64,000 nt of DNA from Chloroflexi bacterium AL-N1 (GCA_013122435.1 WYDT01000008.1:248001-312000); one strand, 5' to 3'. Positions 1 through 64,000 are shown, counted from the stretch's first letter. The notes: a model not told the origin generated them from the sequence alone. Numbers and translations: made by a program.

Positions 1-2
1 TT

Positions 3-1565
3 GGACAACTCGATCAGGCTCAACAAAGCTGTAATATGGCTCAAGCTGTTGCCAAGGAAACGAATGATATGGTCTTGCTGAACCGATGCTATCATCAACA
101 TGCAACACTACAGATCATTCGTGGCAACCTTGATGATGCTATACGTCTGTGCGAACAGGCACTAAAGATTATGGAACAATTGGGAGATTTCCAGGGTCAA
201 ACTGCTACCCTTTACGAAATAGCAGAAGTGTTGTTCATTCGAGGAGCATTCGAGCAAGCGATACAACTCCATGAGCAATGTCTTACTATTCAAGACCATC
301 TCAATGATATGCGTGGCAAAAGCGCGACATTATACGCTATGGGCAAAGTTCTTTCCACCCAAGGAAAGCTCAATCGCGCTATGCAATTGTACCAGCAATC
401 TTTGGCAATAGCAGAAAACTTGGGGGATCGGTCCAATGAAAGCGCTCTACTTTACGCTATGGCCGGAGTTCTTTCAAATCAAGGTGCATTGGATCAAGCC
501 ATGCTATTGTATGAGCAAGCGCTGGACATCAAAGAACGTCTAGGTGATACACTTGGCAAGAGCGCTACCCTACGCCAGATGGCTGGAATACTGAAGACTT
601 TAGGAAACCTTGACAAAGCCATGCTATTGTATGAGCAGGCGCTGGTTATTGTGGAGCATATTGATGATATTCAGAGTAAGGGTGGCATCTTACACGAAAT
701 GGCCCATGTATTTGTGGTCCGTGGGAACTGTGACAAGGCCATGCAACTGTATGAGCAGGCGCTGGTTATTGTGGAAGAACAAAGCGATCTCTACAACAAG
801 GGCGCTATCCTTCATCAAATGGCCATGTTACAGTTTCACCAGGGAGATTATGAAACTGCCCTGCGAAACTCGCGTGAAAGTCTGCGTCTGTTCCAATCCA
901 TGCGTGCAGTTCCTGTTGCCAAAGATGTGGCAGACACAATTCACCAAATAGAAACAGTACTAGCAGTTAAGCGGTCTCAGAATCAACATAACCTTACCCC
1001 AATCCAGCGGGGGTTAATGTTGACGGTTACTACAATACAGGTCCTATATAGGCAGACATCCAAGGAGAAGGTACAAACTGAACTACGACTTGTTATAGAT
1101 GAAACATTGGAACCAGTGATACAGGCACTGTTAGCAGCACTGGAACGAACACCAACCGCAGCAGATGATCTCCTTACTGCTACCACACTACTGTTTGCAC
1201 AGGAGAAGCCTGCTGAACAAGTAGATATACTCGTGGTCATTGGTATTTTGGCAAAAAAACTCAACGATACTGCCATCAAGTTGGAGGCCCGTATGGCTGC
1301 CATTGCTGCACAGCGCCAGATTGGTGAAGAGCAGGAAACATTGGTACAACTCAGTATCATGCTCTACAATCTGGCAATGGTCTATGATCGGCAAGGCCAT
1401 CATGCGGAGGCAATCCCATTGCTCAAAGAAGTTGTGGCATTGGATGAGCGCACCAACCATCCTGACCTAGAAAGCGACCGGGTCACGCTGGCGCAGGTAC
1501 GTCGTCGTGCAAAGGGTGAAATAGCGCCAGGACAACCTCACAGCCATGCAGCGCACCTACAATGA
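3..1565 (+). CDS. Tetratricopeptide repeat protein (5' end outside the window)
   Basis: The frame is open from the first bases of the window, so the gene starts upstream; the internal ATG at 36 is not a convincing start. About 520 residues are visible. Residues 1-300 are consecutive 40-residue TPR units of the type GNLDKAMLLYEQAL followed by an ALxxMAxVLxxxG helix, and the DNA repeats with them (for example near 498, 618 and 738). The C-terminal part is a different helical region that ends with one more TPR-like unit (HHAEAIPLLKEVVALDE). Such TPR arrays are protein-interaction scaffolds; no enzyme domain is visible here, though one could lie in the missing N-terminus. The gene is convergent with the phosphatase gene downstream. 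Confidence 0.85.
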   Translation, partial: GQLDQAQQSCNMAQAVAKETNDMVLLNRCYHQHATLQIIRGNLDDAIRLCEQALKIMEQLGDFQGQTATLYEIAEVLFIRGAFEQAIQLHEQCLTIQDHLNDMRGKSATLYAMGKVLSTQGKLNRAMQLYQQSLAIAENLGDRSNESALLYAMAGVLSNQGALDQAMLLYEQALDIKERLGDTLGKSATLRQMAGILKTLGNLDKAMLLYEQALVIVEHIDDIQSKGGILHEMAHVFVVRGNCDKAMQLYEQALVIVEEQSDLYNKGAILHQMAMLQFHQGDYETALRNSRESLRLFQSMRAVPVAKDVADTIHQIETVLAVKRSQNQHNLTPIQRGLMLTVTTIQVLYRQTSKEKVQTELRLVIDETLEPVIQALLAALERTPTAADDLLTATTLLFAQEKPAEQVDILVVIGILAKKLNDTAIKLEARMAAIAAQRQIGEEQETLVQLSIMLYNLAMVYDRQGHHAEAIPLLKEVVALDERTNHPDLESDRVTLAQVRRRAKGEIAPGQPHSHAAHLQ

Positions 1566-1671
1566 CCTGCTCAAATACAAATCACGCCTCTTGTGGGTCA
1601 CCATGGTGTTATTCCTGATCGGGACAGCCTGCCTTGGAGCGGTAATCCTGGTTATCCTCTGGAGCACGTAA
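1546..1671 (+). CDS. Possible 41-residue single-pass membrane protein overlapping the TPR gene end
   Basis: An ATG inside the last codons of the TPR gene opens a 41-codon frame that overlaps it by 20 bases. The product has a basic stretch (YNDLLKYKSR) followed by one strongly hydrophobic helix (VLFLIGTACLGAVILVIL) and ends at TAA. The overlap suggests translational coupling. No clear ribosome binding site is visible. It could instead be the real C-terminus of the TPR protein displaced by a frameshift. No family is recognised. Confidence 0.35.
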   Translation: MQRTYNDLLKYKSRLLWVTMVLFLIGTACLGAVILVILWST

Positions 1672-1676
1672 GTCTA

Positions 1677-1690
1677 CCTTCCGGAAGCTC
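1677..1690. repeat. TTCCGGAAGCTC motif, copy 1
   Basis: The sequence CCTTCCGGAAGCTC lies just after the small membrane ORF. It shares the core TTCCGGAAGCTC, and the CCCAA that follows after one base, with the copy at 62718. The TTCCGGAA core is a perfect palindrome. The role is unknown. Confidence 0.45.
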
Positions 1691-1797
1691 CCCCAACATC
1701 TGCACAAACCTAATTGTCCATATCTCGCACCACAATCACGTAATCCCCCTCAAGTCTTGTCGGATCACCACCTGCATTCGTGGAAACTACACCTGAT

Positions 1798-4700
1798 CTA
1801 GCTTCCGGAAGCTTTTTCTCGCTTCAACACCACCAGCGTGACATCATCGAAGGGGCGCCGATCTCCCGTGAAGGCCAGCAAACTATCGGTGATGATGCGA
1901 GAGATCTCCTCAGCGCTACGTTCACGGTTGGCTACGACCGTCTGCATCAAGCGCGGCACACCAAAAGGCTCCTCAGCGGCATTGATCGCCTCGGTGATGC
2001 CATCGGTATAACAAACCAGCACATCGCCCTCCTCAATAGTGATCTCGGTTTCATCGAGGTGGGCATCCTCAAGCACACCTAATGCCATCCCTGGCGTCAT
2101 CAACTCCACAATGGTCTGGCCATCGGCACGGATGAGCAGCGGCGGATTGTGACCAGCGCAGGTGTAGCGCAGCCGTCCCTGCGGCAAATCAAGGACACCA
2201 TAGAAGATAGTCACAAACATCGACGAATCCGAGTCACGGACGATCCAGCGATTTGCACGGGCCAGCGCGACATGCGGTGGAGATCCATCGAGGGCTGCCG
2301 CACGCACCAGACTCCGCGAGAGCGACATAAACATAGCCGCCGGTACGCCCTTGTCACTCACATCGGCGATCACAAAACCCAGTGGTAATGGTTCCACGGT
2401 CAATGCAGGTGAAGATAGTGGATCAACAACTTCTTGTACAGGAAGACCACCAGTGGGATGTTGGGCAGCACTCGCTACTTCCAACGTATTGAGTTGTCGT
2501 CGTGGAAGATACCAGAAATCATAGAAATCGCCACCGACCAGTCGCGCAGAACGCCAATCAGCCGCCACCTGCCAACCATCCAGTACCGGGAGTTGGGCAG
2601 GGAGTAACGCTGTCTGGATATCCCGTGCGACACGCAGTTCTTCTTCCATATGAGCCGCTTCAGCTGCTTCCTGGGCCAGCAATGCGCTTTCTAATGCTGC
2701 AGCAACCTGATTGGCAATACTAATACTCAGGGTTTGCGTTCGATCACTAAACAGTGTGCTTGGATCATCATAATCGACGACCATAAGACCCAACGTTGTC
2801 CCTCGCGCCACAAGTGGCAATACCAGCAGCGCACTCCCCCCAAAAGGTTCCAGAATAGGCGCACAGATCATGCGGCTTGGTGTGGCATTAGGAAGAGTTA
2901 TCATTGTTCCTGTGCGACGCGCTTCGGCTAACAACGGTGCTTGATATTCATCAATAGTATGCCCAACAAACGCAGAACGTTGCTGAAGACTGAGGCCATA
3001 GGCAGCCACTGGAGTGAAGTGAAATTGTTGTGCGTCCCATACCAGACAATAACAGCGCTCACATCCTAAAAAGAGTGCTGGTAAGCGTACCGTGGTGGGA
3101 AGCAGTTCGTCGAGTGTCGTGGCGCGAGCCAAATTTTCAGCCACTTGTAACAAAGCATTCAGGGTCCACGCTTCTTCGCGCTGGGCCGTAAATGCACGTG
3201 CGCTCTCTAACGCCACTGCAATCTGATCACCGAGCGTTCGGAGGACAAAGAGATCGCTGTCGCTGAAACGGTTTATTTCAGCACTCTGCAGGTCAAGTAC
3301 GCCTAAGCAGATATTCCCAAAACGCAACGGCACAGCCAGTTCAGCGCGGGTATTGAGATCATCACTGATGTAACGTGGGTCCTGTGTGACATCATTAATC
3401 AGCACTGCCTCATCACTGGCAGCTGCGGTACCAATCACCCCAACCCCAACAGATAGTTTCATTTGACGTAACTGTTCCAAGGCCCGACCTTCGGCTGTGC
3501 TGGCCCGAAATACCAATCGCTGATCGGGTTCCATGGTAAAAATATGTACCGGGTGATAGCCAAAATGTTCACGGATCAGACGCACAACTGATGGTAACAA
3601 CTGCTCAAGATCGAGGATAGCCGTAATCTGTTCACTCACCTCCCGAATAACCTGGAGTTGTACGGCACGTTGCTGAGCCTGATCAAATACACGAGCCTTA
3701 GAGATGGCGACCGCGGACTGGTCGGCGATAAGCGAAAGCATACGGAGATCATCGACATCAAAGGTGTGCGGCTGATAACTCTGAATTGAGATGCTCCCAA
3801 TGACGGCATCACCAACGCTTAATGGTACGTACACCCCCGACCGGGGCGGGTGCTCACTCTGGTAACGTGGTCGCGCGGGAAGACGATTCATCTCGACCGT
3901 AAAATCATCCACTAACAACGCCTGACCAGTTTCGCGCATCCAACCAATGATACCGTCGCCACGGGGTACCTCAAGGGTGAGTGCAGGCTGGCGTACACGG
4001 TCCTGTACACGCACAAACAAGGTATATTCATCACTGTCTGGTGCAAACAAGCCAAGATGAAACGATGAGGTATCAACGACTTTACTGGCCTCACGATAGA
4101 TAAGGTCACAGAGGGCCGTCACATCCATCTCAACACGGATGATCGCACGACTGACTTCATTTAAACGTGACAATTCGCGCATCGAGCGACGCTGTCGATA
4201 GAGGTTAAAGGCTGCCCGACGCACCGCAAGACTGGACGCCAGCAATGCACCACTGCCTAATAGAAAATAGCTTAGTCCCAGATCTTGATACAGCCCAATG
4301 CCAAGCCATGCGATAGGCAATGGTAGAACCTCGGCATTGACAACGGCCCGCCATGACGAACGCCACCATGCTCCTACGCCAGACTGACCATTTTGCACGT
4401 ACTCACGCACAATCCGACCCAGCTGAATAATCAGCGGATAGGTAATCAGCAGCGCCATAAACAAAGCTACCTGTGTAGAAAACAATCTTTCAAACCATGG
4501 AGAGAGTAGCCCTGCCGATAAAATAGCGATAGAGCGCACCCCACTACGAAGAAAAGGCCGTGCAGCGACATGATAGATATTGCGCGGTAGACGAAAAACC
4601 CACGGTTGGATTACGCCAAAGACCAAAGCTGAGAGTGAGACAATGAGTGCAGCCTGCGGTAGCCCTAACACCACAGCAGCGGTCAAGGCGACAATCCCAA

Positions 4701-4881
4701 CCAGACTGTATGGATCAGAGGGGGGAAGACGAAAACCAGCACTTTCGACCAGCAGAGCCAGCACAAGGAAGAGGATCACAGGTTGCCAGGCGAGTGGCCC
4801 AATATCGGTGGTGAGTAGCCAGAGCCACCCGAGCGCACCAGCCGCAACACAATAACCGATTAGCCAGCGCTCACGATTCAC
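1798..4881 (-). CDS. Membrane-bound GAF-domain SpoIIE (PP2C) phosphatase, RsbU-like
   Basis: This 1027-residue protein probably dephosphorylates a STAS protein in a partner-switching pathway. Residues 1-225 contain about six hydrophobic helices. They are followed by three GAF-like sensor domains (about 240-400, 405-565 and 570-735) and a C-terminal SpoIIE domain (about 760-1020). The metal-binding landmarks of the phosphatase are present: GGDFYDFW, IADVSDKGVPAAMFM, CAGHNPPLL, CYTDGITEA and a final DDVTLVVL. The start overlaps the stop of the kinase-STAS gene by four bases (ATGA), so it is translated from the same operon. Small ligands or redox state could be sensed by the GAF domains, but no specific ligand can be read from the sequence. 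Confidence 0.9.
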   Translation of the reverse strand: MNRERWLIGYCVAAGALGWLWLLTTDIGPLAWQPVILFLVLALLVESAGFRLPPSDPYSLVGIVALTAAVVLGLPQAALIVSLSALVFGVIQPWVFRLPRNIYHVAARPFLRSGVRSIAILSAGLLSPWFERLFSTQVALFMALLITYPLIIQLGRIVREYVQNGQSGVGAWWRSSWRAVVNAEVLPLPIAWLGIGLYQDLGLSYFLLGSGALLASSLAVRRAAFNLYRQRRSMRELSRLNEVSRAIIRVEMDVTALCDLIYREASKVVDTSSFHLGLFAPDSDEYTLFVRVQDRVRQPALTLEVPRGDGIIGWMRETGQALLVDDFTVEMNRLPARPRYQSEHPPRSGVYVPLSVGDAVIGSISIQSYQPHTFDVDDLRMLSLIADQSAVAISKARVFDQAQQRAVQLQVIREVSEQITAILDLEQLLPSVVRLIREHFGYHPVHIFTMEPDQRLVFRASTAEGRALEQLRQMKLSVGVGVIGTAAASDEAVLINDVTQDPRYISDDLNTRAELAVPLRFGNICLGVLDLQSAEINRFSDSDLFVLRTLGDQIAVALESARAFTAQREEAWTLNALLQVAENLARATTLDELLPTTVRLPALFLGCERCYCLVWDAQQFHFTPVAAYGLSLQQRSAFVGHTIDEYQAPLLAEARRTGTMITLPNATPSRMICAPILEPFGGSALLVLPLVARGTTLGLMVVDYDDPSTLFSDRTQTLSISIANQVAAALESALLAQEAAEAAHMEEELRVARDIQTALLPAQLPVLDGWQVAADWRSARLVGGDFYDFWYLPRRQLNTLEVASAAQHPTGGLPVQEVVDPLSSPALTVEPLPLGFVIADVSDKGVPAAMFMSLSRSLVRAAALDGSPPHVALARANRWIVRDSDSSMFVTIFYGVLDLPQGRLRYTCAGHNPPLLIRADGQTIVELMTPGMALGVLEDAHLDETEITIEEGDVLVCYTDGITEAINAAEEPFGVPRLMQTVVANRERSAEEISRIITDSLLAFTGDRRPFDDVTLVVLKREKASGS
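1800..1813. repeat. TTCCGGAAGCT motif, copy 2 (perfect 14-bp palindrome)
   Basis: AGCTTCCGGAAGCT spans the last codons of the phosphatase gene and is followed on the plus strand by a run of T. It could act as a weak hairpin terminator for plus-strand transcripts, but the stem is short and without a loop. Confidence 0.35.
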
Positions 4882-5618
4882 GGGTGTCCTTGTTCAAATG
4901 CCACTACTGCTTCTTCACGGGTAGGATGGATAGTAAAAACCTGTGTGAAGCCAGTGAGGTTAAACACTTCGTACACTTGTGATTGCAGCCCACACAAGCG
5001 GAGTTCTCCCCCCTGTGCAAGCAACTCCTTACGTAACAGCAGCAACGCTCGTAGGCCACTACTATTGAGGAAGGTTACCTTGGTCATATCAAGTAACACA
5101 TATTTGGTACCTACAGCGATAGCTGCTCTCACTGCAGCTAGCCCGTGATCAGTACTCACTGCATCAAGACGATCATGCAGTTGGAATTCTGTGATGGCTG
5201 GTTTGGAACGTTGCAACCGCTTGGTCATCGTCAACAAATTACCGTAGTGAGTATCAAACTCAAAGTGGACGTTATCCATAAGCTGTTGCATCAGATACAA
5301 TCCGAGGCCGCCAACCTGACGTTCTTCTAAAGGAGACTCGATATCTGGCGTAGGAATATCGTCAGGATTAAACTGACGCCCCCAATCGCGTAGGACGATA
5401 CTCAGTTCATCATCATCAATCTGCCAGGACAGCTCTACTACACCCGGTTCACTACCATTATAGCCATGCTGAATCACATTTGTTGCAGCTTCATCGATGG
5501 CCAGTTGTACCTGCCAGGAGGCATGTTCATCTAACCCGGCCTGGTGTGTTGCACCATTAATAAAGTCACGAATAGCGGTGAGTGCATCAAGCGTTGCAGC
5601 GACTTTAAGTGTCTCCAT
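4878..5618 (-). CDS. Fusion of RsbW-type kinase/anti-sigma domain and STAS domain
   Basis: Residues 1-135 form a GHKL ATPase of the RsbW/SpoIIAB kind: N box EAATNVIQHGY, G1 box DWGRQFNP and G2 box GGLGLYLM. Residues about 140-240 form a STAS (anti-anti-sigma) domain with the motif FLNSSGLRALLLL, whose serine is the usual phosphorylation target. In the classical system kinase and STAS antagonist are separate proteins; here both are in one chain. The gene sits between a stand-alone STAS gene (3 bases upstream) and the SpoIIE phosphatase (4-base overlap). The STAS half may be a substrate in cis, or a docking module. No sigma-B-type gene is nearby, so the final output is unknown. Confidence 0.88.
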   Translation of the reverse strand: METLKVAATLDALTAIRDFINGATHQAGLDEHASWQVQLAIDEAATNVIQHGYNGSEPGVVELSWQIDDDELSIVLRDWGRQFNPDDIPTPDIESPLEERQVGGLGLYLMQQLMDNVHFEFDTHYGNLLTMTKRLQRSKPAITEFQLHDRLDAVSTDHGLAAVRAAIAVGTKYVLLDMTKVTFLNSSGLRALLLLRKELLAQGGELRLCGLQSQVYEVFNLTGFTQVFTIHPTREEAVVAFEQGHP

Positions 5619-5621
5619 GGA

Positions 5622-5972
5622 CTAGAAACTTCCTACAGCCTCGGTAAGATCATCATAGATTTCAAACAACGATGTAAACCCAGTGAGATCAAATACTTCT
5701 TTGATACGCGGCGGGAGATTTGCAATGCGTACATCACCACCTTCGAGAGCAGTCACTTTCCAATCACGTGCGCGTTTCCGTGCTTCGATCAGGACACGCA
5801 ATCCCGGACTTGAGATATACTCGAGATCAACCAGATCAAATACCAGGCGATAACGCCCTTCTTCAAACAAAGCATCTATTGTTTGTTTGAACTGTGGTGC
5901 ACTTGCAGCATCTAAGCGACCGACAACAGCCACAACATCGGTACGTTTGTAACGCTTATGAGTAACTTCCAT
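5622..5972 (-). CDS. STAS-domain anti-anti-sigma factor
   Basis: This 116-residue protein is a single STAS domain, the switch component of partner-switching systems. The target region reads LEYISSPGLRVLIEA, giving the SSPGL form in place of the more common DSSGL. The start is the ATG at 5972, because AGGAGG lies nine bases before it; a TTG three codons upstream sits directly against that site and is unlikely. It is the first gene of a three-gene minus-strand operon with the kinase-STAS fusion and the SpoIIE phosphatase. Its phosphorylated form is presumably the substrate of the latter. Confidence 0.9.
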   Translation of the reverse strand: MEVTHKRYKRTDVVAVVGRLDAASAPQFKQTIDALFEEGRYRLVFDLVDLEYISSPGLRVLIEARKRARDWKVTALEGGDVRIANLPPRIKEVFDLTGFTSLFEIYDDLTEAVGSF

Positions 5973-6109
5973 ACGACGCAACCTCCTTGCTTATCATCGA
6001 GCAATCCCACGACAGCTTGGCCCATAAATATCACGTTCACTGTGGAAAAATCTATTATAGCATAATGATCCAGCATTAGGATAGCGCTGCATCTGCTTTA
6101 TGTATCTGG

Positions 6110-6328
6110 TTACTTAGATGAAGAATGCTGCGGATCGATATCATCCGCCTCTTCGTGGGCAGTGTCCTTTACACGCATGGCTAAAAAGATCACCGCAAAC
6201 CAAACGAATGTAATCACAACATAAACAACGGTAGCCATCGGACTCAGTCGCCCCATCTCATAGGCCATCGCGATAAAAGGGAACACTATGCTAAAGACAA
6301 TAAGTGAGAACCATAACTTGTTTTTCAT
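6110..6328 (-). CDS. Small membrane protein, two predicted helices
   Basis: The product is 72 residues long with two hydrophobic helices (LWFSLIVFSIVFPFIAMA and VVYVVITFVWFAVIFLAM) and an acidic, serine-ending tail. A good ribosome binding site, TGAGGAAA, precedes the ATG. No family is recognised. It lies upstream of the STAS operon on the same strand with a 137-base gap, so it is probably separately transcribed. Confidence 0.65.
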   Translation of the reverse strand: MKNKLWFSLIVFSIVFPFIAMAYEMGRLSPMATVVYVVITFVWFAVIFLAMRVKDTAHEEADDIDPQHSSSK

Positions 6329-6789
6329 TCGTCCATTTCCTCATAGGTTATGAGAATATATATCCAGTGATTGCCTTATGATACCACAGAAGTTTGTTCC
6401 AAAACACCAAAAGTTGATCATCGGAACGCAATGTATTCTATTCTGTCAACGTGTGGGAACGACTCAACCATGGCCCCCAAATCATCTCACTTCATGTGGT
6501 ACTCGTCATAGACCTTTATGTTACGGAGAAACAAGTAAGAGCGCATCCACAAATGCCATAATACGAAACTTGACCCCGATGATATACTCGAATATGAGGG
6601 TTTACTTTTCCCACCATAATTCTAACATGCGCCGTGTTGCGCACGGTCGACGAGCATCTTCACCTGTGCCCTCCATAGCGGTATATTCACTGTTTTTCAT
6701 GATGTGCCATGTTGCATGTCTCTATAGACGTATTTCATTCATGATGTGCCAATGGCATTCGTGAATACTATACATGCAAGGAGCAGCCC
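6329..6789. other. Gene-poor stretch upstream of the methyltransferase
   Basis: About 460 bases without a convincing gene. A 128-codon open frame on the plus strand has no ribosome binding site and reads as low-quality, histidine- and cysteine-scattered sequence. The only structure seen is the 14-base direct repeat near the right end. Confidence 0.6.
6696..6751. repeat. Pair of 14-bp direct repeats spaced 42 bp
   Basis: TTCATGATGTGCCA occurs at 6696-6709 and again at 6738-6751. The spacing of 42 bases is four helical turns, which is typical for paired regulator sites. The second copy ends 38 bases before the methyltransferase start codon. Confidence 0.5.
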
Positions 6790-7632
6790 ATGACTGAACG
6801 TGAATTGATACGTGCACGCCTGCTTGATGAAACTGTCACTGAACGAGCCAGCCCATCACGTATGTATGATTACTACCTCGGAGGCATTTTTAATTTTGAT
6901 GTGGATCGTCGGGCAGCAGATCATGCCATTGCAATTCATGCAGATATTCCGCTTATAGCACAGGCAAATCGAGCTTTCCTGAGACGCGCAGTACACTATC
7001 TATGTCAGCAAGGTATTGACCAGTTTCTTGATCTGGGATCTGGGATTCCAACCGTCGGCAATGTCCATGAAATTGCTCAGACCAGCACCCCCAACGCCCG
7101 CGTCGTCTACATCGATATTGATCCAGTAGCGGTACTCCACAGCATCGATCTGCTTGATGTGAATCCTAACGCAACGTGTATTCAGGCGGATGTTCGTCAT
7201 ATAGAGGCCATACTTGACCATCCAGAAGTGGTAAAACTACTGGACTTCTCACGGCCTGTAGCCGTCTTACTGGTTGCTGTGTTACAATTCATCACCAGCG
7301 ATCAAGATATTCATCATATATTCCAAAAGCTACGTCGCACCTTAGTATCGGGCAGCCATGTCGTTGTATCGCATCCCGTTTTTCCAGATCTGCCATTAAA
7401 TCAGGTCGATCAGGTCAAACATGAAGAGACGGTGGATCTGTACGCAAAATCGGCAACAGCGCTCGCTGTACGAACACCACAACAGATCGCACAATTTTGT
7501 ACTCAGATGCGATTTATCGACCCTGGACTAGTCTATGTGCCAACATGGAATAGCGATCACGATGACACACCCTTTGCCCATAATCCTGAACGTTCCGCCA
7601 TTATGGGAGGTGTTGCAGTGATCGATTCGTAG
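6790..7632 (+). CDS. SAM-dependent methyltransferase, DUF574 family (Methyltransf_19)
   Basis: The 280-residue product matches the DUF574 class common in actinomycetes: an N-terminal SPSRMYDYYLGG signature, FLDLGSGIPT as the SAM-binding glycine loop and VVYIDIDPVAV as the acidic ribose-binding strand. The ATG follows AAGGAG by six bases. The substrate is not known for this family. It is monocistronic here, facing the GntR gene downstream in the same direction with a promoter in between. DUF574 genes are rare outside actinomycetes as far as I know, so transfer is possible, but base use does not stand out. Confidence 0.88.
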   Translation: MTERELIRARLLDETVTERASPSRMYDYYLGGIFNFDVDRRAADHAIAIHADIPLIAQANRAFLRRAVHYLCQQGIDQFLDLGSGIPTVGNVHEIAQTSTPNARVVYIDIDPVAVLHSIDLLDVNPNATCIQADVRHIEAILDHPEVVKLLDFSRPVAVLLVAVLQFITSDQDIHHIFQKLRRTLVSGSHVVVSHPVFPDLPLNQVDQVKHEETVDLYAKSATALAVRTPQQIAQFCTQMRFIDPGLVYVPTWNSDHDDTPFAHNPERSAIMGGVAVIDS

Positions 7633-7723
7633 AGATGAACCACCATAGATGCTCTTTGTTACATAGTATATTTCACATGAGATTATTGTGTTCAAATATT
7701 CATCTAGATCGTCCTAGACTGTA

Positions 7724-7774
7724 TTGACACAAACGCACTGACTCATATAACATAGTGGTCAAGACATCATGACC
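7724..7774 (+). promoter_or_regulatory. Promoter and predicted GntR operator for the module A regulator
   Basis: TTGACA at 7724-7729 and TATAAC at 7746-7751 are 16 bases apart. Just downstream, AGTGGTCAAGACATCA (7754-7769) resembles the TGGTCTAGACCA type of site bound by NagR/DasR GntR proteins, with mismatches in the right half. It also overlaps a spaced inverted repeat, GGTCA-8-TGACC (7757-7774). The position over the transcription start suggests autoregulation by the gene at 7798. Confidence 0.5.
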
Positions 7775-7797
7775 TCCTAACGTCATACTAGGATCCT

Positions 7798-8643
7798 ATG
7801 AAGAGTCAAGCATCTCTCAACAACAGCATACTTTCACATCACGGTGTTACTCCGGCAAGTCCGCTACCCCTGTACTATCAGATCAAACAGCATATACACG
7901 ACTGTATTGACCAAGGGAGTCTTGCTTTGGGCTCCATGATCCCATCAGAGCGTGATTTATGTGATTTGTATCAAGTCAGTCGCTCAACATTACGCCAGGC
8001 TGTACAAGAACTGATCAATGAAGGGCTGTTAGAGCGTCGGCGTGGTGTCGGGACGTATGTGGCACAACCCAAAATTCGCCACCACCTCGGGAGTTTCTCA
8101 GGCTTTAGCGAACGCATGAAACGGGCCGGGCATGCGCCTTCTACACATCTCATTGAGCATAGCATATTCGAAGACGAAGCTGATTCTGAGATCCATGCCA
8201 AACTGCATGTAGCGGCCAGTGCACCACTCCTGCGAATGGTACGTCTGCGGCTTGCAGACGAAGAACCGATCATGCTGGAGACCGTGTATCTCCCGATTAC
8301 GCGATTGCCAGGTCTCATGCCTGAACAATTGGCCAATCAATCACTCTATCATGTACTTCACACTCATTACAATATTGTCATCTGCAGGCTCTGTGAGACA
8401 TTAGAGCCTGTTGTCCTGACGCCATCTGACGCACAACTACTTGGCACAGAGCCTGGTTTGCCAGCCATGTTAACGACGATTACTACCTTTAATCAAAACA
8501 ATCAGCCAACTGAATACACCCTGTCACTTGTACGCGGAGATCGTTGCCAATATTTTATTGAAATGCAGACAAACGAACACCAAAATACCAGCCATGCGTA
8601 TTTACAACAAAACCAATTTGAGTTTGCTTTATCGACATCCTGA
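7798..8643 (+). CDS. GntR/HutC-family transcriptional regulator with UTRA domain
   Basis: The product of 281 residues has an N-terminal winged helix-turn-helix (about residues 20-88: PLYYQIKQHI, MIPSERDLCDLYQVSRSTLR, GVGTYVAQPKI) and a UTRA effector domain (about 105-260) typical of the HutC/NagR subfamily. Relatives respond to amino-sugar phosphates such as GlcN-6-P or GlcNAc-6-P. It heads module A of the amino-sugar region and has a candidate operator at its own promoter. The start gives a short extra N-terminus before the HTH; a later start is possible. Confidence 0.9.
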   Translation: MKSQASLNNSILSHHGVTPASPLPLYYQIKQHIHDCIDQGSLALGSMIPSERDLCDLYQVSRSTLRQAVQELINEGLLERRRGVGTYVAQPKIRHHLGSFSGFSERMKRAGHAPSTHLIEHSIFEDEADSEIHAKLHVAASAPLLRMVRLRLADEEPIMLETVYLPITRLPGLMPEQLANQSLYHVLHTHYNIVICRLCETLEPVVLTPSDAQLLGTEPGLPAMLTTITTFNQNNQPTEYTLSLVRGDRCQYFIEMQTNEHQNTSHAYLQQNQFEFALSTS

Positions 8644-8803
8644 ATTTACGGGAGGTACCACATCGCACAATCACACGTTTTAATCATTGATATGGAGCAC
8701 GTGGGCGTGTTATGAAGTTGATAAGTGAAACAGACTTTACTATTTACACGGCTTCCAGTGACCCAGAGTGACGTCCTGGAAACGAGAAGAAAAGGGGCCT
8801 TCT

Positions 8804-11251
8804 ATGCATTTCTTACACCTTTCTCATGTACGTATCATTGGAGCGACGATCCTTTTACTCAGTCTTGTAGCAGCAGTAGTCCAACCCATGGGCCTTCGTG
8901 CACAGACCGCAAACGATATCACGATTACCGCCGCTGATGGAACCGTCGAAATTATCGATGCGATTGACCCACCGAACCGCACGGCTGGTCTTCTGGCGCT
9001 CTATACACCCGATTTTGGTACCTCAACGCGGACCAATCAATTTGGTGCCGAGGCTATTCTCATCGAAACCGATATACCCAATCAGTATCGAGTGACTGAT
9101 GTGTGCACCGTATTTGATGCCCAGGCTGATCCACCGCGCTGCTCAAATCCGGGTGATAATCCGATACCTGAAAACGGTGCCGTCCTCTCAGCATCACCCG
9201 AAGGCAATCCCGATGTACGGCTGTTTATTCGTGATCATATTGCAGTGGATGATGTAGTGACCATTACCATTCCGACACGACGTGAAGTTTCACGAACACT
9301 GGATGTTATTGATCCGACACCGGAAAACAACCCTGATGGCGTCGATCCAGGGACCGGAACATGTTTCCCAGGGTGTCGTGGAGCAAGCCAGTTCATTCTG
9401 TACACACCCGACTTTGGCGAACAGACAGGGACGAACGATTTTGGTTTTGAGGTTGCCGTTGTTGACGGGCGTGTCGTCTCTCGCGGTGGCAACAACTCGA
9501 CCATTCCAGAAGACGGCTTTATCTTGAGTGGTCACGGTGGCGTAGGTAGCTGGCTTTCAGCCAATACCATTCTTGGTGCTATTGTCGAGGTGGATGAGCT
9601 TGAAGTCACCATTGTGATCGACTCGAGTTCATATATCTTCACCGCACAAACTGTCATCAATACCGCACAGGATGCCTTTGCAACCGCACAGGACGTGTGT
9701 CTGGCTGTCCCATTTGGTCAGGTACAGACCGCTATCGGCGAAGCACAGACACTCCTTGCTGACGCACAGGCAGCCCTGGAGAATGGCAACGACCAGGAAG
9801 CAGTCGATCTCGCTGTCCAATCCGAGCGACGTGCCGAAATTGCACGATATCGCACAATTGAGTCACGTGTGGCTGAAGCACGCGGTATCTGGATTCGACC
9901 AACCGAAACGACGCGTGAAACCATCGCGATCACACTGGATCAAATGGCAGAAGCGGGATACAACCTGGTCTATCTGGAAACCTTCTATCAAGGATACACC
10001 ATTTTCCCCAGCGAAACGGCTGAACGTTATGGCATCGTAGCGCAACGTCCACAATTTGAAGGCATCGATCCCCTCGAAATCTGGATTGATGAGGCACACA
10101 AACGAGATATCGAAGTACATGCGTGGGTCGAGAATTTCTTTGTCGGGGTGGAACAGGAAGGTGGTGCTGGACCAATTCTAGCAGTCTATCCTGAATGGGC
10201 TGCCGTTGAATGGGAAGATGTAGGCAAAGAGGGGCCACAACCATCGGCTGCCGAATCAGGCTACTACTTCCTCGATGCGGCCATCCCTGAAGCACGCCAA
10301 TATGTCCTTGAGACCTACACGGAAATACTGGATCGCTATGAAGTTGATGGTATCCATCTCGACTATATCCGCTATCCCGTCAGCCTTCCACGAGAGCGCA
10401 GCTTCTCATACAGCGACTTTAGCCGTGCGGCTTTTGAGGAAGTAGCTGGAGTGGACCCCTACACCATCACACCAGAAGATAACCCTGACAAATGGGAACA
10501 ATGGATCGAGTGGCGCCAAAACAATATCACCAGTTTCGTCAAAGAAGTACGTGATGCGATTGATACGACCCGCGCCGACACAGCCCTCTCAGCCGCAGTC
10601 TTCCCTGATGAGTTTGACTCACAGATCCGCAAAATGCAAAAATGGCCTGATTGGGTCGATGCTGGCTGGATGGACTTCATGGCTGGTATGTCATTTGGAC
10701 GTTCAGCCGACTCCGTGGCAGTAGACACGAACGCCATGCTCGACATCGTGGACGGCAAGACCCTCATTTACACGGGTGTGTATGCGCCGTTCTTAAGTTT
10801 GGCTCCTGGTACGCTGGTTGATCAGATTGAAGCTGTCCGTGGCGCAGGAGCACATGGTGTTTCAGTCTTTGCATGGGGTCAAGTCAGCAATCCATACATT
10901 GAAGCCCAAAACGAAGGTCCGTACCGACTCACGGCAGACGCACCACATAGCGAACCCAAAACAGCCGTTACGAGTGGGGTGAACCATCTCCTCAGTCGTA
11001 TTGAGACCGTCTACAAAACTAATGATTGTATGGGAGCCAAAACAGCTCAACCGCTCACTATTCAACTCAACGGTGCTGTGAGTGCACTGGAGAATGATCC
11101 AAATCTCAACACCGCTATCACACGACTAAATCTGGCCGATTTTGTGCTCCGTGTCAACGATGGAAAGACCAATAAAGAACTCCGGACACGGCTCCGAAGT
11201 GAAATCGAAAATTATCGTGGCATCTTGGAGTACACACGGGATCGTCAGTAA
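8804..11251 (+). CDS. Exported GHL10 (DUF187) glycoside hydrolase-like protein with duplicated N-terminal domain
   Basis: The start ATG at 8804 follows AAGGGG and begins a signal peptide (IIGATILLLSLVAAVV, cleavage near LRAQT). Residues about 40-145 and 165-275 are two copies of a beta domain marked by LYTPDFG...TNxFGxE. A helical stretch follows (about 290-370), then the GHL10 barrel (about 375-690): RGIWIRPTET, NLVYLETFYQGYT, EVHAWVENFF and VDGIHLDYIRYP. The last 110 residues look helical. GHL10 proteins include E. coli DigH, which cuts denuded peptidoglycan glycans, so an extracellular glycan-cutting role is inferred. It precedes the module A importer. Confidence 0.85.
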   Translation: MHFLHLSHVRIIGATILLLSLVAAVVQPMGLRAQTANDITITAADGTVEIIDAIDPPNRTAGLLALYTPDFGTSTRTNQFGAEAILIETDIPNQYRVTDVCTVFDAQADPPRCSNPGDNPIPENGAVLSASPEGNPDVRLFIRDHIAVDDVVTITIPTRREVSRTLDVIDPTPENNPDGVDPGTGTCFPGCRGASQFILYTPDFGEQTGTNDFGFEVAVVDGRVVSRGGNNSTIPEDGFILSGHGGVGSWLSANTILGAIVEVDELEVTIVIDSSSYIFTAQTVINTAQDAFATAQDVCLAVPFGQVQTAIGEAQTLLADAQAALENGNDQEAVDLAVQSERRAEIARYRTIESRVAEARGIWIRPTETTRETIAITLDQMAEAGYNLVYLETFYQGYTIFPSETAERYGIVAQRPQFEGIDPLEIWIDEAHKRDIEVHAWVENFFVGVEQEGGAGPILAVYPEWAAVEWEDVGKEGPQPSAAESGYYFLDAAIPEARQYVLETYTEILDRYEVDGIHLDYIRYPVSLPRERSFSYSDFSRAAFEEVAGVDPYTITPEDNPDKWEQWIEWRQNNITSFVKEVRDAIDTTRADTALSAAVFPDEFDSQIRKMQKWPDWVDAGWMDFMAGMSFGRSADSVAVDTNAMLDIVDGKTLIYTGVYAPFLSLAPGTLVDQIEAVRGAGAHGVSVFAWGQVSNPYIEAQNEGPYRLTADAPHSEPKTAVTSGVNHLLSRIETVYKTNDCMGAKTAQPLTIQLNGAVSALENDPNLNTAITRLNLADFVLRVNDGKTNKELRTRLRSEIENYRGILEYTRDRQ

Positions 11252-11357
11252 GATCTTTTACAGGGACTTAGGCACTTGAATGTTTCGGATAGTTGTGGTA
11301 TTAGTGCTGCAACACATATATTTCTAGTGATATCCAACGACATCAGATGACTATGGT

Positions 11358-11389
11358 GATGCGTGGCCCAAGTTATGCGGCCACGTATC
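11358..11389 (+). promoter_or_regulatory. Hairpin in the leader of the first solute-binding protein gene
   Basis: GATGCGTGGCC (11358-11368) can pair with GGCCACGTATC (11379-11389), 11 pairs including one G-U, with a 10-base loop. It lies about 40 bases before the start codon. No T run follows, so a simple terminator is less likely than a leader structure or an operator. Confidence 0.45.
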
Positions 11390-11430
11390 ATCACATCTGC
11401 GTCTGTTGGCTAACACGAAGGAGGAAGTCC

Positions 11431-12804
11431 ATGCGACGATTTCGCCTCATCGCGCTTCTCACGCTTGTCATACTGCTCGCGCAAGTTATTGCAGCATGTG
11501 GAAGTACTGCCGAAGCACCAACAACGGAGGGAGATACAACGGAAACGGAAGCTGAGCAACCTGCAACAGAAGCTGAACCAGCAGCAGAAACAGATGCCAA
11601 TACTGAAGAGGCAGAAGCAGAGTCGGCAGGTGAACCCACAACCCTTAAATTCTGGACCATCTCACTTAAGCCAACATTCGACGATTATGTCAATGGCATG
11701 ATTGCCACCTACGAAGAAGCCAACCCTGGCGTCACAATTGAGTGGGTCGATATTCCTGGCGATCAGATTGAGCAACAACTGTTGACCGCTATCGCCGGTG
11801 GTGATGTCCCTGATGTGGTGAACCTGAATACCGATCTCACACTCCAGGTGTCGGCAACTAACCCAGATATACTCGTGAACACCACTGAGGCCGTGCCATC
11901 TGAAGTGCGGGAACAGTATTTCGAAGGACTATGGAACTCCACAACCTACGGGGAAGCCACGTATGGTATTCCATGGTATGCTACCGTACGTGTTGTACTT
12001 TACAACAAGCAAATCTTTGAAGAAGCCGGTGTGACAGAACCACCCCAGACCTACGACGATTTGGTATCCATTGCAGAGTCTGTCAAGGAAACGAGCGACA
12101 AGTGGGGCTATGCACCCAACATTAACCTGGTCGAAAGCTTCTTGATGGCTGGTGTTCCACTAGTGAATGAAGATCGCACTGCTGCTGCCTTTAACACACC
12201 TGAGGGCATTGCTGTTGGTCAATACTATATTGATTTGAAGGATCGGGGACTGATTCCCGAAGATATTCTGGCCAAAGGCTTTCAGGGCGAACTGCAACTC
12301 TACAAAGAAGGCAGTCTGGCAATGCAGTTAGCTGGTGCTTCGTTGTTGAGACAAATTGAGAATGATGCGCCAGAGGTGTATGCGAATACAGATGTTGCAC
12401 CACATCCAACCCGCGAAGCCAATGTACTCCCGGTCGCACTGATGCATCTCGTTATCCCAGCACAATCAGAATCTGTTGAACAAGCCACCGACTTTGCCTT
12501 GTTTGTGACCAATGCAGAAAATCAGCTTGAGTTAGCGAAAAACTCTGTCACTGTACCGTCAGTGATTACGGCAACCGAAGATGAATTCTTCCAACAAGAA
12601 GACACACTCGATGCAAAAGCACGCAAGGTCATGGCAGAAGAGTTAGCCATCGCACAGGATCCATTTCTCGGATTACCGGAATGGGGCCGATTGGAGAAAG
12701 CACTCCGCGATGAGTACACTGCTGCCTGGGCTGGTACAAAAACGACGGAGGAAGCGATGAACGACGCAGCAGAAACGTGGAATAGTATATTATCGGAACA
12801 GTAA
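11431..12804 (+). CDS. ABC sugar importer solute-binding lipoprotein (CUT1 family), module A
   Basis: The ATG at 11431 is preceded by AAGGAGG. The 457-residue product starts with a lipoprotein signal ending in the lipobox VIAAC, followed by a Glu/Ala/Thr-rich linker of about 40 residues and an extracellular solute-binding fold (TTLKFWTISL, NPGVTIEWVD, GGDVPDVVNL, GIPWYATVRVVLYNKQIFEEAG). This is the CUT1 layout for oligosaccharide and amino-sugar uptake. Two permeases follow. The specific ligand cannot be read; context suggests an amino sugar from cell-wall polymers. Confidence 0.9.
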   Translation: MRRFRLIALLTLVILLAQVIAACGSTAEAPTTEGDTTETEAEQPATEAEPAAETDANTEEAEAESAGEPTTLKFWTISLKPTFDDYVNGMIATYEEANPGVTIEWVDIPGDQIEQQLLTAIAGGDVPDVVNLNTDLTLQVSATNPDILVNTTEAVPSEVREQYFEGLWNSTTYGEATYGIPWYATVRVVLYNKQIFEEAGVTEPPQTYDDLVSIAESVKETSDKWGYAPNINLVESFLMAGVPLVNEDRTAAAFNTPEGIAVGQYYIDLKDRGLIPEDILAKGFQGELQLYKEGSLAMQLAGASLLRQIENDAPEVYANTDVAPHPTREANVLPVALMHLVIPAQSESVEQATDFALFVTNAENQLELAKNSVTVPSVITATEDEFFQQEDTLDAKARKVMAEELAIAQDPFLGLPEWGRLEKALRDEYTAAWAGTKTTEEAMNDAAETWNSILSEQ

Positions 12805-12812
12805 TCCATCGC

Positions 12813-12866
12813 AAAGAAGGCACGCCATTTGAAACACAAAACGAACATAATGTGTGTGCCTTCTTT
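12813..12866 (+). terminator. Hairpin between binding-protein and permease genes
   Basis: AAAGAAGGCAC (12813-12823) and GTGCCTTCTTT (12856-12866) form an 11-bp perfect stem with a 32-base loop directly after the stop codon. Such intercistronic stems commonly protect or partly terminate the message so that binding protein is made in excess over permeases. Confidence 0.65.
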
Positions 12867-12917
12867 ATACGAGCTATCGTCTGGGTCAAACGTGGTACAG
12901 TTTAGAATGACGTAACT

Positions 12918-13862
12918 ATGCGCGAGACAGCACATATTCCAAGTACAACCACTAACAAGCAATCAAAACGCTCCGGCAGCCGTATCAGACATATCGTTGT
13001 AGGTTACCTCTTTCTGTTACCTGCCATGATCGTCTTACTGGTTTTTCTGCTCTATCCAGTCACCTATGGTGCCGTGCTTTCGTTTTACGATTATACTATT
13101 CTCTCACCTCCCGAATTCACTGGATTTGAGAACTTTCAAAGGCTGTGGAATGATAGTATCTTTCACACATCTCTGCTCCATTCCGTACAGTATCTTCTGG
13201 TTGTTCCGATTATTCAGATAGTCTCATTTGGATTGGCTATGCTGGTCAATCACAAGATCCCTGGCATGGCCTTTTTTCGAGCGGCATTCTATGTGCCTGT
13301 TATCACTGCAGCTGTTGTCGTCGCATTGGCATGGCAATGGATCTTCGATCTGGAGTACGGCTTACTCAATGCATGGCTGCAAGATTTACGTATTATCAGT
13401 GAGCCTGTTGCCTGGCTTGACCAACCAGCCATCGCCCTCTGGTCCATTATGTTTGTCACGTTCTGGCGTGGACTAGGCTTCTATATGGTCATCTATCTCG
13501 CTGGATTACAGGGGATTCCCCGTGAGCTGGAAGAGGCTGCCGCAATGGACGGTGTCGGTCGCTGGCAACGCCTCTGGTATATCACCATTCCGTTGATGAT
13601 GCCAACGATTGCGTTTTGCTCAATCTGGTCATCAATTGCCGCGCTCAAAGTCTTTGATGAAGTACTGGTGATGAGCCGGCCCAATCCTGGTGGCCCGGCC
13701 AATTCCACCATGGTCGTGAACCTCTTGATGTATCTTACGGCATTTGATGATTTCGATTTTGGCTATGCCGCTGCTCAAGGGCTGGTATTGGCGGGTATTA
13801 TTATGATCTTTACCTTACTGAATCTTCGCTTTTTCCGCAGTGGACTGGAGCGTATTGGATGA
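12918..13862 (+). CDS. ABC sugar importer permease (MalF-like), module A
   Basis: The 314-residue protein has about six membrane helices and the EAA loop that contacts the ATPase (EEAAAMDGVGRWQRLWYITI, residues about 210-229). It belongs to the CUT1 inner-membrane permeases. The stop overlaps the next permease start by four bases (ATGA). No ATPase gene occurs in this region, so the pair probably uses a shared MsmX/UgpC-type ATPase encoded elsewhere. Confidence 0.92.
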   Translation: MRETAHIPSTTTNKQSKRSGSRIRHIVVGYLFLLPAMIVLLVFLLYPVTYGAVLSFYDYTILSPPEFTGFENFQRLWNDSIFHTSLLHSVQYLLVVPIIQIVSFGLAMLVNHKIPGMAFFRAAFYVPVITAAVVVALAWQWIFDLEYGLLNAWLQDLRIISEPVAWLDQPAIALWSIMFVTFWRGLGFYMVIYLAGLQGIPRELEEAAAMDGVGRWQRLWYITIPLMMPTIAFCSIWSSIAALKVFDEVLVMSRPNPGGPANSTMVVNLLMYLTAFDDFDFGYAAAQGLVLAGIIMIFTLLNLRFFRSGLERIG

Positions 13863-14716
13863 ATGCAATTCGTTTAACCCAATCAAAACAGCTCCGGGAT
13901 CGCACAACGAAAATTGTGATCTACATATTGCTGATTGCAGCCGCGCTATTTACAACCGGCCCATTTTTATGGATGCTTTCGACCGCATTAAAAACCAGCG
14001 GAGGCGTGTTTACCCGCCCACCACAACTGCTACCAATCCCACCAACACTAATCAATTTTGTCGAAGTATGGAATGTCGTGCCAATGGGGCGTTGGGCCAT
14101 CAACAGTGTTTCCATTTCAGTCATCGGGACAGCGGGGCAAATCATCATTAATGCCATGGCTGGTTATGCACTGGCGCGGTTTCGTCTCCCTGGCTCACGC
14201 TTCATCTTGTTCTCTCTACTGGTCATGTACATGCTGCCTACAACGACGAACTTTCTGGTCAACTTCCTGACCATTCGTAGCCTAGGCCTCACAAACACAT
14301 TAGTAGCAGTGTTTCTACCCTCACTCGCTTCAATTTTTGGCATTTTTCTGATGCGCCAGGCATTTCTCAATGTCCCCAATGATCTTGAGGAGTCGGCCCG
14401 CATCGATGGTGCCAATGAATGGGATATCTTCTGGCGTGTCATGCTTCCACTGGTGATACCATCACTTGCGACCATGGGTATTTTTAGTTTTGTAGGTCTG
14501 TGGAATGAATTCTTCTGGCCACTCATCGTCCTGACAGGCGATGATACGCTCTTCCCCCTTGCCCTCGGCATACGCTATCTCAATAGTGCTTTTGTTGCCA
14601 ATACACGCTGGGTTATGGCTGGAGGAGTGATCACAATGATACCAACCCTAATCGTGTTTATCGCTGCACAACGCTACTTTATTAGTGGTGCTATGGCTGG
14701 CGCTGTCAAGGGGTAA
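13859..14716 (+). CDS. ABC sugar importer permease (MalG-like), module A
   Basis: This 285-residue protein is the second CUT1 permease, with six predicted helices and the EAA loop EESARIDGANEWDIFWRVML. The ending GAMAGAVKG is the usual C-terminus of this family. It is translationally coupled to the first permease and is followed after six bases by the ROK kinase gene, which supports co-uptake and phosphorylation of the same sugar. Confidence 0.92.
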   Translation: MNAIRLTQSKQLRDRTTKIVIYILLIAAALFTTGPFLWMLSTALKTSGGVFTRPPQLLPIPPTLINFVEVWNVVPMGRWAINSVSISVIGTAGQIIINAMAGYALARFRLPGSRFILFSLLVMYMLPTTTNFLVNFLTIRSLGLTNTLVAVFLPSLASIFGIFLMRQAFLNVPNDLEESARIDGANEWDIFWRVMLPLVIPSLATMGIFSFVGLWNEFFWPLIVLTGDDTLFPLALGIRYLNSAFVANTRWVMAGGVITMIPTLIVFIAAQRYFISGAMAGAVKG

Positions 14717-14722
14717 ACATTG

Positions 14723-15679
14723 ATGGGAACAAGCGAACAGAACCGTACGTTGGGCATTGACATTGGGGGCACCAAAACCGCTGCTGCACTGGTTGATCTG
14801 CACGGCAACGTGACGAACTATCAATACACGGCAACTCCTGCACTCGACGGACCCGATGCTGTACTGGCCGCCGCAATCAGCCTTGGTCAGCGCGTGCTCG
14901 CCACAACATCCAACACAACTGCCCTGCCCATTGCAGTGGGTATTGGAACGGCTGGACAGGTCGATTGTGATCATGGCATCATCACCTGTGCGACGGACGC
15001 CCTCCCAGACTGGCAAGGGACCACGATTCGTCAGGCCATGCAAAACGCTTTTGACCTGCCCGCTGTGGTGGATAACGATGTCAATACTATGGCCTTTGGT
15101 GAGATGCACCATGGCGCTGGTCGGGCATTCCACGATGTGCTCTACGTCAGCGTGGGCACTGGCATCGGTGGCGCACTGGTCTACAACAAACAGGTGCAGC
15201 ATGGCGCCACGTGGACGGCTGGCGAGCTTGGCAATCTGGTCATTCGCTATGATATAGCACACCAGGCCAACGATGCACGCGCCGGATGTCTTGAAGCATT
15301 TACTTCTGGCCCCGCCATGGTCCAGCACTATGCGCGTCTGGCACAAGTGCAGGAGCCACCCGATTTGCAGGCAGTCGTCGCACACGCATATGCTGGTGAC
15401 GACCACGCACGCCAGACCATTACAGAAGGTGGATACACCCTTGGCATGGTCATCGGAAGCCTGTTGTGTGTGCTCAACCCCGAAGCACTGATCGTTGGTG
15501 GGGGCGTAAGCGAAATCGGCCCGCTCTGGTGGCAACCCTTTGAGCAGGCGCTGCGTGCCAACCCACTGCCGGGACCGGCCAGAGTGCCTGTGCAACCCGC
15601 GCAACTGGGTCGTTATGCTGTCGTCGCAGGCGCTGGATGTATGGCATTCCACCACATCCACCAGCTACCCACGGCATAA
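14723..15679 (+). CDS. ROK-family sugar kinase lacking the usual zinc motif
   Basis: The ATG at 14723 follows AAGGGG by nine bases; a TTG one codon earlier is less likely. The 318-residue protein has the ROK ATP-binding start LGIDIGGTKTAAAL, DNDVNTMAFGE (catalytic aspartate region) and VGTGIGGAL. ROK members include GlcNAc, ManNAc and glucose kinases. The typical CxCGxxGCLE zinc site is reduced here to ANDARAGCLE, so the two first cysteines are missing. With NanE four genes downstream, ManNAc or a related 2-acetamido sugar is the most attractive substrate, but this is an inference. Confidence 0.88.
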   Translation: MGTSEQNRTLGIDIGGTKTAAALVDLHGNVTNYQYTATPALDGPDAVLAAAISLGQRVLATTSNTTALPIAVGIGTAGQVDCDHGIITCATDALPDWQGTTIRQAMQNAFDLPAVVDNDVNTMAFGEMHHGAGRAFHDVLYVSVGTGIGGALVYNKQVQHGATWTAGELGNLVIRYDIAHQANDARAGCLEAFTSGPAMVQHYARLAQVQEPPDLQAVVAHAYAGDDHARQTITEGGYTLGMVIGSLLCVLNPEALIVGGGVSEIGPLWWQPFEQALRANPLPGPARVPVQPAQLGRYAVVAGAGCMAFHHIHQLPTA

Positions 15680-15700
15680 GGTTTTGAGAAGGAGCATTCT

Positions 15701-17203
15701 ATGCGTATCGGTCTTATCCCACTTGACGAACGCCCCGTCAACACACGCTACCCAGCGATGATTGCTGATATTGCTGGCGTTCAACTCGTGGTTCCTCCAT
15801 GTGAACTCCTGAGTGTTTTTCGCACGCCTGCACCATGCACACAACTTATTACATGGTTACACGACATGGCCCAACAGTTAGACGCATTGATCGTCTCATT
15901 TGAAATGTTGGGGTATGGTGGTTTGATTGCATCACGCATCGGACACGAGAGCGCCAGGGTCATCCTTGAGCGTATCGACACCTTGCGAACGATCAAGCAA
16001 CGCTGCCCTGAGCTACCGATACTGGGCTTCAACGTGATTACGCGTGTGTCCAACGCCAACGTTGCTATCGAAGAACCAACATACTGGGGGACCTACGGAA
16101 CGCGTTTCTACCAACTCTCACAACTACTCGACCGCAAAGAACAGGGGCAGAACGTCCAAACAACATTACAGCAACTCTATGATGAATTCCCCCCCCACCA
16201 GGTCCGTGATTTTGTACAACGACGTTTACGCAATCACAAGATCAATCTGACTGCGCTGAACCTATTGTCCGATCAGGTACTCGATCTGTTGGTACTTAGT
16301 TCCGACGATACCAGCCCATATGGCTTACCCTCGCACGAAAAACGCTGGCTTGTGAGTTGGGCCAATAGTCTCAACATCAATGACCGATTACTGATGTACC
16401 CTGGAGCAGACGAGGTGGGATGTGCATTACTTGCACGCCTGATCAATGCCAATGTCCAATACCGACCTAAGATTGCACCACTGTATGCAGTGCCAGAGGG
16501 TGCAGACGTGATTGCAGCATATGAGGATGTCCCCATTCATACCACTGTGATACGCCAGATGTGCGCCGTCGGTGCGGTTCTCGCTGAAGAGGATGAGGCC
16601 GATAGCCTGATGGTGATCAACCCTCCACTCCCACACCGCGAAGAGTGGAGCGCAGTACACACCGAGCAAGACCAGCAGCATCGTAGGCCCCACCTCACCG
16701 CCATGGCCCAAAGCATCCAGACATATCAGGAGCACCAAAAGTCCGTATGTGTTGCCGATGTCGCCTATCCCAATGGTGCTGATCCAATTTTCTTTGAAGC
16801 ACTACGCACAACCATCGCGCTGCCAGCACTGACCGCATATGGCGGATGGAACACGGCAGGAAATACCATCGGTACGGTATTGGCTCAGGGCTGTGCTGCA
16901 CAACAGGCACACACTCCCGCACAACACGCGGCGCAACAACGGTTTCTGTTGCATCGTTACATCGAAGATTGGGGCTATCAACATCTGGTTCGCAGGCAAG
17001 CGCGTGCTCGTATCAAAGAACACACTGACTTCGATGAACCAACCACCACAACCATGGAAGCAACTACGGAATGGATTGAACAACGCTTAAATATGCTCGT
17101 GGATGATCTCCCAGGATTTGTGGGTGCGTGGTGTGTGAAACGGGTATCCCTGCCCTGGAATCGTCTGTTTGAAATTGATTTCGAGCTAGAATCGTTGAGC
17201 TGA
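15701..17203 (+). CDS. DUF4127 family protein
   Basis: The ATG follows AAGGAG by six bases. The 500-residue product opens with MRIGLIPLDERPVNTRYP, which is the family hallmark, and continues with SFEMLGYGGLIASR and VLSSDDTSPYGLPSHEK. There is no signal peptide or membrane helix, so it is cytoplasmic. The biochemical function of the family is not established to my knowledge. Conserved acidic and histidine motifs suggest an enzyme. Its place between a sugar kinase and an FAD oxidoreductase, in a run ending with NanE, points to amino-sugar or sugar-acid metabolism. Confidence 0.85.
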   Translation: MRIGLIPLDERPVNTRYPAMIADIAGVQLVVPPCELLSVFRTPAPCTQLITWLHDMAQQLDALIVSFEMLGYGGLIASRIGHESARVILERIDTLRTIKQRCPELPILGFNVITRVSNANVAIEEPTYWGTYGTRFYQLSQLLDRKEQGQNVQTTLQQLYDEFPPHQVRDFVQRRLRNHKINLTALNLLSDQVLDLLVLSSDDTSPYGLPSHEKRWLVSWANSLNINDRLLMYPGADEVGCALLARLINANVQYRPKIAPLYAVPEGADVIAAYEDVPIHTTVIRQMCAVGAVLAEEDEADSLMVINPPLPHREEWSAVHTEQDQQHRRPHLTAMAQSIQTYQEHQKSVCVADVAYPNGADPIFFEALRTTIALPALTAYGGWNTAGNTIGTVLAQGCAAQQAHTPAQHAAQQRFLLHRYIEDWGYQHLVRRQARARIKEHTDFDEPTTTTMEATTEWIEQRLNMLVDDLPGFVGAWCVKRVSLPWNRLFEIDFELESLS

Positions 17204-17214
17204 AGGTATAAAAC

Positions 17215-19116
17215 ATGTCTGCTGAACAGAGCTATGAATGTGATATAGCGATTATTGGGGGCGGTCTGGGCGGTGTCGCAGCGGCACTCGCGGCTGCTGA
17301 GGCTGGTACCCACGTTGTGTTAAGTGAACCAACGGATTGGGTTGGCGGACAAGTCACCAGTCAAGGCGTTTCAGCCCTCGACGAGCATCAATATATCGAG
17401 ACCTTTGGCGGCACCCGATCATACTATCGGTTTCGTGAGAGCATTCGCCACTTCTACTACAAACAACATACTATCACCCCGGGCTCCTGTACCGCACCAC
17501 TCAATCCAGGCAACGGCTGGGTCAGTCGGCTGTGTTTTGAACCACGTGTTGCTTTAGACGTGTTAGAAGCCATGCTGGCACCGTATGTCGAGGCAGGCCG
17601 CTTGACCATTCTGCTTCAACACCATCCGATTGCTGCTCATGTTGAGCAAGATCGTATTGCAGAAGTTGTCTTAGCTGATGAGCACCAGCAGCGGGTGCAT
17701 GTGCGCGCTACGTATGTCCTTGATGCCACCGAGACGGGCGATCTCCTGTTGCTGACAGGCATACCGTATGTCATCGGTGCCGAAGCGATTGATGATACCG
17801 GTGAGCCAAACGCGAGTCGCAAGGGGCCTCGTCCGCAAGAGGTGCAATCGTTTACCTACGGATTCGCTGTAGAATACTGCCCTGGTGAGAGTCACATTAT
17901 CACCAAACCAGCGGGCTACGAACATTTCCGTGACACACAGCCCTATACACTGGTATTACAGGGGCATAGTCAAGAATCACGCCCATTCAACATGTTTGTC
18001 GATGGGCCAACCGGATTGCCCCCGTTCTGGACGTATCGACGGCTGTACGATAGCCAACAACTTGACTCTCACCAAAAAACTAATGATCTTGCATTGATCA
18101 ACTGGGCCAGTAACGACTATGATCGCGCTTCCCTGATCGATCAGCCAGAGAGCACTCAACGCCGGATACACGATGAAGCCAAAAGATTGTCGCTCGGCTT
18201 TCTCTACTGGCTCCAGACCGAAGCACCACGAGATGATGGTCATGGTTATGGCTACCCTGAATTACGCCTGCGTCCAGAAGTGATGGGAACACTGGATGGC
18301 TTGAGCAAATATCCCTACATACGTGAGTCGCGTCGGATTGTTCCACACAAACGCATTATGGAGCAGGACATCATCGCACACCATGGTGCTGGCGCACGAG
18401 CCACCCATTTTGATGATACAATCGGGGTCGGATGGTACGCCATCGATCTGCATCCCTGTGTTGACAATCCCCGCACCATATATGCTCCAACACGACCATT
18501 TCAAATCCCACTTGGTGCATTGCTCCCCCAACACCTGACCAATCTGGTGGCCGCATGCAAAAACATCGGCACAACCCATATCACCAATGGCTCATATCGA
18601 GTCCACCCGGTTGAGTGGAATATCGGCGAATCGGCAGGAGCACTGGCGGCGTTCTGTTGCAAAACAGGCCATGCACCATCCACTGTCTGGTCATTACCAA
18701 CCATGCTGCATCAATTGCAGTATCAATTGCTTCAACGTGGGATTCCGCTTGCCTGGACAACCGATGTGCCACTGACACATGAATTGTTTGTATCTACACA
18801 GCTTTTGATGACATTCGGGTCGCTACTACCGGAAAGCCCACGTTATCACTCGCTAGCACTGGACCCACATCAACACATATCGGTAGGTGAAGTGTGCCAG
18901 ATGGTACAGGCAAGTCTACGAGGCGTACGCGGAGAAACAAACTGGTCACCATCCCCACATAGTGACACATCCAACGACCGGGCAGAACGCGCTGATATTG
19001 AACACATCTTTGCTCAGGCCCATATAGCATATCATCCTTTCAGCGACACACCGAATTGGGGGGAAGTCTGTGAGGCATTATGGCCCTTCTTACAACAAAC
19101 ATGTACACGTCGTTAA
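17215..19116 (+). CDS. FAD-dependent oxidoreductase (FAD_oxidored family)
   Basis: The 633-residue product begins with a Rossmann dinucleotide fold ([20 protein letters not shown]) followed by [18 protein letters not shown], typical of the FAD_oxidored (PF12831-like) group. An ending such as [19 protein letters not shown] forms the second FAD-contact region. No signal peptide is seen. The electron acceptor and substrate are unknown. Neighbours (importer, ROK kinase, DUF4127, NanE) make a 2-acetamido sugar or derived polyol or acid a reasonable guess. The start has AAGGT seven bases upstream. Confidence 0.85.
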
Positions 19117-19139
19117 GCAACACTCATAACAAGGATACA

Positions 19140-19838
19140 ATGGACACGCATATCTCTCAACATCCGACAATCAAACAACTGCAGGGCGGCTTGATCGTCT
19201 CCTGTCAGGCATTAGCTGATGAGCCGTTGTTTAGTGCCCAGATCATGGCGCGTATGGCACAGGCAGCCTGGCAGGGGGGCGCTGTTGGCATCCGTGCAAA
19301 CGGGCCAGACGACATTCGAGCTATTCGTACAACCGTTAAGCTTCCGCTGATCGGTCTCTACAAAGACGGCGATAGTGGTGTATACATTACACCGCATAGC
19401 AGCCATGTTCGTGCAGTTGCTACTGCAGGAGCCGACATCATTGCCCTCGACAGCACCCAGCGAACCCGACCGGGCGGCGAGAGTCTCTCACACCTCCTTG
19501 ATGTGATTCATCAGGAATGTCATAAACTGGCCCTTGCAGACATCTCCACACTGGAAGAAGGCATTGCAGCGGAAGAAAGTGGCGCTGATATCGTGTCAAC
19601 CACCCTATCTGGTTATACACCATACAGCCCTCAACTCGACGGACCCGATTTTGAACTCGTGTACAAGCTGGCAAAACGGCTACAGGTACCCATCATAGCA
19701 GAGGGACGAATCAGTACTCCCGAGGAGGTCGAGCGAGCCTTTGATGCGGGCGCGTTTGCCGTAGTGGTCGGCAGTGCCATTACGCGCCCACAATGGATTA
19801 CAAAACAATTTGTCGCAGCGACGCACCGCCGCTCTTAG
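19140..19838 (+). CDS. nanE: N-acetylmannosamine-6-phosphate 2-epimerase
   Basis: The 232-residue TIM-barrel protein carries the NanE signatures [37 protein letters not shown] (with the catalytic lysine) and [12 protein letters not shown] (with the catalytic glutamate). It would convert ManNAc-6-P to GlcNAc-6-P, feeding NagA in module B. The start at 19140 is chosen because AAGGA precedes it and the upstream ATG lies inside the previous gene. Its stop overlaps, tail to tail, the stop of the amidase gene on the other strand (19835-19838). No sialic acid lyase (NanA) is seen in the window, so the ManNAc source is probably not sialic acid. Confidence 0.92.
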
Positions 19839-21175
19839 CGCACCGCAAGGATACGCGACAAGACTCGCGCCAGCGTCGATCTTTCAACAACTGGCACCAA
19901 CTCTGCGGCATCCTCACGGATCTGCGGCAGATACTGGTACAGGTTATCGCCCGGACACGCAGTCGCCACACAGCTATCCGGGTGGCCCCAATCACGATGA
20001 CCGCTGAGACGGTAGTTGTCGATCTGTGGACGGCAATCTGCGGTTGGGAATGGATAGGTATGTTGTTCACGCAGATCAAAGTCGTGGAAGACCGACTCAA
20101 TGGCTGCCAACACCGTCGCACTGTAACGTGCTTCTAGCGTTGGTTCGCCACCAGGGTAAGGCACATCAGGCGCATTTGGCTGGAACTGACCCAGGAAGCT
20201 AATACCACAGTTGTGGCTATTGTAGCGGAATACGTGGCCCCCAACCGTACTATCACCACCATCACGGCCTTCGTACACGTTACCGAACTGGTCGATCAGG
20301 AAATGATAGCCGATATCGCCCCAACCCAGCGTTATCGTGTGATAGTACCATATGGCACGTACCGTTGCTAACGGATTCTCAGGATTATTGGCACCAGCCG
20401 TATGGTGAATCGTGACAAACTCAAAAGGAAACTCACCAGACAAAGGTGGCCAGTAGAGCGGCGAATCGGGCGGGATTACGTCCGGATTCCAACCCAGCGG
20501 TCCATCACGTGGAATAAACTTTGTCAAAGGAGGATCGGTTTGTGTGATCGTAAACGGTATACCTGGTCCCCGTTGTGCGAGATCGTCGAGCGTAGGTGAA
20601 TCGAGCGCGTCAAGTAGTGTTGCCGTTACACGACGCACCGTTGGCGAAAGTTGGGGGTTTTCCGTACTCAACATGATGCGATACTGCATGGAGCCAGCCC
20701 GCCCAACCTCAACGGCATCCGTGAAGGTCTCAGCGGTCGTCACATCATGGTCATCACGTTGCAGAACATGACCAACCGGAGTCCAGTTGGTCCATTCGCG
20801 ACCATCCAGGCTACTACGAATCTCAACGGCCAGCATTGTAGCAGGAGGCACATCGGCAATCCACCGCATCCCCACCATGTTAAAGTCATTGGAGGCATCA
20901 TAAACATCGGACACAAAGGTGCGTTGGCGTTCAAACGTTCCGTTAGCGTTCTGCTCCAGTTGGAAATTACCATCCAGAGATCGGGCACTGACTTCAGCGG
21001 TGTTTTCATTATCACGGGGTGCAGTATGCCACTCATGGGCACGCACACGCGATGCAGCAGCGACAGAATGTGGCTGGTTCAAGAGTGGAACACCCAGACC
21101 GAAGAGCGTACTCGCGGCAATCGAACTCTTCAAAAAGGTACGACGGCTAGAAGACAAACGGCGATGACGTGTCAT
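19835..21175 (-). CDS. Tat-exported N-acetylmuramoyl-L-alanine amidase (PGRP/amidase_2 domain)
   Basis: The 446-residue protein starts with a twin-arginine signal ([10 protein letters not shown] followed by a hydrophobic stretch). Residues about 60-185 are a beta-rich domain with [11 protein letters not shown], and residues about 245-425 are a PGRP-type amidase with zinc-ligand regions [18 protein letters not shown] and [11 protein letters not shown]. It would split the MurNAc-L-alanine amide bond outside the membrane and leave denuded glycan strands. It diverges from the GntR gene of module B, and the operator at 21257 lies between the two starts, so both may be controlled by that regulator. 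Confidence 0.92.
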
Positions 21176-21229
21176 CCATTCCCTCCTTGTGGTTGTCAGT
21201 ACGATTTCGCATGACCCCCATAGATAGGC

Positions 21230-21270
21230 TTGACAAAACTACGCACATGGTCTAATGTGGTATATACCAC
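21230..21270 (+). promoter_or_regulatory. Promoter with 14-bp GntR/HutC operator ahead of module B
   Basis: TTGACA (21230-21235), a 17-base spacer and TAATGT (21253-21258) form a sigma-70-type promoter. GTGGTATATACCAC (21257-21270) is a perfect palindrome that overlaps the end of the -10 box and the expected start point. Its centre, GTATATAC, fits the GTnTAnAC pattern known for HutC-subfamily GntR regulators. It sits 37 bases before the GntR gene and 81 bases before the divergent amidase start. Confidence 0.7.
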
Positions 21271-21307
21271 TTGGAAGTAAAATGTATTCTAACATAGATC
21301 TTGCGCA

Positions 21308-22057
21308 ATGTTAAACAGGCAAAGTGCTGTGCCGCTCTACGTTCAACTCAAACGACTGTTAGAGGCACAGGTATCCGAAGGCACACTGGTGCCACATAGT
21401 CGCATACCATCTGAACGAGAACTCAGCGACCACTATACGATTAGTCGCATGACAGCCCGCCGTGCATTGGCGGAACTGGTCCAGGAAGGACGTTTGTACA
21501 CCAGCACGGGCAAGGGGACCTTTGTCGCTGAGCCCAAGATTGACCAGAGTGTGCAAGCCCTTACCAGTTTTACCGAAGACATGCAGGCCCGTGGTCTCAT
21601 ACCATCGACACGCATTCTACGACGCGAACTGACGCCCGCATCTGATATAGTAGCTCGAAGTCTCTGGATCAATGCAGGTGACATTGTATATCGTTTAGAA
21701 CGCTTACGGCTGGCAAATGGTGAACCTCTGGCACTCGAAAATGCCTATTTGTCGTTTCCAGGTGTTGAATTTTTTGACGGATATGATCTTGAAGGGTCGC
21801 TCTACGCCATGTTGCGTGAGCGGTTTGGGTTAGTACCAGTCGAAGCGATTCAGGAATTTGAAGCGCGTCTGCCCCGCTCACAGGAACGCAGACTCCTTAA
21901 AATGAATGAGGGTGAGCCAGTGCTAAAACTCCTGCGTACCACCTTCAATGCAGAGCACAATCCATTCGAGGTTGTACAATCAATTTATCGTGGCGACCGC
22001 TATCGTTTTGTCGCCAAACTCATACGCGAGTCTACTGATGGAAAAAGCACTACGTAA
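21308..22057 (+). CDS. GntR/HutC-family regulator of the MurNAc/GlcNAc salvage operon
   Basis: The 249-residue product has a winged HTH (VPLYVQLKRLLE, RIPSERELSDHYTISRMTAR, GKGTFVAEPKI) and a UTRA effector domain from about residue 90. It is the NagR/YvoA type that usually binds GlcN-6-P or GlcNAc-6-P. Its end overlaps the NagZ start by 20 bases, so the two are translationally coupled. A matching palindromic operator lies in its own promoter, suggesting negative autoregulation and control of the downstream genes. Confidence 0.92.
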   Translation: MLNRQSAVPLYVQLKRLLEAQVSEGTLVPHSRIPSERELSDHYTISRMTARRALAELVQEGRLYTSTGKGTFVAEPKIDQSVQALTSFTEDMQARGLIPSTRILRRELTPASDIVARSLWINAGDIVYRLERLRLANGEPLALENAYLSFPGVEFFDGYDLEGSLYAMLRERFGLVPVEAIQEFEARLPRSQERRLLKMNEGEPVLKLLRTTFNAEHNPFEVVQSIYRGDRYRFVAKLIRESTDGKSTT

Positions 22058-23594
22058 TCTTATTGGGCAAAGCTTGATGGTGCGCTTCGAGGGTACCATT
22101 CTGACACCCGAGACCCGTCATCTCATCTCACAAACGCGTGCGGGCGGTGTGATCCTGTTTACCGACAATATCACCACACCTGCAGCACTGCATGCATTAT
22201 GTAGTGATTTACAAGCTCACGCTGCCGAGGAAGGGCTCCCACCCCTCCTGATCTCGATCGATCAGGAGGGCGGGGTGGTGAGCCGCTTCTCAGAACCACT
22301 CACGACAGTACCAAGCCAGATGGCACAGGCAGCGACCAACGATCCTTTTGCCGCCTACACATGTGCCCGCATCAACGGTGAGCAACTCCGCCATCTGGGG
22401 ATCAACGTCGACTTTGCGCCCGTGCTCGATGTCAACTGCAACCCAGCCAACCCAGTGATTGGGACACGCGCATTTAGCGAGCAACCCGATGTTGTGGAAC
22501 TGTTTGGGGTAGCGGCGCTCCGTGGGTATCAGGAAAGCCAGGTCATCGCCACCATTAAGCATTTCCCCGGTCATGGCGATACCGAAATCGACTCACACCT
22601 GGGGTTGCACATTGTGCGCCATGGTCTTGAGCGACTCAAACAGATCGAGCTGGCTCCCTTTGCAGAGGCCATTCGTGCCGGTGCACCAGCCGTGATGACC
22701 GCACATATTGTGTTCCCAGAGTTAGATGATGTGCCGGCTACCCTTTCACACACTATTCTCACAGGATTGTTGCGTGAAGAACTGGGATTTGAGGGGATTA
22801 TTTTTACAGATGCCTTAGAAATGCGTGCCATCGCCGACCGTTATGGCCCTGATGAAGCTGCTATCCTGTCGAAAAAAGCCGGTGCGGATATCGTGTTGCC
22901 GCTGGGTGAGATCAAAGATCAGCTGGCGGTTGCTGAAGCTCTAGGTAATGCTGTTCAAGCTGGGCGGCTGTCTCAGGATATGTTTGAGGCCACCAGACAA
23001 CGGGTTGACACACTACGTACAACCTATGCCATCTCTCACACACAACGACCATACGCTGGAATAGATCCAACACATCGTGAGCAGGCACTTGCCATCGCAC
23101 GTCGTGGCATCACTGTGATGCATAATCGTGATGCGTTGCCATTAGCCCGCGAGACACGTGTGGCACTGATCGACTGCACCGTGCCACGCTTTTCGCTGGT
23201 CGAAGAGTCGGTCGAACGGGCGAAGTTGCTTCAGAGCCTGGTTCGTGCTTCCTTCCCCCACACACAGGCCATTGCGCTTGCACCTCATTTTGACGACGAG
23301 GCTGTATCACAAGTGCTGGATTGTGTGCAAGCGTGTGACGCTGTCATTCTGGTGACACGTAATGCCTTACTGAATAAGCAACAAACCACACTCGCACAAA
23401 CAATTACTCACAGTGCAACTCCGATCATTCATGTAAGCGCACGCAACCCGTATGATGCGGAGGTGGTGCCAAATGCTGCCGCAACCATCCTGACCTATGG
23501 TGATCCACCCATATCGCTACAGGCAGCGGTCGAAATCATTGCTGGCAGCGTATTGACAGTCGGACAGCCGACTCTATCGAAGCTGGAAACATAA
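22038..23594 (+). CDS. nagZ: Beta-N-acetylhexosaminidase NagZ (GH3), cytoplasmic, two-domain form
   Basis: The chosen ATG at 22038 gives a 518-residue protein that starts directly at the GH3 barrel (NLIGQSLMVRFEG). Key motifs are SIDQEGGVVSRF, KHFPGHGDTEIDSH (with the acid/base histidine-aspartate pair typical of NagZ) and FTDALEM (nucleophile aspartate). The roughly 180 C-terminal residues are an additional alpha/beta domain, as in the two-domain Bacillus enzyme. There is no signal peptide, so the enzyme works in the cytoplasm and releases GlcNAc from GlcNAc-MurNAc compounds. The NamZ gene starts on the base after its stop codon. Confidence 0.95.
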   Translation: MEKALRNLIGQSLMVRFEGTILTPETRHLISQTRAGGVILFTDNITTPAALHALCSDLQAHAAEEGLPPLLISIDQEGGVVSRFSEPLTTVPSQMAQAATNDPFAAYTCARINGEQLRHLGINVDFAPVLDVNCNPANPVIGTRAFSEQPDVVELFGVAALRGYQESQVIATIKHFPGHGDTEIDSHLGLHIVRHGLERLKQIELAPFAEAIRAGAPAVMTAHIVFPELDDVPATLSHTILTGLLREELGFEGIIFTDALEMRAIADRYGPDEAAILSKKAGADIVLPLGEIKDQLAVAEALGNAVQAGRLSQDMFEATRQRVDTLRTTYAISHTQRPYAGIDPTHREQALAIARRGITVMHNRDALPLARETRVALIDCTVPRFSLVEESVERAKLLQSLVRASFPHTQAIALAPHFDDEAVSQVLDCVQACDAVILVTRNALLNKQQTTLAQTITHSATPIIHVSARNPYDAEVVPNAAATILTYGDPPISLQAAVEIIAGSVLTVGQPTLSKLET

Positions 23595-24728
23595 ATGGTA
23601 CGCCCTGGCATAACCCAACTCCTCGATGAGAAAACCCCGCTGCTGCAAGGTCGGCGCGTTGGGGTGTTGGCCAATGCAAGTAGCGTATTGCCCGACCTCA
23701 CCAGCAGTATCGAGTTGCTGATCGAGTGTGCCGATGTGCGGGCGCTCTTTGGCCCTGAGCATGGCGTCCATAGCGCTGCGGGGGCAGGCATACACGTTGC
23801 CGATGAGCAACATACTTCGGGGATACCGACCTACAGCCTTTACGGTGACCATCTTGCGCCACCGCTGGAGTGGCTGGCCGATCTTGATGTCATCGTGTGT
23901 GATCTGCAGGATATCGGATGTCGTTTTTACACCTATGCCTGGACACTTGTGAAGTTGATGGAGCGTGCAGCCGAGGCACAGGTTGCCATCATCGTCACAG
24001 ACCGGCCCAACCCCATTGGCGGTGTAGCCATCGAAGGTCCCGGGGTGCTGGCAGACCATCGTTCGTTGGTGGGACTGCACGATGTACCAATGCGCCATGG
24101 TTTAACACTGGGCGAACTGGCCCACCTTGTCAATCGTGAGGCGCAACTCGGCTGTACGTTAACCGTGATCCCCTGCGCGGGATGGCAACGTCAGGATCTG
24201 TGGGACGCCACTGGGCTACCATGGGCCGCACCGTCGCCCAACATGCCGACGGCTGACACAACCCTGGTGTATCCGGGAACCTGTCTCCTCGAGGGATGCA
24301 ATCTCTCGGTTGGGCGGGGAACAGCCAAACCATTTGAGTGGTTGGGTGCACCGTGGATCGATGGTGTGGTGCTTGCCAAAGCGCTGAATCAGCAATATCT
24401 TTCGGGAGTGCGCTGGCAACCTGTCGCGTTTCAGCCCTGTGCAGACCCCTACGCTGGTGAGCTATGCGGCGGTGTGCAACTCCACGTACGTGAACCGCAC
24501 CTGATACAGCCTGTGTTGACGGGTGTGGCGTTACTCACAACATTGCAGCAGCACTATCCCGATCACTTTGCGATTGCACACCCACAGCACTTTGATCGAC
24601 TCGCAGGCTCGACGCAGTTACGCCAATTCATCACGAGTGGTGTATCGGCAATCGACATAGCCGCCAGATGGCAATCAAACGAACAAACCTTTCGTGAACG
24701 TATAGCATCAATAACCATCTATCACTAA
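23595..24728 (+). CDS. namZ: Exo-beta-N-acetylmuramidase NamZ (DUF1343), cytoplasmic form
   Basis: The 377-residue protein shows the DUF1343 landmarks GVLANASSVL, LFGPEHG, VCDLQDIGCRFYTY, TDRPNPIGG and NLSVGRGTAKPFEWLGAPW. B. subtilis NamZ (YbbC) removes terminal MurNAc from glycan ends and is secreted; this version begins MVRPGITQLL without any signal peptide. It starts immediately after the NagZ stop codon. Having both exo-enzymes inside the cell implies that MurNAc/GlcNAc di- or oligosaccharides are imported first. Confidence 0.92.
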   Translation: MVRPGITQLLDEKTPLLQGRRVGVLANASSVLPDLTSSIELLIECADVRALFGPEHGVHSAAGAGIHVADEQHTSGIPTYSLYGDHLAPPLEWLADLDVIVCDLQDIGCRFYTYAWTLVKLMERAAEAQVAIIVTDRPNPIGGVAIEGPGVLADHRSLVGLHDVPMRHGLTLGELAHLVNREAQLGCTLTVIPCAGWQRQDLWDATGLPWAAPSPNMPTADTTLVYPGTCLLEGCNLSVGRGTAKPFEWLGAPWIDGVVLAKALNQQYLSGVRWQPVAFQPCADPYAGELCGGVQLHVREPHLIQPVLTGVALLTTLQQHYPDHFAIAHPQHFDRLAGSTQLRQFITSGVSAIDIAARWQSNEQTFRERIASITIYH

Positions 24729-24870
24729 CACAGAAAGGAGGACACAGGTCGGTCTAATAAAACGATAATAACAGTATGGATACAGCTCCGAAGGTGTTTA
24801 CCAGACCTGGCAATCTACCAGCAGACAGGCAACACTTACGGAGGGTTTGAGTTAGGAAGAGGTTTTTGAC

Positions 24871-26361
24871 ATGAAACGAACGAATTTTGCCTTATTATTG
24901 CTTATTGCTCTGCTTATGCCCATATTCGCCGCCTGTGGTGCGCCTGCAGAGGAAACCACAACAGAGTCTGCCGAAGGGGCAGATGTTTCTGAGCCCGCTG
25001 AAGATGCTACCGCAGAGGAAGCTGAACCCACTGAAGATGCTACCGCAGAGGAAGCTGAACCTGCCGAAGATGCTACCGCAGAGGAAGCTGAACCTGCCGA
25101 AGATGCTACCGTAGAGGAAGCTGAACCTGCCGAAGAAGGCACCACCAGCGACAATTTAGCTGTGAGCAACAGCGGCTACGAGGGGTTAATCCAGTACTGG
25201 GTACTGGGCTACCAACCGGGTGGTGGTAATCGCACCGGCGAACTGATGGATGCCGCCGTCGCCGCATTTATGGAAGCCAACCCCGACATTGAGGTTGAGA
25301 TCACTGGTTATACCGGTGACCAGGCGGGCTTTACCAAGCTCACCCAGGCCGTGCAGGGCGGTCAATCCGTTGATGTCTTCCGCCTACCATCGGACGTGTT
25401 GCCTCTGTTGGTGCAGGACGACTTGGTAGCACCAATTGATGACTTCCTGACCGAAGACGACAAAGCTGATATCTTCCCTAACCTGATCGAGGCCGTACAA
25501 ATCGAAGGGCAAGCCTATGCGTGGCCGCTGTGGGTGCCACCAGTGGGCATGTATCTCAATCTCGATGTGTTTGAAGAGCGCGGCGTCGAGCCACCCAGTG
25601 AGGATTGGACCTACGACGAGTTTGTGGAGATTGCCAAAGAACTCACCTTCACCCGCGAGAATGGTGAAGAAGTCTTTGGTTATACCGCACTGGTTGATCC
25701 CGGTGTGGTCAACTCATGGCCCTTTATCCTGAGCGATGGGGCACTGCCTCTAAGCCCTGATAACACCGAGTACACCTTTAACTCACCAGAGGGCATCAGT
25801 GGCCTGACCAAGCTCACCGATCTCGCACTCGTCCACGGAGTGACACCACCGGACTTTGGTGCACAGACCGGCGAAGACATTCAGACCGGCTTCAAAGATC
25901 GGAAGGTCTTCGCAATGTATAGCGAGCCAAGTGGTGCATCATCAGGGTATGCAGCAGATGGTCTTAATTTCGATGTTGTACCCATGCCTATCGGCGATAG
26001 TGGTGAGCCAGTAACGGCTGGTGGCATTGGTTTTATCTCTGTGGCCGCAACCGATGATGAAGCGAAACTCGAGGCATCCATGGATCTGGCGCGCTACCTC
26101 ACCAGCGATCAGGTTGCTGCAGATGTCGAGGGCTTTTATCTGGCTCCTGGATCACGCGCCTCAGTGACGACTGATGATCCTATTAACAAGTTTGAGCCAT
26201 TTGTCCCTTATACCTATATCACACCAATGATCGCTGAATGGCCACAGATTCGCACGATTATTCACCCGCAGATTCAGAACGCTATCTTTGGCGAAATCAC
26301 ACCTGAAGAAGCATTCAATCAACCAGCGGAAGAGATTAACGGTATCTTGGCAGACGAATAA
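24871..26361 (+). CDS. ABC sugar importer solute-binding lipoprotein, module B
   Basis: The 496-residue product has a lipoprotein signal with lipobox FAAC, then an acidic linker built of four 11-residue repeats (EDATAEEAEPA type, residues about 44-87), then a CUT1 solute-binding fold (LIQYWVLGYQ, NPDIEVEITGY, QSVDVFRLPSD, WVPPVGMYLNLDVFEERG). The linker would hold the binding domain away from the membrane or wall. It lies between NamZ and two permeases, so muropeptide-derived mono- or disaccharides are the probable ligands. AGAGG precedes the start by eight bases. Confidence 0.92.
   Translation: MKRTNFALLLLIALLMPIFAACGAPAEETTTESAEGADVSEPAEDATAEEAEPTEDATAEEAEPAEDATAEEAEPAEDATVEEAEPAEEGTTSDNLAVSNSGYEGLIQYWVLGYQPGGGNRTGELMDAAVAAFMEANPDIEVEITGYTGDQAGFTKLTQAVQGGQSVDVFRLPSDVLPLLVQDDLVAPIDDFLTEDDKADIFPNLIEAVQIEGQAYAWPLWVPPVGMYLNLDVFEERGVEPPSEDWTYDEFVEIAKELTFTRENGEEVFGYTALVDPGVVNSWPFILSDGALPLSPDNTEYTFNSPEGISGLTKLTDLALVHGVTPPDFGAQTGEDIQTGFKDRKVFAMYSEPSGASSGYAADGLNFDVVPMPIGDSGEPVTAGGIGFISVAATDDEAKLEASMDLARYLTSDQVAADVEGFYLAPGSRASVTTDDPINKFEPFVPYTYITPMIAEWPQIRTIIHPQIQNAIFGEITPEEAFNQPAEEINGILADE
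25000..25131 (+). repeat. Four tandem 33-bp repeats coding an acidic linker
   Basis: Units start at 25000, 25033, 25066 and 25099. Each codes the 11-residue EDATAEEAEP(A/T), with the last unit carrying one A-to-V change. The near-identity of the DNA suggests recent expansion by slippage or recombination; copy number may vary between strains. Confidence 0.9.
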
Positions 26362-26397
26362 ATCGTCACACGCACAGAGAACTGAGGAGGAGGGCTA

Positions 26398-26424
26398 GTG
26401 CTGCTCCTATGACACGGGCAGCAC
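26398..26424 (+). terminator. Hairpin between binding-protein and permease genes, module B
   Basis: GTGCTGCTC (26398-26406) pairs with GGGCAGCAC (26416-26424), nine pairs including one G-U, nine-base loop. The position after the binding-protein gene mirrors the stem at 12813 in module A. Confidence 0.55.
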
Positions 26425-26481
26425 CAGCGCTTGATACACACATGTGAGCAACATATCTCTACGGTTCGGAAGGATACGTTT

Positions 26482-27420
26482 ATGGCCGATGTTGTCGCTG
26501 AAAAATCAAAACCACGTTCCGCAGGCTTTAGCACTGCTGTGAGAGACTTCTTTGCTCGTTATGGCTGGGGGTATGCCTTTGTGCTGCCCAGTATGATCAC
26601 CTTTACTATTTTTATTTTTATTCCGGTGATCTGGTCGTTCCTGATTTCGTTTCAGGAATACAGTCTGAGTACCGGTGGCGAATGGGTGGGCATCAATAAT
26701 TACATCGAGGCATTTACGACACAGAGCGGTGTCTTTGTACGTGCGTTGCAGAACACGCTCTACTACACCGTGATCACCGTAACCTCGAATATCTTTATCG
26801 CACTGATCCTCTCCAGCCTGATTCAGCCACTCAATACCTATGCCAAAACCTTCTTTCGTGCCGCCTACTATCTGCCTGCCGTCACCAGCGCAGTCATTAT
26901 CGCTATGACATGGCGCTGGCTCTACAACGCCCAGTGGGGCTTGTTCAACTATCTCTTGAGTCTGGCTGGACTCCCGGCAGTACGCTGGCTCTCTGATCCC
27001 GATGTGGCGCTCAACAGTATTACGCTCTCAACGGTGCTGACGATCCCCGCGACAGGTGTGGTACTCTTTAGCGCAGCGATGGGCAGTATCCCGAAGGAAT
27101 ACTACGAAGCGGCTGAGATCGATGGCGCGGGCCCTATTCGCAAATGGTGGAATATCACACTACCGCTTATCAAATCGACCACCCTCTATCTCGTCGTGCT
27201 GTATACCATCGCAAGCTTTGAGGTGTTTGAAAAAATCATCATTATGGTGCCCAGCGGTGTGGGGAACAGCACGCAGACGATTGTGACCCAGATTTATCAG
27301 ACCGGCTTCCAGCAGTTCCGTTATGGGGTGGCAGCCGCCCAGGCGTTTATCCTGTTTGTTATTGTTGCTGCAGTGGCGGTCGTCCAGTTCCGCCTGATGC
27401 GTAGTGATGTGGAGTACTGA
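26482..27420 (+). CDS. ABC sugar importer permease (MalF-like), module B
   Basis: The start at 26482 is set by AAGGA seven bases upstream; an earlier in-frame ATG lacks one. The 312-residue protein has six predicted helices and the EAA loop YEAAEIDGAGPIRKWWNITL. It pairs with the next gene, which starts two bases after its stop. As in module A no ATPase gene is adjacent. Confidence 0.92.
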   Translation: MADVVAEKSKPRSAGFSTAVRDFFARYGWGYAFVLPSMITFTIFIFIPVIWSFLISFQEYSLSTGGEWVGINNYIEAFTTQSGVFVRALQNTLYYTVITVTSNIFIALILSSLIQPLNTYAKTFFRAAYYLPAVTSAVIIAMTWRWLYNAQWGLFNYLLSLAGLPAVRWLSDPDVALNSITLSTVLTIPATGVVLFSAAMGSIPKEYYEAAEIDGAGPIRKWWNITLPLIKSTTLYLVVLYTIASFEVFEKIIIMVPSGVGNSTQTIVTQIYQTGFQQFRYGVAAAQAFILFVIVAAVAVVQFRLMRSDVEY

Positions 27421-27422
27421 TT

Positions 27423-28286
27423 ATGGCCGCACAAAGCATGTCAACCCGATCCGTCCAGAATTCCGGTATTCCGTGGATGCAGATTCTGGCCTGGACAGTA
27501 CTGATCGTAACAACCTTTATTTCGCTCTGGCCGATGTACTGGCTGTTTGTCACGGCCATCACACCTACGCAACAAACAATCAAAACACCGCCCGATCTTT
27601 TTCCGGTCAACGCTAGCCTGGAAAACTTTGTACGACTGTTTAGCCAGGCCCGCGACTACTGGCGCTGGTTTGCCAATAGCTTAATCATTGGCCTCACGGT
27701 GACACTGTTTCACATATTTTTTGACACATTGGCCGGGTATGCCTTTGCCAAGAAACGCTTTCCGGGACGCAACATACTGTTCTGGATCATTCTGAGTACA
27801 CTGATGATTCCTGCCCATGTCACGCTGGTACCGATGTACATTGTGACACGGAATCTTGGACTGATCGACAATATCCTGGCGGTTATTCTGCCAGCCACAG
27901 CTTCCGTCTTTGGCATTTTCCTGATGCGCCAATATATTCAAACGTTGCCATCAGAACTGGAAGACGCCGCACGCATCGATGGCTGTAGCGAACCAGGGGT
28001 CTTCTGGCGTGTTATTCTGCCACTCTCCAAACCGGCCATTGGCGCACTGGCGATCTTTACCTTTGTACGCCACTGGAACGATTTCCTCTGGCCATTGATT
28101 GTGCTCCAGAAGAGCCAGAACTATACGCTACCTGTTGGTGTGGCCAGTTTACAGGACGAGTTTAGTACTGACTACGGCATCATCTTTGCCGGCGCAGCAC
28201 TGGCAGCACTCCCGATGATTGTGTTCTTCCTGGCCTTCCAGCGTTACTTCCTCGAAGGCGTGCGTATGGGCGCAGTGAAAGGGTAA
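27423..28286 (+). CDS. ABC sugar importer permease (MalG-like), module B
   Basis: This 287-residue CUT1 permease has the EAA loop EDAARIDGCSEPGVFWRVIL and the family-typical end GVRMGAVKG. The GNAT gene follows five bases after its stop, so importer and sugar-modifying enzymes are one transcription unit. Confidence 0.92.
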   Translation: MAAQSMSTRSVQNSGIPWMQILAWTVLIVTTFISLWPMYWLFVTAITPTQQTIKTPPDLFPVNASLENFVRLFSQARDYWRWFANSLIIGLTVTLFHIFFDTLAGYAFAKKRFPGRNILFWIILSTLMIPAHVTLVPMYIVTRNLGLIDNILAVILPATASVFGIFLMRQYIQTLPSELEDAARIDGCSEPGVFWRVILPLSKPAIGALAIFTFVRHWNDFLWPLIVLQKSQNYTLPVGVASLQDEFSTDYGIIFAGAALAALPMIVFFLAFQRYFLEGVRMGAVKG

Positions 28287-28291
28287 ATATC

Positions 28292-28783
28292 ATGGCAGAT
28301 ATGCTGGTCAAACTATACGAATTACCGGACGTGACAAACCTGATTGCCCAGCAACAAGCTGCCGGGATCGACATTCGGCGGGCCATCGCACCCGAGAAAC
28401 ACGTTGTGGTTAATTGGGTGCGAGAGACCTTTCAGCAATATTGGGCCAATGAATGTGACGTGTGCTTTGCCAACCAGCCGGTGTCGTGTTTTGTCGCCGT
28501 TGCAGAAGCACGCCCTATCGGATTCGCCTGTTATGATGCAACTTTCAAGAATTTTTTTGGCCCCACAGGCGTGTTGGAATCCTATCGTGGCCATGGTATC
28601 GGACAAGTACTCCTGCTGGTTGCGCTGCATGCCATGGCTGCCCAGGGCTATGCCTATGCCATTATTGGTGACGTAGGACCAACTGAGTTTTACACCAAAG
28701 CCGTGGAAGCGGTCGTCATTCCAGACTCAACACCTGGTATCTATCGAGGGATGCTCCGTGACCAAGCAGAATCAGATAAGTGA
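28292..28783 (+). CDS. GNAT N-acetyltransferase in the MurNAc operon
   Basis: The 163-residue product has the acetyl-CoA loop of GNAT enzymes (ESYRGHGIGQVLLLVALHAM) and the preceding strand FFGPTGVLE. Its neighbours are the sugar permeases and MurQ. In Clostridium a GNAT enzyme, GlmA, re-acetylates glucosamine and glucosaminides during peptidoglycan recycling. A comparable role, restoring the N-acetyl group of wall sugars that were de-N-acetylated, is inferred from position only; sequence similarity to GlmA was not tested. Confidence 0.8.
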   Translation: MADMLVKLYELPDVTNLIAQQQAAGIDIRRAIAPEKHVVVNWVRETFQQYWANECDVCFANQPVSCFVAVAEARPIGFACYDATFKNFFGPTGVLESYRGHGIGQVLLLVALHAMAAQGYAYAIIGDVGPTEFYTKAVEAVVIPDSTPGIYRGMLRDQAESDK

Positions 28784-28804
28784 AGCAACCAGAAGAGAGT
28801 AGAC

Positions 28805-29701
28805 ATGCTCACCACTAGCATTACAGAAACGATCAACCCGGCAACACAGAACATCGACATGCTACCAACGCGTGCGATTGTGGCGGCCATCACCGCTGAG
28901 GATGCGAAGGTCGCCCCCGCCGTTGCTGCTGTCGGTGAAGCCATCGCACAACTGGCGGACATCGTGGTTGAGCGCATGCAGGATGGCGGACGGCTGATCT
29001 ACATCGGCGCAGGTACCTCCGGTCGTCTTGGCACACTTGATGCCGCCGAACTGCCCCCAACCTTTAGTGCCGACCCTAACCGCGTCATCGCGCTGATCGC
29101 CGGTGGTTCTGAGGCACTGATACGGGCGGTGGAGGCCGTCGAGGACAATCACGAGCAAGTCCAGCGCGATCTGGCCGCCGTCAATGTTGGCCCAAAGGAT
29201 GTGGTGGTCGGGCTGGCGGCCAGCGGCACAACACCCTACGTGGTCAGTGGTATGGTCGAGGCCAAAAAGCACGGAGCTTTTGTTGCGGGCATTGCCTGCA
29301 CCACGCCTTCACCACTTGAAGACGCAGTCAACCTGATGATTACCCCAATTGTCGGACCCGAAGTCATCACTGGCTCGACACGAATGAAAGCAGGCACGGC
29401 CCAAAAGCTGGTCTTGAACACCCTCAGCACCACCGTGATGATCCAGATGGGCAAGACCTTTGGCAATTTGATGGTCGATCTCCAACCCAAAAACGAGAAA
29501 CTTCGCCGCCGGATGATCAACATTGTGATGACGGCCACCGGCGTTGAGCGTGAAGAAGCCCAGCAACTTTTGCAAGAAGCAGGTGACGAAACGAAGACGG
29601 CAATCGTCATGGTCTTAGCAGGAATTGATGCAAATACAGCCCGCCACCGTCTGGCAGAGAATAATGGACGAGTGCGTGATGCACTCCATAGCAACGAGTA
29701 A
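28805..29701 (+). CDS. murQ: N-acetylmuramic acid 6-phosphate etherase
   Basis: The 298-residue SIS-fold protein is a textbook MurQ: GAGTSGRLGTLDAAELPP with the first catalytic glutamate, AVEAVEDN with the second catalytic acidic region, GLAASGTTPYV and STRMKAGTAQKLVLN. It removes the lactyl ether from MurNAc-6-P to give GlcNAc-6-P and D-lactate in the cytoplasm. It is followed after two bases by the kinase that would make its substrate. Confidence 0.97.
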   Translation: MLTTSITETINPATQNIDMLPTRAIVAAITAEDAKVAPAVAAVGEAIAQLADIVVERMQDGGRLIYIGAGTSGRLGTLDAAELPPTFSADPNRVIALIAGGSEALIRAVEAVEDNHEQVQRDLAAVNVGPKDVVVGLAASGTTPYVVSGMVEAKKHGAFVAGIACTTPSPLEDAVNLMITPIVGPEVITGSTRMKAGTAQKLVLNTLSTTVMIQMGKTFGNLMVDLQPKNEKLRRRMINIVMTATGVEREEAQQLLQEAGDETKTAIVMVLAGIDANTARHRLAENNGRVRDALHSNE

Positions 29702-29703
29702 TC

Positions 29704-30633
29704 ATGATGTCACAGTTAGTACTTGGAATAGATGGTGGTGGCTCAAAGACGAGTGCAATCCTGGCTGACGCCTCCGGCACGGTGTTGGGAGTTGGCATAG
29801 CCGGGGCGAGCAACTACCAGGCAATTGGGTTTGACAATGCCACCCAATCGATCGGTGCAGCCATCGCAGCAGCCAAACAAGATGCATCGCTGCCATTAGA
29901 AACAGTGATAGACGCAGCCTGCTTTGGGTTGTCTGGCATCGACCGTCCCCACGAACAGGCACAATTCACCGAGTGGACCAACCAACAGCAAATCGCGAAA
30001 CAGCATACCGTCGTCAACGACGCAGAGATCGTGCTGGCGGCTGGCACGCCCGACGGCTGGGGAATCGCGCTTATCTGCGGCACTGGCTCGATCTGCTATG
30101 GCCGCGCACCAGACGGACAGATCGCTCGAGCTGGTGGCTGGGGCTATCTGCTAGGCGACGAAGGCAGCGGCTACGATATCGCCATCCAGGCGCTAGGCTG
30201 GGCCACCCAGACCGCCGATGGTCGTGCCAATGCCAATAATCTGTTGCAAGCGACCCTGGATCATTTCAAACTCGATAACGCCGAACAACTGATTGGATAC
30301 ATCTATCGACCAGAAACCACCCAAACTGAGATCGCAACCTTAGCCCGTGTCGTTGTTATGCTGGCAGAGGAGCAAGATCAGTACGCCTACACCATTCTTG
30401 ATCAGGCAGGACGCGAACTATCACGAACAATCAGCGCAGTTGTACGCAAACTCAAACTCCAGGAACCACCCGTGGCCCTTGGCGGCGGCGTATTACACAT
30501 TGACAGCGTACTGTGGTACCGCACGAACAAACACATCCACTTTGCGCTTGGGTCTGCTACACGCGTGGACGAACCTGTCTATGGGGCGGTTACGCTGGCA
30601 CGCCGATTACTAACACCGTCAAATAATTTATGA
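29704..30633 (+). CDS. BadF/BadG-type N-acetyl amino-sugar kinase (GlcNAc/MurNAc kinase, MurK-like)
   Basis: The 309-residue ASKHA-fold protein has VLGIDGGGSKTSAILAD, FGLSGIDRP, VVNDAEIVLAAG, ICGTGSICYG and AGGWGYLLGDEGSGYDIA. This family contains GlcNAc kinases and the Clostridium MurK that phosphorylates both GlcNAc and MurNAc. Next to MurQ, phosphorylation of free MurNAc and GlcNAc released by NamZ and NagZ is the natural role. Two adjacent ATGs (29704 and 29707) are both possible starts. Confidence 0.9.
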   Translation: MMSQLVLGIDGGGSKTSAILADASGTVLGVGIAGASNYQAIGFDNATQSIGAAIAAAKQDASLPLETVIDAACFGLSGIDRPHEQAQFTEWTNQQQIAKQHTVVNDAEIVLAAGTPDGWGIALICGTGSICYGRAPDGQIARAGGWGYLLGDEGSGYDIAIQALGWATQTADGRANANNLLQATLDHFKLDNAEQLIGYIYRPETTQTEIATLARVVVMLAEEQDQYAYTILDQAGRELSRTISAVVRKLKLQEPPVALGGGVLHIDSVLWYRTNKHIHFALGSATRVDEPVYGAVTLARRLLTPSNNL

Positions 30634-30692
30634 AACAGTGGTGTTTCAAACAATTGAATCCTTTAATGATGAAGGTTATCAGGAGGACTATA

Positions 30693-32267
30693 ATGCAGCG
30701 TTGGATATGTATGTTGGGAATGTTTGCCTTGACCATAAGTATGCTCACCATCGCACCAGTTCATGCAGAAACTGACGAATTCCGGGCGGTGTGGATCGAT
30801 GCGTTTGGTGCCGGTATCTACAACGAAGAAGAAATCGACCAACTGATTGCTGATGTAAAAGCAGCCAACATGAATGCGATTGTTGCACAGGTCGGGCGAC
30901 GCGGCGATTGTTTTTGCAACAATGCGATTATGCCCCGCACACAGGCCAACATCGCCCCTGAGCCATTCGATCCCCTTGAAACACTGATTGAGCGCGCTCA
31001 TGCCGAAGGGATCGAAGTGCACGCCTGGGTCATTGCAACGGCGATCTGGAACAGCGACACACCACCACTTGCCGACAACCATGTGTTCAACACCAACGGC
31101 CCCTCAGCCGAGGGCAACGACAACTGGCTACTGGTGCGTTCCGATGGCACAGTGCGCGGTGGCCTTGACTACTACCTCGATCCTGGTCATCCAGATGCGG
31201 CAGACTACATTGTAAGTATGTACACCAGCATCATCGAAAACTATGATGTCGACGGCATCAACATGGATCGCATTCGCTACCCCGACTTTAACTTAGAGCC
31301 AAACGTCTCGGCCTGGGGCTACAATCCTGTGGCAGTACAACGGTTCCAGGAAGCTACTGGACGTACCGACACACCCGAAGCATCCGATGCAGAGTGGTCA
31401 CAGTGGCGACGGGATCAGATTACTAACATTGTCCGTCGTGTCTATCTGGAGAGCTATGCAATCGATCCAGAAGTCAAGATTAGCGCCGACACGATCACCT
31501 ACGGGTATGGGCCGGAAACACAGGGCGGTTGGGAAAACTCGCGTACCTACGCTGAGGTGTTGCAAGACTGGCGCAGTTGGATGGAAGAAGGCATTCTCGA
31601 TATCAACATGCCAATGAATTACAAACGTGAGCATTTTGTGGACGAGCCCAATAACCAACTACGGATGTACGAGGAATGGAACACCTTTGCCAAAGACCAT
31701 CAGTTTGATCGGCAGGCCGTGATCGGCTCGGCATTGTATCTCAACTTTATTGAAGGCAGTGTCGACCAGGTTCGCAAAGCCCTGGAGCCCAGCGCATCCG
31801 GGAACAGCGCAGTTGGTTGGGTCGGGTATTCCTATCGCACCCCTGATGTCGGCACACTCACTGGCGAACGCACTGGTGAAGAAGGTCGGGCAGAACTCCT
31901 CCGTGCGCTGACCGAGCCAAGCGAATACGACGATGTCACACCACCTGTCTTTGCCGAAACTGCTACCATCCCGGCCATGCCGTGGAAGGACTCACCAACC
32001 TATGGGCATCTTCGCGGGACTGTTCAGGATCGTGCTGGCACAGCATTAGATCAAGTGCAAGTAAAAATCTATGCACTTCCCAAACGAAAACTTGTTGATA
32101 CACGCATAACTGATGGCTCCGGGTGGTTTGGTTTCGTTGATCTTGAACCGGGACGTTATCTGGTTCGGGTGGAAGAAAAGGAATCAGCCAGAGGTGGTAC
32201 GGCCTTCGTTCGTATTGAGGCAGGCGAACTTGCCTCGGTTGAATTGAGATCGTTTCAAGGACGTTAA
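30693..32267 (+). CDS. Exported GHL10 (DUF187) glycoside hydrolase-like protein with C-terminal CarboxypepD_reg-type domain
   Basis: The start at 30693 is fixed by AGGAGG six bases upstream. The 524-residue product has a signal peptide (MLGMFALTISMLTIAPVHA) and a GHL10 barrel from about residue 25 to 400: EFRAVWIDAF, ANMNAIVAQVGRRGD, GIEVHAWVIATAIW and VDGINMDRIRYPDF. Residues about 440-520 form a beta-sandwich like CarboxypepD_reg (GSGWFGFVDLEPGRYLVRVE). Family knowledge (DigH) suggests cutting of denuded peptidoglycan strands outside the membrane. It is embedded between kinase and SIS genes of the salvage operon. Confidence 0.88.
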   Translation: MQRWICMLGMFALTISMLTIAPVHAETDEFRAVWIDAFGAGIYNEEEIDQLIADVKAANMNAIVAQVGRRGDCFCNNAIMPRTQANIAPEPFDPLETLIERAHAEGIEVHAWVIATAIWNSDTPPLADNHVFNTNGPSAEGNDNWLLVRSDGTVRGGLDYYLDPGHPDAADYIVSMYTSIIENYDVDGINMDRIRYPDFNLEPNVSAWGYNPVAVQRFQEATGRTDTPEASDAEWSQWRRDQITNIVRRVYLESYAIDPEVKISADTITYGYGPETQGGWENSRTYAEVLQDWRSWMEEGILDINMPMNYKREHFVDEPNNQLRMYEEWNTFAKDHQFDRQAVIGSALYLNFIEGSVDQVRKALEPSASGNSAVGWVGYSYRTPDVGTLTGERTGEEGRAELLRALTEPSEYDDVTPPVFAETATIPAMPWKDSPTYGHLRGTVQDRAGTALDQVQVKIYALPKRKLVDTRITDGSGWFGFVDLEPGRYLVRVEEKESARGGTAFVRIEAGELASVELRSFQGR

Positions 32268-32270
32268 TGT

Positions 32271-33305
32271 ATGGTTACCCATCTTGAACAAGAAATAGCC
32301 AGTCAACCTGACATCATCGCGCAGGTGATGGACAAAGAACTAACTCGTGTGGTGCAGATCGTCGCCAAACTACGGACCTTTTCATATGCAATGATCGCAG
32401 CACGCGGCACATCTGACCACGCCGCGACCTATGCGACCTATATCTGGCCGGTGCTCACAGGATACCCTGTGGCACTGGCAACGCCATCGTTGTACACCTT
32501 GTATAGTGCGCCACCACGTCTGGATGATGCACTGGTCATCGGTATCTCCCAGTCGGGCCAATCACCGGATGTCTACTCCGTGGTCGAGGAGGGTCGTCGT
32601 CAGGGTCGACCGACGCTGGCGATCACCAATGATGCCAACTCGCCACTGGCCCAGGCTGCCGACGAGGTGATTGAACTGCACGCCGGGATTGAACAAAGTG
32701 TGGCAGCAACGAAAACCTATACCGCACAGCTGACCATTATGGCTTTGCTGGCCGCAGCTTGGAGTGGCCAGCAACAGCATCTTGATGATCTGCAACGCCT
32801 GCCCGACATGCTTGCTGCCACGCTGGCAAACACTGACACTATCGCGTCACGGGCTGAGCGATATAGCTTTATGGATCAATGCGTCGTGATCGGGCGTGGC
32901 TATAACTATGCGACAGCTTTCGAGATTGCCCTCAAAATCAAAGAGCTGACATATGTGCTTACTCATGCCTATTCGTCGGCAGATTTTCGCCATGGACCTA
33001 TCGCAACCATATCTGAAGGCTCTGCAGCAATGTTGATCATGCCAACTGGCATAGCCTTTGACGATATGCTCAATCTGGCGCACGAACTCAAGCAACGTGG
33101 TGCCGAACTGTTAATCGTAAGTGATGATGAGCAAACAAAAGACCTTGCAACGACCTGGCTCCCGATGGCGGCCACCGTGCCAGAGTGGATTAGCCCCATC
33201 GTGTCGGTGGTACCGGGACAAATTTTTGCGTTGCATCTGGCGCAGGCAAAAGGATTTAATCCCGATCAGCCTCGTGGATTGCACAAAGTGACACGAACGT
33301 TGTAA
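32271..33305 (+). CDS. SIS-domain sugar-phosphate deaminase/isomerase (NagB-II / GlmS isomerase-like)
   Basis: The 344-residue protein contains two SIS domains like the isomerase half of GlmS without the glutaminase half. Motifs are AARGTSDHAATYATY, GISQSGQSPDVY, EQSVAATKTYTAQL, IGRGYNYATAFEIALKIKE and DFRHGPIATI. Stand-alone proteins of this type act as glucosamine-6-phosphate deaminases (NagB-II). It would turn the GlcN-6-P made by NagA into fructose-6-P. It starts three bases after the GHL10 stop codon. Confidence 0.9.
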   Translation: MVTHLEQEIASQPDIIAQVMDKELTRVVQIVAKLRTFSYAMIAARGTSDHAATYATYIWPVLTGYPVALATPSLYTLYSAPPRLDDALVIGISQSGQSPDVYSVVEEGRRQGRPTLAITNDANSPLAQAADEVIELHAGIEQSVAATKTYTAQLTIMALLAAAWSGQQQHLDDLQRLPDMLAATLANTDTIASRAERYSFMDQCVVIGRGYNYATAFEIALKIKELTYVLTHAYSSADFRHGPIATISEGSAAMLIMPTGIAFDDMLNLAHELKQRGAELLIVSDDEQTKDLATTWLPMAATVPEWISPIVSVVPGQIFALHLAQAKGFNPDQPRGLHKVTRTL

Positions 33306-33361
33306 AAGGGCCTTTATATGAGCGATTCATCTTAGAGGCACATACGGAAGGACAGGACAGC

Positions 33362-34564
33362 ATGCCTCTGACATTGCAAGGTGCGCGACTCGTTGATGCG
33401 TGCGGCGATCACCCTCATAGCCATATCACGCTGTGTAATACACATATCAGCGCCATTGGTGCCACACCACCGCATACTGGTACTACCATTGATGCCAGTG
33501 ATGCCATCATTATGCCTGGGTTTATCGAGGTTCACACCCATGGTGGTGGTTCGTTTAATCTCCATACGAACGATACCGACGAAATTCATGCATATGCGCG
33601 CTGGGTTCCCTCAACTGGCACAACCGCCTTTCTGGTTGGCGTCGTCGGGATACCACACGAAATGCCCCTGGTGCAATTACGCACCGCCACCATAGCGATC
33701 CAACATGGTGAAATAGGTGCTGAAGCGGTAGGCATTCATCTTGAAGGACCCTACATCAACGTCCGACGGCGTGGGGCCCATGAGCCCTCGTGGATGCGGA
33801 TGCCCAGCGAAACCGAGACAAAGCAGATTCTGGCTTTGACCGCAGGACAACTCGCGTTGGTTACGCTGGCACCAGAACTCCCTCAGGCAGAGGCAATGAT
33901 TCAGCGGTTACGGGCGGCAGGTGTGACCGTCAGTATGGGGCATACTGATGTTGACTATGATGGAGCCTATCAGGCGATTGCGCTGGGTGTCACACATGCA
34001 ACGCACTGTTTTAATGCAATGCCACCGCTGCATCATCGCGCACCTGGACCACTCGGCGCCATTGTTGAGTCGCCACAGGTCTATGGTGAACTGATCGCCG
34101 ACGGCCATCACGTCCACCCAGCAGCGATGCGCCTTTTGTTCCAAGCCATCGGACCTAAACGCACCATCATCATTACCGATGCACTGGCGGGTGCAGGAAT
34201 ACCCAACGCCGAATTCGTGTTCGCAGATCGAACTGCACGCGTCATCGATGGTGTTGCACGTCTATCAGATGGTACCATTACGGGCAGTGTTCTGACGATG
34301 GATCAGGCCCTACGCAACCTGATGGCCTGGTTTGATCTGACCTTGTCTGACGCAGTGCGTATGATGACCTACAATCCAGCGATTGCCGCACGTGTCTCAC
34401 ACCGCAAAGGACTCCTGCAACCAGGATATGATGCTGATCTCGCAGTTTTTGATACGGATTTCCAACTCCAGGCAACATTTTGTCGTGGTATGCTGCTCTA
34501 TGCGACAGATGCATGGCAGGCACGCCTGGAACGTTGTATTGCAGCACCATCTAGTACAGGATAA
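33362..34564 (+). CDS. nagA: N-acetylglucosamine-6-phosphate deacetylase
   Basis: The 400-residue amidohydrolase shows PGFIEVHTHGGG, GIHLEGPYINVRRRGAH (metal-binding glutamate), SMGHTDVDYDGAYQAI, GVTHATHCFNAMPPLHHR (metal-binding histidines) and IITDALAGAG (catalytic aspartate). It deacetylates GlcNAc-6-P, the point where the MurQ, NanE and GlcNAc branches meet. AnmK follows after six bases. Confidence 0.96.
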   Translation: MPLTLQGARLVDACGDHPHSHITLCNTHISAIGATPPHTGTTIDASDAIIMPGFIEVHTHGGGSFNLHTNDTDEIHAYARWVPSTGTTAFLVGVVGIPHEMPLVQLRTATIAIQHGEIGAEAVGIHLEGPYINVRRRGAHEPSWMRMPSETETKQILALTAGQLALVTLAPELPQAEAMIQRLRAAGVTVSMGHTDVDYDGAYQAIALGVTHATHCFNAMPPLHHRAPGPLGAIVESPQVYGELIADGHHVHPAAMRLLFQAIGPKRTIIITDALAGAGIPNAEFVFADRTARVIDGVARLSDGTITGSVLTMDQALRNLMAWFDLTLSDAVRMMTYNPAIAARVSHRKGLLQPGYDADLAVFDTDFQLQATFCRGMLLYATDAWQARLERCIAAPSSTG

Positions 34565-34570
34565 GAAGCT

Positions 34571-35767
34571 ATGCATATTATTGGCCTTATGTCCGGCACT
34601 TCACTCGATGCCATTGATGCAGCGCTGATTGAAGTAACCCATCAACACGATGTCCTGTATGTCACAACACATGCGTTTGTCATGTATCCCTTCGAGCAAC
34701 GTTTACGTGACCGTGTTTATGACTTATTGCCACCAAATCAGGGCTCAACCGTGAAAGTGGCAGAGGTACACATGTTATTGGGTGAGGCATTCGCTATGGC
34801 AGCGATGGATGCCGCACATGCAGCCAATATTCCTATCGCCGATGTTGACCTCATCGCTTCGCATGGCCAGACGGTGTACCACCAGATTGGGACAAACGGC
34901 GTAAATACGTCGTTGCAGTTGGGAAACCCTGCGGTCATCGCCGAATGGACTGGGCGCACGGTTGTGGCAGACTTTCGAACCGGTGATATCGCTGCTGGTG
35001 GCCATGGCGCGCCGCTGGTACCCTATCTTGACACACTCTTGTTTCGCAAACCAGATCGATTTCGTGTGGCGCAAAATATTGGCGGTATTGGCAATGTCAC
35101 CTATCTGCCACCCAGGGGCGATGTGATTGCCTTTGATACGGGACCCGGTAATGTGCTGATTGATGAAACGATGCGTCTCATTACTAATGGCAGAGTCTCA
35201 CTTGATCAGGATGGCCATATGGCAGCGCAGGGTACGGTTGATGAGACGCTCCTCAACACCTGGCTGGCCCATCCGTATTTCCTGCAACCCCCGCCCAAAT
35301 CGGCAGGACGTGAGCAATGGGGACCAACTGAGGCACAATACTATCTCAAACAGGGGCGCACACGCGGGCTCTCCGACGCAGACATGATCGCCACGCTCAC
35401 CGCGTTTACGGCCCACAGCATTGCATCCTCCTACCAACACTACCTGGGGGATATTAATGAAGTGATTGTGAGCGGTGGTGGTGCACGTAACCAAACACTG
35501 CTACATATGCTGCAGGATGCCTTACTCAACATTCCTGTGTATCCTGTCGATCATCTCAGCATCAACGCCGAGGCCAAAGAAGCAATTGCATTTGCGCTTA
35601 TCGGATATGCAACACTCCATGACTGGCCGAACAACATCCCTTCTGTTACTGGTGCAACACATCCCGTTGTGATGGGCAATATCACTCCTGGCCCCAACTA
35701 TCGCACACTTATACAACAGGTCATAACCAATGTGTCAGACCCACCTACGTACGTGCGATTGCTGTAA
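34571..35767 (+). CDS. anmK: 1,6-Anhydro-N-acetylmuramic acid kinase
   Basis: The 398-residue protein begins IIGLMSGTSLDAIDAALIEV and has ASHGQTVYHQ, NIGGIGNVTYL, AFDTGPGNVLIDE and VSGGGARNQTLL, all typical for AnmK. It opens and phosphorylates 1,6-anhydroMurNAc to MurNAc-6-P, which MurQ then uses. Its presence means that products of lytic transglycosylases, not only of muramidases, are handled. It is the last gene of the plus-strand salvage run. Confidence 0.96.
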   Translation: MHIIGLMSGTSLDAIDAALIEVTHQHDVLYVTTHAFVMYPFEQRLRDRVYDLLPPNQGSTVKVAEVHMLLGEAFAMAAMDAAHAANIPIADVDLIASHGQTVYHQIGTNGVNTSLQLGNPAVIAEWTGRTVVADFRTGDIAAGGHGAPLVPYLDTLLFRKPDRFRVAQNIGGIGNVTYLPPRGDVIAFDTGPGNVLIDETMRLITNGRVSLDQDGHMAAQGTVDETLLNTWLAHPYFLQPPPKSAGREQWGPTEAQYYLKQGRTRGLSDADMIATLTAFTAHSIASSYQHYLGDINEVIVSGGGARNQTLLHMLQDALLNIPVYPVDHLSINAEAKEAIAFALIGYATLHDWPNNIPSVTGATHPVVMGNITPGPNYRTLIQQVITNVSDPPTYVRLL

Positions 35768-36036
35768 TCTATTAGTCATCTAGCGATCTATACTGGACAT
35801 AGTGATTCCTATACACTGTAGGTAACAAACGAACCATGAGCAACCACGCTTGCTCCAACCACACTAGCGATTATAGAGCCGAAACAGAGTAGCCATCCCG
35901 CAGTGTCCTTCACAAACAACGATTCCTCCGAACGAGCGCACCAAACTCCGCGCTCCAGGGAAGATTACCAAACAGAACTGCAATCGGCTATGCAATGCAC
36001 ATCTTACGAACAACTCTTCTTACAGGAACACAACAG

Positions 36037-36864
36037 ATGTCCTACCAGCATTACCTCCAGTGGAAAATAACCCCAAACACAAACGCTCCCTATCTATCGA
36101 TCCTTATTCCCACATACAATGATGAAACACGGATTGTTCCTACAATTGGCGCTATTGCTTCATCTATCGCAAATCTGGGACTCACGTGGGAGCTTATTAT
36201 TGTAGATGACAGCTCTACCGACGAAACCGTGATAGCCGTTGAGAAGCTGGATCTGGCCAACGTACGTGTTATTCGGATGCCAAAACAGAGTGGCAAAAAC
36301 GCTGCGGTGCAGTGTGCGATGGAAGATGCACGTGGAACCTATGTATTACTGACAGATGCGGGACACGCAACACCCATTGAAGAGCTTGAGAAACTCCTGA
36401 ACAAGCTGAAAAACCATGCGTTTGACCTAGCGGTCGGATCATGAATTATTGCAACACGTGGCAACAGCCGATCACCGCTCCAACGCTGGGGGCGACGTGG
36501 CATTCACAAGCTCATACGACATGCCTTTACGTTTGACATCAGAGATGCCTTCTGTGGCTTCAGACTGTTTACGCGGGAAGTGGGACAATCGTTGTATGCA
36601 CAACACACCTTTACCGATGAGCACTTCTCCGATCTGGAGATTGTCTATCTGGCCACACGCCTTGGCTATCGAATCGCCGAAGTTCCCGTCACGTGGATCC
36701 ACACCTCCAGAGCAACACCGTATCCGACAGGAACCATCCGACAGTACCTTGTTGGATTACTCAAAATGAAACATCACGAACGTCTTGGTAAGTACCACTT
36801 GCCCCAAACCTTATCGTCAAATGAACAAGTGTCTGCACCAACAACGCAACAGCATCACTCATAA
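36037..36864 (+). pseudogene. Family 2 glycosyltransferase interrupted by one in-frame TGA
   Basis: The frame opens at ATG 36037 (AGGA upstream) with YLSILIPTYNDE, IIVDDSSTDETV and VLLTDAGHATP, features of dolichyl-phosphate mannose synthase-like enzymes. It reaches AVGS and meets TGA at 36442. The same frame continues without any shift to 36864 (RGNSRSPLQRWGRR, DAFCGFRLFTRE, RIAEVPVTWIHT). In this family GSR is usual at the break, so a single CGA-to-TGA change explains it. The 227 bases upstream hold no convincing gene, although the minus strand there has a short hydrophobic open frame. Confidence 0.8.
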
Positions 36865-36889
36865 TACATAGAAATTGAGGGTACACATT

Positions 36890-37222
36890 ATGGTCTTCAA
36901 GACACGCTGCTACAGCAATATGATGGTTCTGGAACTCAATGGGCGTTTTGATGCCCATGTAGCGCCGATGGTGGCAGAATGGTTTGAGCGCACTGCCACC
37001 ATACCAACACCACGAGTCACAGTTAATCTCGCCGGCGTACAATTTATTGACTCAAGTGCCTTGGCAACATTAATACAGGCAATGAAACGCTATCGCCAAC
37101 AACAGGGCGATGTGTATCTGTGTAATCTTCAACAAAGTGTACGTATTATCTTTGAACTCACCCAATTGGAAAAAGCATTCACTATTTTTGCCACTGAAGA
37201 AGAGGCTACAAAACCCGTCTAA
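36890..37222 (+). CDS. STAS-domain anti-anti-sigma factor, second partner-switching set
   Basis: The ATG at 36890 follows GAGGG by eight bases. The 110-residue product is one STAS domain with VNLAGVQFIDSSALATLIQA, containing the expected phosphorylatable serine. It precedes a SpoIIE phosphatase and an RsbW-like kinase in the same direction, so these three likely form one switch. Confidence 0.9.
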   Translation: MVFKTRCYSNMMVLELNGRFDAHVAPMVAEWFERTATIPTPRVTVNLAGVQFIDSSALATLIQAMKRYRQQQGDVYLCNLQQSVRIIFELTQLEKAFTIFATEEEATKPV

Positions 37223-37278
37223 GCCAATCTTCTCCATCTTGACAACCTTCCCCTCAGATGATGTAGGAGCATAGCCTC

Positions 37279-38790
37279 ATGTGTATACCATTCCTTCATT
37301 CACAACATGCTCGTCTTGCGACACTGGCTGAACAATGGCTCGAAGCAGGGGCCCATACCTTCAGTGTCTGGCATAATCATCAGATGTTGGCATGCTGGTC
37401 TGCCCAGGCGCCACTCGAACCAGCCACACTTATTGCACCAATCAGGATCGATGGTCAGGTCGTTGCCACACTACAGGTAGGAGGGCTCAACAGCACCCAC
37501 TCACAACAACGGCTGGAAGGCGATGCTACGCTCATTGCCCACATCCTCAAGCTAGAACAAGAAGTGCAGCAGCTGTCCACAGAATTGACCAACGTGCAAG
37601 ACCAAATGGTAGCGCTGTGTGATCTAGCCCAATCAACCCACAGCCACCTGGGTGTTAAAACCACACTCCAAACACTCACACACGAGATCGCCCGCCTGGT
37701 TCCTACAGAAAGTGTTGCCATTATTTTTGAGTCGCAGGTGACCTATCACCCTGAGACCCTCATTGAACCAACGGTACTGCTCGATTACTTTCGATTAGTG
37801 ATCGCGACTGGTCGTGAACTGATCTGGCAGATAGAAGATGGCATGTCGCTCCCAGCAGGCATCCACAGCCTCTCACTCATACCCATCTTGGTACAAGGGG
37901 AGATCAAAGCGGGCTTGGCCCTCATCAATCAACGCAATGCGTGGAAGGAGCACGGCAAGGTAAAGCTCCTGCGAGCTATCGCCAAACAGGCCGGTATCCA
38001 AATCGAACATGCACGCATGTATCAGGATATGCTGACACAAACCCGATTGCAGGCAGAAATGGATCTTGCACGGAAGGTGCAACTCCAATTGCTTCCCCAA
38101 ACCCCCCCGAAGATAGATGGCCTCGATATCGCCGCTACTGCACAACCAGCTTCTCTTATTGGTGGCGACTTCTACGATTTTATTGTGCGTCTGGATCGAC
38201 CAACCACGTTTACCGTGGGCGATGTGGCAGGAAAAGGGATGCCTGCCGCACTCATTATGGGGATGTTACACTCGATTATCCAACGCGCCGCGCGTTTTAT
38301 GCCATCACCAACACCTGCAGCCATTGTGCAACGTGCAAACGAGGACCTGTATGACGATTTCACCCAATTGGGCACGTTTGCCACAACGTTTATTGGTCAA
38401 TACGACACGCAAATCGGCATGCTTCACTATGCCAACGCAGGCCATGCGCCCGTTATTTTTTGCCCTGCCGGTGGCAAAGCTCGGCTTATCAATGCTGATG
38501 GGCCACCAATTGGCGTGATGCCTGCAAGTTCATGCATCGATCATCAACTCACATTTGGGCCTGAAGATATTCTGGTTGTAGCGACAGATGGCTTTAGCGA
38601 AGCCATGAACGATACAGAAGAAATCTTTGGTAATGACCGCTTGCTACGGCTTATCGAAGACTCGGCTGGCCTCTCCGCACCAGAGATTGCTGACCATCTT
38701 TCTCAAACCATTGCAGAATTCGCGATGGGCCGTGCACAATGTGACGATCAAACCCTGATGGTATTAAAAGGAGTGCGTCATGACCACTGA
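37279..38790 (+). CDS. SpoIIE (PP2C) phosphatase with N-terminal GAF-like region
   Basis: The 503-residue soluble protein has a variable N-terminus, a GAF-like segment (about residues 115-245, LCDLAQSTHSHLGVKTTLQT onward) and a SpoIIE domain from about 265: GGDFYDFIV, TVGDVAGKGMPAALIMG, YANAGHAPVIF, ATDGFSEAMND and CDDQTLMVLKG. It would dephosphorylate the STAS protein encoded just upstream. Its end overlaps the kinase gene by 11 bases. Confidence 0.92.
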   Translation: MCIPFLHSQHARLATLAEQWLEAGAHTFSVWHNHQMLACWSAQAPLEPATLIAPIRIDGQVVATLQVGGLNSTHSQQRLEGDATLIAHILKLEQEVQQLSTELTNVQDQMVALCDLAQSTHSHLGVKTTLQTLTHEIARLVPTESVAIIFESQVTYHPETLIEPTVLLDYFRLVIATGRELIWQIEDGMSLPAGIHSLSLIPILVQGEIKAGLALINQRNAWKEHGKVKLLRAIAKQAGIQIEHARMYQDMLTQTRLQAEMDLARKVQLQLLPQTPPKIDGLDIAATAQPASLIGGDFYDFIVRLDRPTTFTVGDVAGKGMPAALIMGMLHSIIQRAARFMPSPTPAAIVQRANEDLYDDFTQLGTFATTFIGQYDTQIGMLHYANAGHAPVIFCPAGGKARLINADGPPIGVMPASSCIDHQLTFGPEDILVVATDGFSEAMNDTEEIFGNDRLLRLIEDSAGLSAPEIADHLSQTIAEFAMGRAQCDDQTLMVLKGVRHDH

Positions 38791-39247
38791 TATCGTCATT
38801 AAACTCCAGCTGCCTGCGGCGTATCATCATCTCAGTATTCTTGAAACACCCATCAAGACCTTGCTCGATCAGGTTAAACACCACAGCGACTGTGCTACTA
38901 TAGCCTACAATATACAGCTAGCCCTGCACGAGATTTGTGTCAATATCGTTGATCACGCGTATAAGGGTATGACAGGGGGACAGATCGGAATCACGCTCAC
39001 ACTACACCCCGACACCGTCTGTTTTGTGGCAGAGGTGTGTGACACTGGATGCACCTTTGATCCATCTCAGGTACCACAACCAGACCCACAAGAACCACAG
39101 GTCCGTGGGTACGGCTTGTTCCTGGCCAAACACTTAATGGACGAGGTGACCTACACAGCCCTTCCTGAGGAAAATCGTTGGCACCTGGTGAAGCATTTAG
39201 CGACGTCAAACCGTGCGAAGGAACATCACAGCGATACTATGACATAG
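38780..39247 (+). CDS. RsbW-like serine kinase/anti-sigma factor
   Basis: The 155-residue GHKL ATPase has the N box LALHEICVNIVDHAYKG, a G1-like VCDTGCTFDPSQVP and the G2 loop GYGLFLAKHLMDEV. It starts inside the end of the phosphatase gene, giving translational coupling. It would phosphorylate the STAS protein at 36890 and bind an unknown partner. No sigma gene of the sigma-B class is adjacent. Confidence 0.88.
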   Translation: MTTDIVIKLQLPAAYHHLSILETPIKTLLDQVKHHSDCATIAYNIQLALHEICVNIVDHAYKGMTGGQIGITLTLHPDTVCFVAEVCDTGCTFDPSQVPQPDPQEPQVRGYGLFLAKHLMDEVTYTALPEENRWHLVKHLATSNRAKEHHSDTMT

Positions 39248-39325
39248 CATTAGCACAATCTTCTTGCCAGTCAGTGTGTACCCTATTATCATGGTTAGCT
39301 GATTTCCACAGGCAGGATTTGAGGA

Positions 39326-39901
39326 ATGACCACACCACCTGAACAATGGATCACGGCAGAAGATGATTTCGTTCTCGATCAGCAAAGCGATTCAAAACTT
39401 GCATATTACGATGGAATCATTGTGGCGCAGGCTGGATCAACAGCACACTATAATCTGATTGTCACTAATCTTATCGGTCATGTATACCCACAAACCCAGC
39501 AAAATGGCTGCCGTATCTTCCCCGGTGACATGCGCGTACAGGCCATTGATCAGCGTATCTACACCTACCCTGATCTGACTATTGTTTGTGCCACACCCCC
39601 ATATACTGAACCAAACGAAATGACACTCATTAACCCTACCGTCATTATTGAGAGCCTCTCACCATCTACCGAAACGCACGACCGCAAAGAAACATTTCTC
39701 TACTATCGCACGAGCACCTCGCTCCAGGAATATATTCTTATTGCCCAACACACTCCCTATGTACAGCGCCACACATGCCAAACACCCCGCTTCTGGCATA
39801 TCCATCTCGCTGACTTAATTGTAGATCAAATCACCTTAGAAACAATTGGGTGTACAATACGACTACATACCTATACAGGTATTGACTTTTCAGATTCGTA
39901 G
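39326..39901 (+). CDS. Uma2-family (DUF820) restriction endonuclease-fold protein
   Basis: The 191-residue protein shows the Uma2 pattern: an early acidic YYDGIIVAQAGST (usually E...G), YPDLTIVC, NPTVIIESLSPSTE and YRTSTSLQEYILI. The family has a PD-(D/E)xK nuclease fold and is highly expanded in cyanobacteria and Chloroflexota; its role is unsettled. The usual DRGEKF segment reads DRKETF here, so the lysine position is altered. Confidence 0.88.
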   Translation: MTTPPEQWITAEDDFVLDQQSDSKLAYYDGIIVAQAGSTAHYNLIVTNLIGHVYPQTQQNGCRIFPGDMRVQAIDQRIYTYPDLTIVCATPPYTEPNEMTLINPTVIIESLSPSTETHDRKETFLYYRTSTSLQEYILIAQHTPYVQRHTCQTPRFWHIHLADLIVDQITLETIGCTIRLHTYTGIDFSDS

Positions 39902-39922
39902 TGTGCCGTTGGAGAAAACCAG

Positions 39923-40681
39923 ATGAGTTCTGTCAATTTTGCATTGCTGGCCGAGCGATTCTGTGAACCAGGTGTTCAGGCTATTGCGCTTATGGGAAGC
40001 CATGCACGAGGTGATGCTGGACCGTTTAGCGATATCGATCTGGTGCGCTTCTGGTCAACGAATGATCTGCCCCAGACCGCAACACACCTGATTGCAGATC
40101 ACTTTGTGGTTATAACAAATGAAGGACCACAAACAGCAGAGACCTGGTTCACTGAACCACACAAAGTTGTGAAAAGTATTCGAAGTGTGTTAGATGCACA
40201 ACCACTGTGTGACCCCAAAGGACTTATCGCAACATTTCAGCAACGCGCTGCTTCTTTCGTATGGGATGAGCAGATGCAACAACGTGCTAATGAGTATGCA
40301 AGTATTCAGATGGTTGGATGGATCGAAGAGGCCCAAAAAGCATTAGAAGGACTTAAACGAAACGATGTTGGTCGATTACTCAACGGCAAACATGGCCTTT
40401 CGTGGGGATTACTTGATGTTGTGTTCGTACAGAGGGGCATCATGATTGGAAGCGATAACACCATCTATGAGGCCGTAACCAGTGCGATGGGCCAAGCTTC
40501 GCAATGGACACGCCTCAGTCGACAGGCTTTTGGCATTGATCGACTTTCGCTGATTGATGAAGTAAAGGCCGGGCTGGAACTATACATACTTACTGCTCAG
40601 ATGTTGGATCATATCTTTACAGCACAAGACCGCGTGATGATTCGCGAAGTTGTCCGGCGTATTAAGGGGGAACTTGGTTGA
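39923..40681 (+). CDS. Nucleotidyltransferase-fold protein
   Basis: The 252-residue protein begins with an NTase domain (about residues 1-100) carrying GSHARGDAGPFSDIDLVRFW, which is the GS...DxD active-site pattern. The remaining 150 residues are mostly helical. The fold occurs in aminoglycoside adenylyltransferases and MNT/HEPN toxin-antitoxin enzymes; nothing here decides between them, and no HEPN gene is adjacent. It follows Uma2 by 21 bases. Confidence 0.75.
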   Translation: MSSVNFALLAERFCEPGVQAIALMGSHARGDAGPFSDIDLVRFWSTNDLPQTATHLIADHFVVITNEGPQTAETWFTEPHKVVKSIRSVLDAQPLCDPKGLIATFQQRAASFVWDEQMQQRANEYASIQMVGWIEEAQKALEGLKRNDVGRLLNGKHGLSWGLLDVVFVQRGIMIGSDNTIYEAVTSAMGQASQWTRLSRQAFGIDRLSLIDEVKAGLELYILTAQMLDHIFTAQDRVMIREVVRRIKGELG

Positions 40682-40703
40682 AAGGGAATGAAGGGCTAAA
40701 CAT

Positions 40704-40738
40704 AAGTGGAGCAAGTTGACGAGCAGAGCGCTCCACTT
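40704..40738. terminator. Hairpin between convergent genes
   Basis: AAGTGGAGC (40704-40712) and GCTCCACTT (40730-40738) form a nine-bp perfect stem between the ends of the nucleotidyltransferase and aminopeptidase genes. It could serve both directions. Confidence 0.65.
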
Positions 40739-40765
40739 TGTAAAGAACGTAAAACATCAGGCTTC

Positions 40766-41869
40766 TCACACCTGAAACTGTCCATCCTTATAAAACAGAT
40801 CACCATCAACTAGGATTTCGCTTTCCTGCCGCATGTCGCAGATAAAATCCCAGTGGACACTTGACTCGTTGACACTACCCGTCTCTGGGTACCCCGCTCC
40901 AACAGCCATGTGAAGCGTACCACCGATCTTTTCGTCGTAAAGGATGCTCTTGGTGAAGCGATTGATTCCATAGTTCGTGCCGACCGCAAACTCACCCAGG
41001 TATCGCGCACCGGCATCACTATCAAGCTGACTCAGCAGATACGCCTCACCTTTTCGCGCACGCGCCTGCACAATCTTGCCATCTTTGAACTCAAACTCTA
41101 CACCATCGACCTCACGCCCACCACGAATTGCCGGATAGGTAAAATGTACCCAGCCGTTGACAGACTCCTCTACTGGCCCGGTAAAGATCTCACCGCTGGG
41201 CATATTTTTCTTCCCATCTGAGTTGATAAATGTACGACCTTCGATAGAGAGTGTCATCTCGATGTGTGGTCCACGCACAACCACCTCGCGCTTGCCCTTG
41301 AGCCAATCAACCAGACGCTGCTGAGTGCAGTGTACGTCTTGCCAGCAACTCACCGGATCAGGTTGATCGGCAAAGGTCGCTGCATACACAAAATCTTCGT
41401 ACTCCGACAGACTCATGTCGGCATCCTGTGCATACGCTGGACACGGATACTGCGTTCCCACCCAGCGTAAACTCCCAGCGGCTGACCGTTGCCTGATCTT
41501 TTCTTGTAGCGGGCGACGTGCGTTCTGCGCCATTTGTGTTCGACGTGGATCAATACTGGTCAGGCTACGTGTGTTAGACGCTGCTCGAATACTCATTATC
41601 ACATCCACTTGATCATATGTAATCTGTTCAGATGGTGAGATCCATTGTAGCTGGCTGTCACTCGCCTCGCGTAGCACGATCTCATTTAGTTCATCGGTGT
41701 GCAACAAGATTGTTGGATGAGCACCCACCTGTATCACCTGACGTGCAACTTCCTGAACCAATGGGAGCGCCAGAACATGACCGTTGATCAAGACCCAATC
41801 TTCGGGTTGCACTTCAACCGAATAACCAACTAATATCTCGGCCAATTTAGTAACACGTGGATCTGCCAT
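40766..41869 (-). CDS. M29-family metallo-aminopeptidase (AmpS/PepS-like)
   Basis: The start at 41869 is chosen because GAGGAG lies nine bases before it and inside the longer frame. The 367-residue product has the M29 features EGRTFINSDGKKNMPSGEIF, VNGWVHFTYPAI and DEKIGGTLHMAVG followed by SSVHWDFICDM, which supply glutamate and histidine metal ligands. The enzyme removes N-terminal residues from peptides in the cytoplasm. It may use peptides released by the wall-degrading enzymes, but it is not linked to that cluster. Confidence 0.92.
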   Translation of the reverse strand: MADPRVTKLAEILVGYSVEVQPEDWVLINGHVLALPLVQEVARQVIQVGAHPTILLHTDELNEIVLREASDSQLQWISPSEQITYDQVDVIMSIRAASNTRSLTSIDPRRTQMAQNARRPLQEKIRQRSAAGSLRWVGTQYPCPAYAQDADMSLSEYEDFVYAATFADQPDPVSCWQDVHCTQQRLVDWLKGKREVVVRGPHIEMTLSIEGRTFINSDGKKNMPSGEIFTGPVEESVNGWVHFTYPAIRGGREVDGVEFEFKDGKIVQARARKGEAYLLSQLDSDAGARYLGEFAVGTNYGINRFTKSILYDEKIGGTLHMAVGAGYPETGSVNESSVHWDFICDMRQESEILVDGDLFYKDGQFQV

Positions 41870-41927
41870 ACAAAAATACTCCTCACTCATTATGTCTTAA
41901 GATGTCGGCTAGTGTACCATAAGTATT

Positions 41928-41959
41928 TGAGAGGTGCATGGCGGGAAGCACCTCTCAAT
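41928..41959 (-). terminator. Terminator hairpin after the DUF4097 operon
   Basis: TTGAGAGGTGC (41928-41938) and GCACCTCTCAA (41949-41959) form an 11-bp perfect stem with a 10-base loop, 21 bases past the last stop codon of the minus-strand operon. The following tail has only a weak T tract. Confidence 0.7.
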
Positions 41960-41979
41960 ATCGTAATGATAAACCGACA

Positions 41980-43833
41980 TTAGCCCAGTGCATCAAGCAG
42001 CATATCGCCTTCTTCAGGTGAAATACGACCCTCAGCGACCATCTGCAAAATGGCAGCACGTTCTTCTTCGATATTCACTGGTGGTGTTGCCACATGTGTT
42101 TGTTGCTCCATGGCAAGATTGATAGTTGCGTCTGTTGCGGCATGGGGCAACTCTGTCTCTTCACCAGATGAAGACGACATTGGTGGTACGGGTGGGGTCG
42201 GCGGCGTAGGCGGTGTGGGCGGGATCGGTGGATTCGGTGGTATTACCCCCATACCTGCAATGGCACGTTCAACGGCTGCCATGGCGCCACTTACACCTTC
42301 CTGAGCCGCTTGCCGTGCCTGCTCTTTGATACGTTCTAATCGTGCAGGGTCAAACTCCCATTCACGATCATTGACGCGAAAACGAACCCGTGACTTTCCA
42401 CGGCCATAGCGCTCTGCTCGCTCCTGTGAACGTCGTACACGCTCTTGTGTTTTCTGATGACGTTCACCCATCCGCTGGCGTACTCGCTCGGCACGCTCTT
42501 GAGAGCGTCGTGCGCGTTTCTCTGCTTCCCGACGACGTTCTTCCGCCCGTTTACGTGCACGTGCTGACCATTTATCTGCCTTGGTTGACCATTCTTTATG
42601 CTTGCCCTTCCCCCAATCACCAAACAGCGCTTCCATCTCACGACCCAATTCCTCACCCATCCGTCCCATCTCTTCACCAAATTCTTCACCCATCCGCCCG
42701 ATCTCTTCACCCATCCGTCCCATTTCTTCACCGAACTGTTCCCAACCAGCGAAAGAGGAGCTTGATGAACGCGGTGTACTGCTACCACGTAGTTCCAAAT
42801 CACCACCTACCATCAAATCTAATTGTGCCGATCCCTCACCATACACAATGGCAGAAAGATCACCAGGCGCAGAAACAAAATGCGCTCCAGACACATCCCC
42901 ATCAACTGTCGCGCGAATCGTCACATTTGGTTCATCAGGTAGCTCGATCTCTGCATCACCACCAATCGTTGCCTGCGACACACTGTCAGGAGGAAAGGTG
43001 CCAAGCAAGATCGCATCGCCCCCGACAGTCCCAACCGACCAGCTACCACTTAATGATTGGAGCTTTGCATCACCGCCGATGTTGCTCACCGTGACACTGC
43101 CCGTCACGTTCACGACTTCACAATCACTACCGGCGCTGCCAAGTTTTACGGTATCAGTGATATGTGAAATCTCCACGTCACCACCGACAGAGCCAATATG
43201 TACACTAGCGGCATTGGCTACTTCGCAATCACCACCGACAGAGCCACCAACAATCACCGTCTGTTCAGCGCCGCGCACTGCCAGACCGCCACCGATCTCG
43301 CCATAATGAAAGGTGTCACCGACAACACCTACTTCACAATCACCGTGGACAGAACGCACAATAAGAGAGGCAACATTATTAATCTCCAGATCGCCACCGA
43401 CTTCCTCGATTTCAACCGCACCGACATTCGAAACATTTACATCACCTTCGATACGACCTTGAGTCGTTAGAGAATCGGCTTCTTCTATATCTACATCTCC
43501 ACTAATATCACCTAACCACACTGCCTCGGTCATGGCCTTAATCTCTACATCACCATGAACGCTGGTCAGGGACAGTGATTGCCCACCGTCGATAGTCACA
43601 TCGCCACTCACCGCTTCAATAAGCATATCGGTATTACCCGGAACATGGATGAGCAGATTATCAGAGATATCGCTGACAATAACTCCCTCACCTTCAGGAT
43701 TTGCTGCCTGAATCACGGCGTCTGTCTCGATTCCTATCACGTGTTCGTCCCACACACGAACCTCAATATCGCCACTACAGTTGGTGATGGTCAATCGGGG
43801 AATCTCACCAACTGGGAATGTTTGCTGTGCCAT
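41980..43833 (-). CDS. DUF4097 beta-repeat protein with coiled-coil, proline-rich segment and C-terminal SHOCT-like motif
   Basis: ATG 43833 follows GGAGG by seven bases. Residues 1-350 are a repetitive beta region of the DUF4097/DUF2807 type with a period near 20 residues (SVGGDVEIS, SVGGDCEVAN and similar). Residues about 360-410 repeat MGEE(I/F/L)GR. Residues about 410-490 are a very basic, Arg/Glu-rich helix. A PPTPPTPPTPP segment precedes the C-terminal 30 residues, ILQMVAEGRISPEEGDMLL. No signal peptide is seen. LiaX and YvlB of Firmicutes combine a similar helical motif with DUF4097 in envelope-stress responses, so such a role is inferred. Confidence 0.82.
   Translation of the reverse strand: MAQQTFPVGEIPRLTITNCSGDIEVRVWDEHVIGIETDAVIQAANPEGEGVIVSDISDNLLIHVPGNTDMLIEAVSGDVTIDGGQSLSLTSVHGDVEIKAMTEAVWLGDISGDVDIEEADSLTTQGRIEGDVNVSNVGAVEIEEVGGDLEINNVASLIVRSVHGDCEVGVVGDTFHYGEIGGGLAVRGAEQTVIVGGSVGGDCEVANAASVHIGSVGGDVEISHITDTVKLGSAGSDCEVVNVTGSVTVSNIGGDAKLQSLSGSWSVGTVGGDAILLGTFPPDSVSQATIGGDAEIELPDEPNVTIRATVDGDVSGAHFVSAPGDLSAIVYGEGSAQLDLMVGGDLELRGSSTPRSSSSSFAGWEQFGEEMGRMGEEIGRMGEEFGEEMGRMGEELGREMEALFGDWGKGKHKEWSTKADKWSARARKRAEERRREAEKRARRSQERAERVRQRMGERHQKTQERVRRSQERAERYGRGKSRVRFRVNDREWEFDPARLERIKEQARQAAQEGVSGAMAAVERAIAGMGVIPPNPPIPPTPPTPPTPPVPPMSSSSGEETELPHAATDATINLAMEQQTHVATPPVNIEEERAAILQMVAEGRISPEEGDMLLDALG
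42651..42735 (-). repeat. Short in-gene repeats coding MGEE units
   Basis: TCACCCATCCGNCC recurs at 42653, 42686 and 42707 within about 85 bases and codes the repeated GRMGEE peptide of the DUF4097 protein. Confidence 0.6.
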
Positions 43834-43899
43834 ATGGGTACCTCCATACAAGGGATTACGAGAGGGACATCACCGAGATGCCCTGTTCTACACTATGCG

Positions 43900-44271
43900 T
43901 TATTCAACAAAAATTTCGATTCGTTCGCCTTCTTCCAGATCCTGCATTTCAAAAACACGTCCTGTGACGCCGCTGTCAATTGAACGCAGGAGTTGCTCGG
44001 CTGCCACATTGCTACCACGAGGAACAAAACGTGCACCCAGTTTGATCCCAACATTGAGCAGACCAATGGGAATGGTGACATTCATTTTGTAACGATGGGT
44101 GCTGAGATCGGTCACACGTACCCGTATCGACCGTGGCGTTGGGGGTGTATCCATTTTGGTGCGCTGAACATTCTCGCGCAATGCCTCAAAAAGTCGACTG
44201 CCTTCTTCAGCACTAATCTGTCCACTTTCGACCATCTCAAGAATGCGTAAGCTCTCATCCGAGGGTGTCAT
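43900..44271 (-). CDS. SHOCT-like motif protein of the DUF2089/DUF4097 operon
   Basis: The start at 44271 has GGAG seven bases upstream; the longer frame to 44298 lacks a site. The 123-residue product begins with a short helical motif, ILEMVESGQISAEEGSRLF, and continues with a compact alpha/beta part (IRVRVTDLSTHRYKMNVTIP, ending in ERIEIFVE). The motif is the same type as the C-terminus of the neighbour at 41980. No enzyme signature is visible. It is probably cytoplasmic. Confidence 0.75.
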   Translation of the reverse strand: MTPSDESLRILEMVESGQISAEEGSRLFEALRENVQRTKMDTPPTPRSIRVRVTDLSTHRYKMNVTIPIGLLNVGIKLGARFVPRGSNVAAEQLLRSIDSGVTGRVFEMQDLEEGERIEIFVE

Positions 44272-44297
44272 AAAGCTGCTCCATATTCCGTGTAGCA

Positions 44298-44660
44298 CTA
44301 CGTCTTGAGTAGTTTCATGGCCTCTTCGACTGAGATCTCTTTCGACGCCAGACGATCAAGCACCGTTCGTCGATCAGCGCGATGCCCATCCAGCGGAACA
44401 CCATACCCCAGGGCGGTTACAATGTCGTCAAGACGGCTGCGCGCTGTGTTATAGGCCACTTTGAGATCGCTCGCAACACCGTTGATATTGCCACGATTCT
44501 TGACGAGTAGCTCTACAAATTCAAGTTGATCGCGGTTGAGATGACCCAGCCAACCAAGCGTAAACTTTCCTTCAATCGCTACATCGCACTCCTCACACTC
44601 GAGGCGCGTCACACACAATGCGCCAGTACAGATTGGACATGTTGTTGGTAAGGGATGCAT
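44298..44660 (-). CDS. DUF2089 zinc-ribbon/HTH regulator
   Basis: The 120-residue protein starts with a zinc ribbon (CPIC and CEEC, residues about 8-29) and continues with a sigma-like HTH, LNRDQLEFVELLVKNRGNIN followed by VASDLKVAYNTARSRLDDIV, which is the DUF2089 pattern. The last 20 residues, LASKEISVEEAMKLLKT, resemble the motif found in the next two genes. It is probably the transcriptional regulator of this operon. Confidence 0.88.
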   Translation of the reverse strand: MHPLPTTCPICTGALCVTRLECEECDVAIEGKFTLGWLGHLNRDQLEFVELLVKNRGNINGVASDLKVAYNTARSRLDDIVTALGYGVPLDGHRADRRTVLDRLASKEISVEEAMKLLKT

Positions 44661-44693
44661 ATACTCTCCTTTAGTATGTTCAAATGAAAGACG

Positions 44694-45482
44694 TTAATAT
44701 TGACCTAAAAGTGCACGCTGTTTCGCAATGCGCTCACAATATGCGAAGACCGCCCACCCTACAATAAAATACACGAGCGAATGGGTTATGAGCCAGATGA
44801 GACTCCCATCGGCCCACACAGCACCAAGAGACTGCCCCTCAATCATGACATCACGCAATACAATGATGCCTTGCGTTGTAGGCATGGTCAGGGCAAAGGC
44901 TTCTAACCAATCGGGAAGTTGATCAACTGGCAACAATGCGCCATTCAAAAACAAAAGGGCGTTCTGAAAGAGATTTGCCAGTGACTCAGAATGCTTGAAA
45001 ATGAGGGTTGCACCACCAATGATAAAACCAAACCCAAACAACCCCACCAGCGTAATGACAAAGACAGGCAGCCCTTCCCAGCGAAGTGGTAGCGGAATAC
45101 CAAGGGCAAGGACCAACACACCACCCATAACGACAACCATAATCGTTGTGGTAAGGAGATTTGCAACGGTACGACCCAATAGCAAGAGGGCTGGCCTGAC
45201 CGGGCTCATATACATCTGCTCAAGGGTACCCACCTGAGTTTCCTCACGGAGGTCCCAACTCATGTTTGAGACAGCACTTGAAGCATAAAACCAGACCATA
45301 TATCCCAGAAGCGTAGCTGACAGTTGTTCAGGTTGTAGCTCACCACCACCCATAAAATAGCTGATACCAATAAATATAAAGGCTAGAGTAAGCAACTGGA
45401 TCAAGAGATCAAATTTGTAGCTCCATATCAGCAATATACCCTTATGCATTTCATTGATTGTTGTGAGTGTTGCAATATACAT
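44694..45482 (-). CDS. ABC-2 type transporter permease
   Basis: The 262-residue membrane protein has about six hydrophobic helices and the ABC-2 pattern (WDLREETQVGTLEQMYMSPV, NALLFLNGALLPVDQLPDWL). It is an exporter permease paired with the ATPase gene four bases upstream. The substrate is unknown; lipid, peptide or drug export are the common options. Confidence 0.9.
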   Translation of the reverse strand: MYIATLTTINEMHKGILLIWSYKFDLLIQLLTLAFIFIGISYFMGGGELQPEQLSATLLGYMVWFYASSAVSNMSWDLREETQVGTLEQMYMSPVRPALLLLGRTVANLLTTTIMVVVMGGVLVLALGIPLPLRWEGLPVFVITLVGLFGFGFIIGGATLIFKHSESLANLFQNALLFLNGALLPVDQLPDWLEAFALTMPTTQGIIVLRDVMIEGQSLGAVWADGSLIWLITHSLVYFIVGWAVFAYCERIAKQRALLGQY

Positions 45483-45486
45483 AGGC

Positions 45487-46428
45487 TCAGTGCTCCTCTA
45501 CAAGACGGACAAAAATCTCTTCAAGATCTGGCTCAGTACGGACAACACTAACCAGTGGCAGTCCTAAGCCACGGACATGTCCAATCACATCGTAGAGCGC
45601 TTCCTGGCCTTGCAGCGCACCGCTCAAAACAGTTTCGCCATTCGCTTCCAGCACCTGCATCCCGTTGAGCCATGGTGGTCGATGTCCATTGAGATGTCCC
45701 CGCATACGGATCTGATAAAATTCTTGTTGGAAAATGTCCAACAATTCTGACACAGGCTGATCAGCAATCAGTTTGCCCTGACGCATGATGGCAATACGGT
45801 CGCACAATTCCTCAGCCATATCCAGTTGATGTGTGGTCAATACGACAGTTTTGCCCTGCTCACGCGCCAAACGATTCACCCACCACTTAACAGTGCGCGA
45901 CGCCTGGACATCAAGCCCCAGCGTCGGTTCATCAAGCAGCACAATCGGCGGATCAGCGATCAGTGCTGAAGCAATAGCGACCTTCTGCTGCATACCCCGC
46001 GAAAACGTCCCGACTGGATCATTGCGGCGCTCCCAGAGATCCAGTTCCGTGAGTAATTGTTCGGCCCGCTGTTTGAGACTCTTGCCATGAGATCCTTTGA
46101 GGCGGCCAAAGTACATCAGGTTTTGCCACGAGGAAAGCCGCCAGTAGATGTTGCGTGCACCTTCAAGAACCACACCGATCTGACGCATCGCATGGCGGCG
46201 AGACCGCACAACATTGTGGCCATTCAGCAAGACTTGCCCAGTACTTGATTGAACTAACCCACAAATCATTTTGATGGTGGTGGTTTTCCCGGCACCATTT
46301 GGCCCAAGAAAGCCAAGGACTTGTCCGGTCTGTATAGAAAGACTTAAAGCATCTACAGCTTTTACAGACCCACTGTTCCGTTTCGCATAGGTCTTACTCA
46401 GATGGTCAATCTCAATTGCTATATCCAT
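45487..46428 (-). CDS. ABC transporter ATP-binding protein
   Basis: The start at 46428 follows GAGGGAG and removes 41 residues of an unlikely extension. The 313-residue ATPase has Walker A GFLGPNGAGKTTTIKM, Q loop region, signature SRGMQQKVAIASALI, Walker B PIVLLDEPTLGLD and the switch VVLTTHQLDMAEEL. The C-terminal 80 residues are the extra domain usual in drug/lipid-export ATPases. It works with the ABC-2 permease downstream. Confidence 0.93.
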   Translation of the reverse strand: MDIAIEIDHLSKTYAKRNSGSVKAVDALSLSIQTGQVLGFLGPNGAGKTTTIKMICGLVQSSTGQVLLNGHNVVRSRRHAMRQIGVVLEGARNIYWRLSSWQNLMYFGRLKGSHGKSLKQRAEQLLTELDLWERRNDPVGTFSRGMQQKVAIASALIADPPIVLLDEPTLGLDVQASRTVKWWVNRLAREQGKTVVLTTHQLDMAEELCDRIAIMRQGKLIADQPVSELLDIFQQEFYQIRMRGHLNGHRPPWLNGMQVLEANGETVLSGALQGQEALYDVIGHVRGLGLPLVSVVRTEPDLEEIFVRLVEEH

Positions 46429-46444
46429 AGCTCCCTCGTAACGT

Positions 46445-46690
46445 TTAATTTGATTGAATCGACTCTGGTCGAGCAGGATGGGATCGCAAAATAGCAAAAC
46501 GCTCCACACGACCGTATCGCAAGAGTCGCATACCCACATGCACCAAACCATACCCTACCAGACGTGATAGCTGCCGCATCATTGGTCGACGTACGGTATA
46601 TTGTTGGGTGAAACGATCTTGCTCAGCCTGGCGTAACAATTCTTCCTGTCGAGCACATCCGGCTTCAAAAGAAAAATGATAATTACTCAC
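46445..46690 (-). CDS. Small basic protein upstream of the ABC exporter
   Basis: With the GTG at 46690 the product is 81 residues, starting MSNYHFSFEAG and rich in Arg and Gln (RRPMMRQLSRLVGYGLVHVGMRLLRYGR). The GTG is preferred over the TTG four codons earlier. A good promoter lies about 60 bases upstream and the ATPase gene follows after 16 bases, so it appears to lead the operon. No family is recognised. Confidence 0.55.
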   Translation of the reverse strand: MSNYHFSFEAGCARQEELLRQAEQDRFTQQYTVRRPMMRQLSRLVGYGLVHVGMRLLRYGRVERFAILRSHPARPESIQSN

Positions 46691-46750
46691 GGAGACCCCC
46701 AAACTTCAATAATTACTATTTATTTGGTGTTTTATTTCAATCTCATGGTG

Positions 46751-46779
46751 ATATTATCATGCATACTTGAAAAAGTCAA
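46751..46779 (-). promoter_or_regulatory. Sigma-70-type promoter for the minus-strand ABC/DUF2089/DUF4097 operon
   Basis: Read on the minus strand, TTGACT (46774-46779) and TAATAT (46751-46756) are 17 bases apart, inside a markedly AT-rich stretch (46700-46850). It points to the small gene at 46690. Confidence 0.6.
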
Positions 46780-46950
46780 TCTATATTGCAAATATTCACC
46801 AACATATTGATTTATATTACCATCAAATAATCATTTATTAATTTCATTGCACTGCAACGACTCAACCGCCCCTCATACTAGCCCTCACAGCATAGATAAG
46901 GTATAATGCCGCGCGTAGTACCAAACCGGAACGGATGAGCGAGGCCACAC

Positions 46951-49836
46951 ATGGACCGAACCTTTGTTGCACTAGATGTCGAGACGACTGGTTTAGAACC
47001 AGGCACTGATGAAATCATTGAACTGGCTGCAGTAAAATTCCAGGGTAATGAAGTATTAGAAACCTTCTCATACCTGATCAAACCACGTCACTCATTACCA
47101 CTAAAGATTACACGACTCACTGGCATTACCGATGAGGAGTTAGCTGACGCACCACGTTTCTCTGCTGTCGCACCTGACTTTGTACGCTTTGTTAAAAACT
47201 ATACGATTGTGGGACACTCAGTCAATTTTGATCTCACTATGCTGCGAGCACAGGGTCTCAACCTCCCCCAACCGTACTACGACACCTTTGATCTGGCGAC
47301 TCTGCTATTGCCTCAATCCCCTGCGTACAAGTTGAGTGTGCTGGCCGAGGGTATGGGCATCACCCACGACTCGGCTCATCGGGCGCTGGCCGATGCAGAT
47401 GCCACCCGACAGGTCTTTCTTAAGCTCATCCAAAACCTTCATGACCTTGACCTGCAGGAATTATCAGAAATTAATCGCCTCGCCGCACGTCTCAATCACT
47501 GGCCACTACGCGATCTGTTGACAGAAATCGAGCGTGAGAGAGCTAAACAGGTTTTCATTGACACAACCCAAAGAGCGCATGTGCCAAAAGATGATTTCCC
47601 ATTGATCAATGGCTGGGATGATGCCGATGAAACCCATACGCCCCTTAAGCCAACCGGGGACGCACGCCCGATTGATCTGGCAGCGATTCAACATTTTTTT
47701 GCTGCTGACGGGGCGTTAGGGCGCGCATTTACCGGCTACGAACAACGCCCTCAACAGGCTGCGATGGCCGAGGCAGTCGGCGCTGCCTTCAACACAAACG
47801 ACGTGTTGACCGTTGAAGCTGGCACTGGCGTTGGGAAATCAATGGCCTATCTCACTCCAGCGGCAATGTATGCTGCTCAACGTGGGGAACGCGTGGTTAT
47901 TTCAACCAATACCATTAACCTCCAGGACCAGCTCTTCTTCAAAGATATCCCCGACTTGCAACGTATTATGGGCAGCACCCACGATACAGAATCCACCAAC
48001 AATGATGGTGACCAACCAAACGAGCCGCCCTTCACCGCCGCGTTGCTCAAGGGCCGGGGCAACTATCTCTGTCTCCGCCGTTACAAAGCATTACGACGCG
48101 AAAGTCAGCTGACCGATGAGGAAATTCACACCCTCCTCAAAGTACAACTCTGGATGCCCACCACCAGAACCGGGGACAAAGCTGAACTTATGCTGGTTGA
48201 TCGGGAACATACGGCATGGGGACGCATTAATGTCACCCCCGACACATGCACTGGTCCCCGTTGTGAATACTTCCGCGAATGCTACTTTTTTGAGGCCCGT
48301 CGCCGCGCCGAGGCAGCCCATCTTGTTGTGGTAAACCACGCACTGCTCCTCTCCGACCTGGCAACAGAGGCCGATGTCATTCCCCCCTATGATCACCTAA
48401 TCGTCGATGAGGCCCACAATCTTGAAGATGTTGCGACTGACCAACTGGGTTTTAGTATTGACCAGGGGCAACTCCTCGACTTTCTCGATAATCTCTTTCA
48501 AAGCAGCGGACCAAATATCGCTGGTGGTTTGTTTGCCGAATTACCAGCCCATTTCCGCGAAAGTGCCGCCACGCAGGATCAGGCCGATAAAGCCAACGAG
48601 ATGACACGCACTGTTGGACCAACAGTCGAACGTGGCCGTACAAGCGTCTACGACTGTTTCAATCGGCTGATGGTCTTTATGAGCCAGGAAGCCGAGATAT
48701 CGGCCTACGATTCACGTCTGCGCCTCACCCCCAAAGTGCGACAACATGATTCCTGGGAGGAAATCGAACGGGCGTGGGAGAATTTAGGACTACAACTCTC
48801 GACGATCAGCGACGGGTTGGGGAAGCTTGAGACCTTGCTGATTGAACTGGAGGAAGTGGGACTACTCGATTATGACGCACTGCTGCTCCGTGTGCAGTCG
48901 CTCAAGCGCTTTGCAACGGACGTACGGGTCAGTATGGGACATGTTGTTTTTGGCGACAATGAAGAGTTTATTACCTGGATTACACACGACCGCCAACGTG
49001 ACACCTTAACCCTGAACGCCGCACCACTTTCCGTGGCTGATTTACTACAGGCCAATCTGTTTTCCCAAAAGCAGACCAGCATTCTGGCATCTGCCACACT
49101 TACAGTTGATCACAGTTTCGATTATGTCAAACAGCGCGTGGGCGTAGCAGAAGCTGAAGAATGCCAGCTTGACTCACCATTCGACTATCAGCAACAGGCA
49201 CTAGTGTATATTCCCAAAGATATTCCTGAGCCCAACCAGCGGGGCTATCAACCTGCCATAGAGGAGGCGCTGATCGAGTTATGTACTGCTACCAAGGGCC
49301 GCACACTGGTGCTCTTCACAGCCAACAACTCGCTACGCCAGACCTATCGAGCCATTCAGGAGCCGCTCGAAGAGGTGGGTATCGCAGTACTGGGGCAAGG
49401 CATCGATGGCTCACGTCGCTCGCTACTCCAACGTTTTAAGGAATTCCCACAAACAGTGCTGCTGGGAACAACCAGTTTCTGGGAAGGTGTCGATGTTATC
49501 GGCGATGCACTCTCCGTGCTGGTTATTGCCAAACTCCCCTTTGGAGTACCGAATGATCCGGTCTTTGCAGCACGCTCCGAGCAATTCGATGAGCCATTTC
49601 ATGATTATGCAGTACCACAGGCAATTTTGCGCTTCAAGCAAGGCTTTGGGCGTCTGATTCGTTCACGTGAGGACCGTGGTATTGTTGCGTTGCTCGATAA
49701 ACGCTTGCTCACCAAGAAATACGGTCAGGCCTTTCTCAATTCGCTGCCACCAACGACCGTACGTGCTGGCCCGGTCAAACAACTCCCGAACCTGGCAACA
49801 CGCATGCTCAATGGGACCAGGGACGACGAATCGTAG
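46951..49836 (+). CDS. DinG-family helicase with N-terminal DEDDh exonuclease domain
   Basis: The 961-residue protein joins a DnaQ-like 3'-5' exonuclease (residues 1-165: LDVETTGLEPGTDEIIELAA, VGHSVNFD, HRALADADATRQ) to an XPD/DinG-type helicase. Walker A VEAGTGVGKSMAYLTP is near residue 290, an iron-sulfur type cysteine cluster (LCLRRYK, TCTGPRCEYFRECYF) lies at about 370-450 and the DEAH box VDEAHNLEDVA near 483. The end carries TSFWEGVDVIGD and QGFGRLIRSREDRG. It likely acts in DNA repair or R-loop removal. This fused architecture is common in Gram-positive bacteria. A TATAAT box lies at 46902. Confidence 0.94.
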   Translation: MDRTFVALDVETTGLEPGTDEIIELAAVKFQGNEVLETFSYLIKPRHSLPLKITRLTGITDEELADAPRFSAVAPDFVRFVKNYTIVGHSVNFDLTMLRAQGLNLPQPYYDTFDLATLLLPQSPAYKLSVLAEGMGITHDSAHRALADADATRQVFLKLIQNLHDLDLQELSEINRLAARLNHWPLRDLLTEIERERAKQVFIDTTQRAHVPKDDFPLINGWDDADETHTPLKPTGDARPIDLAAIQHFFAADGALGRAFTGYEQRPQQAAMAEAVGAAFNTNDVLTVEAGTGVGKSMAYLTPAAMYAAQRGERVVISTNTINLQDQLFFKDIPDLQRIMGSTHDTESTNNDGDQPNEPPFTAALLKGRGNYLCLRRYKALRRESQLTDEEIHTLLKVQLWMPTTRTGDKAELMLVDREHTAWGRINVTPDTCTGPRCEYFRECYFFEARRRAEAAHLVVVNHALLLSDLATEADVIPPYDHLIVDEAHNLEDVATDQLGFSIDQGQLLDFLDNLFQSSGPNIAGGLFAELPAHFRESAATQDQADKANEMTRTVGPTVERGRTSVYDCFNRLMVFMSQEAEISAYDSRLRLTPKVRQHDSWEEIERAWENLGLQLSTISDGLGKLETLLIELEEVGLLDYDALLLRVQSLKRFATDVRVSMGHVVFGDNEEFITWITHDRQRDTLTLNAAPLSVADLLQANLFSQKQTSILASATLTVDHSFDYVKQRVGVAEAEECQLDSPFDYQQQALVYIPKDIPEPNQRGYQPAIEEALIELCTATKGRTLVLFTANNSLRQTYRAIQEPLEEVGIAVLGQGIDGSRRSLLQRFKEFPQTVLLGTTSFWEGVDVIGDALSVLVIAKLPFGVPNDPVFAARSEQFDEPFHDYAVPQAILRFKQGFGRLIRSREDRGIVALLDKRLLTKKYGQAFLNSLPPTTVRAGPVKQLPNLATRMLNGTRDDES

Positions 49837-49957
49837 AAGAGCGCTGGGTTATAACCATAAAAGTCTGATGCCTGAATACGCTCTGAAGGTTTAGTCCGTC
49901 TCGCACTGCGCCTATGCCTTGAGACCTACGCTACGAACGCCGTATCACACCTTCTCG

Positions 49958-50530
49958 TCAGGCATACACCGCCGCTTGTGTACGATCCTTGAGATGGAGC
50001 TTCGTCGGGATGTTGCTGACATGTGTTCGCACCGTCTTCAAGGTTACAACCATCTGTTCTGCAATCTCGTTGTTCGTCATACCATCAGCCAGGCATTGCA
50101 ATACTTCGAGTTCACGATTGGTGAGGAGGGCATAGGGATTGTTTGTGTCGAGGCGAGTCCCGTTTCATTTTAATTCTTTAATAACACGCGCTGCGACTTG
50201 AGAATGGAGCACGGCTTCACAATCGATGCTTTGCGAATGACCTGGGCCAATTCATCGGCCTCAATATCTTTATAAGACATACGAAAGCGCACCGGCCCGA
50301 ATCGCGGGAAAGATGTGTTCATCATCGTGATAGGATGTGAGCACAATAATCTGCGTGCTGTGTACCAGCAGTGTAATACGGCGAGTTGCTCCAACACCAT
50401 CGATACCATTGCGCCTGATCAGATCCAGAAACATAACATCGGGCAAAAGTTCTTCACCTGTTGAACAGCGCTTTCACCAGAGTTGGCCTCACCAACAACA
50501 TCCGTATCTGGCTGCTTGATATGGATAAGT
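49958..50530 (-). pseudogene. Degraded LuxR/NarL-type response regulator
   Basis: Read on the minus strand, pieces in different frames spell a response regulator. First QPDTDVVGEANSGESAVQ, then LLPDVMFLDLIRRNGIDGV and QIIVLTSYHDDEHIFPAIRAG of the receiver, then KDIEADELAQVIRKA. The HTH follows: LTNRELEVLQCLADGMTNNE and LKTVRTHVSNI, ending DRTQAAVYA before TGA at 49958. At least three frame changes are needed to join them. The gene is dead or the assembly is poor here. It borders the decayed solute-binding gene. Confidence 0.75.
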
Positions 50531-50590
50531 GTATGCTTCTGAGAGTGTTGATAGAAAGAAGACCACACACTCGTCAATCTCATCACCAGA

Positions 50591-50616
50591 GAAACTTTTC
50601 GAGAGTCTGTTTCGTC
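50591..50616 (+). promoter_or_regulatory. ECF-type promoter motif upstream of the decayed double solute-binding gene
   Basis: GAAAC (50591-50595), 17 bases, CGTC (50613-50616), placed 45 bases before the start codon. The layout is that of many ECF sigma promoters (GGAAC/GAAAC at -35, CGTC at -10). The same motif with the same spacing precedes the intact paralogue. Confidence 0.6.
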
Positions 50617-50661
50617 CTAATTTGTAGAAATATCGTTTATTTAACGGAAGGAGTAGAGGTT

Positions 50662-53335
50662 ATGCGTAGACGAGGTATCGTGGCGGCCTTACTTATGATT
50701 GCGGTCACCCTGAGTAGTTGTAACCCTGCCAATAACAACCTTGAAGCCGCTAGTACGCCGGGGTCGGAAAACAACACGAATGATGGTGTGATAACCATTG
50801 GGTTTGCCGCTGATGAATTTCGCGAAGAAGAGTATGCACCATTGATCAAGCAGTTCAATAACGAGAACAGTGATGTACAAGTGCAGTTTGTGTCGCTGGA
50901 TCTGGCCATTGACCAGGGACAACCATACGATTCCAGTCAACGCCTGCGACAGGTTGCCAGTGCAGCGGATACTATCGCTACAAGTTTCTATGTTGATGAC
51001 CCGGAACAAATGAATACCTACTTTTATGATCTAACCTCCCTGATGGACACAGATGCAACCTTCAATCCTGATGATTACTATCCTGCTGTACTCGAATCAA
51101 CAAGCATCGCGGGAGGGAAATACTGGCTACCGATTGAGATTAACCTGCCTTTTCTCAGCTATAACAAAGATTTGTGGGAGCAACGGAATCTTCCGCCACC
51201 TGACCCAGACTGGAGTTGGACTGACTTCACTGACACACTGGAACAACTCGCAGAAAAGAATGGCAGCACGGTACATACCTATGGGATGGCTGATGGTAGC
51301 CAGGGAGCGTTGGTATTGCTTGGCTTGCTTGAGGAAACGAATACCGATCTCTGGAATACCTTGCCCGCAGAACTCCGCCTTGATGAGCCTGCTATCGTAA
51401 GCGCTATCGAACAACTCCAGAATCTGGTCGATCAGGGGGCGATCTACGCTGAAATTCCTGAAGAAGAGACTCAATCTCTCTACGAGGAGATGGAAAACAG
51501 ATCGGTGATGGGAATGTTGGAATCTGGATGAGCGAGTCCTTGTCTTCAGAAACAATCAACAATATGACCTTTGAGGTTGGCTATGCCACGGTGCCACCTC
51601 TCGCTCTTGGCCTCTGGGACACCTCACAGGGGTATGCCATCAGCAGCGGGACCGCACACCCTGAAGCTGCGTGGCGCTGGCTCTCGTTTTTGAGCCAATG
51701 ATTTGCGGAGGTCTGACAGTGGCATGCTGAATAACGTCTTTGCACGGCAGTCCTTAACCGAGCAAAGTGGTAGTTGGAATACACTCAACGAGGAGCAACA
51801 AACACTGATTCAGACTACCTTGGATCGGCCAGTCGAAGCAACAATCAATAATACTGGCTCACTTGCTACTCTTGAGATCTTGTTCCAGGCTCTACCAACA
51901 CTCCTCAGTGGTGAGCAGGATACTGAAACTGCACTGCGTGAAGTGCAGAGCAATCTGGATGAACGGTTGGCCCAGGTTAAACTGACTCCTACTACTGTAC
52001 CTGATACAGGTCCCATTATCATCTCTACGCCCATCCCCCACAAAGCCCCCGATGATGCCACCACCATCCGCTTTGGAGCCTTTTCGGGTGATGACACAGC
52101 ATTTCAGCAGGCCGCATTGGACTTCCAGAAAGATAATTCCGACATCTTTATTGAAGTTCTTGGTTATGAAATACTTGGTGATCGGTATGATAGTGAAGCA
52201 CTGGCAAGTAATACAGATTGTTTTATAAGCAATAGTTCTGTTGGTACAGATAGGGTTACCACCATACTGGACCTACAACCGCTCATTGATGCCGATGCCA
52301 GCTTTCCCCAGGACGACTATCCACCAGCATTTTTAGCACTGTTTCAGAACGGTTCAATGATGCGCGGGCTTCCCTATACCATTCAATTTGATGTATTAAG
52401 CTATAATCAAACGGCCTTTGAAGCAGCTAGGCTTGAAGCACCGCAGATTGATTGGATAATGGATGATTTCCTGCGTACCGTTGAGCAGTTAGACACAGGA
52501 CAAGGCGAAGATCGACAATACGGATTTGCCATTACAAACTCACAGGCATCAGAGGCTCCGTTCCTCCTTGAACGCAGGGGAGTCTCGCTGACCACACAAA
52601 CCGAGGGTGATTTCCCACAGCCCAATTTCACCGATCCAGAGGTGGTTGAAGGGGTTCGATTCCTCGTTGATCTCATGACGAATTATACGCCGTATGTATA
52701 CAGAACTACAAGGCTATAAGCGTCAATCATACGGTGATGACTCGTACCAACTCATTACTGAAGGACGCGTAGGTATGTGGCTGGGTGGGGGGTTTGGCTT
52801 TGCCAGTACTGGCGAGAGCGAATTTATGACGGCCATTGCCCCCAAACCGCTAGGAGACAGCCCTATTTCCCCAAATGATTTCTTTGCGACCGGGTTGTTT
52901 ATCTCCGCCCAGACAGAACAACAAGATGCATGCTGGCATTGGCTAAAACATCTGAGTACCGAAATGGTTGATACTTACAGTAGCAATTTCCCGGCACGTC
53001 GTTCAGTACTGGAGTCCGAGGCGTCTGCTGCTCAAGCATCTCCCGGCACACGTGAAGTCTACGAAGCCTATAGCCAGGTACCTGATCGTGCACCATCCGC
53101 TCAGAACGACACAAACAACTCTCGATCATGGGCAATGGAGTACTACTGGTTCCATCAGGCCCTTGACCGTGCCCTGCAGGGTGAAGATCTTGAACAGGAA
53201 CTTATTGAAGCTCAACGTACGACTGATGACTATATCGAATGTGCGCGCCAGAATGAAGAAGAATATGGGCAAGCGTGCTACATGCAAGTCGATCCCGACT
53301 ATGAAGGTCCACGTATGCTCTATACAGAAGAATAA
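50662..53335 (+). pseudogene. Decayed double solute-binding lipoprotein (paralogue of the gene at 54339)
   Basis: The start has GGAGTAGAGG and a lipoprotein signal (LLMIAVTLSSC). The reading frame runs to 51531, continues in another frame at 51564-51693 (TFEVGYATVPPLALGLWD), shifts again near 51694 and runs to about 52690, then shifts once more and ends at 53335. Joined, the pieces line up along the whole length of the intact 898-residue paralogue, including two solute-binding domains and the same C-terminal region (YWFHQALDRALQGEDLEQEL). At least three frameshifts mark it as a pseudogene, unless the assembly is faulty. Confidence 0.85.
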
Positions 53336-53354
53336 CCGACATTAGAGATACTGG

Positions 53355-53390
53355 CACAACCGTTGTGGCTATCTGGTCACAGCGGTTGTG
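53355..53390 (+). terminator. Hairpin after the decayed solute-binding gene
   Basis: CACAACCGTTGTG and CACAGCGGTTGTG form a 13-bp stem with one mismatched or G-U pair and a 10-base loop, 20 bases after the stop. There is no T run, but the stem is strong. Confidence 0.6.
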
Positions 53391-53600
53391 ATTCTGCCAG
53401 ACACAATACTTCATAAATTGCTCCAAAATGGGGTGAAATATTTTTGCGCCTGCTGCGTCATGTTACTACGATGCTTATTTCAATCCGGTAAACCATTGAC
53501 ATATAGCAACAGCCGTTGGCATCAGAATGAATGAAAGTACATTGCACTGAAATATTTGTAGTAGCGCCTTTGAGTACACGTATAGAGAAGGATTCTATTC

Positions 53601-54097
53601 GTGACTACTGATATCGTTCCAGGTGACGTCAGTTTTGAAGAAATCTATGATGAGTATTATTGCATGTTACTAGCATATTTAGTACGATTGGTGCATGATC
53701 GTGAAGCAGCGGAGGATTTGTGTCAGGAAAGCTTTATTAAAGCACTGCGTCACTGGCATAAACGCAACCTGCAAACCAACACCATCGCATGGCTTTACCG
53801 CATCGCAACCAATACCGCCTACGATTACTTGCGGCAACAAAACAGGTACACTTCACCTCATTGACCCAACCAGATTTGCTTATGTCGCCCATATCTGTCG
53901 AAATACAAGTGAGTGACACCGCATTAATCCAGGATGCATTGGCCCAGATACCACCACACGAACGATTGCCCATCATTCTGCATGCTTATCAAGGGCATTC
54001 GATGCGTGAGATTGCTGAAACGATTGGCTGTACCAAGACAGCGGTCAAGATGCGGCTCTTCCGTGCTCGCCGACGATTTCGTGCAGCATATCAGTAG
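53601..54097 (+). pseudogene. ECF sigma factor with a single frameshift
   Basis: GTG at 53601 is preceded by AAGGA. The first part has region 2 (SFEEIYDEYYCMLLAYLVRL, AAEDLCQESFIKALRHW, TNTAYDYLRQQN). The frame then ends at TGA 53862, while the -1 frame carries on from about 53845 with KQVHFTSLTQPDLLM and region 4 (PPHERLPIILHAYQGHSMRE, IGCTKTAVKMRLFRARRRFR). One missing base in the A run of the CAACAAAACAGG segment explains it. No canonical slippery heptamer is present. The gene lies between two double solute-binding genes that carry ECF-type promoters. No anti-sigma gene is seen. Confidence 0.85.
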
Positions 54098-54244
54098 ATA
54101 CAATCGACGATCACAACCACACAGAAACATGTGATAAGACCGTATGCCTGTCTCGTCCTGCCCATGTGCTTGTCGTAATGCCACGTACTCCTCTGTGGCG
54201 CTACTTTGGTAGCCTCCTACAGCATCGTTATACTAATCAGATAT

Positions 54245-54270
54245 GAAACAAAATCAGGGTCTTGTTCGTC
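54245..54270 (+). promoter_or_regulatory. ECF-type promoter motif upstream of the intact double solute-binding gene
   Basis: GAAAC (54245-54249), 17 bases, CGTC (54267-54270), followed by TATA, 68 bases before the TTG start. It matches the element at 50591 in both boxes and in spacing while the spacer sequences differ, which is the behaviour of a conserved promoter. Confidence 0.65.
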
Positions 54271-54338
54271 TATACTTGCAACAGAGATGCTGTACGGTTA
54301 AAATATATTAAAATAATAGACACAAGAGGAGGTTTCTT

Positions 54339-57035
54339 TTGAGAAGAACAAACACTTCCATAATACTGACGACGATGGTATTGTTGGTATTAAGTGCCTG
54401 CAATTTGGGAGGAAATCCCGAAGGCGCCGATGGCAACAACGCAGATACACCAGCCGATAGCAACAATGGTGACAGCGGAGCGCCCGTCACGATTAGCTTT
54501 GCCGTTCAGGAATTTGAGCGCGCCACATATAATCCGCTTGTCGAGCAGTTTAACACCGACAATCCGGATATCCGTGTACAACTGGTATCCATCGACGAGT
54601 TGTATGAATTTGGTGGAGGGTCTTTCGACCCTAGCGATTACGCACGTAGTATTGTCAGTGGCGCCGATGTAGCTAATCTGTTCTCAGTCGATGCCTCAGC
54701 TATTGAGGCCGGATTATTTACGGACCTCACACCATTGATTGATGCCGATACGAGTTTTGATCGTGATGACTTTTACCCCGGTGCCTTTGGGCCGGTCAGT
54801 CAAGGCAATAGTGTCTATATGCTCCCCAGTACCATGCAGGTAAATCTCATTTCTTACAATAAAGATTTATGGGCCGCCAACGGCCTGCCTGAACCAGATC
54901 TGAATTGGACGTGGAGCGATATGATCGCCGCAGCCGAGCAACTCGCTCAGACCCGCGGTGACGAAGTTGATGTGTATGGCCTGCTGGAGTTTGGTGGTGG
55001 GTTTCTCTTTTTGTTAAGCGCACTCAGCGAAAATGGCATCAATCTTCTCCAAACCCCTGCTGAAGATATTCAACTGGATGATCCGGTCGTCATTGCAACA
55101 CTTGAACAGGTGAAAGCACTAGCCGACTCAGGTGCCATTTTTGCCGAAGACGTTGCTACCAGTTTTGATGAATTACCTAATCTGGTCCTCGATCAACGTG
55201 CCGGGATGTGGTCGCCTGACATCCTGTCTTTTGGCCAAGAACCTGCGGAACCGACCTTTGAAGTGGGTACCTTACCACATCCCAATACACAATCCGCTCT
55301 TTTTGGCAGGAGTGCCAGTGGATTTGTGATGAGTAGCGGAACACAATATCCTGAGCAATCCTGGCGCTGGCTGACCTTTATCAGCCAACAGAACATTGAC
55401 AGCGCATTTCAGCAAGGTAATATCATTAGCGTTATTCCTGCACGCCGTTCGATTGCTGAACAGACTGGCTATTGGGACGATATCGATGAGGAAACGGCGC
55501 GTGTCATCCAAACTGTGGTAGAACAGCCTGCAGAACCCGTATCTATTGACTTCCAGAACATCACCAACCTGTTCGAGGTACTCAATACTGCTGTAACGAA
55601 TGTCACAAATGATGAACAAGATCCCGATCAAGCCCTCCGTGAAGCACAAGCCTCCTTTGAAGAGAGTGTGGCTGAGATCGCTTTAACCCCACAACCAACC
55701 CCAGATACTGGTCCAGTCGTCGTCTCGACACCTGTAGCGGATATTGCCCCTGAGGGGGCGACCACCATCACCTTCAGTACTCTAACCAGTTTTGGTGGTG
55801 CAGGAGATATACGTGCACTAGCACGTACTTTCAATGAAAATAACCCCGATCTGTTTGTGGAAATCACTACGCCTGATTTTTCTGGTGGTGGGGGTGTCAA
55901 TCTGGAGAATGTCGCCGCCGGTGCCGATTGTTTTTCGTGGTGGGGCGCACCGGGTACAAATGAATTCACTGCCACACTAGACTTACAACCGCTTATTGAT
56001 GCGGATGCCACCTTTGAACGTGATGACTATCCGGCAGGGTTACTCACTCCATTTCAACAGGGTGATGGCTTATATGGGCTGCCCTATACGGTCAACTTCC
56101 GCACCTTGTATTATGAGCAAGAAATGTTTGAAGCAGCCGGCCTCGAGTCCCCTAACGCCGATTGGACTCTTGATGACTTCCTCAATGCGGCCCAACAATT
56201 GACCAGCGGTAGTGGCAGCAATGAACAGTATGGTTATGCAGCAGGAAGTTCGCAAACCCAGGATCTCGAGTATTTCGTCAATCAGCTTGGGGCTGAGATT
56301 ACCACTAACAATAACACCCAACCCAACTTTACCGATCCATCCGTCATTGAAGCAACCAAATTCTATGTCGATCTGGTCAGTGAGTTTTCCCCACACGAGA
56401 AACTAAGTGGGTATACCAATGATGGATGGGAAAATGAGACCTTCCAACTCATTAGTGATGGACGAGTGGGCATGTGGCTCGATACCTTTAATATTACAGC
56501 AAGTGGAATAGCCGATGCCACGATTGCATCAGCCCCTCCACCACTTCCTAGTGGTTCCATTGATACTAATAGCATCGATCTTACGGGTCTCTATATTTCG
56601 GCTCAGGCAGCAGATACCAATGCCTGCTGGCGCTGGATCAATTACCTCAGCCAGGATACAACCAATCTTGAAGGGAACTACCCTGCACGTACTTCTGTGG
56701 CTGAGTCCGACGCCTTTGCTGCTGAGGCAAGCCCAGGCGCTGTTGCGGTGTATGCCGCCTATCGTGAAGCCCTTAATCAAACAGATAGTGTGTCTAATCA
56801 GAATGAATTTGACCCCGAGCGTGTGGTCGTTGAAAACTATTGGTATTACCGGGCGGTGGATCGAGCTATTCAAGGTGAAGATCTCGAAAGAGAGCTAACT
56901 GAAGCCCAGGAACTGACTGAGGACTACCTCACGTGTCGACAGGCTGATACAGACGCACACACCTGTGCCACTCAGGTTGACCCTGATTACGATGGCTTTT
57001 TACAGCCGTCGCAGGAAGAAACAAGCGACGAGTAA
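54339..57035 (+). CDS. Lipoprotein with two fused extracellular solute-binding domains
   Basis: TTG is the start, decided by AAGAGGAGG seven to eight bases upstream. The 898-residue protein has a lipoprotein signal (LTTMVLLVLSAC) and an acidic Asn/Asp linker. Two CUT1-type solute-binding domains follow (about 50-430 and 475-840), each with LTPLIDADTSF- or LQPLIDADATF-like and NxxSYNKDLW- or NFRTLYYEQEM-like segments. The tail is helical with a Cys pair (CRQADTDAHTC). Fusion of two binding domains in one chain is unusual, and no permease is adjacent. It could be a sensor or a high-avidity binder. Confidence 0.88.
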   Translation: MRRTNTSIILTTMVLLVLSACNLGGNPEGADGNNADTPADSNNGDSGAPVTISFAVQEFERATYNPLVEQFNTDNPDIRVQLVSIDELYEFGGGSFDPSDYARSIVSGADVANLFSVDASAIEAGLFTDLTPLIDADTSFDRDDFYPGAFGPVSQGNSVYMLPSTMQVNLISYNKDLWAANGLPEPDLNWTWSDMIAAAEQLAQTRGDEVDVYGLLEFGGGFLFLLSALSENGINLLQTPAEDIQLDDPVVIATLEQVKALADSGAIFAEDVATSFDELPNLVLDQRAGMWSPDILSFGQEPAEPTFEVGTLPHPNTQSALFGRSASGFVMSSGTQYPEQSWRWLTFISQQNIDSAFQQGNIISVIPARRSIAEQTGYWDDIDEETARVIQTVVEQPAEPVSIDFQNITNLFEVLNTAVTNVTNDEQDPDQALREAQASFEESVAEIALTPQPTPDTGPVVVSTPVADIAPEGATTITFSTLTSFGGAGDIRALARTFNENNPDLFVEITTPDFSGGGGVNLENVAAGADCFSWWGAPGTNEFTATLDLQPLIDADATFERDDYPAGLLTPFQQGDGLYGLPYTVNFRTLYYEQEMFEAAGLESPNADWTLDDFLNAAQQLTSGSGSNEQYGYAAGSSQTQDLEYFVNQLGAEITTNNNTQPNFTDPSVIEATKFYVDLVSEFSPHEKLSGYTNDGWENETFQLISDGRVGMWLDTFNITASGIADATIASAPPPLPSGSIDTNSIDLTGLYISAQAADTNACWRWINYLSQDTTNLEGNYPARTSVAESDAFAAEASPGAVAVYAAYREALNQTDSVSNQNEFDPERVVVENYWYYRAVDRAIQGEDLERELTEAQELTEDYLTCRQADTDAHTCATQVDPDYDGFLQPSQEETSDE

Positions 57036-57047
57036 CGTGGATAATAC

Positions 57048-57068
57048 AGGTGAGGCAATGCCTCACCT
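57048..57068 (+). terminator. Terminator after the double solute-binding gene
   Basis: AGGTGAGGCA and TGCCTCACCT face each other around one base, giving a stem of about eight bp with a small loop once the tip opens. It is followed by TTCTCTCCTGT and flanked by an outer AATACAG/CTGTATT pair. Confidence 0.75.
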
Positions 57069-57119
57069 TTCTCTCCTGTATTATTTGAGTAAAAACCGAC
57101 TTCCAAGAGGAGGTTTCTG

Positions 57120-57194
57120 TTGAGAAGATCCAACACACTTCTTATACTCGCATTCATGGGGTTGTTCGGATTAGGTGCTTGTAACACACAATGA
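57120..57194 (+). pseudogene. Leftover lipoprotein signal peptide of a third paralogue
   Basis: TTG at 57120 opens a 24-codon frame, LRRSNTLLILAFMGLFGLGAC followed by three residues and TGA. The ribosome-binding region AAGAGGAGGTTTCT (57105-57118) is identical to that of the intact gene (54324-54337), with the same distance to the TTG. This marks it as the truncated start of a tandem copy. A genuine tiny lipoprotein is a less likely alternative. Confidence 0.65.
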
Positions 57195-57235
57195 TCACTG
57201 CGGATCATGTCGGTATTTGACCCATTGCCAGAATG

Positions 57236-58492
57236 TCAGAATGTCACAGACTGTACTCTTTTACAGAGCAATGGTTCGTTGATTGCCTGGGCATCTAATG
57301 TACTTGCTCCAAGAAAACCGACGAAACGGGAAAATCCATGGGCCAATGCCTCGGCAAATGCTTCATCGTTGCCGAGGTTTGCATCCTCCAGCCATAAACC
57401 AAGGATAACATATGTATTCGTTATTCGATCAAGTTTACTGTCGAAGCGAGCGACCAAACGATCACCCCAAAGAACAGGCATCGTATAATAGCCATATTTC
57501 CTCTTGTTCTCAGGTTTGTAGACTTCCCATACATAGTCGAAGTTGAAGAGCGTTTTGGCACGTCCCCGTCCGCTGACTTGATCGAGCGGAGCAAGAAAAA
57601 CAACTTCTTCAGATGTCGTCGTATCTAATGGTTTCCATGCGTCTGGTACCCGTCCAACCGTCAAATCATTGAGTAGCTCGACATCCCTCCTGAGCGCATA
57701 ATGTGTCGCGCGCCAACCTTCAACCTGCACCTCGATGATATCGCCGTCTGCCAGAAGTTGATCCACTATGAGCTGCTTTCTGCTGAAGGGTACACCCCGA
57801 AGGAAGGCATCACTTGTACGATTCAAGCGTGAGAGACCGAAGAAACTAATCTCTTTTCTTATTAAAAAACGGTCTGCTTCTTCATCAATACTCTCGTGAA
57901 TGCATTCTTCTGGCGCAACTACCTTTGTGAGTGCGTAGATGCGCTCGAAGTTCTCGCGGTGATGCGTCATCACTTCACCAGTACGCCATAAATAATACAG
58001 CGCCAACGAGCTATCTTTGCGTCCACGATAACTCTGTGTTCGTTTCCGCTCAGTTGCATCGAAGTCACGATTGCTCAAGACACCGCGCGCTCTCAGTAAC
58101 GCCCGAATTTCGTCCATCACTTCGGCATGTTCGTTCACCATCTTACGCACTCGCGGCTCACAGTCTGGATCGCCATCGCGCTCACGGCGCATGATGATCC
58201 GCCAATGTGGTAGCTCATCCATTGGTCGCGTCGCCAGCCAACCACCCCAGTCAAAGAATTTGCGCTGCTGGTAAGTAATGTCCTCCCACAACCCAGGTGT
58301 GTAATCGAGCACCCGGCTGTGTAAAGCAATATCATGGCTACGGGCAATGATTTGTAGTGGGTCAAGCTGCAAGTAGTCCATCTCCCGCATCGCCTGTTCT
58401 GTCCCTATGCTACCCCGCCAGCGCCTGCCAGGCCACAAACCCTGTTTGCCAATAATGAAGCGCCGCGCAATATCGAGATCAATCGTCAGCAT
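57236..58492 (-). CDS. HTH_42 winged-helix protein, AlkX/YcaQ-like DNA glycosylase
   Basis: The 418-residue product has the HTH_42 (DUF1006) fold. Near residue 40 it carries YLQLDPLQIIARSHDIAL, where QLD matches the QxD catalytic motif of E. coli AlkX (YcaQ), an enzyme that unhooks DNA interstrand crosslinks. Further family segments are HWRIIMRRER and VFLAPLDQVSGRGRAKTLFNF. Its start overlaps the DinB gene end by seven bases, so both are co-translated. Confidence 0.88.
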   Translation of the reverse strand: MLTIDLDIARRFIIGKQGLWPGRRWRGSIGTEQAMREMDYLQLDPLQIIARSHDIALHSRVLDYTPGLWEDITYQQRKFFDWGGWLATRPMDELPHWRIIMRRERDGDPDCEPRVRKMVNEHAEVMDEIRALLRARGVLSNRDFDATERKRTQSYRGRKDSSLALYYLWRTGEVMTHHRENFERIYALTKVVAPEECIHESIDEEADRFLIRKEISFFGLSRLNRTSDAFLRGVPFSRKQLIVDQLLADGDIIEVQVEGWRATHYALRRDVELLNDLTVGRVPDAWKPLDTTTSEEVVFLAPLDQVSGRGRAKTLFNFDYVWEVYKPENKRKYGYYTMPVLWGDRLVARFDSKLDRITNTYVILGLWLEDANLGNDEAFAEALAHGFSRFVGFLGASTLDAQAINEPLLCKRVQSVTF

Positions 58493-58998
58493 GATGTGGG
58501 GTTGCTCCTGGCTTGAGCAACCCAATCAATACCCAACACACCATTCGTTCCAAGGAAAAAGCTTAATTGTGATGCATGTTCCTGAACATGACGCATACTA
58601 TAGAGTTGTAACTCTAGAAAGGTTGGTTCCATCCAATCAAAGGTACACAGCTGCTGTGCCTGCTCATCAGTCAGTGCATTGATGACTGCTTCACATTGCT
58701 GGCGACACTGCTTGAGATAGGTGCTAACATCAGTTTGGGGGTACGGTTTTTCCGGGAGTGCTCCACGAATGAATGGAGCAGGAGGCGTAAAACCTGCTGA
58801 GGAGTCGGACAAGAAAAGATCGAGCCAGGACAATGTATGATATGCCAGGTACCAGAATTGCCCATACGCTGGATCATCCTCGTCGTCCCAGAGGTTGGCC
58901 GTCCAAAGCCGCTCAGGACAGGCACCGATAGCATCGTCGAGCATATCAATGGCAGCACCAAACTGTTGCCAAAGGCTTGTCTTCCAGAGGCTGTTCAT
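58486..58998 (-). CDS. DinB-family protein
   Basis: The ATG at 58998 has GAGGAG seven bases upstream. The 170-residue four-helix protein shows YGQFWYLAYHTLSWLDLFL (metal-binding histidine), and a later LQLYSMRHVQEHASQLSFFL (second histidine pair), as in DinB/YfiT-like metal-dependent proteins. The family includes thiol transferases and damage-inducible proteins of unknown activity. It is the first gene of a two-gene minus-strand operon with the AlkX-like gene. Confidence 0.85.
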   Translation of the reverse strand: MNSLWKTSLWQQFGAAIDMLDDAIGACPERLWTANLWDDEDDPAYGQFWYLAYHTLSWLDLFLSDSSAGFTPPAPFIRGALPEKPYPQTDVSTYLKQCRQQCEAVINALTDEQAQQLCTFDWMEPTFLELQLYSMRHVQEHASQLSFFLGTNGVLGIDWVAQARSNPTSC

Positions 58999-59273
58999 TT
59001 CATTGCTCCTCATAGTCCATGTTTCCACACTATAATTAGAATAGCACACACGTTCGCAATTGGCAACTATTTCTAAAAGCGTATTGCATTTTTCTGGATA
59101 TATTATAAACTGATACTAAGAACAAATATACTCATTTTCACCATACAGAGGATTAAGTTCAAACGGATACATCAAACCAGTTAGTCAACGCTGGAAATAC
59201 AAGCCTTACCATCATCATCATACGCTTCTCGAGTCGAAGAAATTTAGAAAACATACAATGAGATGAGAAAACA

Positions 59274-60398
59274 GTGAAATCGTTGACATGGAACCAGATA
59301 CACGCATGGCGACTGGCGCAGCACAGCCTTTCGCCGCGATCAAAACGTGGGGCCTTCGTCGAGATCGCCTCTCATCTGTACGGCATTCACGCCCAGGTAA
59401 TGTCTGCTGCTGAGCTTGCGTTGGGAGTACGCACGGATGGCCTCACACCACAGGACGTACAGGCGGCACTCTGGCAGGATCGCACACTTGTCAAAACGTG
59501 GGCAATGCGCGGTACGCTGCACTTGCTGGCTGCCGACGACTTGCCCTTACATGCCGCTGCACGCACCATTGATCCGCGTGGCTGGATCGACTTTGCGTCT
59601 CACGGCATTTCGGAGAAACAGGCCCAGGCATTTCTGGAAGCAGTGTCTGAGATTCTGGGCAGCGAACCGATGACGCGTGAGCAACTTGCCGCCGCCGTAA
59701 GTGAGCAGGTCAGGCTACCCATACTCGCTGAGTTGATTGGAAGCAGATGGGGCACGGCGTTAAAACCCTCAGCATTCCGAGGCGATCTGTGCTTCGGTCC
59801 AAGTCAGGGTAAGAATATCACCTTCGTGAATCCGAAGAAGTGGCTTGGCAATTGGGCGCCAGTCGAGCCAGAAGCGGCATTTGGCGAGATTGCGCGGCGC
59901 TTTCTGCGTGCTTACGGTCCCTTAACACCAAAGCAGTTTGCCCGCTGGTGGAACGAGGGTCGAGTGAACGTTGCCAAAAAAGTCTTTCAGCACATCGAAG
60001 ATGAACTGGAACCCGTTGACGTAGAAGGCTGGCAAGCATTGGCACTAAAGTCGACGATAGAACAGATGCAGCAATCTACCGTATCGGGTGTGGTAAGGTT
60101 GCTACCATTGTTCGATGCCTACACGCTGGACATTGGACGCACAGGGGAGCCGATTCTGCCCAAACAGTATCGGCAGCAGGTCTTTCGCCAGCAGGGATGG
60201 ACTACGGCGGTGGTGCTTGTCGATGGGATGATCAAGGGCGTTTGGGACTATAAGACAAAAGAGAACCCCAAAACAGTCATGGTGGAGATGTTCGAGCCAC
60301 CGACGAAGCGTATCCAGGAAAGTATCGAAGCAGAAGTCGTCCGGTTAGGCGAATTTTTGAGTACTGCGGCTGCACTGGAGTACGGCCCGATTACATGA
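59274..60398 (+). CDS. HTH_42 winged-helix protein, AlkZ-like
   Basis: GTG is the start; the ATG alternatives lie well inside the fold. The 374-residue protein has the AlkZ layout: RLAQHSLSPR, LYGIHAQVMSAAELALGVR, VKTWAMRGTLHLLAADDLPL, SAFRGDLCFGPSQGKNITFV and RFLRAYGPLTPKQFARWW. The catalytic QxQ of Streptomyces AlkZ reads HAQ here (an HxQ variant). It is divergent from the DinB/AlkX-like operon with a 275-base gap. Repair of bulky or crosslink adducts is inferred from the family. Confidence 0.87.
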   Translation: MKSLTWNQIHAWRLAQHSLSPRSKRGAFVEIASHLYGIHAQVMSAAELALGVRTDGLTPQDVQAALWQDRTLVKTWAMRGTLHLLAADDLPLHAAARTIDPRGWIDFASHGISEKQAQAFLEAVSEILGSEPMTREQLAAAVSEQVRLPILAELIGSRWGTALKPSAFRGDLCFGPSQGKNITFVNPKKWLGNWAPVEPEAAFGEIARRFLRAYGPLTPKQFARWWNEGRVNVAKKVFQHIEDELEPVDVEGWQALALKSTIEQMQQSTVSGVVRLLPLFDAYTLDIGRTGEPILPKQYRQQVFRQQGWTTAVVLVDGMIKGVWDYKTKENPKTVMVEMFEPPTKRIQESIEAEVVRLGEFLSTAAALEYGPIT

Positions 60399-60463
60399 TG
60401 TTGCCGTGAGCATCACAGAAGACAAGGGAAAGTTGAGCTACAGCGAATAGACAATCAACAGCA

Positions 60464-60483
60464 GAGCGCTCACAAGAGCGCCC
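60464..60483 (+). terminator. Terminator between convergent genes
   Basis: AGCGCTC-ACAA-GAGCGC forms a short strong stem; CCTTGGCCTTTT follows on the plus strand. It sits between the AlkZ-like gene and the glycosyltransferase gene on the opposite strand. Confidence 0.6.
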
Positions 60484-60497
60484 TTGGCCTTTTCGTT

Positions 60498-62699
60498 CTA
60501 TCGCACAACCACTTTACCAAGTTCAATCGGCCCAGCATCATTCAATGGTGTTAATGTCTGTGGATCATACATACCCACGAGCAGGCGATAGGTTCCTGGA
60601 GCGACCTCTCCCGACACGGGCAAATCCTGATCATCACGAATGAGTTCACCTGCCTGCCAGCTACTTGTGGGACGCGAACCATTGAGTGGTGGGACATCGC
60701 GCTGTGCCACTTTGGTGTCTTCATCATCGACAAGGTGAACATACACCACATAATCCTGTGTCAGTGACTTGGTCACCTGCCAGTACAACGCCAATTGCAA
60801 CGCAGTACCCGCCTGCACTTCACCAGCGTGTCGATAGCCATCGAGCACCAGCGTACCACCACCAAGCGTCGCACCGGAAGGCGTTCGTTCATCATCGGCA
60901 ACATCGCCAACACCTGTCGCATAAATACTCAACAATGGCCCGTAGCGATCATCGCGGACAAACTCGGCTACTGGCTCACCAAACGGTGCCAATTGCTCTG
61001 GGGCATTAGCCGCTACGTCATCATTCACCACAAGATAACGAAACCCATTCTCCTGATACCACTCCAGCGGGTTACTTGTCATGGGCTGGCCGCCCTGCAC
61101 CTGCAAGCGATCAGACAAAATCAGTGTCTGGTCCTCCAACCAGATACGCGATCCATCGGGAGCATTTTGTTCGACCCATTCCGTGGCCAGAATACGCGTC
61201 GTGGGGCGGGCACGCAGCCAATCTTCATACACTGCACGTGAAAACGGTTGGATGGAAAACAGCACAGCGAAGAGCGCTACCAACACCACCGGATGCGGCG
61301 AAAAAGCAATGGCACGCTTTGGACTCTCAGGTGAGGCAGACACTCGCACTTGGTAGGCATCGATCAAGGTCATAACCGCCATTGCCGCAAGCAGGCACAG
61401 GAAGGGCAAAAATGGCATCGCATTGCGAAAGAAAACGACTGTTACACCACTCATCTGAATAAAGTAGAGCACGGCAAACGAAAGCAGCAGCACATCAGCC
61501 GTACGTCGCCGCACAAACGCCAGCACCAAGCCACCAAACCCCGCCCAGGCAACCAGCGCGCTTTCGTTGAGAAATGCTCCCCAGTAGAAGAGTGCCGATT
61601 GTGACGATTCGGCACCGGGGTGGCCCGTGAAGCGGTAATGCACCAGGACAGAAGCAACATCGTTCAATACGTTCGGCAATTCGCTGATCCAGAACGGTGT
61701 TCCCAGCGTAAACCCGAGGGCCACACCCACAAAGCTACAGGTACTTCCCACAAGCACCGTGGTATAACGCGGATGCTTTGGTGCCCGTTGGCTGCGCGCC
61801 ATTGCCACAAGCGCCACCAGCAACGGCACGATCAGCACCACCACGTTGTACTTGGTTGCCATCGCCAACCCGACACAGAACCCCGCGATCAGGGTAAGCG
61901 CCAACCGATCTGTGTGGCGTTCAGGGGGTCGCAACGCCATCCATACCATGGGTAAAAACGCCAGCAGGGTAAAGAACATCGAGGGTGTATCAGTCGTAAT
62001 ATAATGTGCATCACCAACTGCCGAAGGGTATACAGCGAGAAAGAGCGCCGCCAGCAGCCCCACCATAGGGCCATACCATAACCGCCCCAGTACATATGTC
62101 AACAGAACTGTCGCACTTCCCAGCAAAGCCGTGAATCCACGTCCCCAGACATAGTAGTGCGCCGGATCGATATCGTCGACGGTTTCATACAAACCAGCAC
62201 CAACGCCGGCAATAAAATGCATCCCGGCCACAGGGACCTGCAGATATGTGTAAAGTGTCGGATAGATAAACGAACGTGGATTATAGTCAGCGGTTTGGAG
62301 CATCGCAACCGCACGATCAGCGACAGCCCACTCATCGGGATGGTCGAGGTACGGCAGGCCAAAGCGCAAACCCCAGAAACGTAGTACTGACCCTATGGCC
62401 ACCACACCAGCTACCAGCGCAGTGTGCCCCAACCCAGGCCAGGCCACAACCCGACGCCACACACGCACTATGGGTGGTTGGACAGCAATCGTCGCGGCCA
62501 GTGCCACCACCAACAAACCTACGACGAGTGACGCAGCACTCGCAGGGAATGCACCACGTGTTACAAACACCACAAAGAGCAGCGCACCAATGAGCCCTGA
62601 CAGTACTCGCAGCAGAGTCACCCGGTTTACCCTGCTCCAGCGTGAGGCAGTTGTAACCGTACGGTCCTTTGCCATATCAGCTATATGTTGTTCTTCCAT
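60498..62699 (-). CDS. Polytopic membrane glycosyltransferase (GT39/ArnT-like)
   Basis: The start at 62699 has GGGAG close upstream; the longer frame adds 63 residues without a site. The 733-residue protein has about a dozen membrane helices. Early comes YLDHPDEWAVADRAV, with the acidic pair in the first external loop typical of lipid-linked sugar transferases (DxD/DE), then AHYITTDTPSMFFTLLAFLP. The C-terminal 170 residues are a soluble, probably external beta domain. It would move sugars from polyprenyl-phosphate donors to cell-surface acceptors. The donor and target are unknown. Confidence 0.85.
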   Translation of the reverse strand: MEEQHIADMAKDRTVTTASRWSRVNRVTLLRVLSGLIGALLFVVFVTRGAFPASAASLVVGLLVVALAATIAVQPPIVRVWRRVVAWPGLGHTALVAGVVAIGSVLRFWGLRFGLPYLDHPDEWAVADRAVAMLQTADYNPRSFIYPTLYTYLQVPVAGMHFIAGVGAGLYETVDDIDPAHYYVWGRGFTALLGSATVLLTYVLGRLWYGPMVGLLAALFLAVYPSAVGDAHYITTDTPSMFFTLLAFLPMVWMALRPPERHTDRLALTLIAGFCVGLAMATKYNVVVLIVPLLVALVAMARSQRAPKHPRYTTVLVGSTCSFVGVALGFTLGTPFWISELPNVLNDVASVLVHYRFTGHPGAESSQSALFYWGAFLNESALVAWAGFGGLVLAFVRRRTADVLLLSFAVLYFIQMSGVTVVFFRNAMPFLPFLCLLAAMAVMTLIDAYQVRVSASPESPKRAIAFSPHPVVLVALFAVLFSIQPFSRAVYEDWLRARPTTRILATEWVEQNAPDGSRIWLEDQTLILSDRLQVQGGQPMTSNPLEWYQENGFRYLVVNDDVAANAPEQLAPFGEPVAEFVRDDRYGPLLSIYATGVGDVADDERTPSGATLGGGTLVLDGYRHAGEVQAGTALQLALYWQVTKSLTQDYVVYVHLVDDEDTKVAQRDVPPLNGSRPTSSWQAGELIRDDQDLPVSGEVAPGTYRLLVGMYDPQTLTPLNDAGPIELGKVVVR

Positions 62700-63006
62700 A
62701 GGCTCCCAATTATACCAGAGCTTCCGGAAGCTCACCCAAAAGCCCCAAAACATGAGCCACCACCGTTGAACCAAGTAAGTATTCGGATCGATCCTTGTAT
62801 GTCCGTGGATCGCAACGCAGCGAAACGTAGGCACTCCCACAACGCTGCAGGAGGTAGTTTCTGCAACAGTTCCAGACACCACACCCACCAGTCGTTGTCT
62901 GAATTGAGAACCAGATCGATGTCAAACAGCGTGCTTGATGACGCACATCCATGTTGCCCAATGAAGTGATTATGGAAGTGGATCGTTGAAAAAAGGAGGC
63001 TAGCAT
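62700..63006. other. Divergent intergenic region
   Basis: About 300 bases between the glycosyltransferase and the secreted metalloprotease-like gene. It contains the palindrome at 62718 and several short overlapping open frames with no ribosome binding site. No RNA gene or clear sigma-70 promoter was found. Confidence 0.5.
62718..62733. repeat. TTCCGGAAGCTC motif, copy 3 (perfect 16-bp palindrome)
   Basis: GAGCTTCCGGAAGCTC lies 19 bases before the glycosyltransferase start and continues ACCCAAAA, close to the CCCCAACA that follows copy 1. It is placed like an operator. Confidence 0.5.
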
Positions 63007-64000
63007 ATGCCACATCACCATTCCTCTACACGTACATCCCTACTCTTGAGTATCTTGCTACTTGTCACTCTCGTGATAGGTCAGCCTCTCCCACACAGTC
63101 AGGCTGCGTCAGCGCACGCTGAGCAAGAATCGACTCTCCAACAAGCTGGATGCCCTGCCGCACCAGCCGATCTTGACGATATTATCGAACGTCCCAACTT
63201 CTGTGTCTATTATGACTCAGACAATGTAACGGAGGCGCAAGCCATTGTCGCTGCAAACCACGTGCAAGCCTATTGGGATCGGTATACTGACGATTTTGGA
63301 TTTAACGAACCAGCTTATACGGGAAAACTCGAGGTTCAACTGACCAATAATGCTGGTTGTAATGGTGGAACAGGGCCAGGCAGCAATGTTATGACGACAT
63401 GGCGTGGCTGTTTTGGCACACCAGAGTCGATCCAGAAAGTCCTAGGACATGAACTTTTCCATCGTGTGCAACTCAACCACGATACCGATTTCACAACCGG
63501 ATTATGGTTCTATGAAGGCACCGCACGAGCTATCGAAGATAATGCGTTTGCGGCAATTGATAATTGGCCAACGTCGCTCACTGCCGTATCATCATCGTTC
63601 AACCAACAGGCAAACACCTATCTTGCCTCAACCAACGCCGACATTACCAGTGACCCTATGCGCTACAACTCGGCGCTCTGGTGGAAATATTTTAGTGAGC
63701 AATACGGTACGACTCCAACTGAACCTGAACTGGGGGTAGACGCATTGCTCGAACTCTGGCAAGCCGCCGAAACCACCGATAACATCGCCGCTGTCAATCA
63801 GGCATTGAATGCCCTTGGCGCAGGAAGCAACTTCGATACGGCATTTCGTCGTTTTATAGTTGCTAACTGGACTAAAGATCTGACCGATGTTCCTGACGGC
63901 TCATATAACTATATTGATGAAGATCAGGCAGGGAATCCAGCTATCTACGGACCATTGACACCCACCAATGGCGGTACTATTACCATTGGTACCTCAGCCT
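63007..64000 (+). CDS. Secreted HExxH metalloprotease-like protein (3' end outside the window)
   Basis: ATG 63007 follows AAGGAGG by seven bases. The first 331 residues are visible. There is a signal peptide (LLLSILLLVTLVIG, cleavage near HSQAAS). Then comes a domain with the zinc-binding motif VLGHELFHRVQ (near residue 158) and, 21 residues further, LWFYEGTARAIED, whose glutamate fits the third ligand of gluzincins. Later segments (RYNSALWWKYFSEQYG) resemble the helical half of such peptidases. Substrate and family are not identified. The reading frame is open at the window edge. Confidence 0.82.
   Translation, partial: MPHHHSSTRTSLLLSILLLVTLVIGQPLPHSQAASAHAEQESTLQQAGCPAAPADLDDIIERPNFCVYYDSDNVTEAQAIVAANHVQAYWDRYTDDFGFNEPAYTGKLEVQLTNNAGCNGGTGPGSNVMTTWRGCFGTPESIQKVLGHELFHRVQLNHDTDFTTGLWFYEGTARAIEDNAFAAIDNWPTSLTAVSSSFNQQANTYLASTNADITSDPMRYNSALWWKYFSEQYGTTPTEPELGVDALLELWQAAETTDNIAAVNQALNALGAGSNFDTAFRRFIVANWTKDLTDVPDGSYNYIDEDQAGNPAIYGPLTPTNGGTITIGTSA

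Follow-up and report, generated by a model that had tools for sequence, protein, structure and literature searches.

To our knowledge, the breakdown of sialic acid through NanA, NanK and NanE is the only well-known way by which bacteria gain ManNAc as food. The epimerase NanE acts on ManNAc-6-P, whereas AGE (PF07221), which has a different fold, acts on the free sugar. Teichoic acid linkage units and the wall polymers that anchor S-layers are also built with ManNAc. Wall teichoic acid has the disaccharide ManNAc-β1,4-GlcNAc as its linker (PMC7086022); in the secondary wall polymer of Paenibacillus alvei, the repeat consists of GlcNAc and 4,6-pyruvyl-ManNAc (PMC6030368). In the MurP-MupG-MurQ system of S. 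aureus, imported MurNAc-6-P-GlcNAc is cleaved by MupG, which had until then been only a DUF871 protein (PMC6262408). The GHL10 protein Cwp19 of C. difficile is a lytic transglycosylase (PMC6016235), and DigH of E. coli hydrolyses denuded glycans (PMC12288456).

Here, we compare these systems with a locus of Chloroflexi bacterium AL-N1, in which ordinary sugar genes surround a recurrent DUF4127 enzyme with a firm tie to ManNAc. The window is the whole stretch of 64,000 nucleotides that was analysed, and all positions are counted from its first letter.

Results

The host genome (8.16 Mb) is of the Roseiflexaceae type (Chloroflexota). The module begins with a GntR/UTRA regulator (7798..8643; PF00392 and PF07702), its likely controller, and a GHL10 gene (8768..11251; PF02638, Pfam 2.3e-28) for a putative secreted glycan hydrolase of 827 aa with a hydrophobic N-terminus and extra domains, whose sole PDB match is Cwp19. 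A MalFG-type sugar ABC importer follows at 11347-14716; a sequence-only reading of this DNA had likewise placed a sugar importer ahead of the ROK gene. It comprises an SBP (11347..12804), which has an orthologous position in loci L056, L061, L064, L106 and L115, and two permeases identified by family match and recurrent across loci, one MalF-like (12918..13862) and one MalG-like (13859..14716). Behind it lie a ROK sugar kinase (14723..15679; PF00480, 3.5e-46; PDB matches to glucokinases and ManNAc kinases), DUF4127 as the proposed ManNAc-releasing enzyme (15701..17203; PF13552, 1.2e-147), the accessory flavoprotein FAD_oxidored (17215..19116; PF12831, 7.8e-94) and the ManNAc-6-P 2-epimerase NanE (19140..19838; PF04131, 1.5e-59; 2.4e-71 to the solved 4utt).

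All of these genes are on the plus strand, and the importer gene, ROK, DUF4127, FAD_oxidored and NanE run head to tail on this single strand. ORFs and family matches thus agree with the claim of four adjacent genes after the importer, NanE being the last. The ROK gene has a possible alternative TTG start at 14720. The NanE ORF as listed begins at 19080; the likelier start is the ATG at 19140 with AAGGA ahead, which gives gaps of 3, 21, 11 and 23 bp counted from the importer gene on. DUF4127 is single-copy in the AL-N1 genome and matches PF13552 over its full length (profile positions 1-488 of 489). None of the ROK, DUF4127, FAD_oxidored and NanE proteins has an obvious export signal.

NanE matched the curated model PRK01130 (NCBIfam) over its full length with 298 bits (cut-off 189). 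Its residues K75 and E188, which we take to be catalytic, are invariant across 14 linked NanE proteins. The ROK kinase keeps the ROK fold and the catalytic ND motif (VDNDVN), and its scores against two NanK models (91 bits, cut-off 450; 101 bits, cut-off 283) are both below the cut-offs. The ExGH motif reads ELGN, with no histidine, and the zinc cysteines (CxCG) are absent, as is the ExGH/zinc motif from several other DUF4127-linked ROK proteins. Zinc is not needed by every NanK protein, so the ROK protein may still fill this role, and we regard it as a candidate ManNAc kinase. The ROK proteins of the Chloroploca versions with AGE are about 400 aa long; the domains of the one orthologue of this type that was checked (L026), with a MarR-like HTH at the N-terminus, mark it as a predicted repressor.

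We found no curated NanA in the AL-N1 genome, where the best match to the nanA model scores 84 bits (cut-off 382), and AGE is likewise absent from this genome. The lack of a sialic acid lyase noticed in the sequence-only reading thus extends to the whole genome, and with it the argument for a route other than standard sialate catabolism.

In order to follow DUF4127 through public genomes, we analyzed the best 80 of at least 517 loci, a choice that biases the sample toward relatives of the window. Neighbours within 8 kb were identified by tblastn, and genes in GC-rich loci were picked with a codon-position scorer. The linkage to a ManNAc epimerase is our strongest result: 47 of these best 80 of at least 517 loci, in five phyla, have one within 8 kb, namely NanE in 39 and AGE in 8, and in no locus do both occur together. 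On a tree of 60 DUF4127 proteins, the NanE/AGE state changed at least three times among the loci having one of the two; AGE stands in for NanE in the Chloroploca group and in one locus each of Jiangella and Armatimonadota. That non-homologous enzymes of one sugar substitute for each other supports the tie of DUF4127 to ManNAc metabolism, which had already been supposed for this gene set. In addition, the epimerase gene and DUF4127 share a 4-base overlap in 10 loci (Chloroflexota, Devosia). No epimerase was detected within 8 kb in 33 of the best 80 loci (of at least 517), some of which lie on short contigs.

The link was also evident at the level of whole genomes. Among 301 Chloroflexota genomes (NanE at E < 1e-30, AGE at E < 1e-20), 11 carry DUF4127, 9 a true NanE, 23 AGE and 31 either epimerase. 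NanE or AGE was found in 10 of the 11 DUF4127 genomes compared to 31 of 301 overall (hypergeometric 3e-10, a value that ignores kinship and includes several congeners); the eleventh (G026) lacks AGE and has no full NanE. The DUF4127 copies of Roseiflexus are truly isolated, and these genomes hold elsewhere an AGE that is 59-62% identical to the linked AGE, as well as the FAD enzyme.

The neighbourhood search, which the sequence-only reading had named as a check, showed that the gene set recurs in distant phyla. Within 8 kb of DUF4127 in the best 80 of at least 517 loci, we found, besides the epimerases, ROK proteins (38), ABC permeases (36), PF12831 flavoproteins (23), GntR regulators (16), GH38 (7), GHL10 (4) and GH84 (3). 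The order SBP-permease-permease-ROK-DUF4127-FAD-NanE is repeated in the Anaerolineae locus L061 and in the actinobacterial locus L115 (Egibacteraceae), which has a 50% identical GHL10 gene ahead and GH38 after. The Phytoactinopolyspora locus L106 combines SBP, permeases, DUF4127, FAD and NanE with two GHL10 genes (GHL10 49% identical), and a GntR gene adjoins this set of genes in L061, L064, L076 and L106. The same order is thus present in Anaerolineae and Actinomycetota, and its recurrence in other classes and phyla argues against chance; partial sets occur in Armatimonadota, Bacillota, Deinococcota and Devosia.

Armatimonadota have three-gene runs NanE-ROK-DUF4127, in which DUF4127 occupies the place of NanA. 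Related clusters are present on annotated plasmids of Priestia megaterium, Carnobacterium and Deinococcus. The Priestia cluster consists of GHL10, ABC, FAD, GH38, esterase, DUF4127, ROK, ManA and NanE, and Carnobacterium pCAR50 carries NanE, a HAD phosphatase, DUF4127, an EIIC of the lactose/cellobiose/diacetylchitobiose family and RpiR. An unannotated E. faecalis plasmid copy resembles the Carnobacterium operon according to ORF comparison. Two candidate assignments were rejected during this survey: the 285-aa 'SIS/NagB' neighbours in Bacillota are actually RpiR regulators, and a 220-aa protein at the position of NanE in Nonomuraea and Jiangella aligned to NanE with a probability of 13.5% in hhalign.

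Structure prediction of DUF4127, also named as a check, gave a confident AlphaFold model (pLDDT 96.9, pTM 0.95) but no convincing fold match in the PDB (best E 5e-4, TM 0.17/0.25; query-normalised TM at most about 0.25). No relative in the PDB was found by sequence either, and the sole match was a viral DUF4127-like model. Since no solved fold was matched, hydrolysis by DUF4127 is without structural support. Across 60 proteins, the residues D9, R11, R79, R115, E125, R175, D203, D237, E238, E275, D353, N358, N384, N388, D423 and R431 are invariant or nearly so. The conserved acids and arginines lie mostly right behind β-strands in the model, a placement that would be expected of active-site residues by analogy with α/β enzymes. 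Literature searches returned no paper on DUF4127, PF13552 or IPR025394, nor on N-acetylmannosaminidase.

The module lies inside a 28-kb cluster for murein and amino-sugar salvage (7.8-35.8 kb of the window). Further members are a Tat-type amidase (19835-21175, minus strand), NagZ/GH3, NamZ, a second ABC importer, MurQ, a NagK-like kinase, a second GHL10, a SIS protein, NagA and AnmK. NagZ, NamZ, MurQ and the NagK-like kinase were named from family models; for the SIS protein, NagA and AnmK, the translations were compared with known families. Murein salvage genes are thus present on both sides of the module; they had been absent from the sequence-only reading. DigH presumably belongs, like Cwp19, to the GHL10 family. 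The match of the window's GHL10 protein to Cwp19 and the content of the cluster indicate that its genes together serve to consume wall glycans, ending in GlcNAc-6-P. This context favours a wall origin of the ManNAc, and the wall polymers that had been considered as its source are plausible for a module surrounded by homologues of GHL10, NagZ, NamZ, MurQ, AnmK and NagA.

Discussion

The earlier proposal of an undescribed amino-sugar pathway is largely supported by the recurrence of the gene set, its tie to ManNAc and the absence of NanA, although no support emerged for the redox or epimerase role assigned to the two uncharacterized proteins. We consider it probable that the module is a ManNAc salvage pathway other than standard sialate breakdown. 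The best explanation as a whole, to which we give an even chance, is a catabolic module for a non-sialic saccharide that contains ManNAc. Such a pathway would start with the putatively secreted GHL10 enzyme, which may trim the polymer outside the cell, and the ABC importer would take up a di- or oligosaccharide. Cytosolic DUF4127 would then free ManNAc (or ManNAc-6-P), most likely through hydrolysis of a ManNAc glycoside. The ROK kinase would phosphorylate ManNAc, NanE would convert ManNAc-6-P to GlcNAc-6-P, and NagA and the SIS-type deaminase-like protein, encoded 13 kb downstream, could pass the latter to central metabolism. In related versions, AGE acting on free ManNAc would replace kinase and NanE, or a PTS would bring in the sugar already phosphorylated. 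Likely sources would be Gram-positive wall polymers with β-ManNAc, such as the ManNAc-β1,4-GlcNAc linkage unit of teichoic acid or S-layer-type secondary wall polymers; a teichoic acid linker or a polymer of the P. alvei type would fit importer, kinase and NanE. GH38 and ManA in the Priestia cluster suggest that some substrates contain mannose.

The minimal operons of Carnobacterium and Enterococcus bear on the cleavage step. Import through a disaccharide PTS calls for cleavage in the cytosol. These operons list no other glycosidase, and the sole listed candidate, DUF4127, would therefore be the cleaver, for which MupG in the MurP-MupG-MurQ operon is the precedent (PMC6262408). Judged by these positions, and by the place of NanA that it takes in Armatimonadota, DUF4127 may be a ManNAc-releasing glycosidase, a reading that comes close to an even chance. 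The broader proposal, which we hold tentatively, is that DUF4127 represents a new family with a fold unlike solved ones that cleaves β-linked ManNAc (or its 6-phosphate) from saccharides of wall polymers, and thereby enables ManNAc salvage independent of sialic acid in many phyla.

The part of the FAD enzyme leads to another reading, in which a ring hydroxyl of the imported glycoside, for instance that at C3, is oxidised by this protein, and elimination or hydration falls to DUF4127; the C2 stereochemistry would be lost, so ManNAc would arise and an epimerase be needed. FAD_oxidored is a full-length PF12831 protein with an N-terminal GxGxxG motif ([12 protein letters not shown] at residue 13). 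Its fold matches, of the fumarate reductase, geranylgeranyl reductase and ketosteroid dehydrogenase types, are generic and all of low TM, and therefore do not reveal its reaction. Redox-assisted cleavage is favoured by FAD_oxidored lying beside DUF4127 across phyla in 23 of the best 80 loci (of at least 517), 19 with the window's subfamily and 4 with a shorter one, by its occurrence on the Priestia and Deinococcus plasmids, by the Gfo/Idh oxidoreductases near 12 of the same 80 loci and by its constant company with GHL10 (4 of 4 loci, Fisher p 0.006); homologues 43-58% identical adjoin DUF4127 in 17 loci, and the association with GH38 is not significant. However, the enzyme is missing from 57 of these 80 loci and from the minimal operons, on the DUF4127 tree it is gained or lost at least nine times, and in one genus (g8) it occurs without DUF4127, these loci giving no functional clue. 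We therefore consider redox-assisted cleavage quite unlikely. Its absence from most loci indicates that the FAD enzyme is not essential to the core; it is a frequent but dispensable accessory, which would handle an extra feature of some substrates, perhaps a modified or anhydro-type end. As to the oxidation or epimerisation step once ascribed to DUF4127 and the FAD protein, NanE or AGE already provides the epimerisation.

The gene context that fits a glycosidase also fits a sialate-like lyase or some other reaction that yields ManNAc. DUF4127 could replace NanA and split a nonulosonic (sialic-like) acid into ManNAc and pyruvate; the module would then be a sialate pathway whose aldolase is new. 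The NanE-ROK-DUF4127 trios indeed parallel nanE-nanK-nanA, NanA is absent from the genome, and MalFG-type importers are able to carry sialic acid. Yet the Lac/Cel/chitobiose-type EIIC of the PTS version and the GH38, GHL10, GH84 and NagZ neighbours suit neutral hexosamine saccharides, no sialidase is among the recurrent neighbours, and the AL-N1 genome itself has weak BNR_2 matches only, so that the lyase appears rather unlikely. DUF4127 might instead belong to the pathway and strip a decoration (a pyruvate ketal or an acyl group) or handle the other half of the saccharide. Consistent with this, secondary wall polymers contain 4,6-pyruvyl-ManNAc (PMC6030368), an acetyl-esterase-like protein adjoins DUF4127 in Priestia and L103, and GH38, GH84 and GH3 could do the cleaving in some loci. 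We consider this unlikely, because the minimal operons hold no other cleaving enzyme and because DUF4127 and the epimerase remain constant beside a varying set of glycosidases. The isolated Roseiflexus copies might finally point to loose neighbours in sugar loci that share no pathway, but such an accidental grouping is hardly credible, as it is contradicted by the order kept across phyla, the 4-base overlaps and the genome-wide co-occurrence.

A widespread DUF4127 family fixed beside ManNAc epimerases is a concrete and cheap target for assays. If the glycosidase reading is true, a gap in wall-polymer turnover would be filled, an enzyme family added and a first function given to DUF4127 in many phyla.

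Among the described systems, NagZ-NamZ-MurQ-AnmK murein salvage shares the end product GlcNAc-6-P with the module and has homologues of all its members in the same 28-kb cluster; unlike the module, these enzymes treat GlcNAc and MurNAc, and none of them makes or uses ManNAc. The GHL10 protein of the window resembles Cwp19, which like DigH is an enzyme of peptidoglycan glycans, but differs in its extra domains within 827 aa. AGE, the N-acylglucosamine 2-epimerase that takes the place of NanE beside DUF4127 in Chloroploca, Jiangella and the Armatimonadota locus, differs from it in fold and free-sugar substrate and is not encoded in the window's genome. As in S. aureus MurP-MupG-MurQ, the Carnobacterium and Enterococcus operons pair a DUF protein with a disaccharide PTS, an amino-sugar-phosphate enzyme and a regulator of the RpiR/MurR type. 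The likeness to MupG is one of operon logic, since a Pfam scan of DUF4127 gives PF13552 only and no DUF871 domain; the sugar is ManNAc instead of MurNAc, and the window has an ABC importer and a kinase. With NanA-NanK-NanE sialate catabolism, the module has in common a ROK kinase and NanE, leading from ManNAc to GlcNAc-6-P, and an importer within the operon, whereas DUF4127 stands in the stead of NanA and GHL10, GH38 and GH84 enzymes in that of sialidases.

Variation among DUF4127 loci

In the window, positions 7798-35767 form a large cluster for murein and amino-sugar salvage, which combines two GntR/UTRA regulators and two ABC importers with two GHL10 genes, NagZ, NamZ, MurQ, a NagK-like protein, a SIS protein, NagA, AnmK, and a Tat-type amidase. 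In the window ROK kinase (14723-15679), the ExGH position reads ELGN and the zinc cysteines are absent. At this motif, ExGY or ExGS is found in further ROK proteins linked to DUF4127, and a possible interpretation is that those with an altered ExGH represent a specificity subgroup.

Loci from Anaerolineae and their relatives (L059, L063, L068, L074, L075, L077, L079, L081-L083, and L120) have an ABC transporter of the peptide (Dpp-like) type upstream of DUF4127 instead of the MalFG importer, and some of them also contain a PhyH-type dioxygenase. In locus L104, the place expected for NanE after the FAD enzyme is taken by a 220-aa protein (L104:14150-14809) with orthologues in L110, L111, L116, and L118. 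These proteins are without a Pfam family and give weak matches to phosphate-binding TIM-barrel families; they are possibly candidates for a third kind of epimerase.

DUF4127 also occurs stand-alone. In Roseiflexus-type genomes (L047, L048, L049, L051, L055, and L090), its neighbours are genes for HhH-GPD glycosylase, CoA-ligase-like, and thioredoxin-like proteins, while AGE and the FAD enzyme are encoded at other genome sites. IMG/VR viral contigs (L142-L145) carry stand-alone 569-aa relatives (e.g. L143:2830-4539) of about 24% identity, which adjoin contractile-tail genes. The usual motifs are partly altered in these relatives: PGADEVG is changed to PDADGLG, and NGAD is absent.

The Priestia megaterium plasmid locus (L129:8846-18326) additionally encodes GH38, ManA, and a fructokinase-type ROK protein, which suggests that its substrate contains mannose besides ManNAc.
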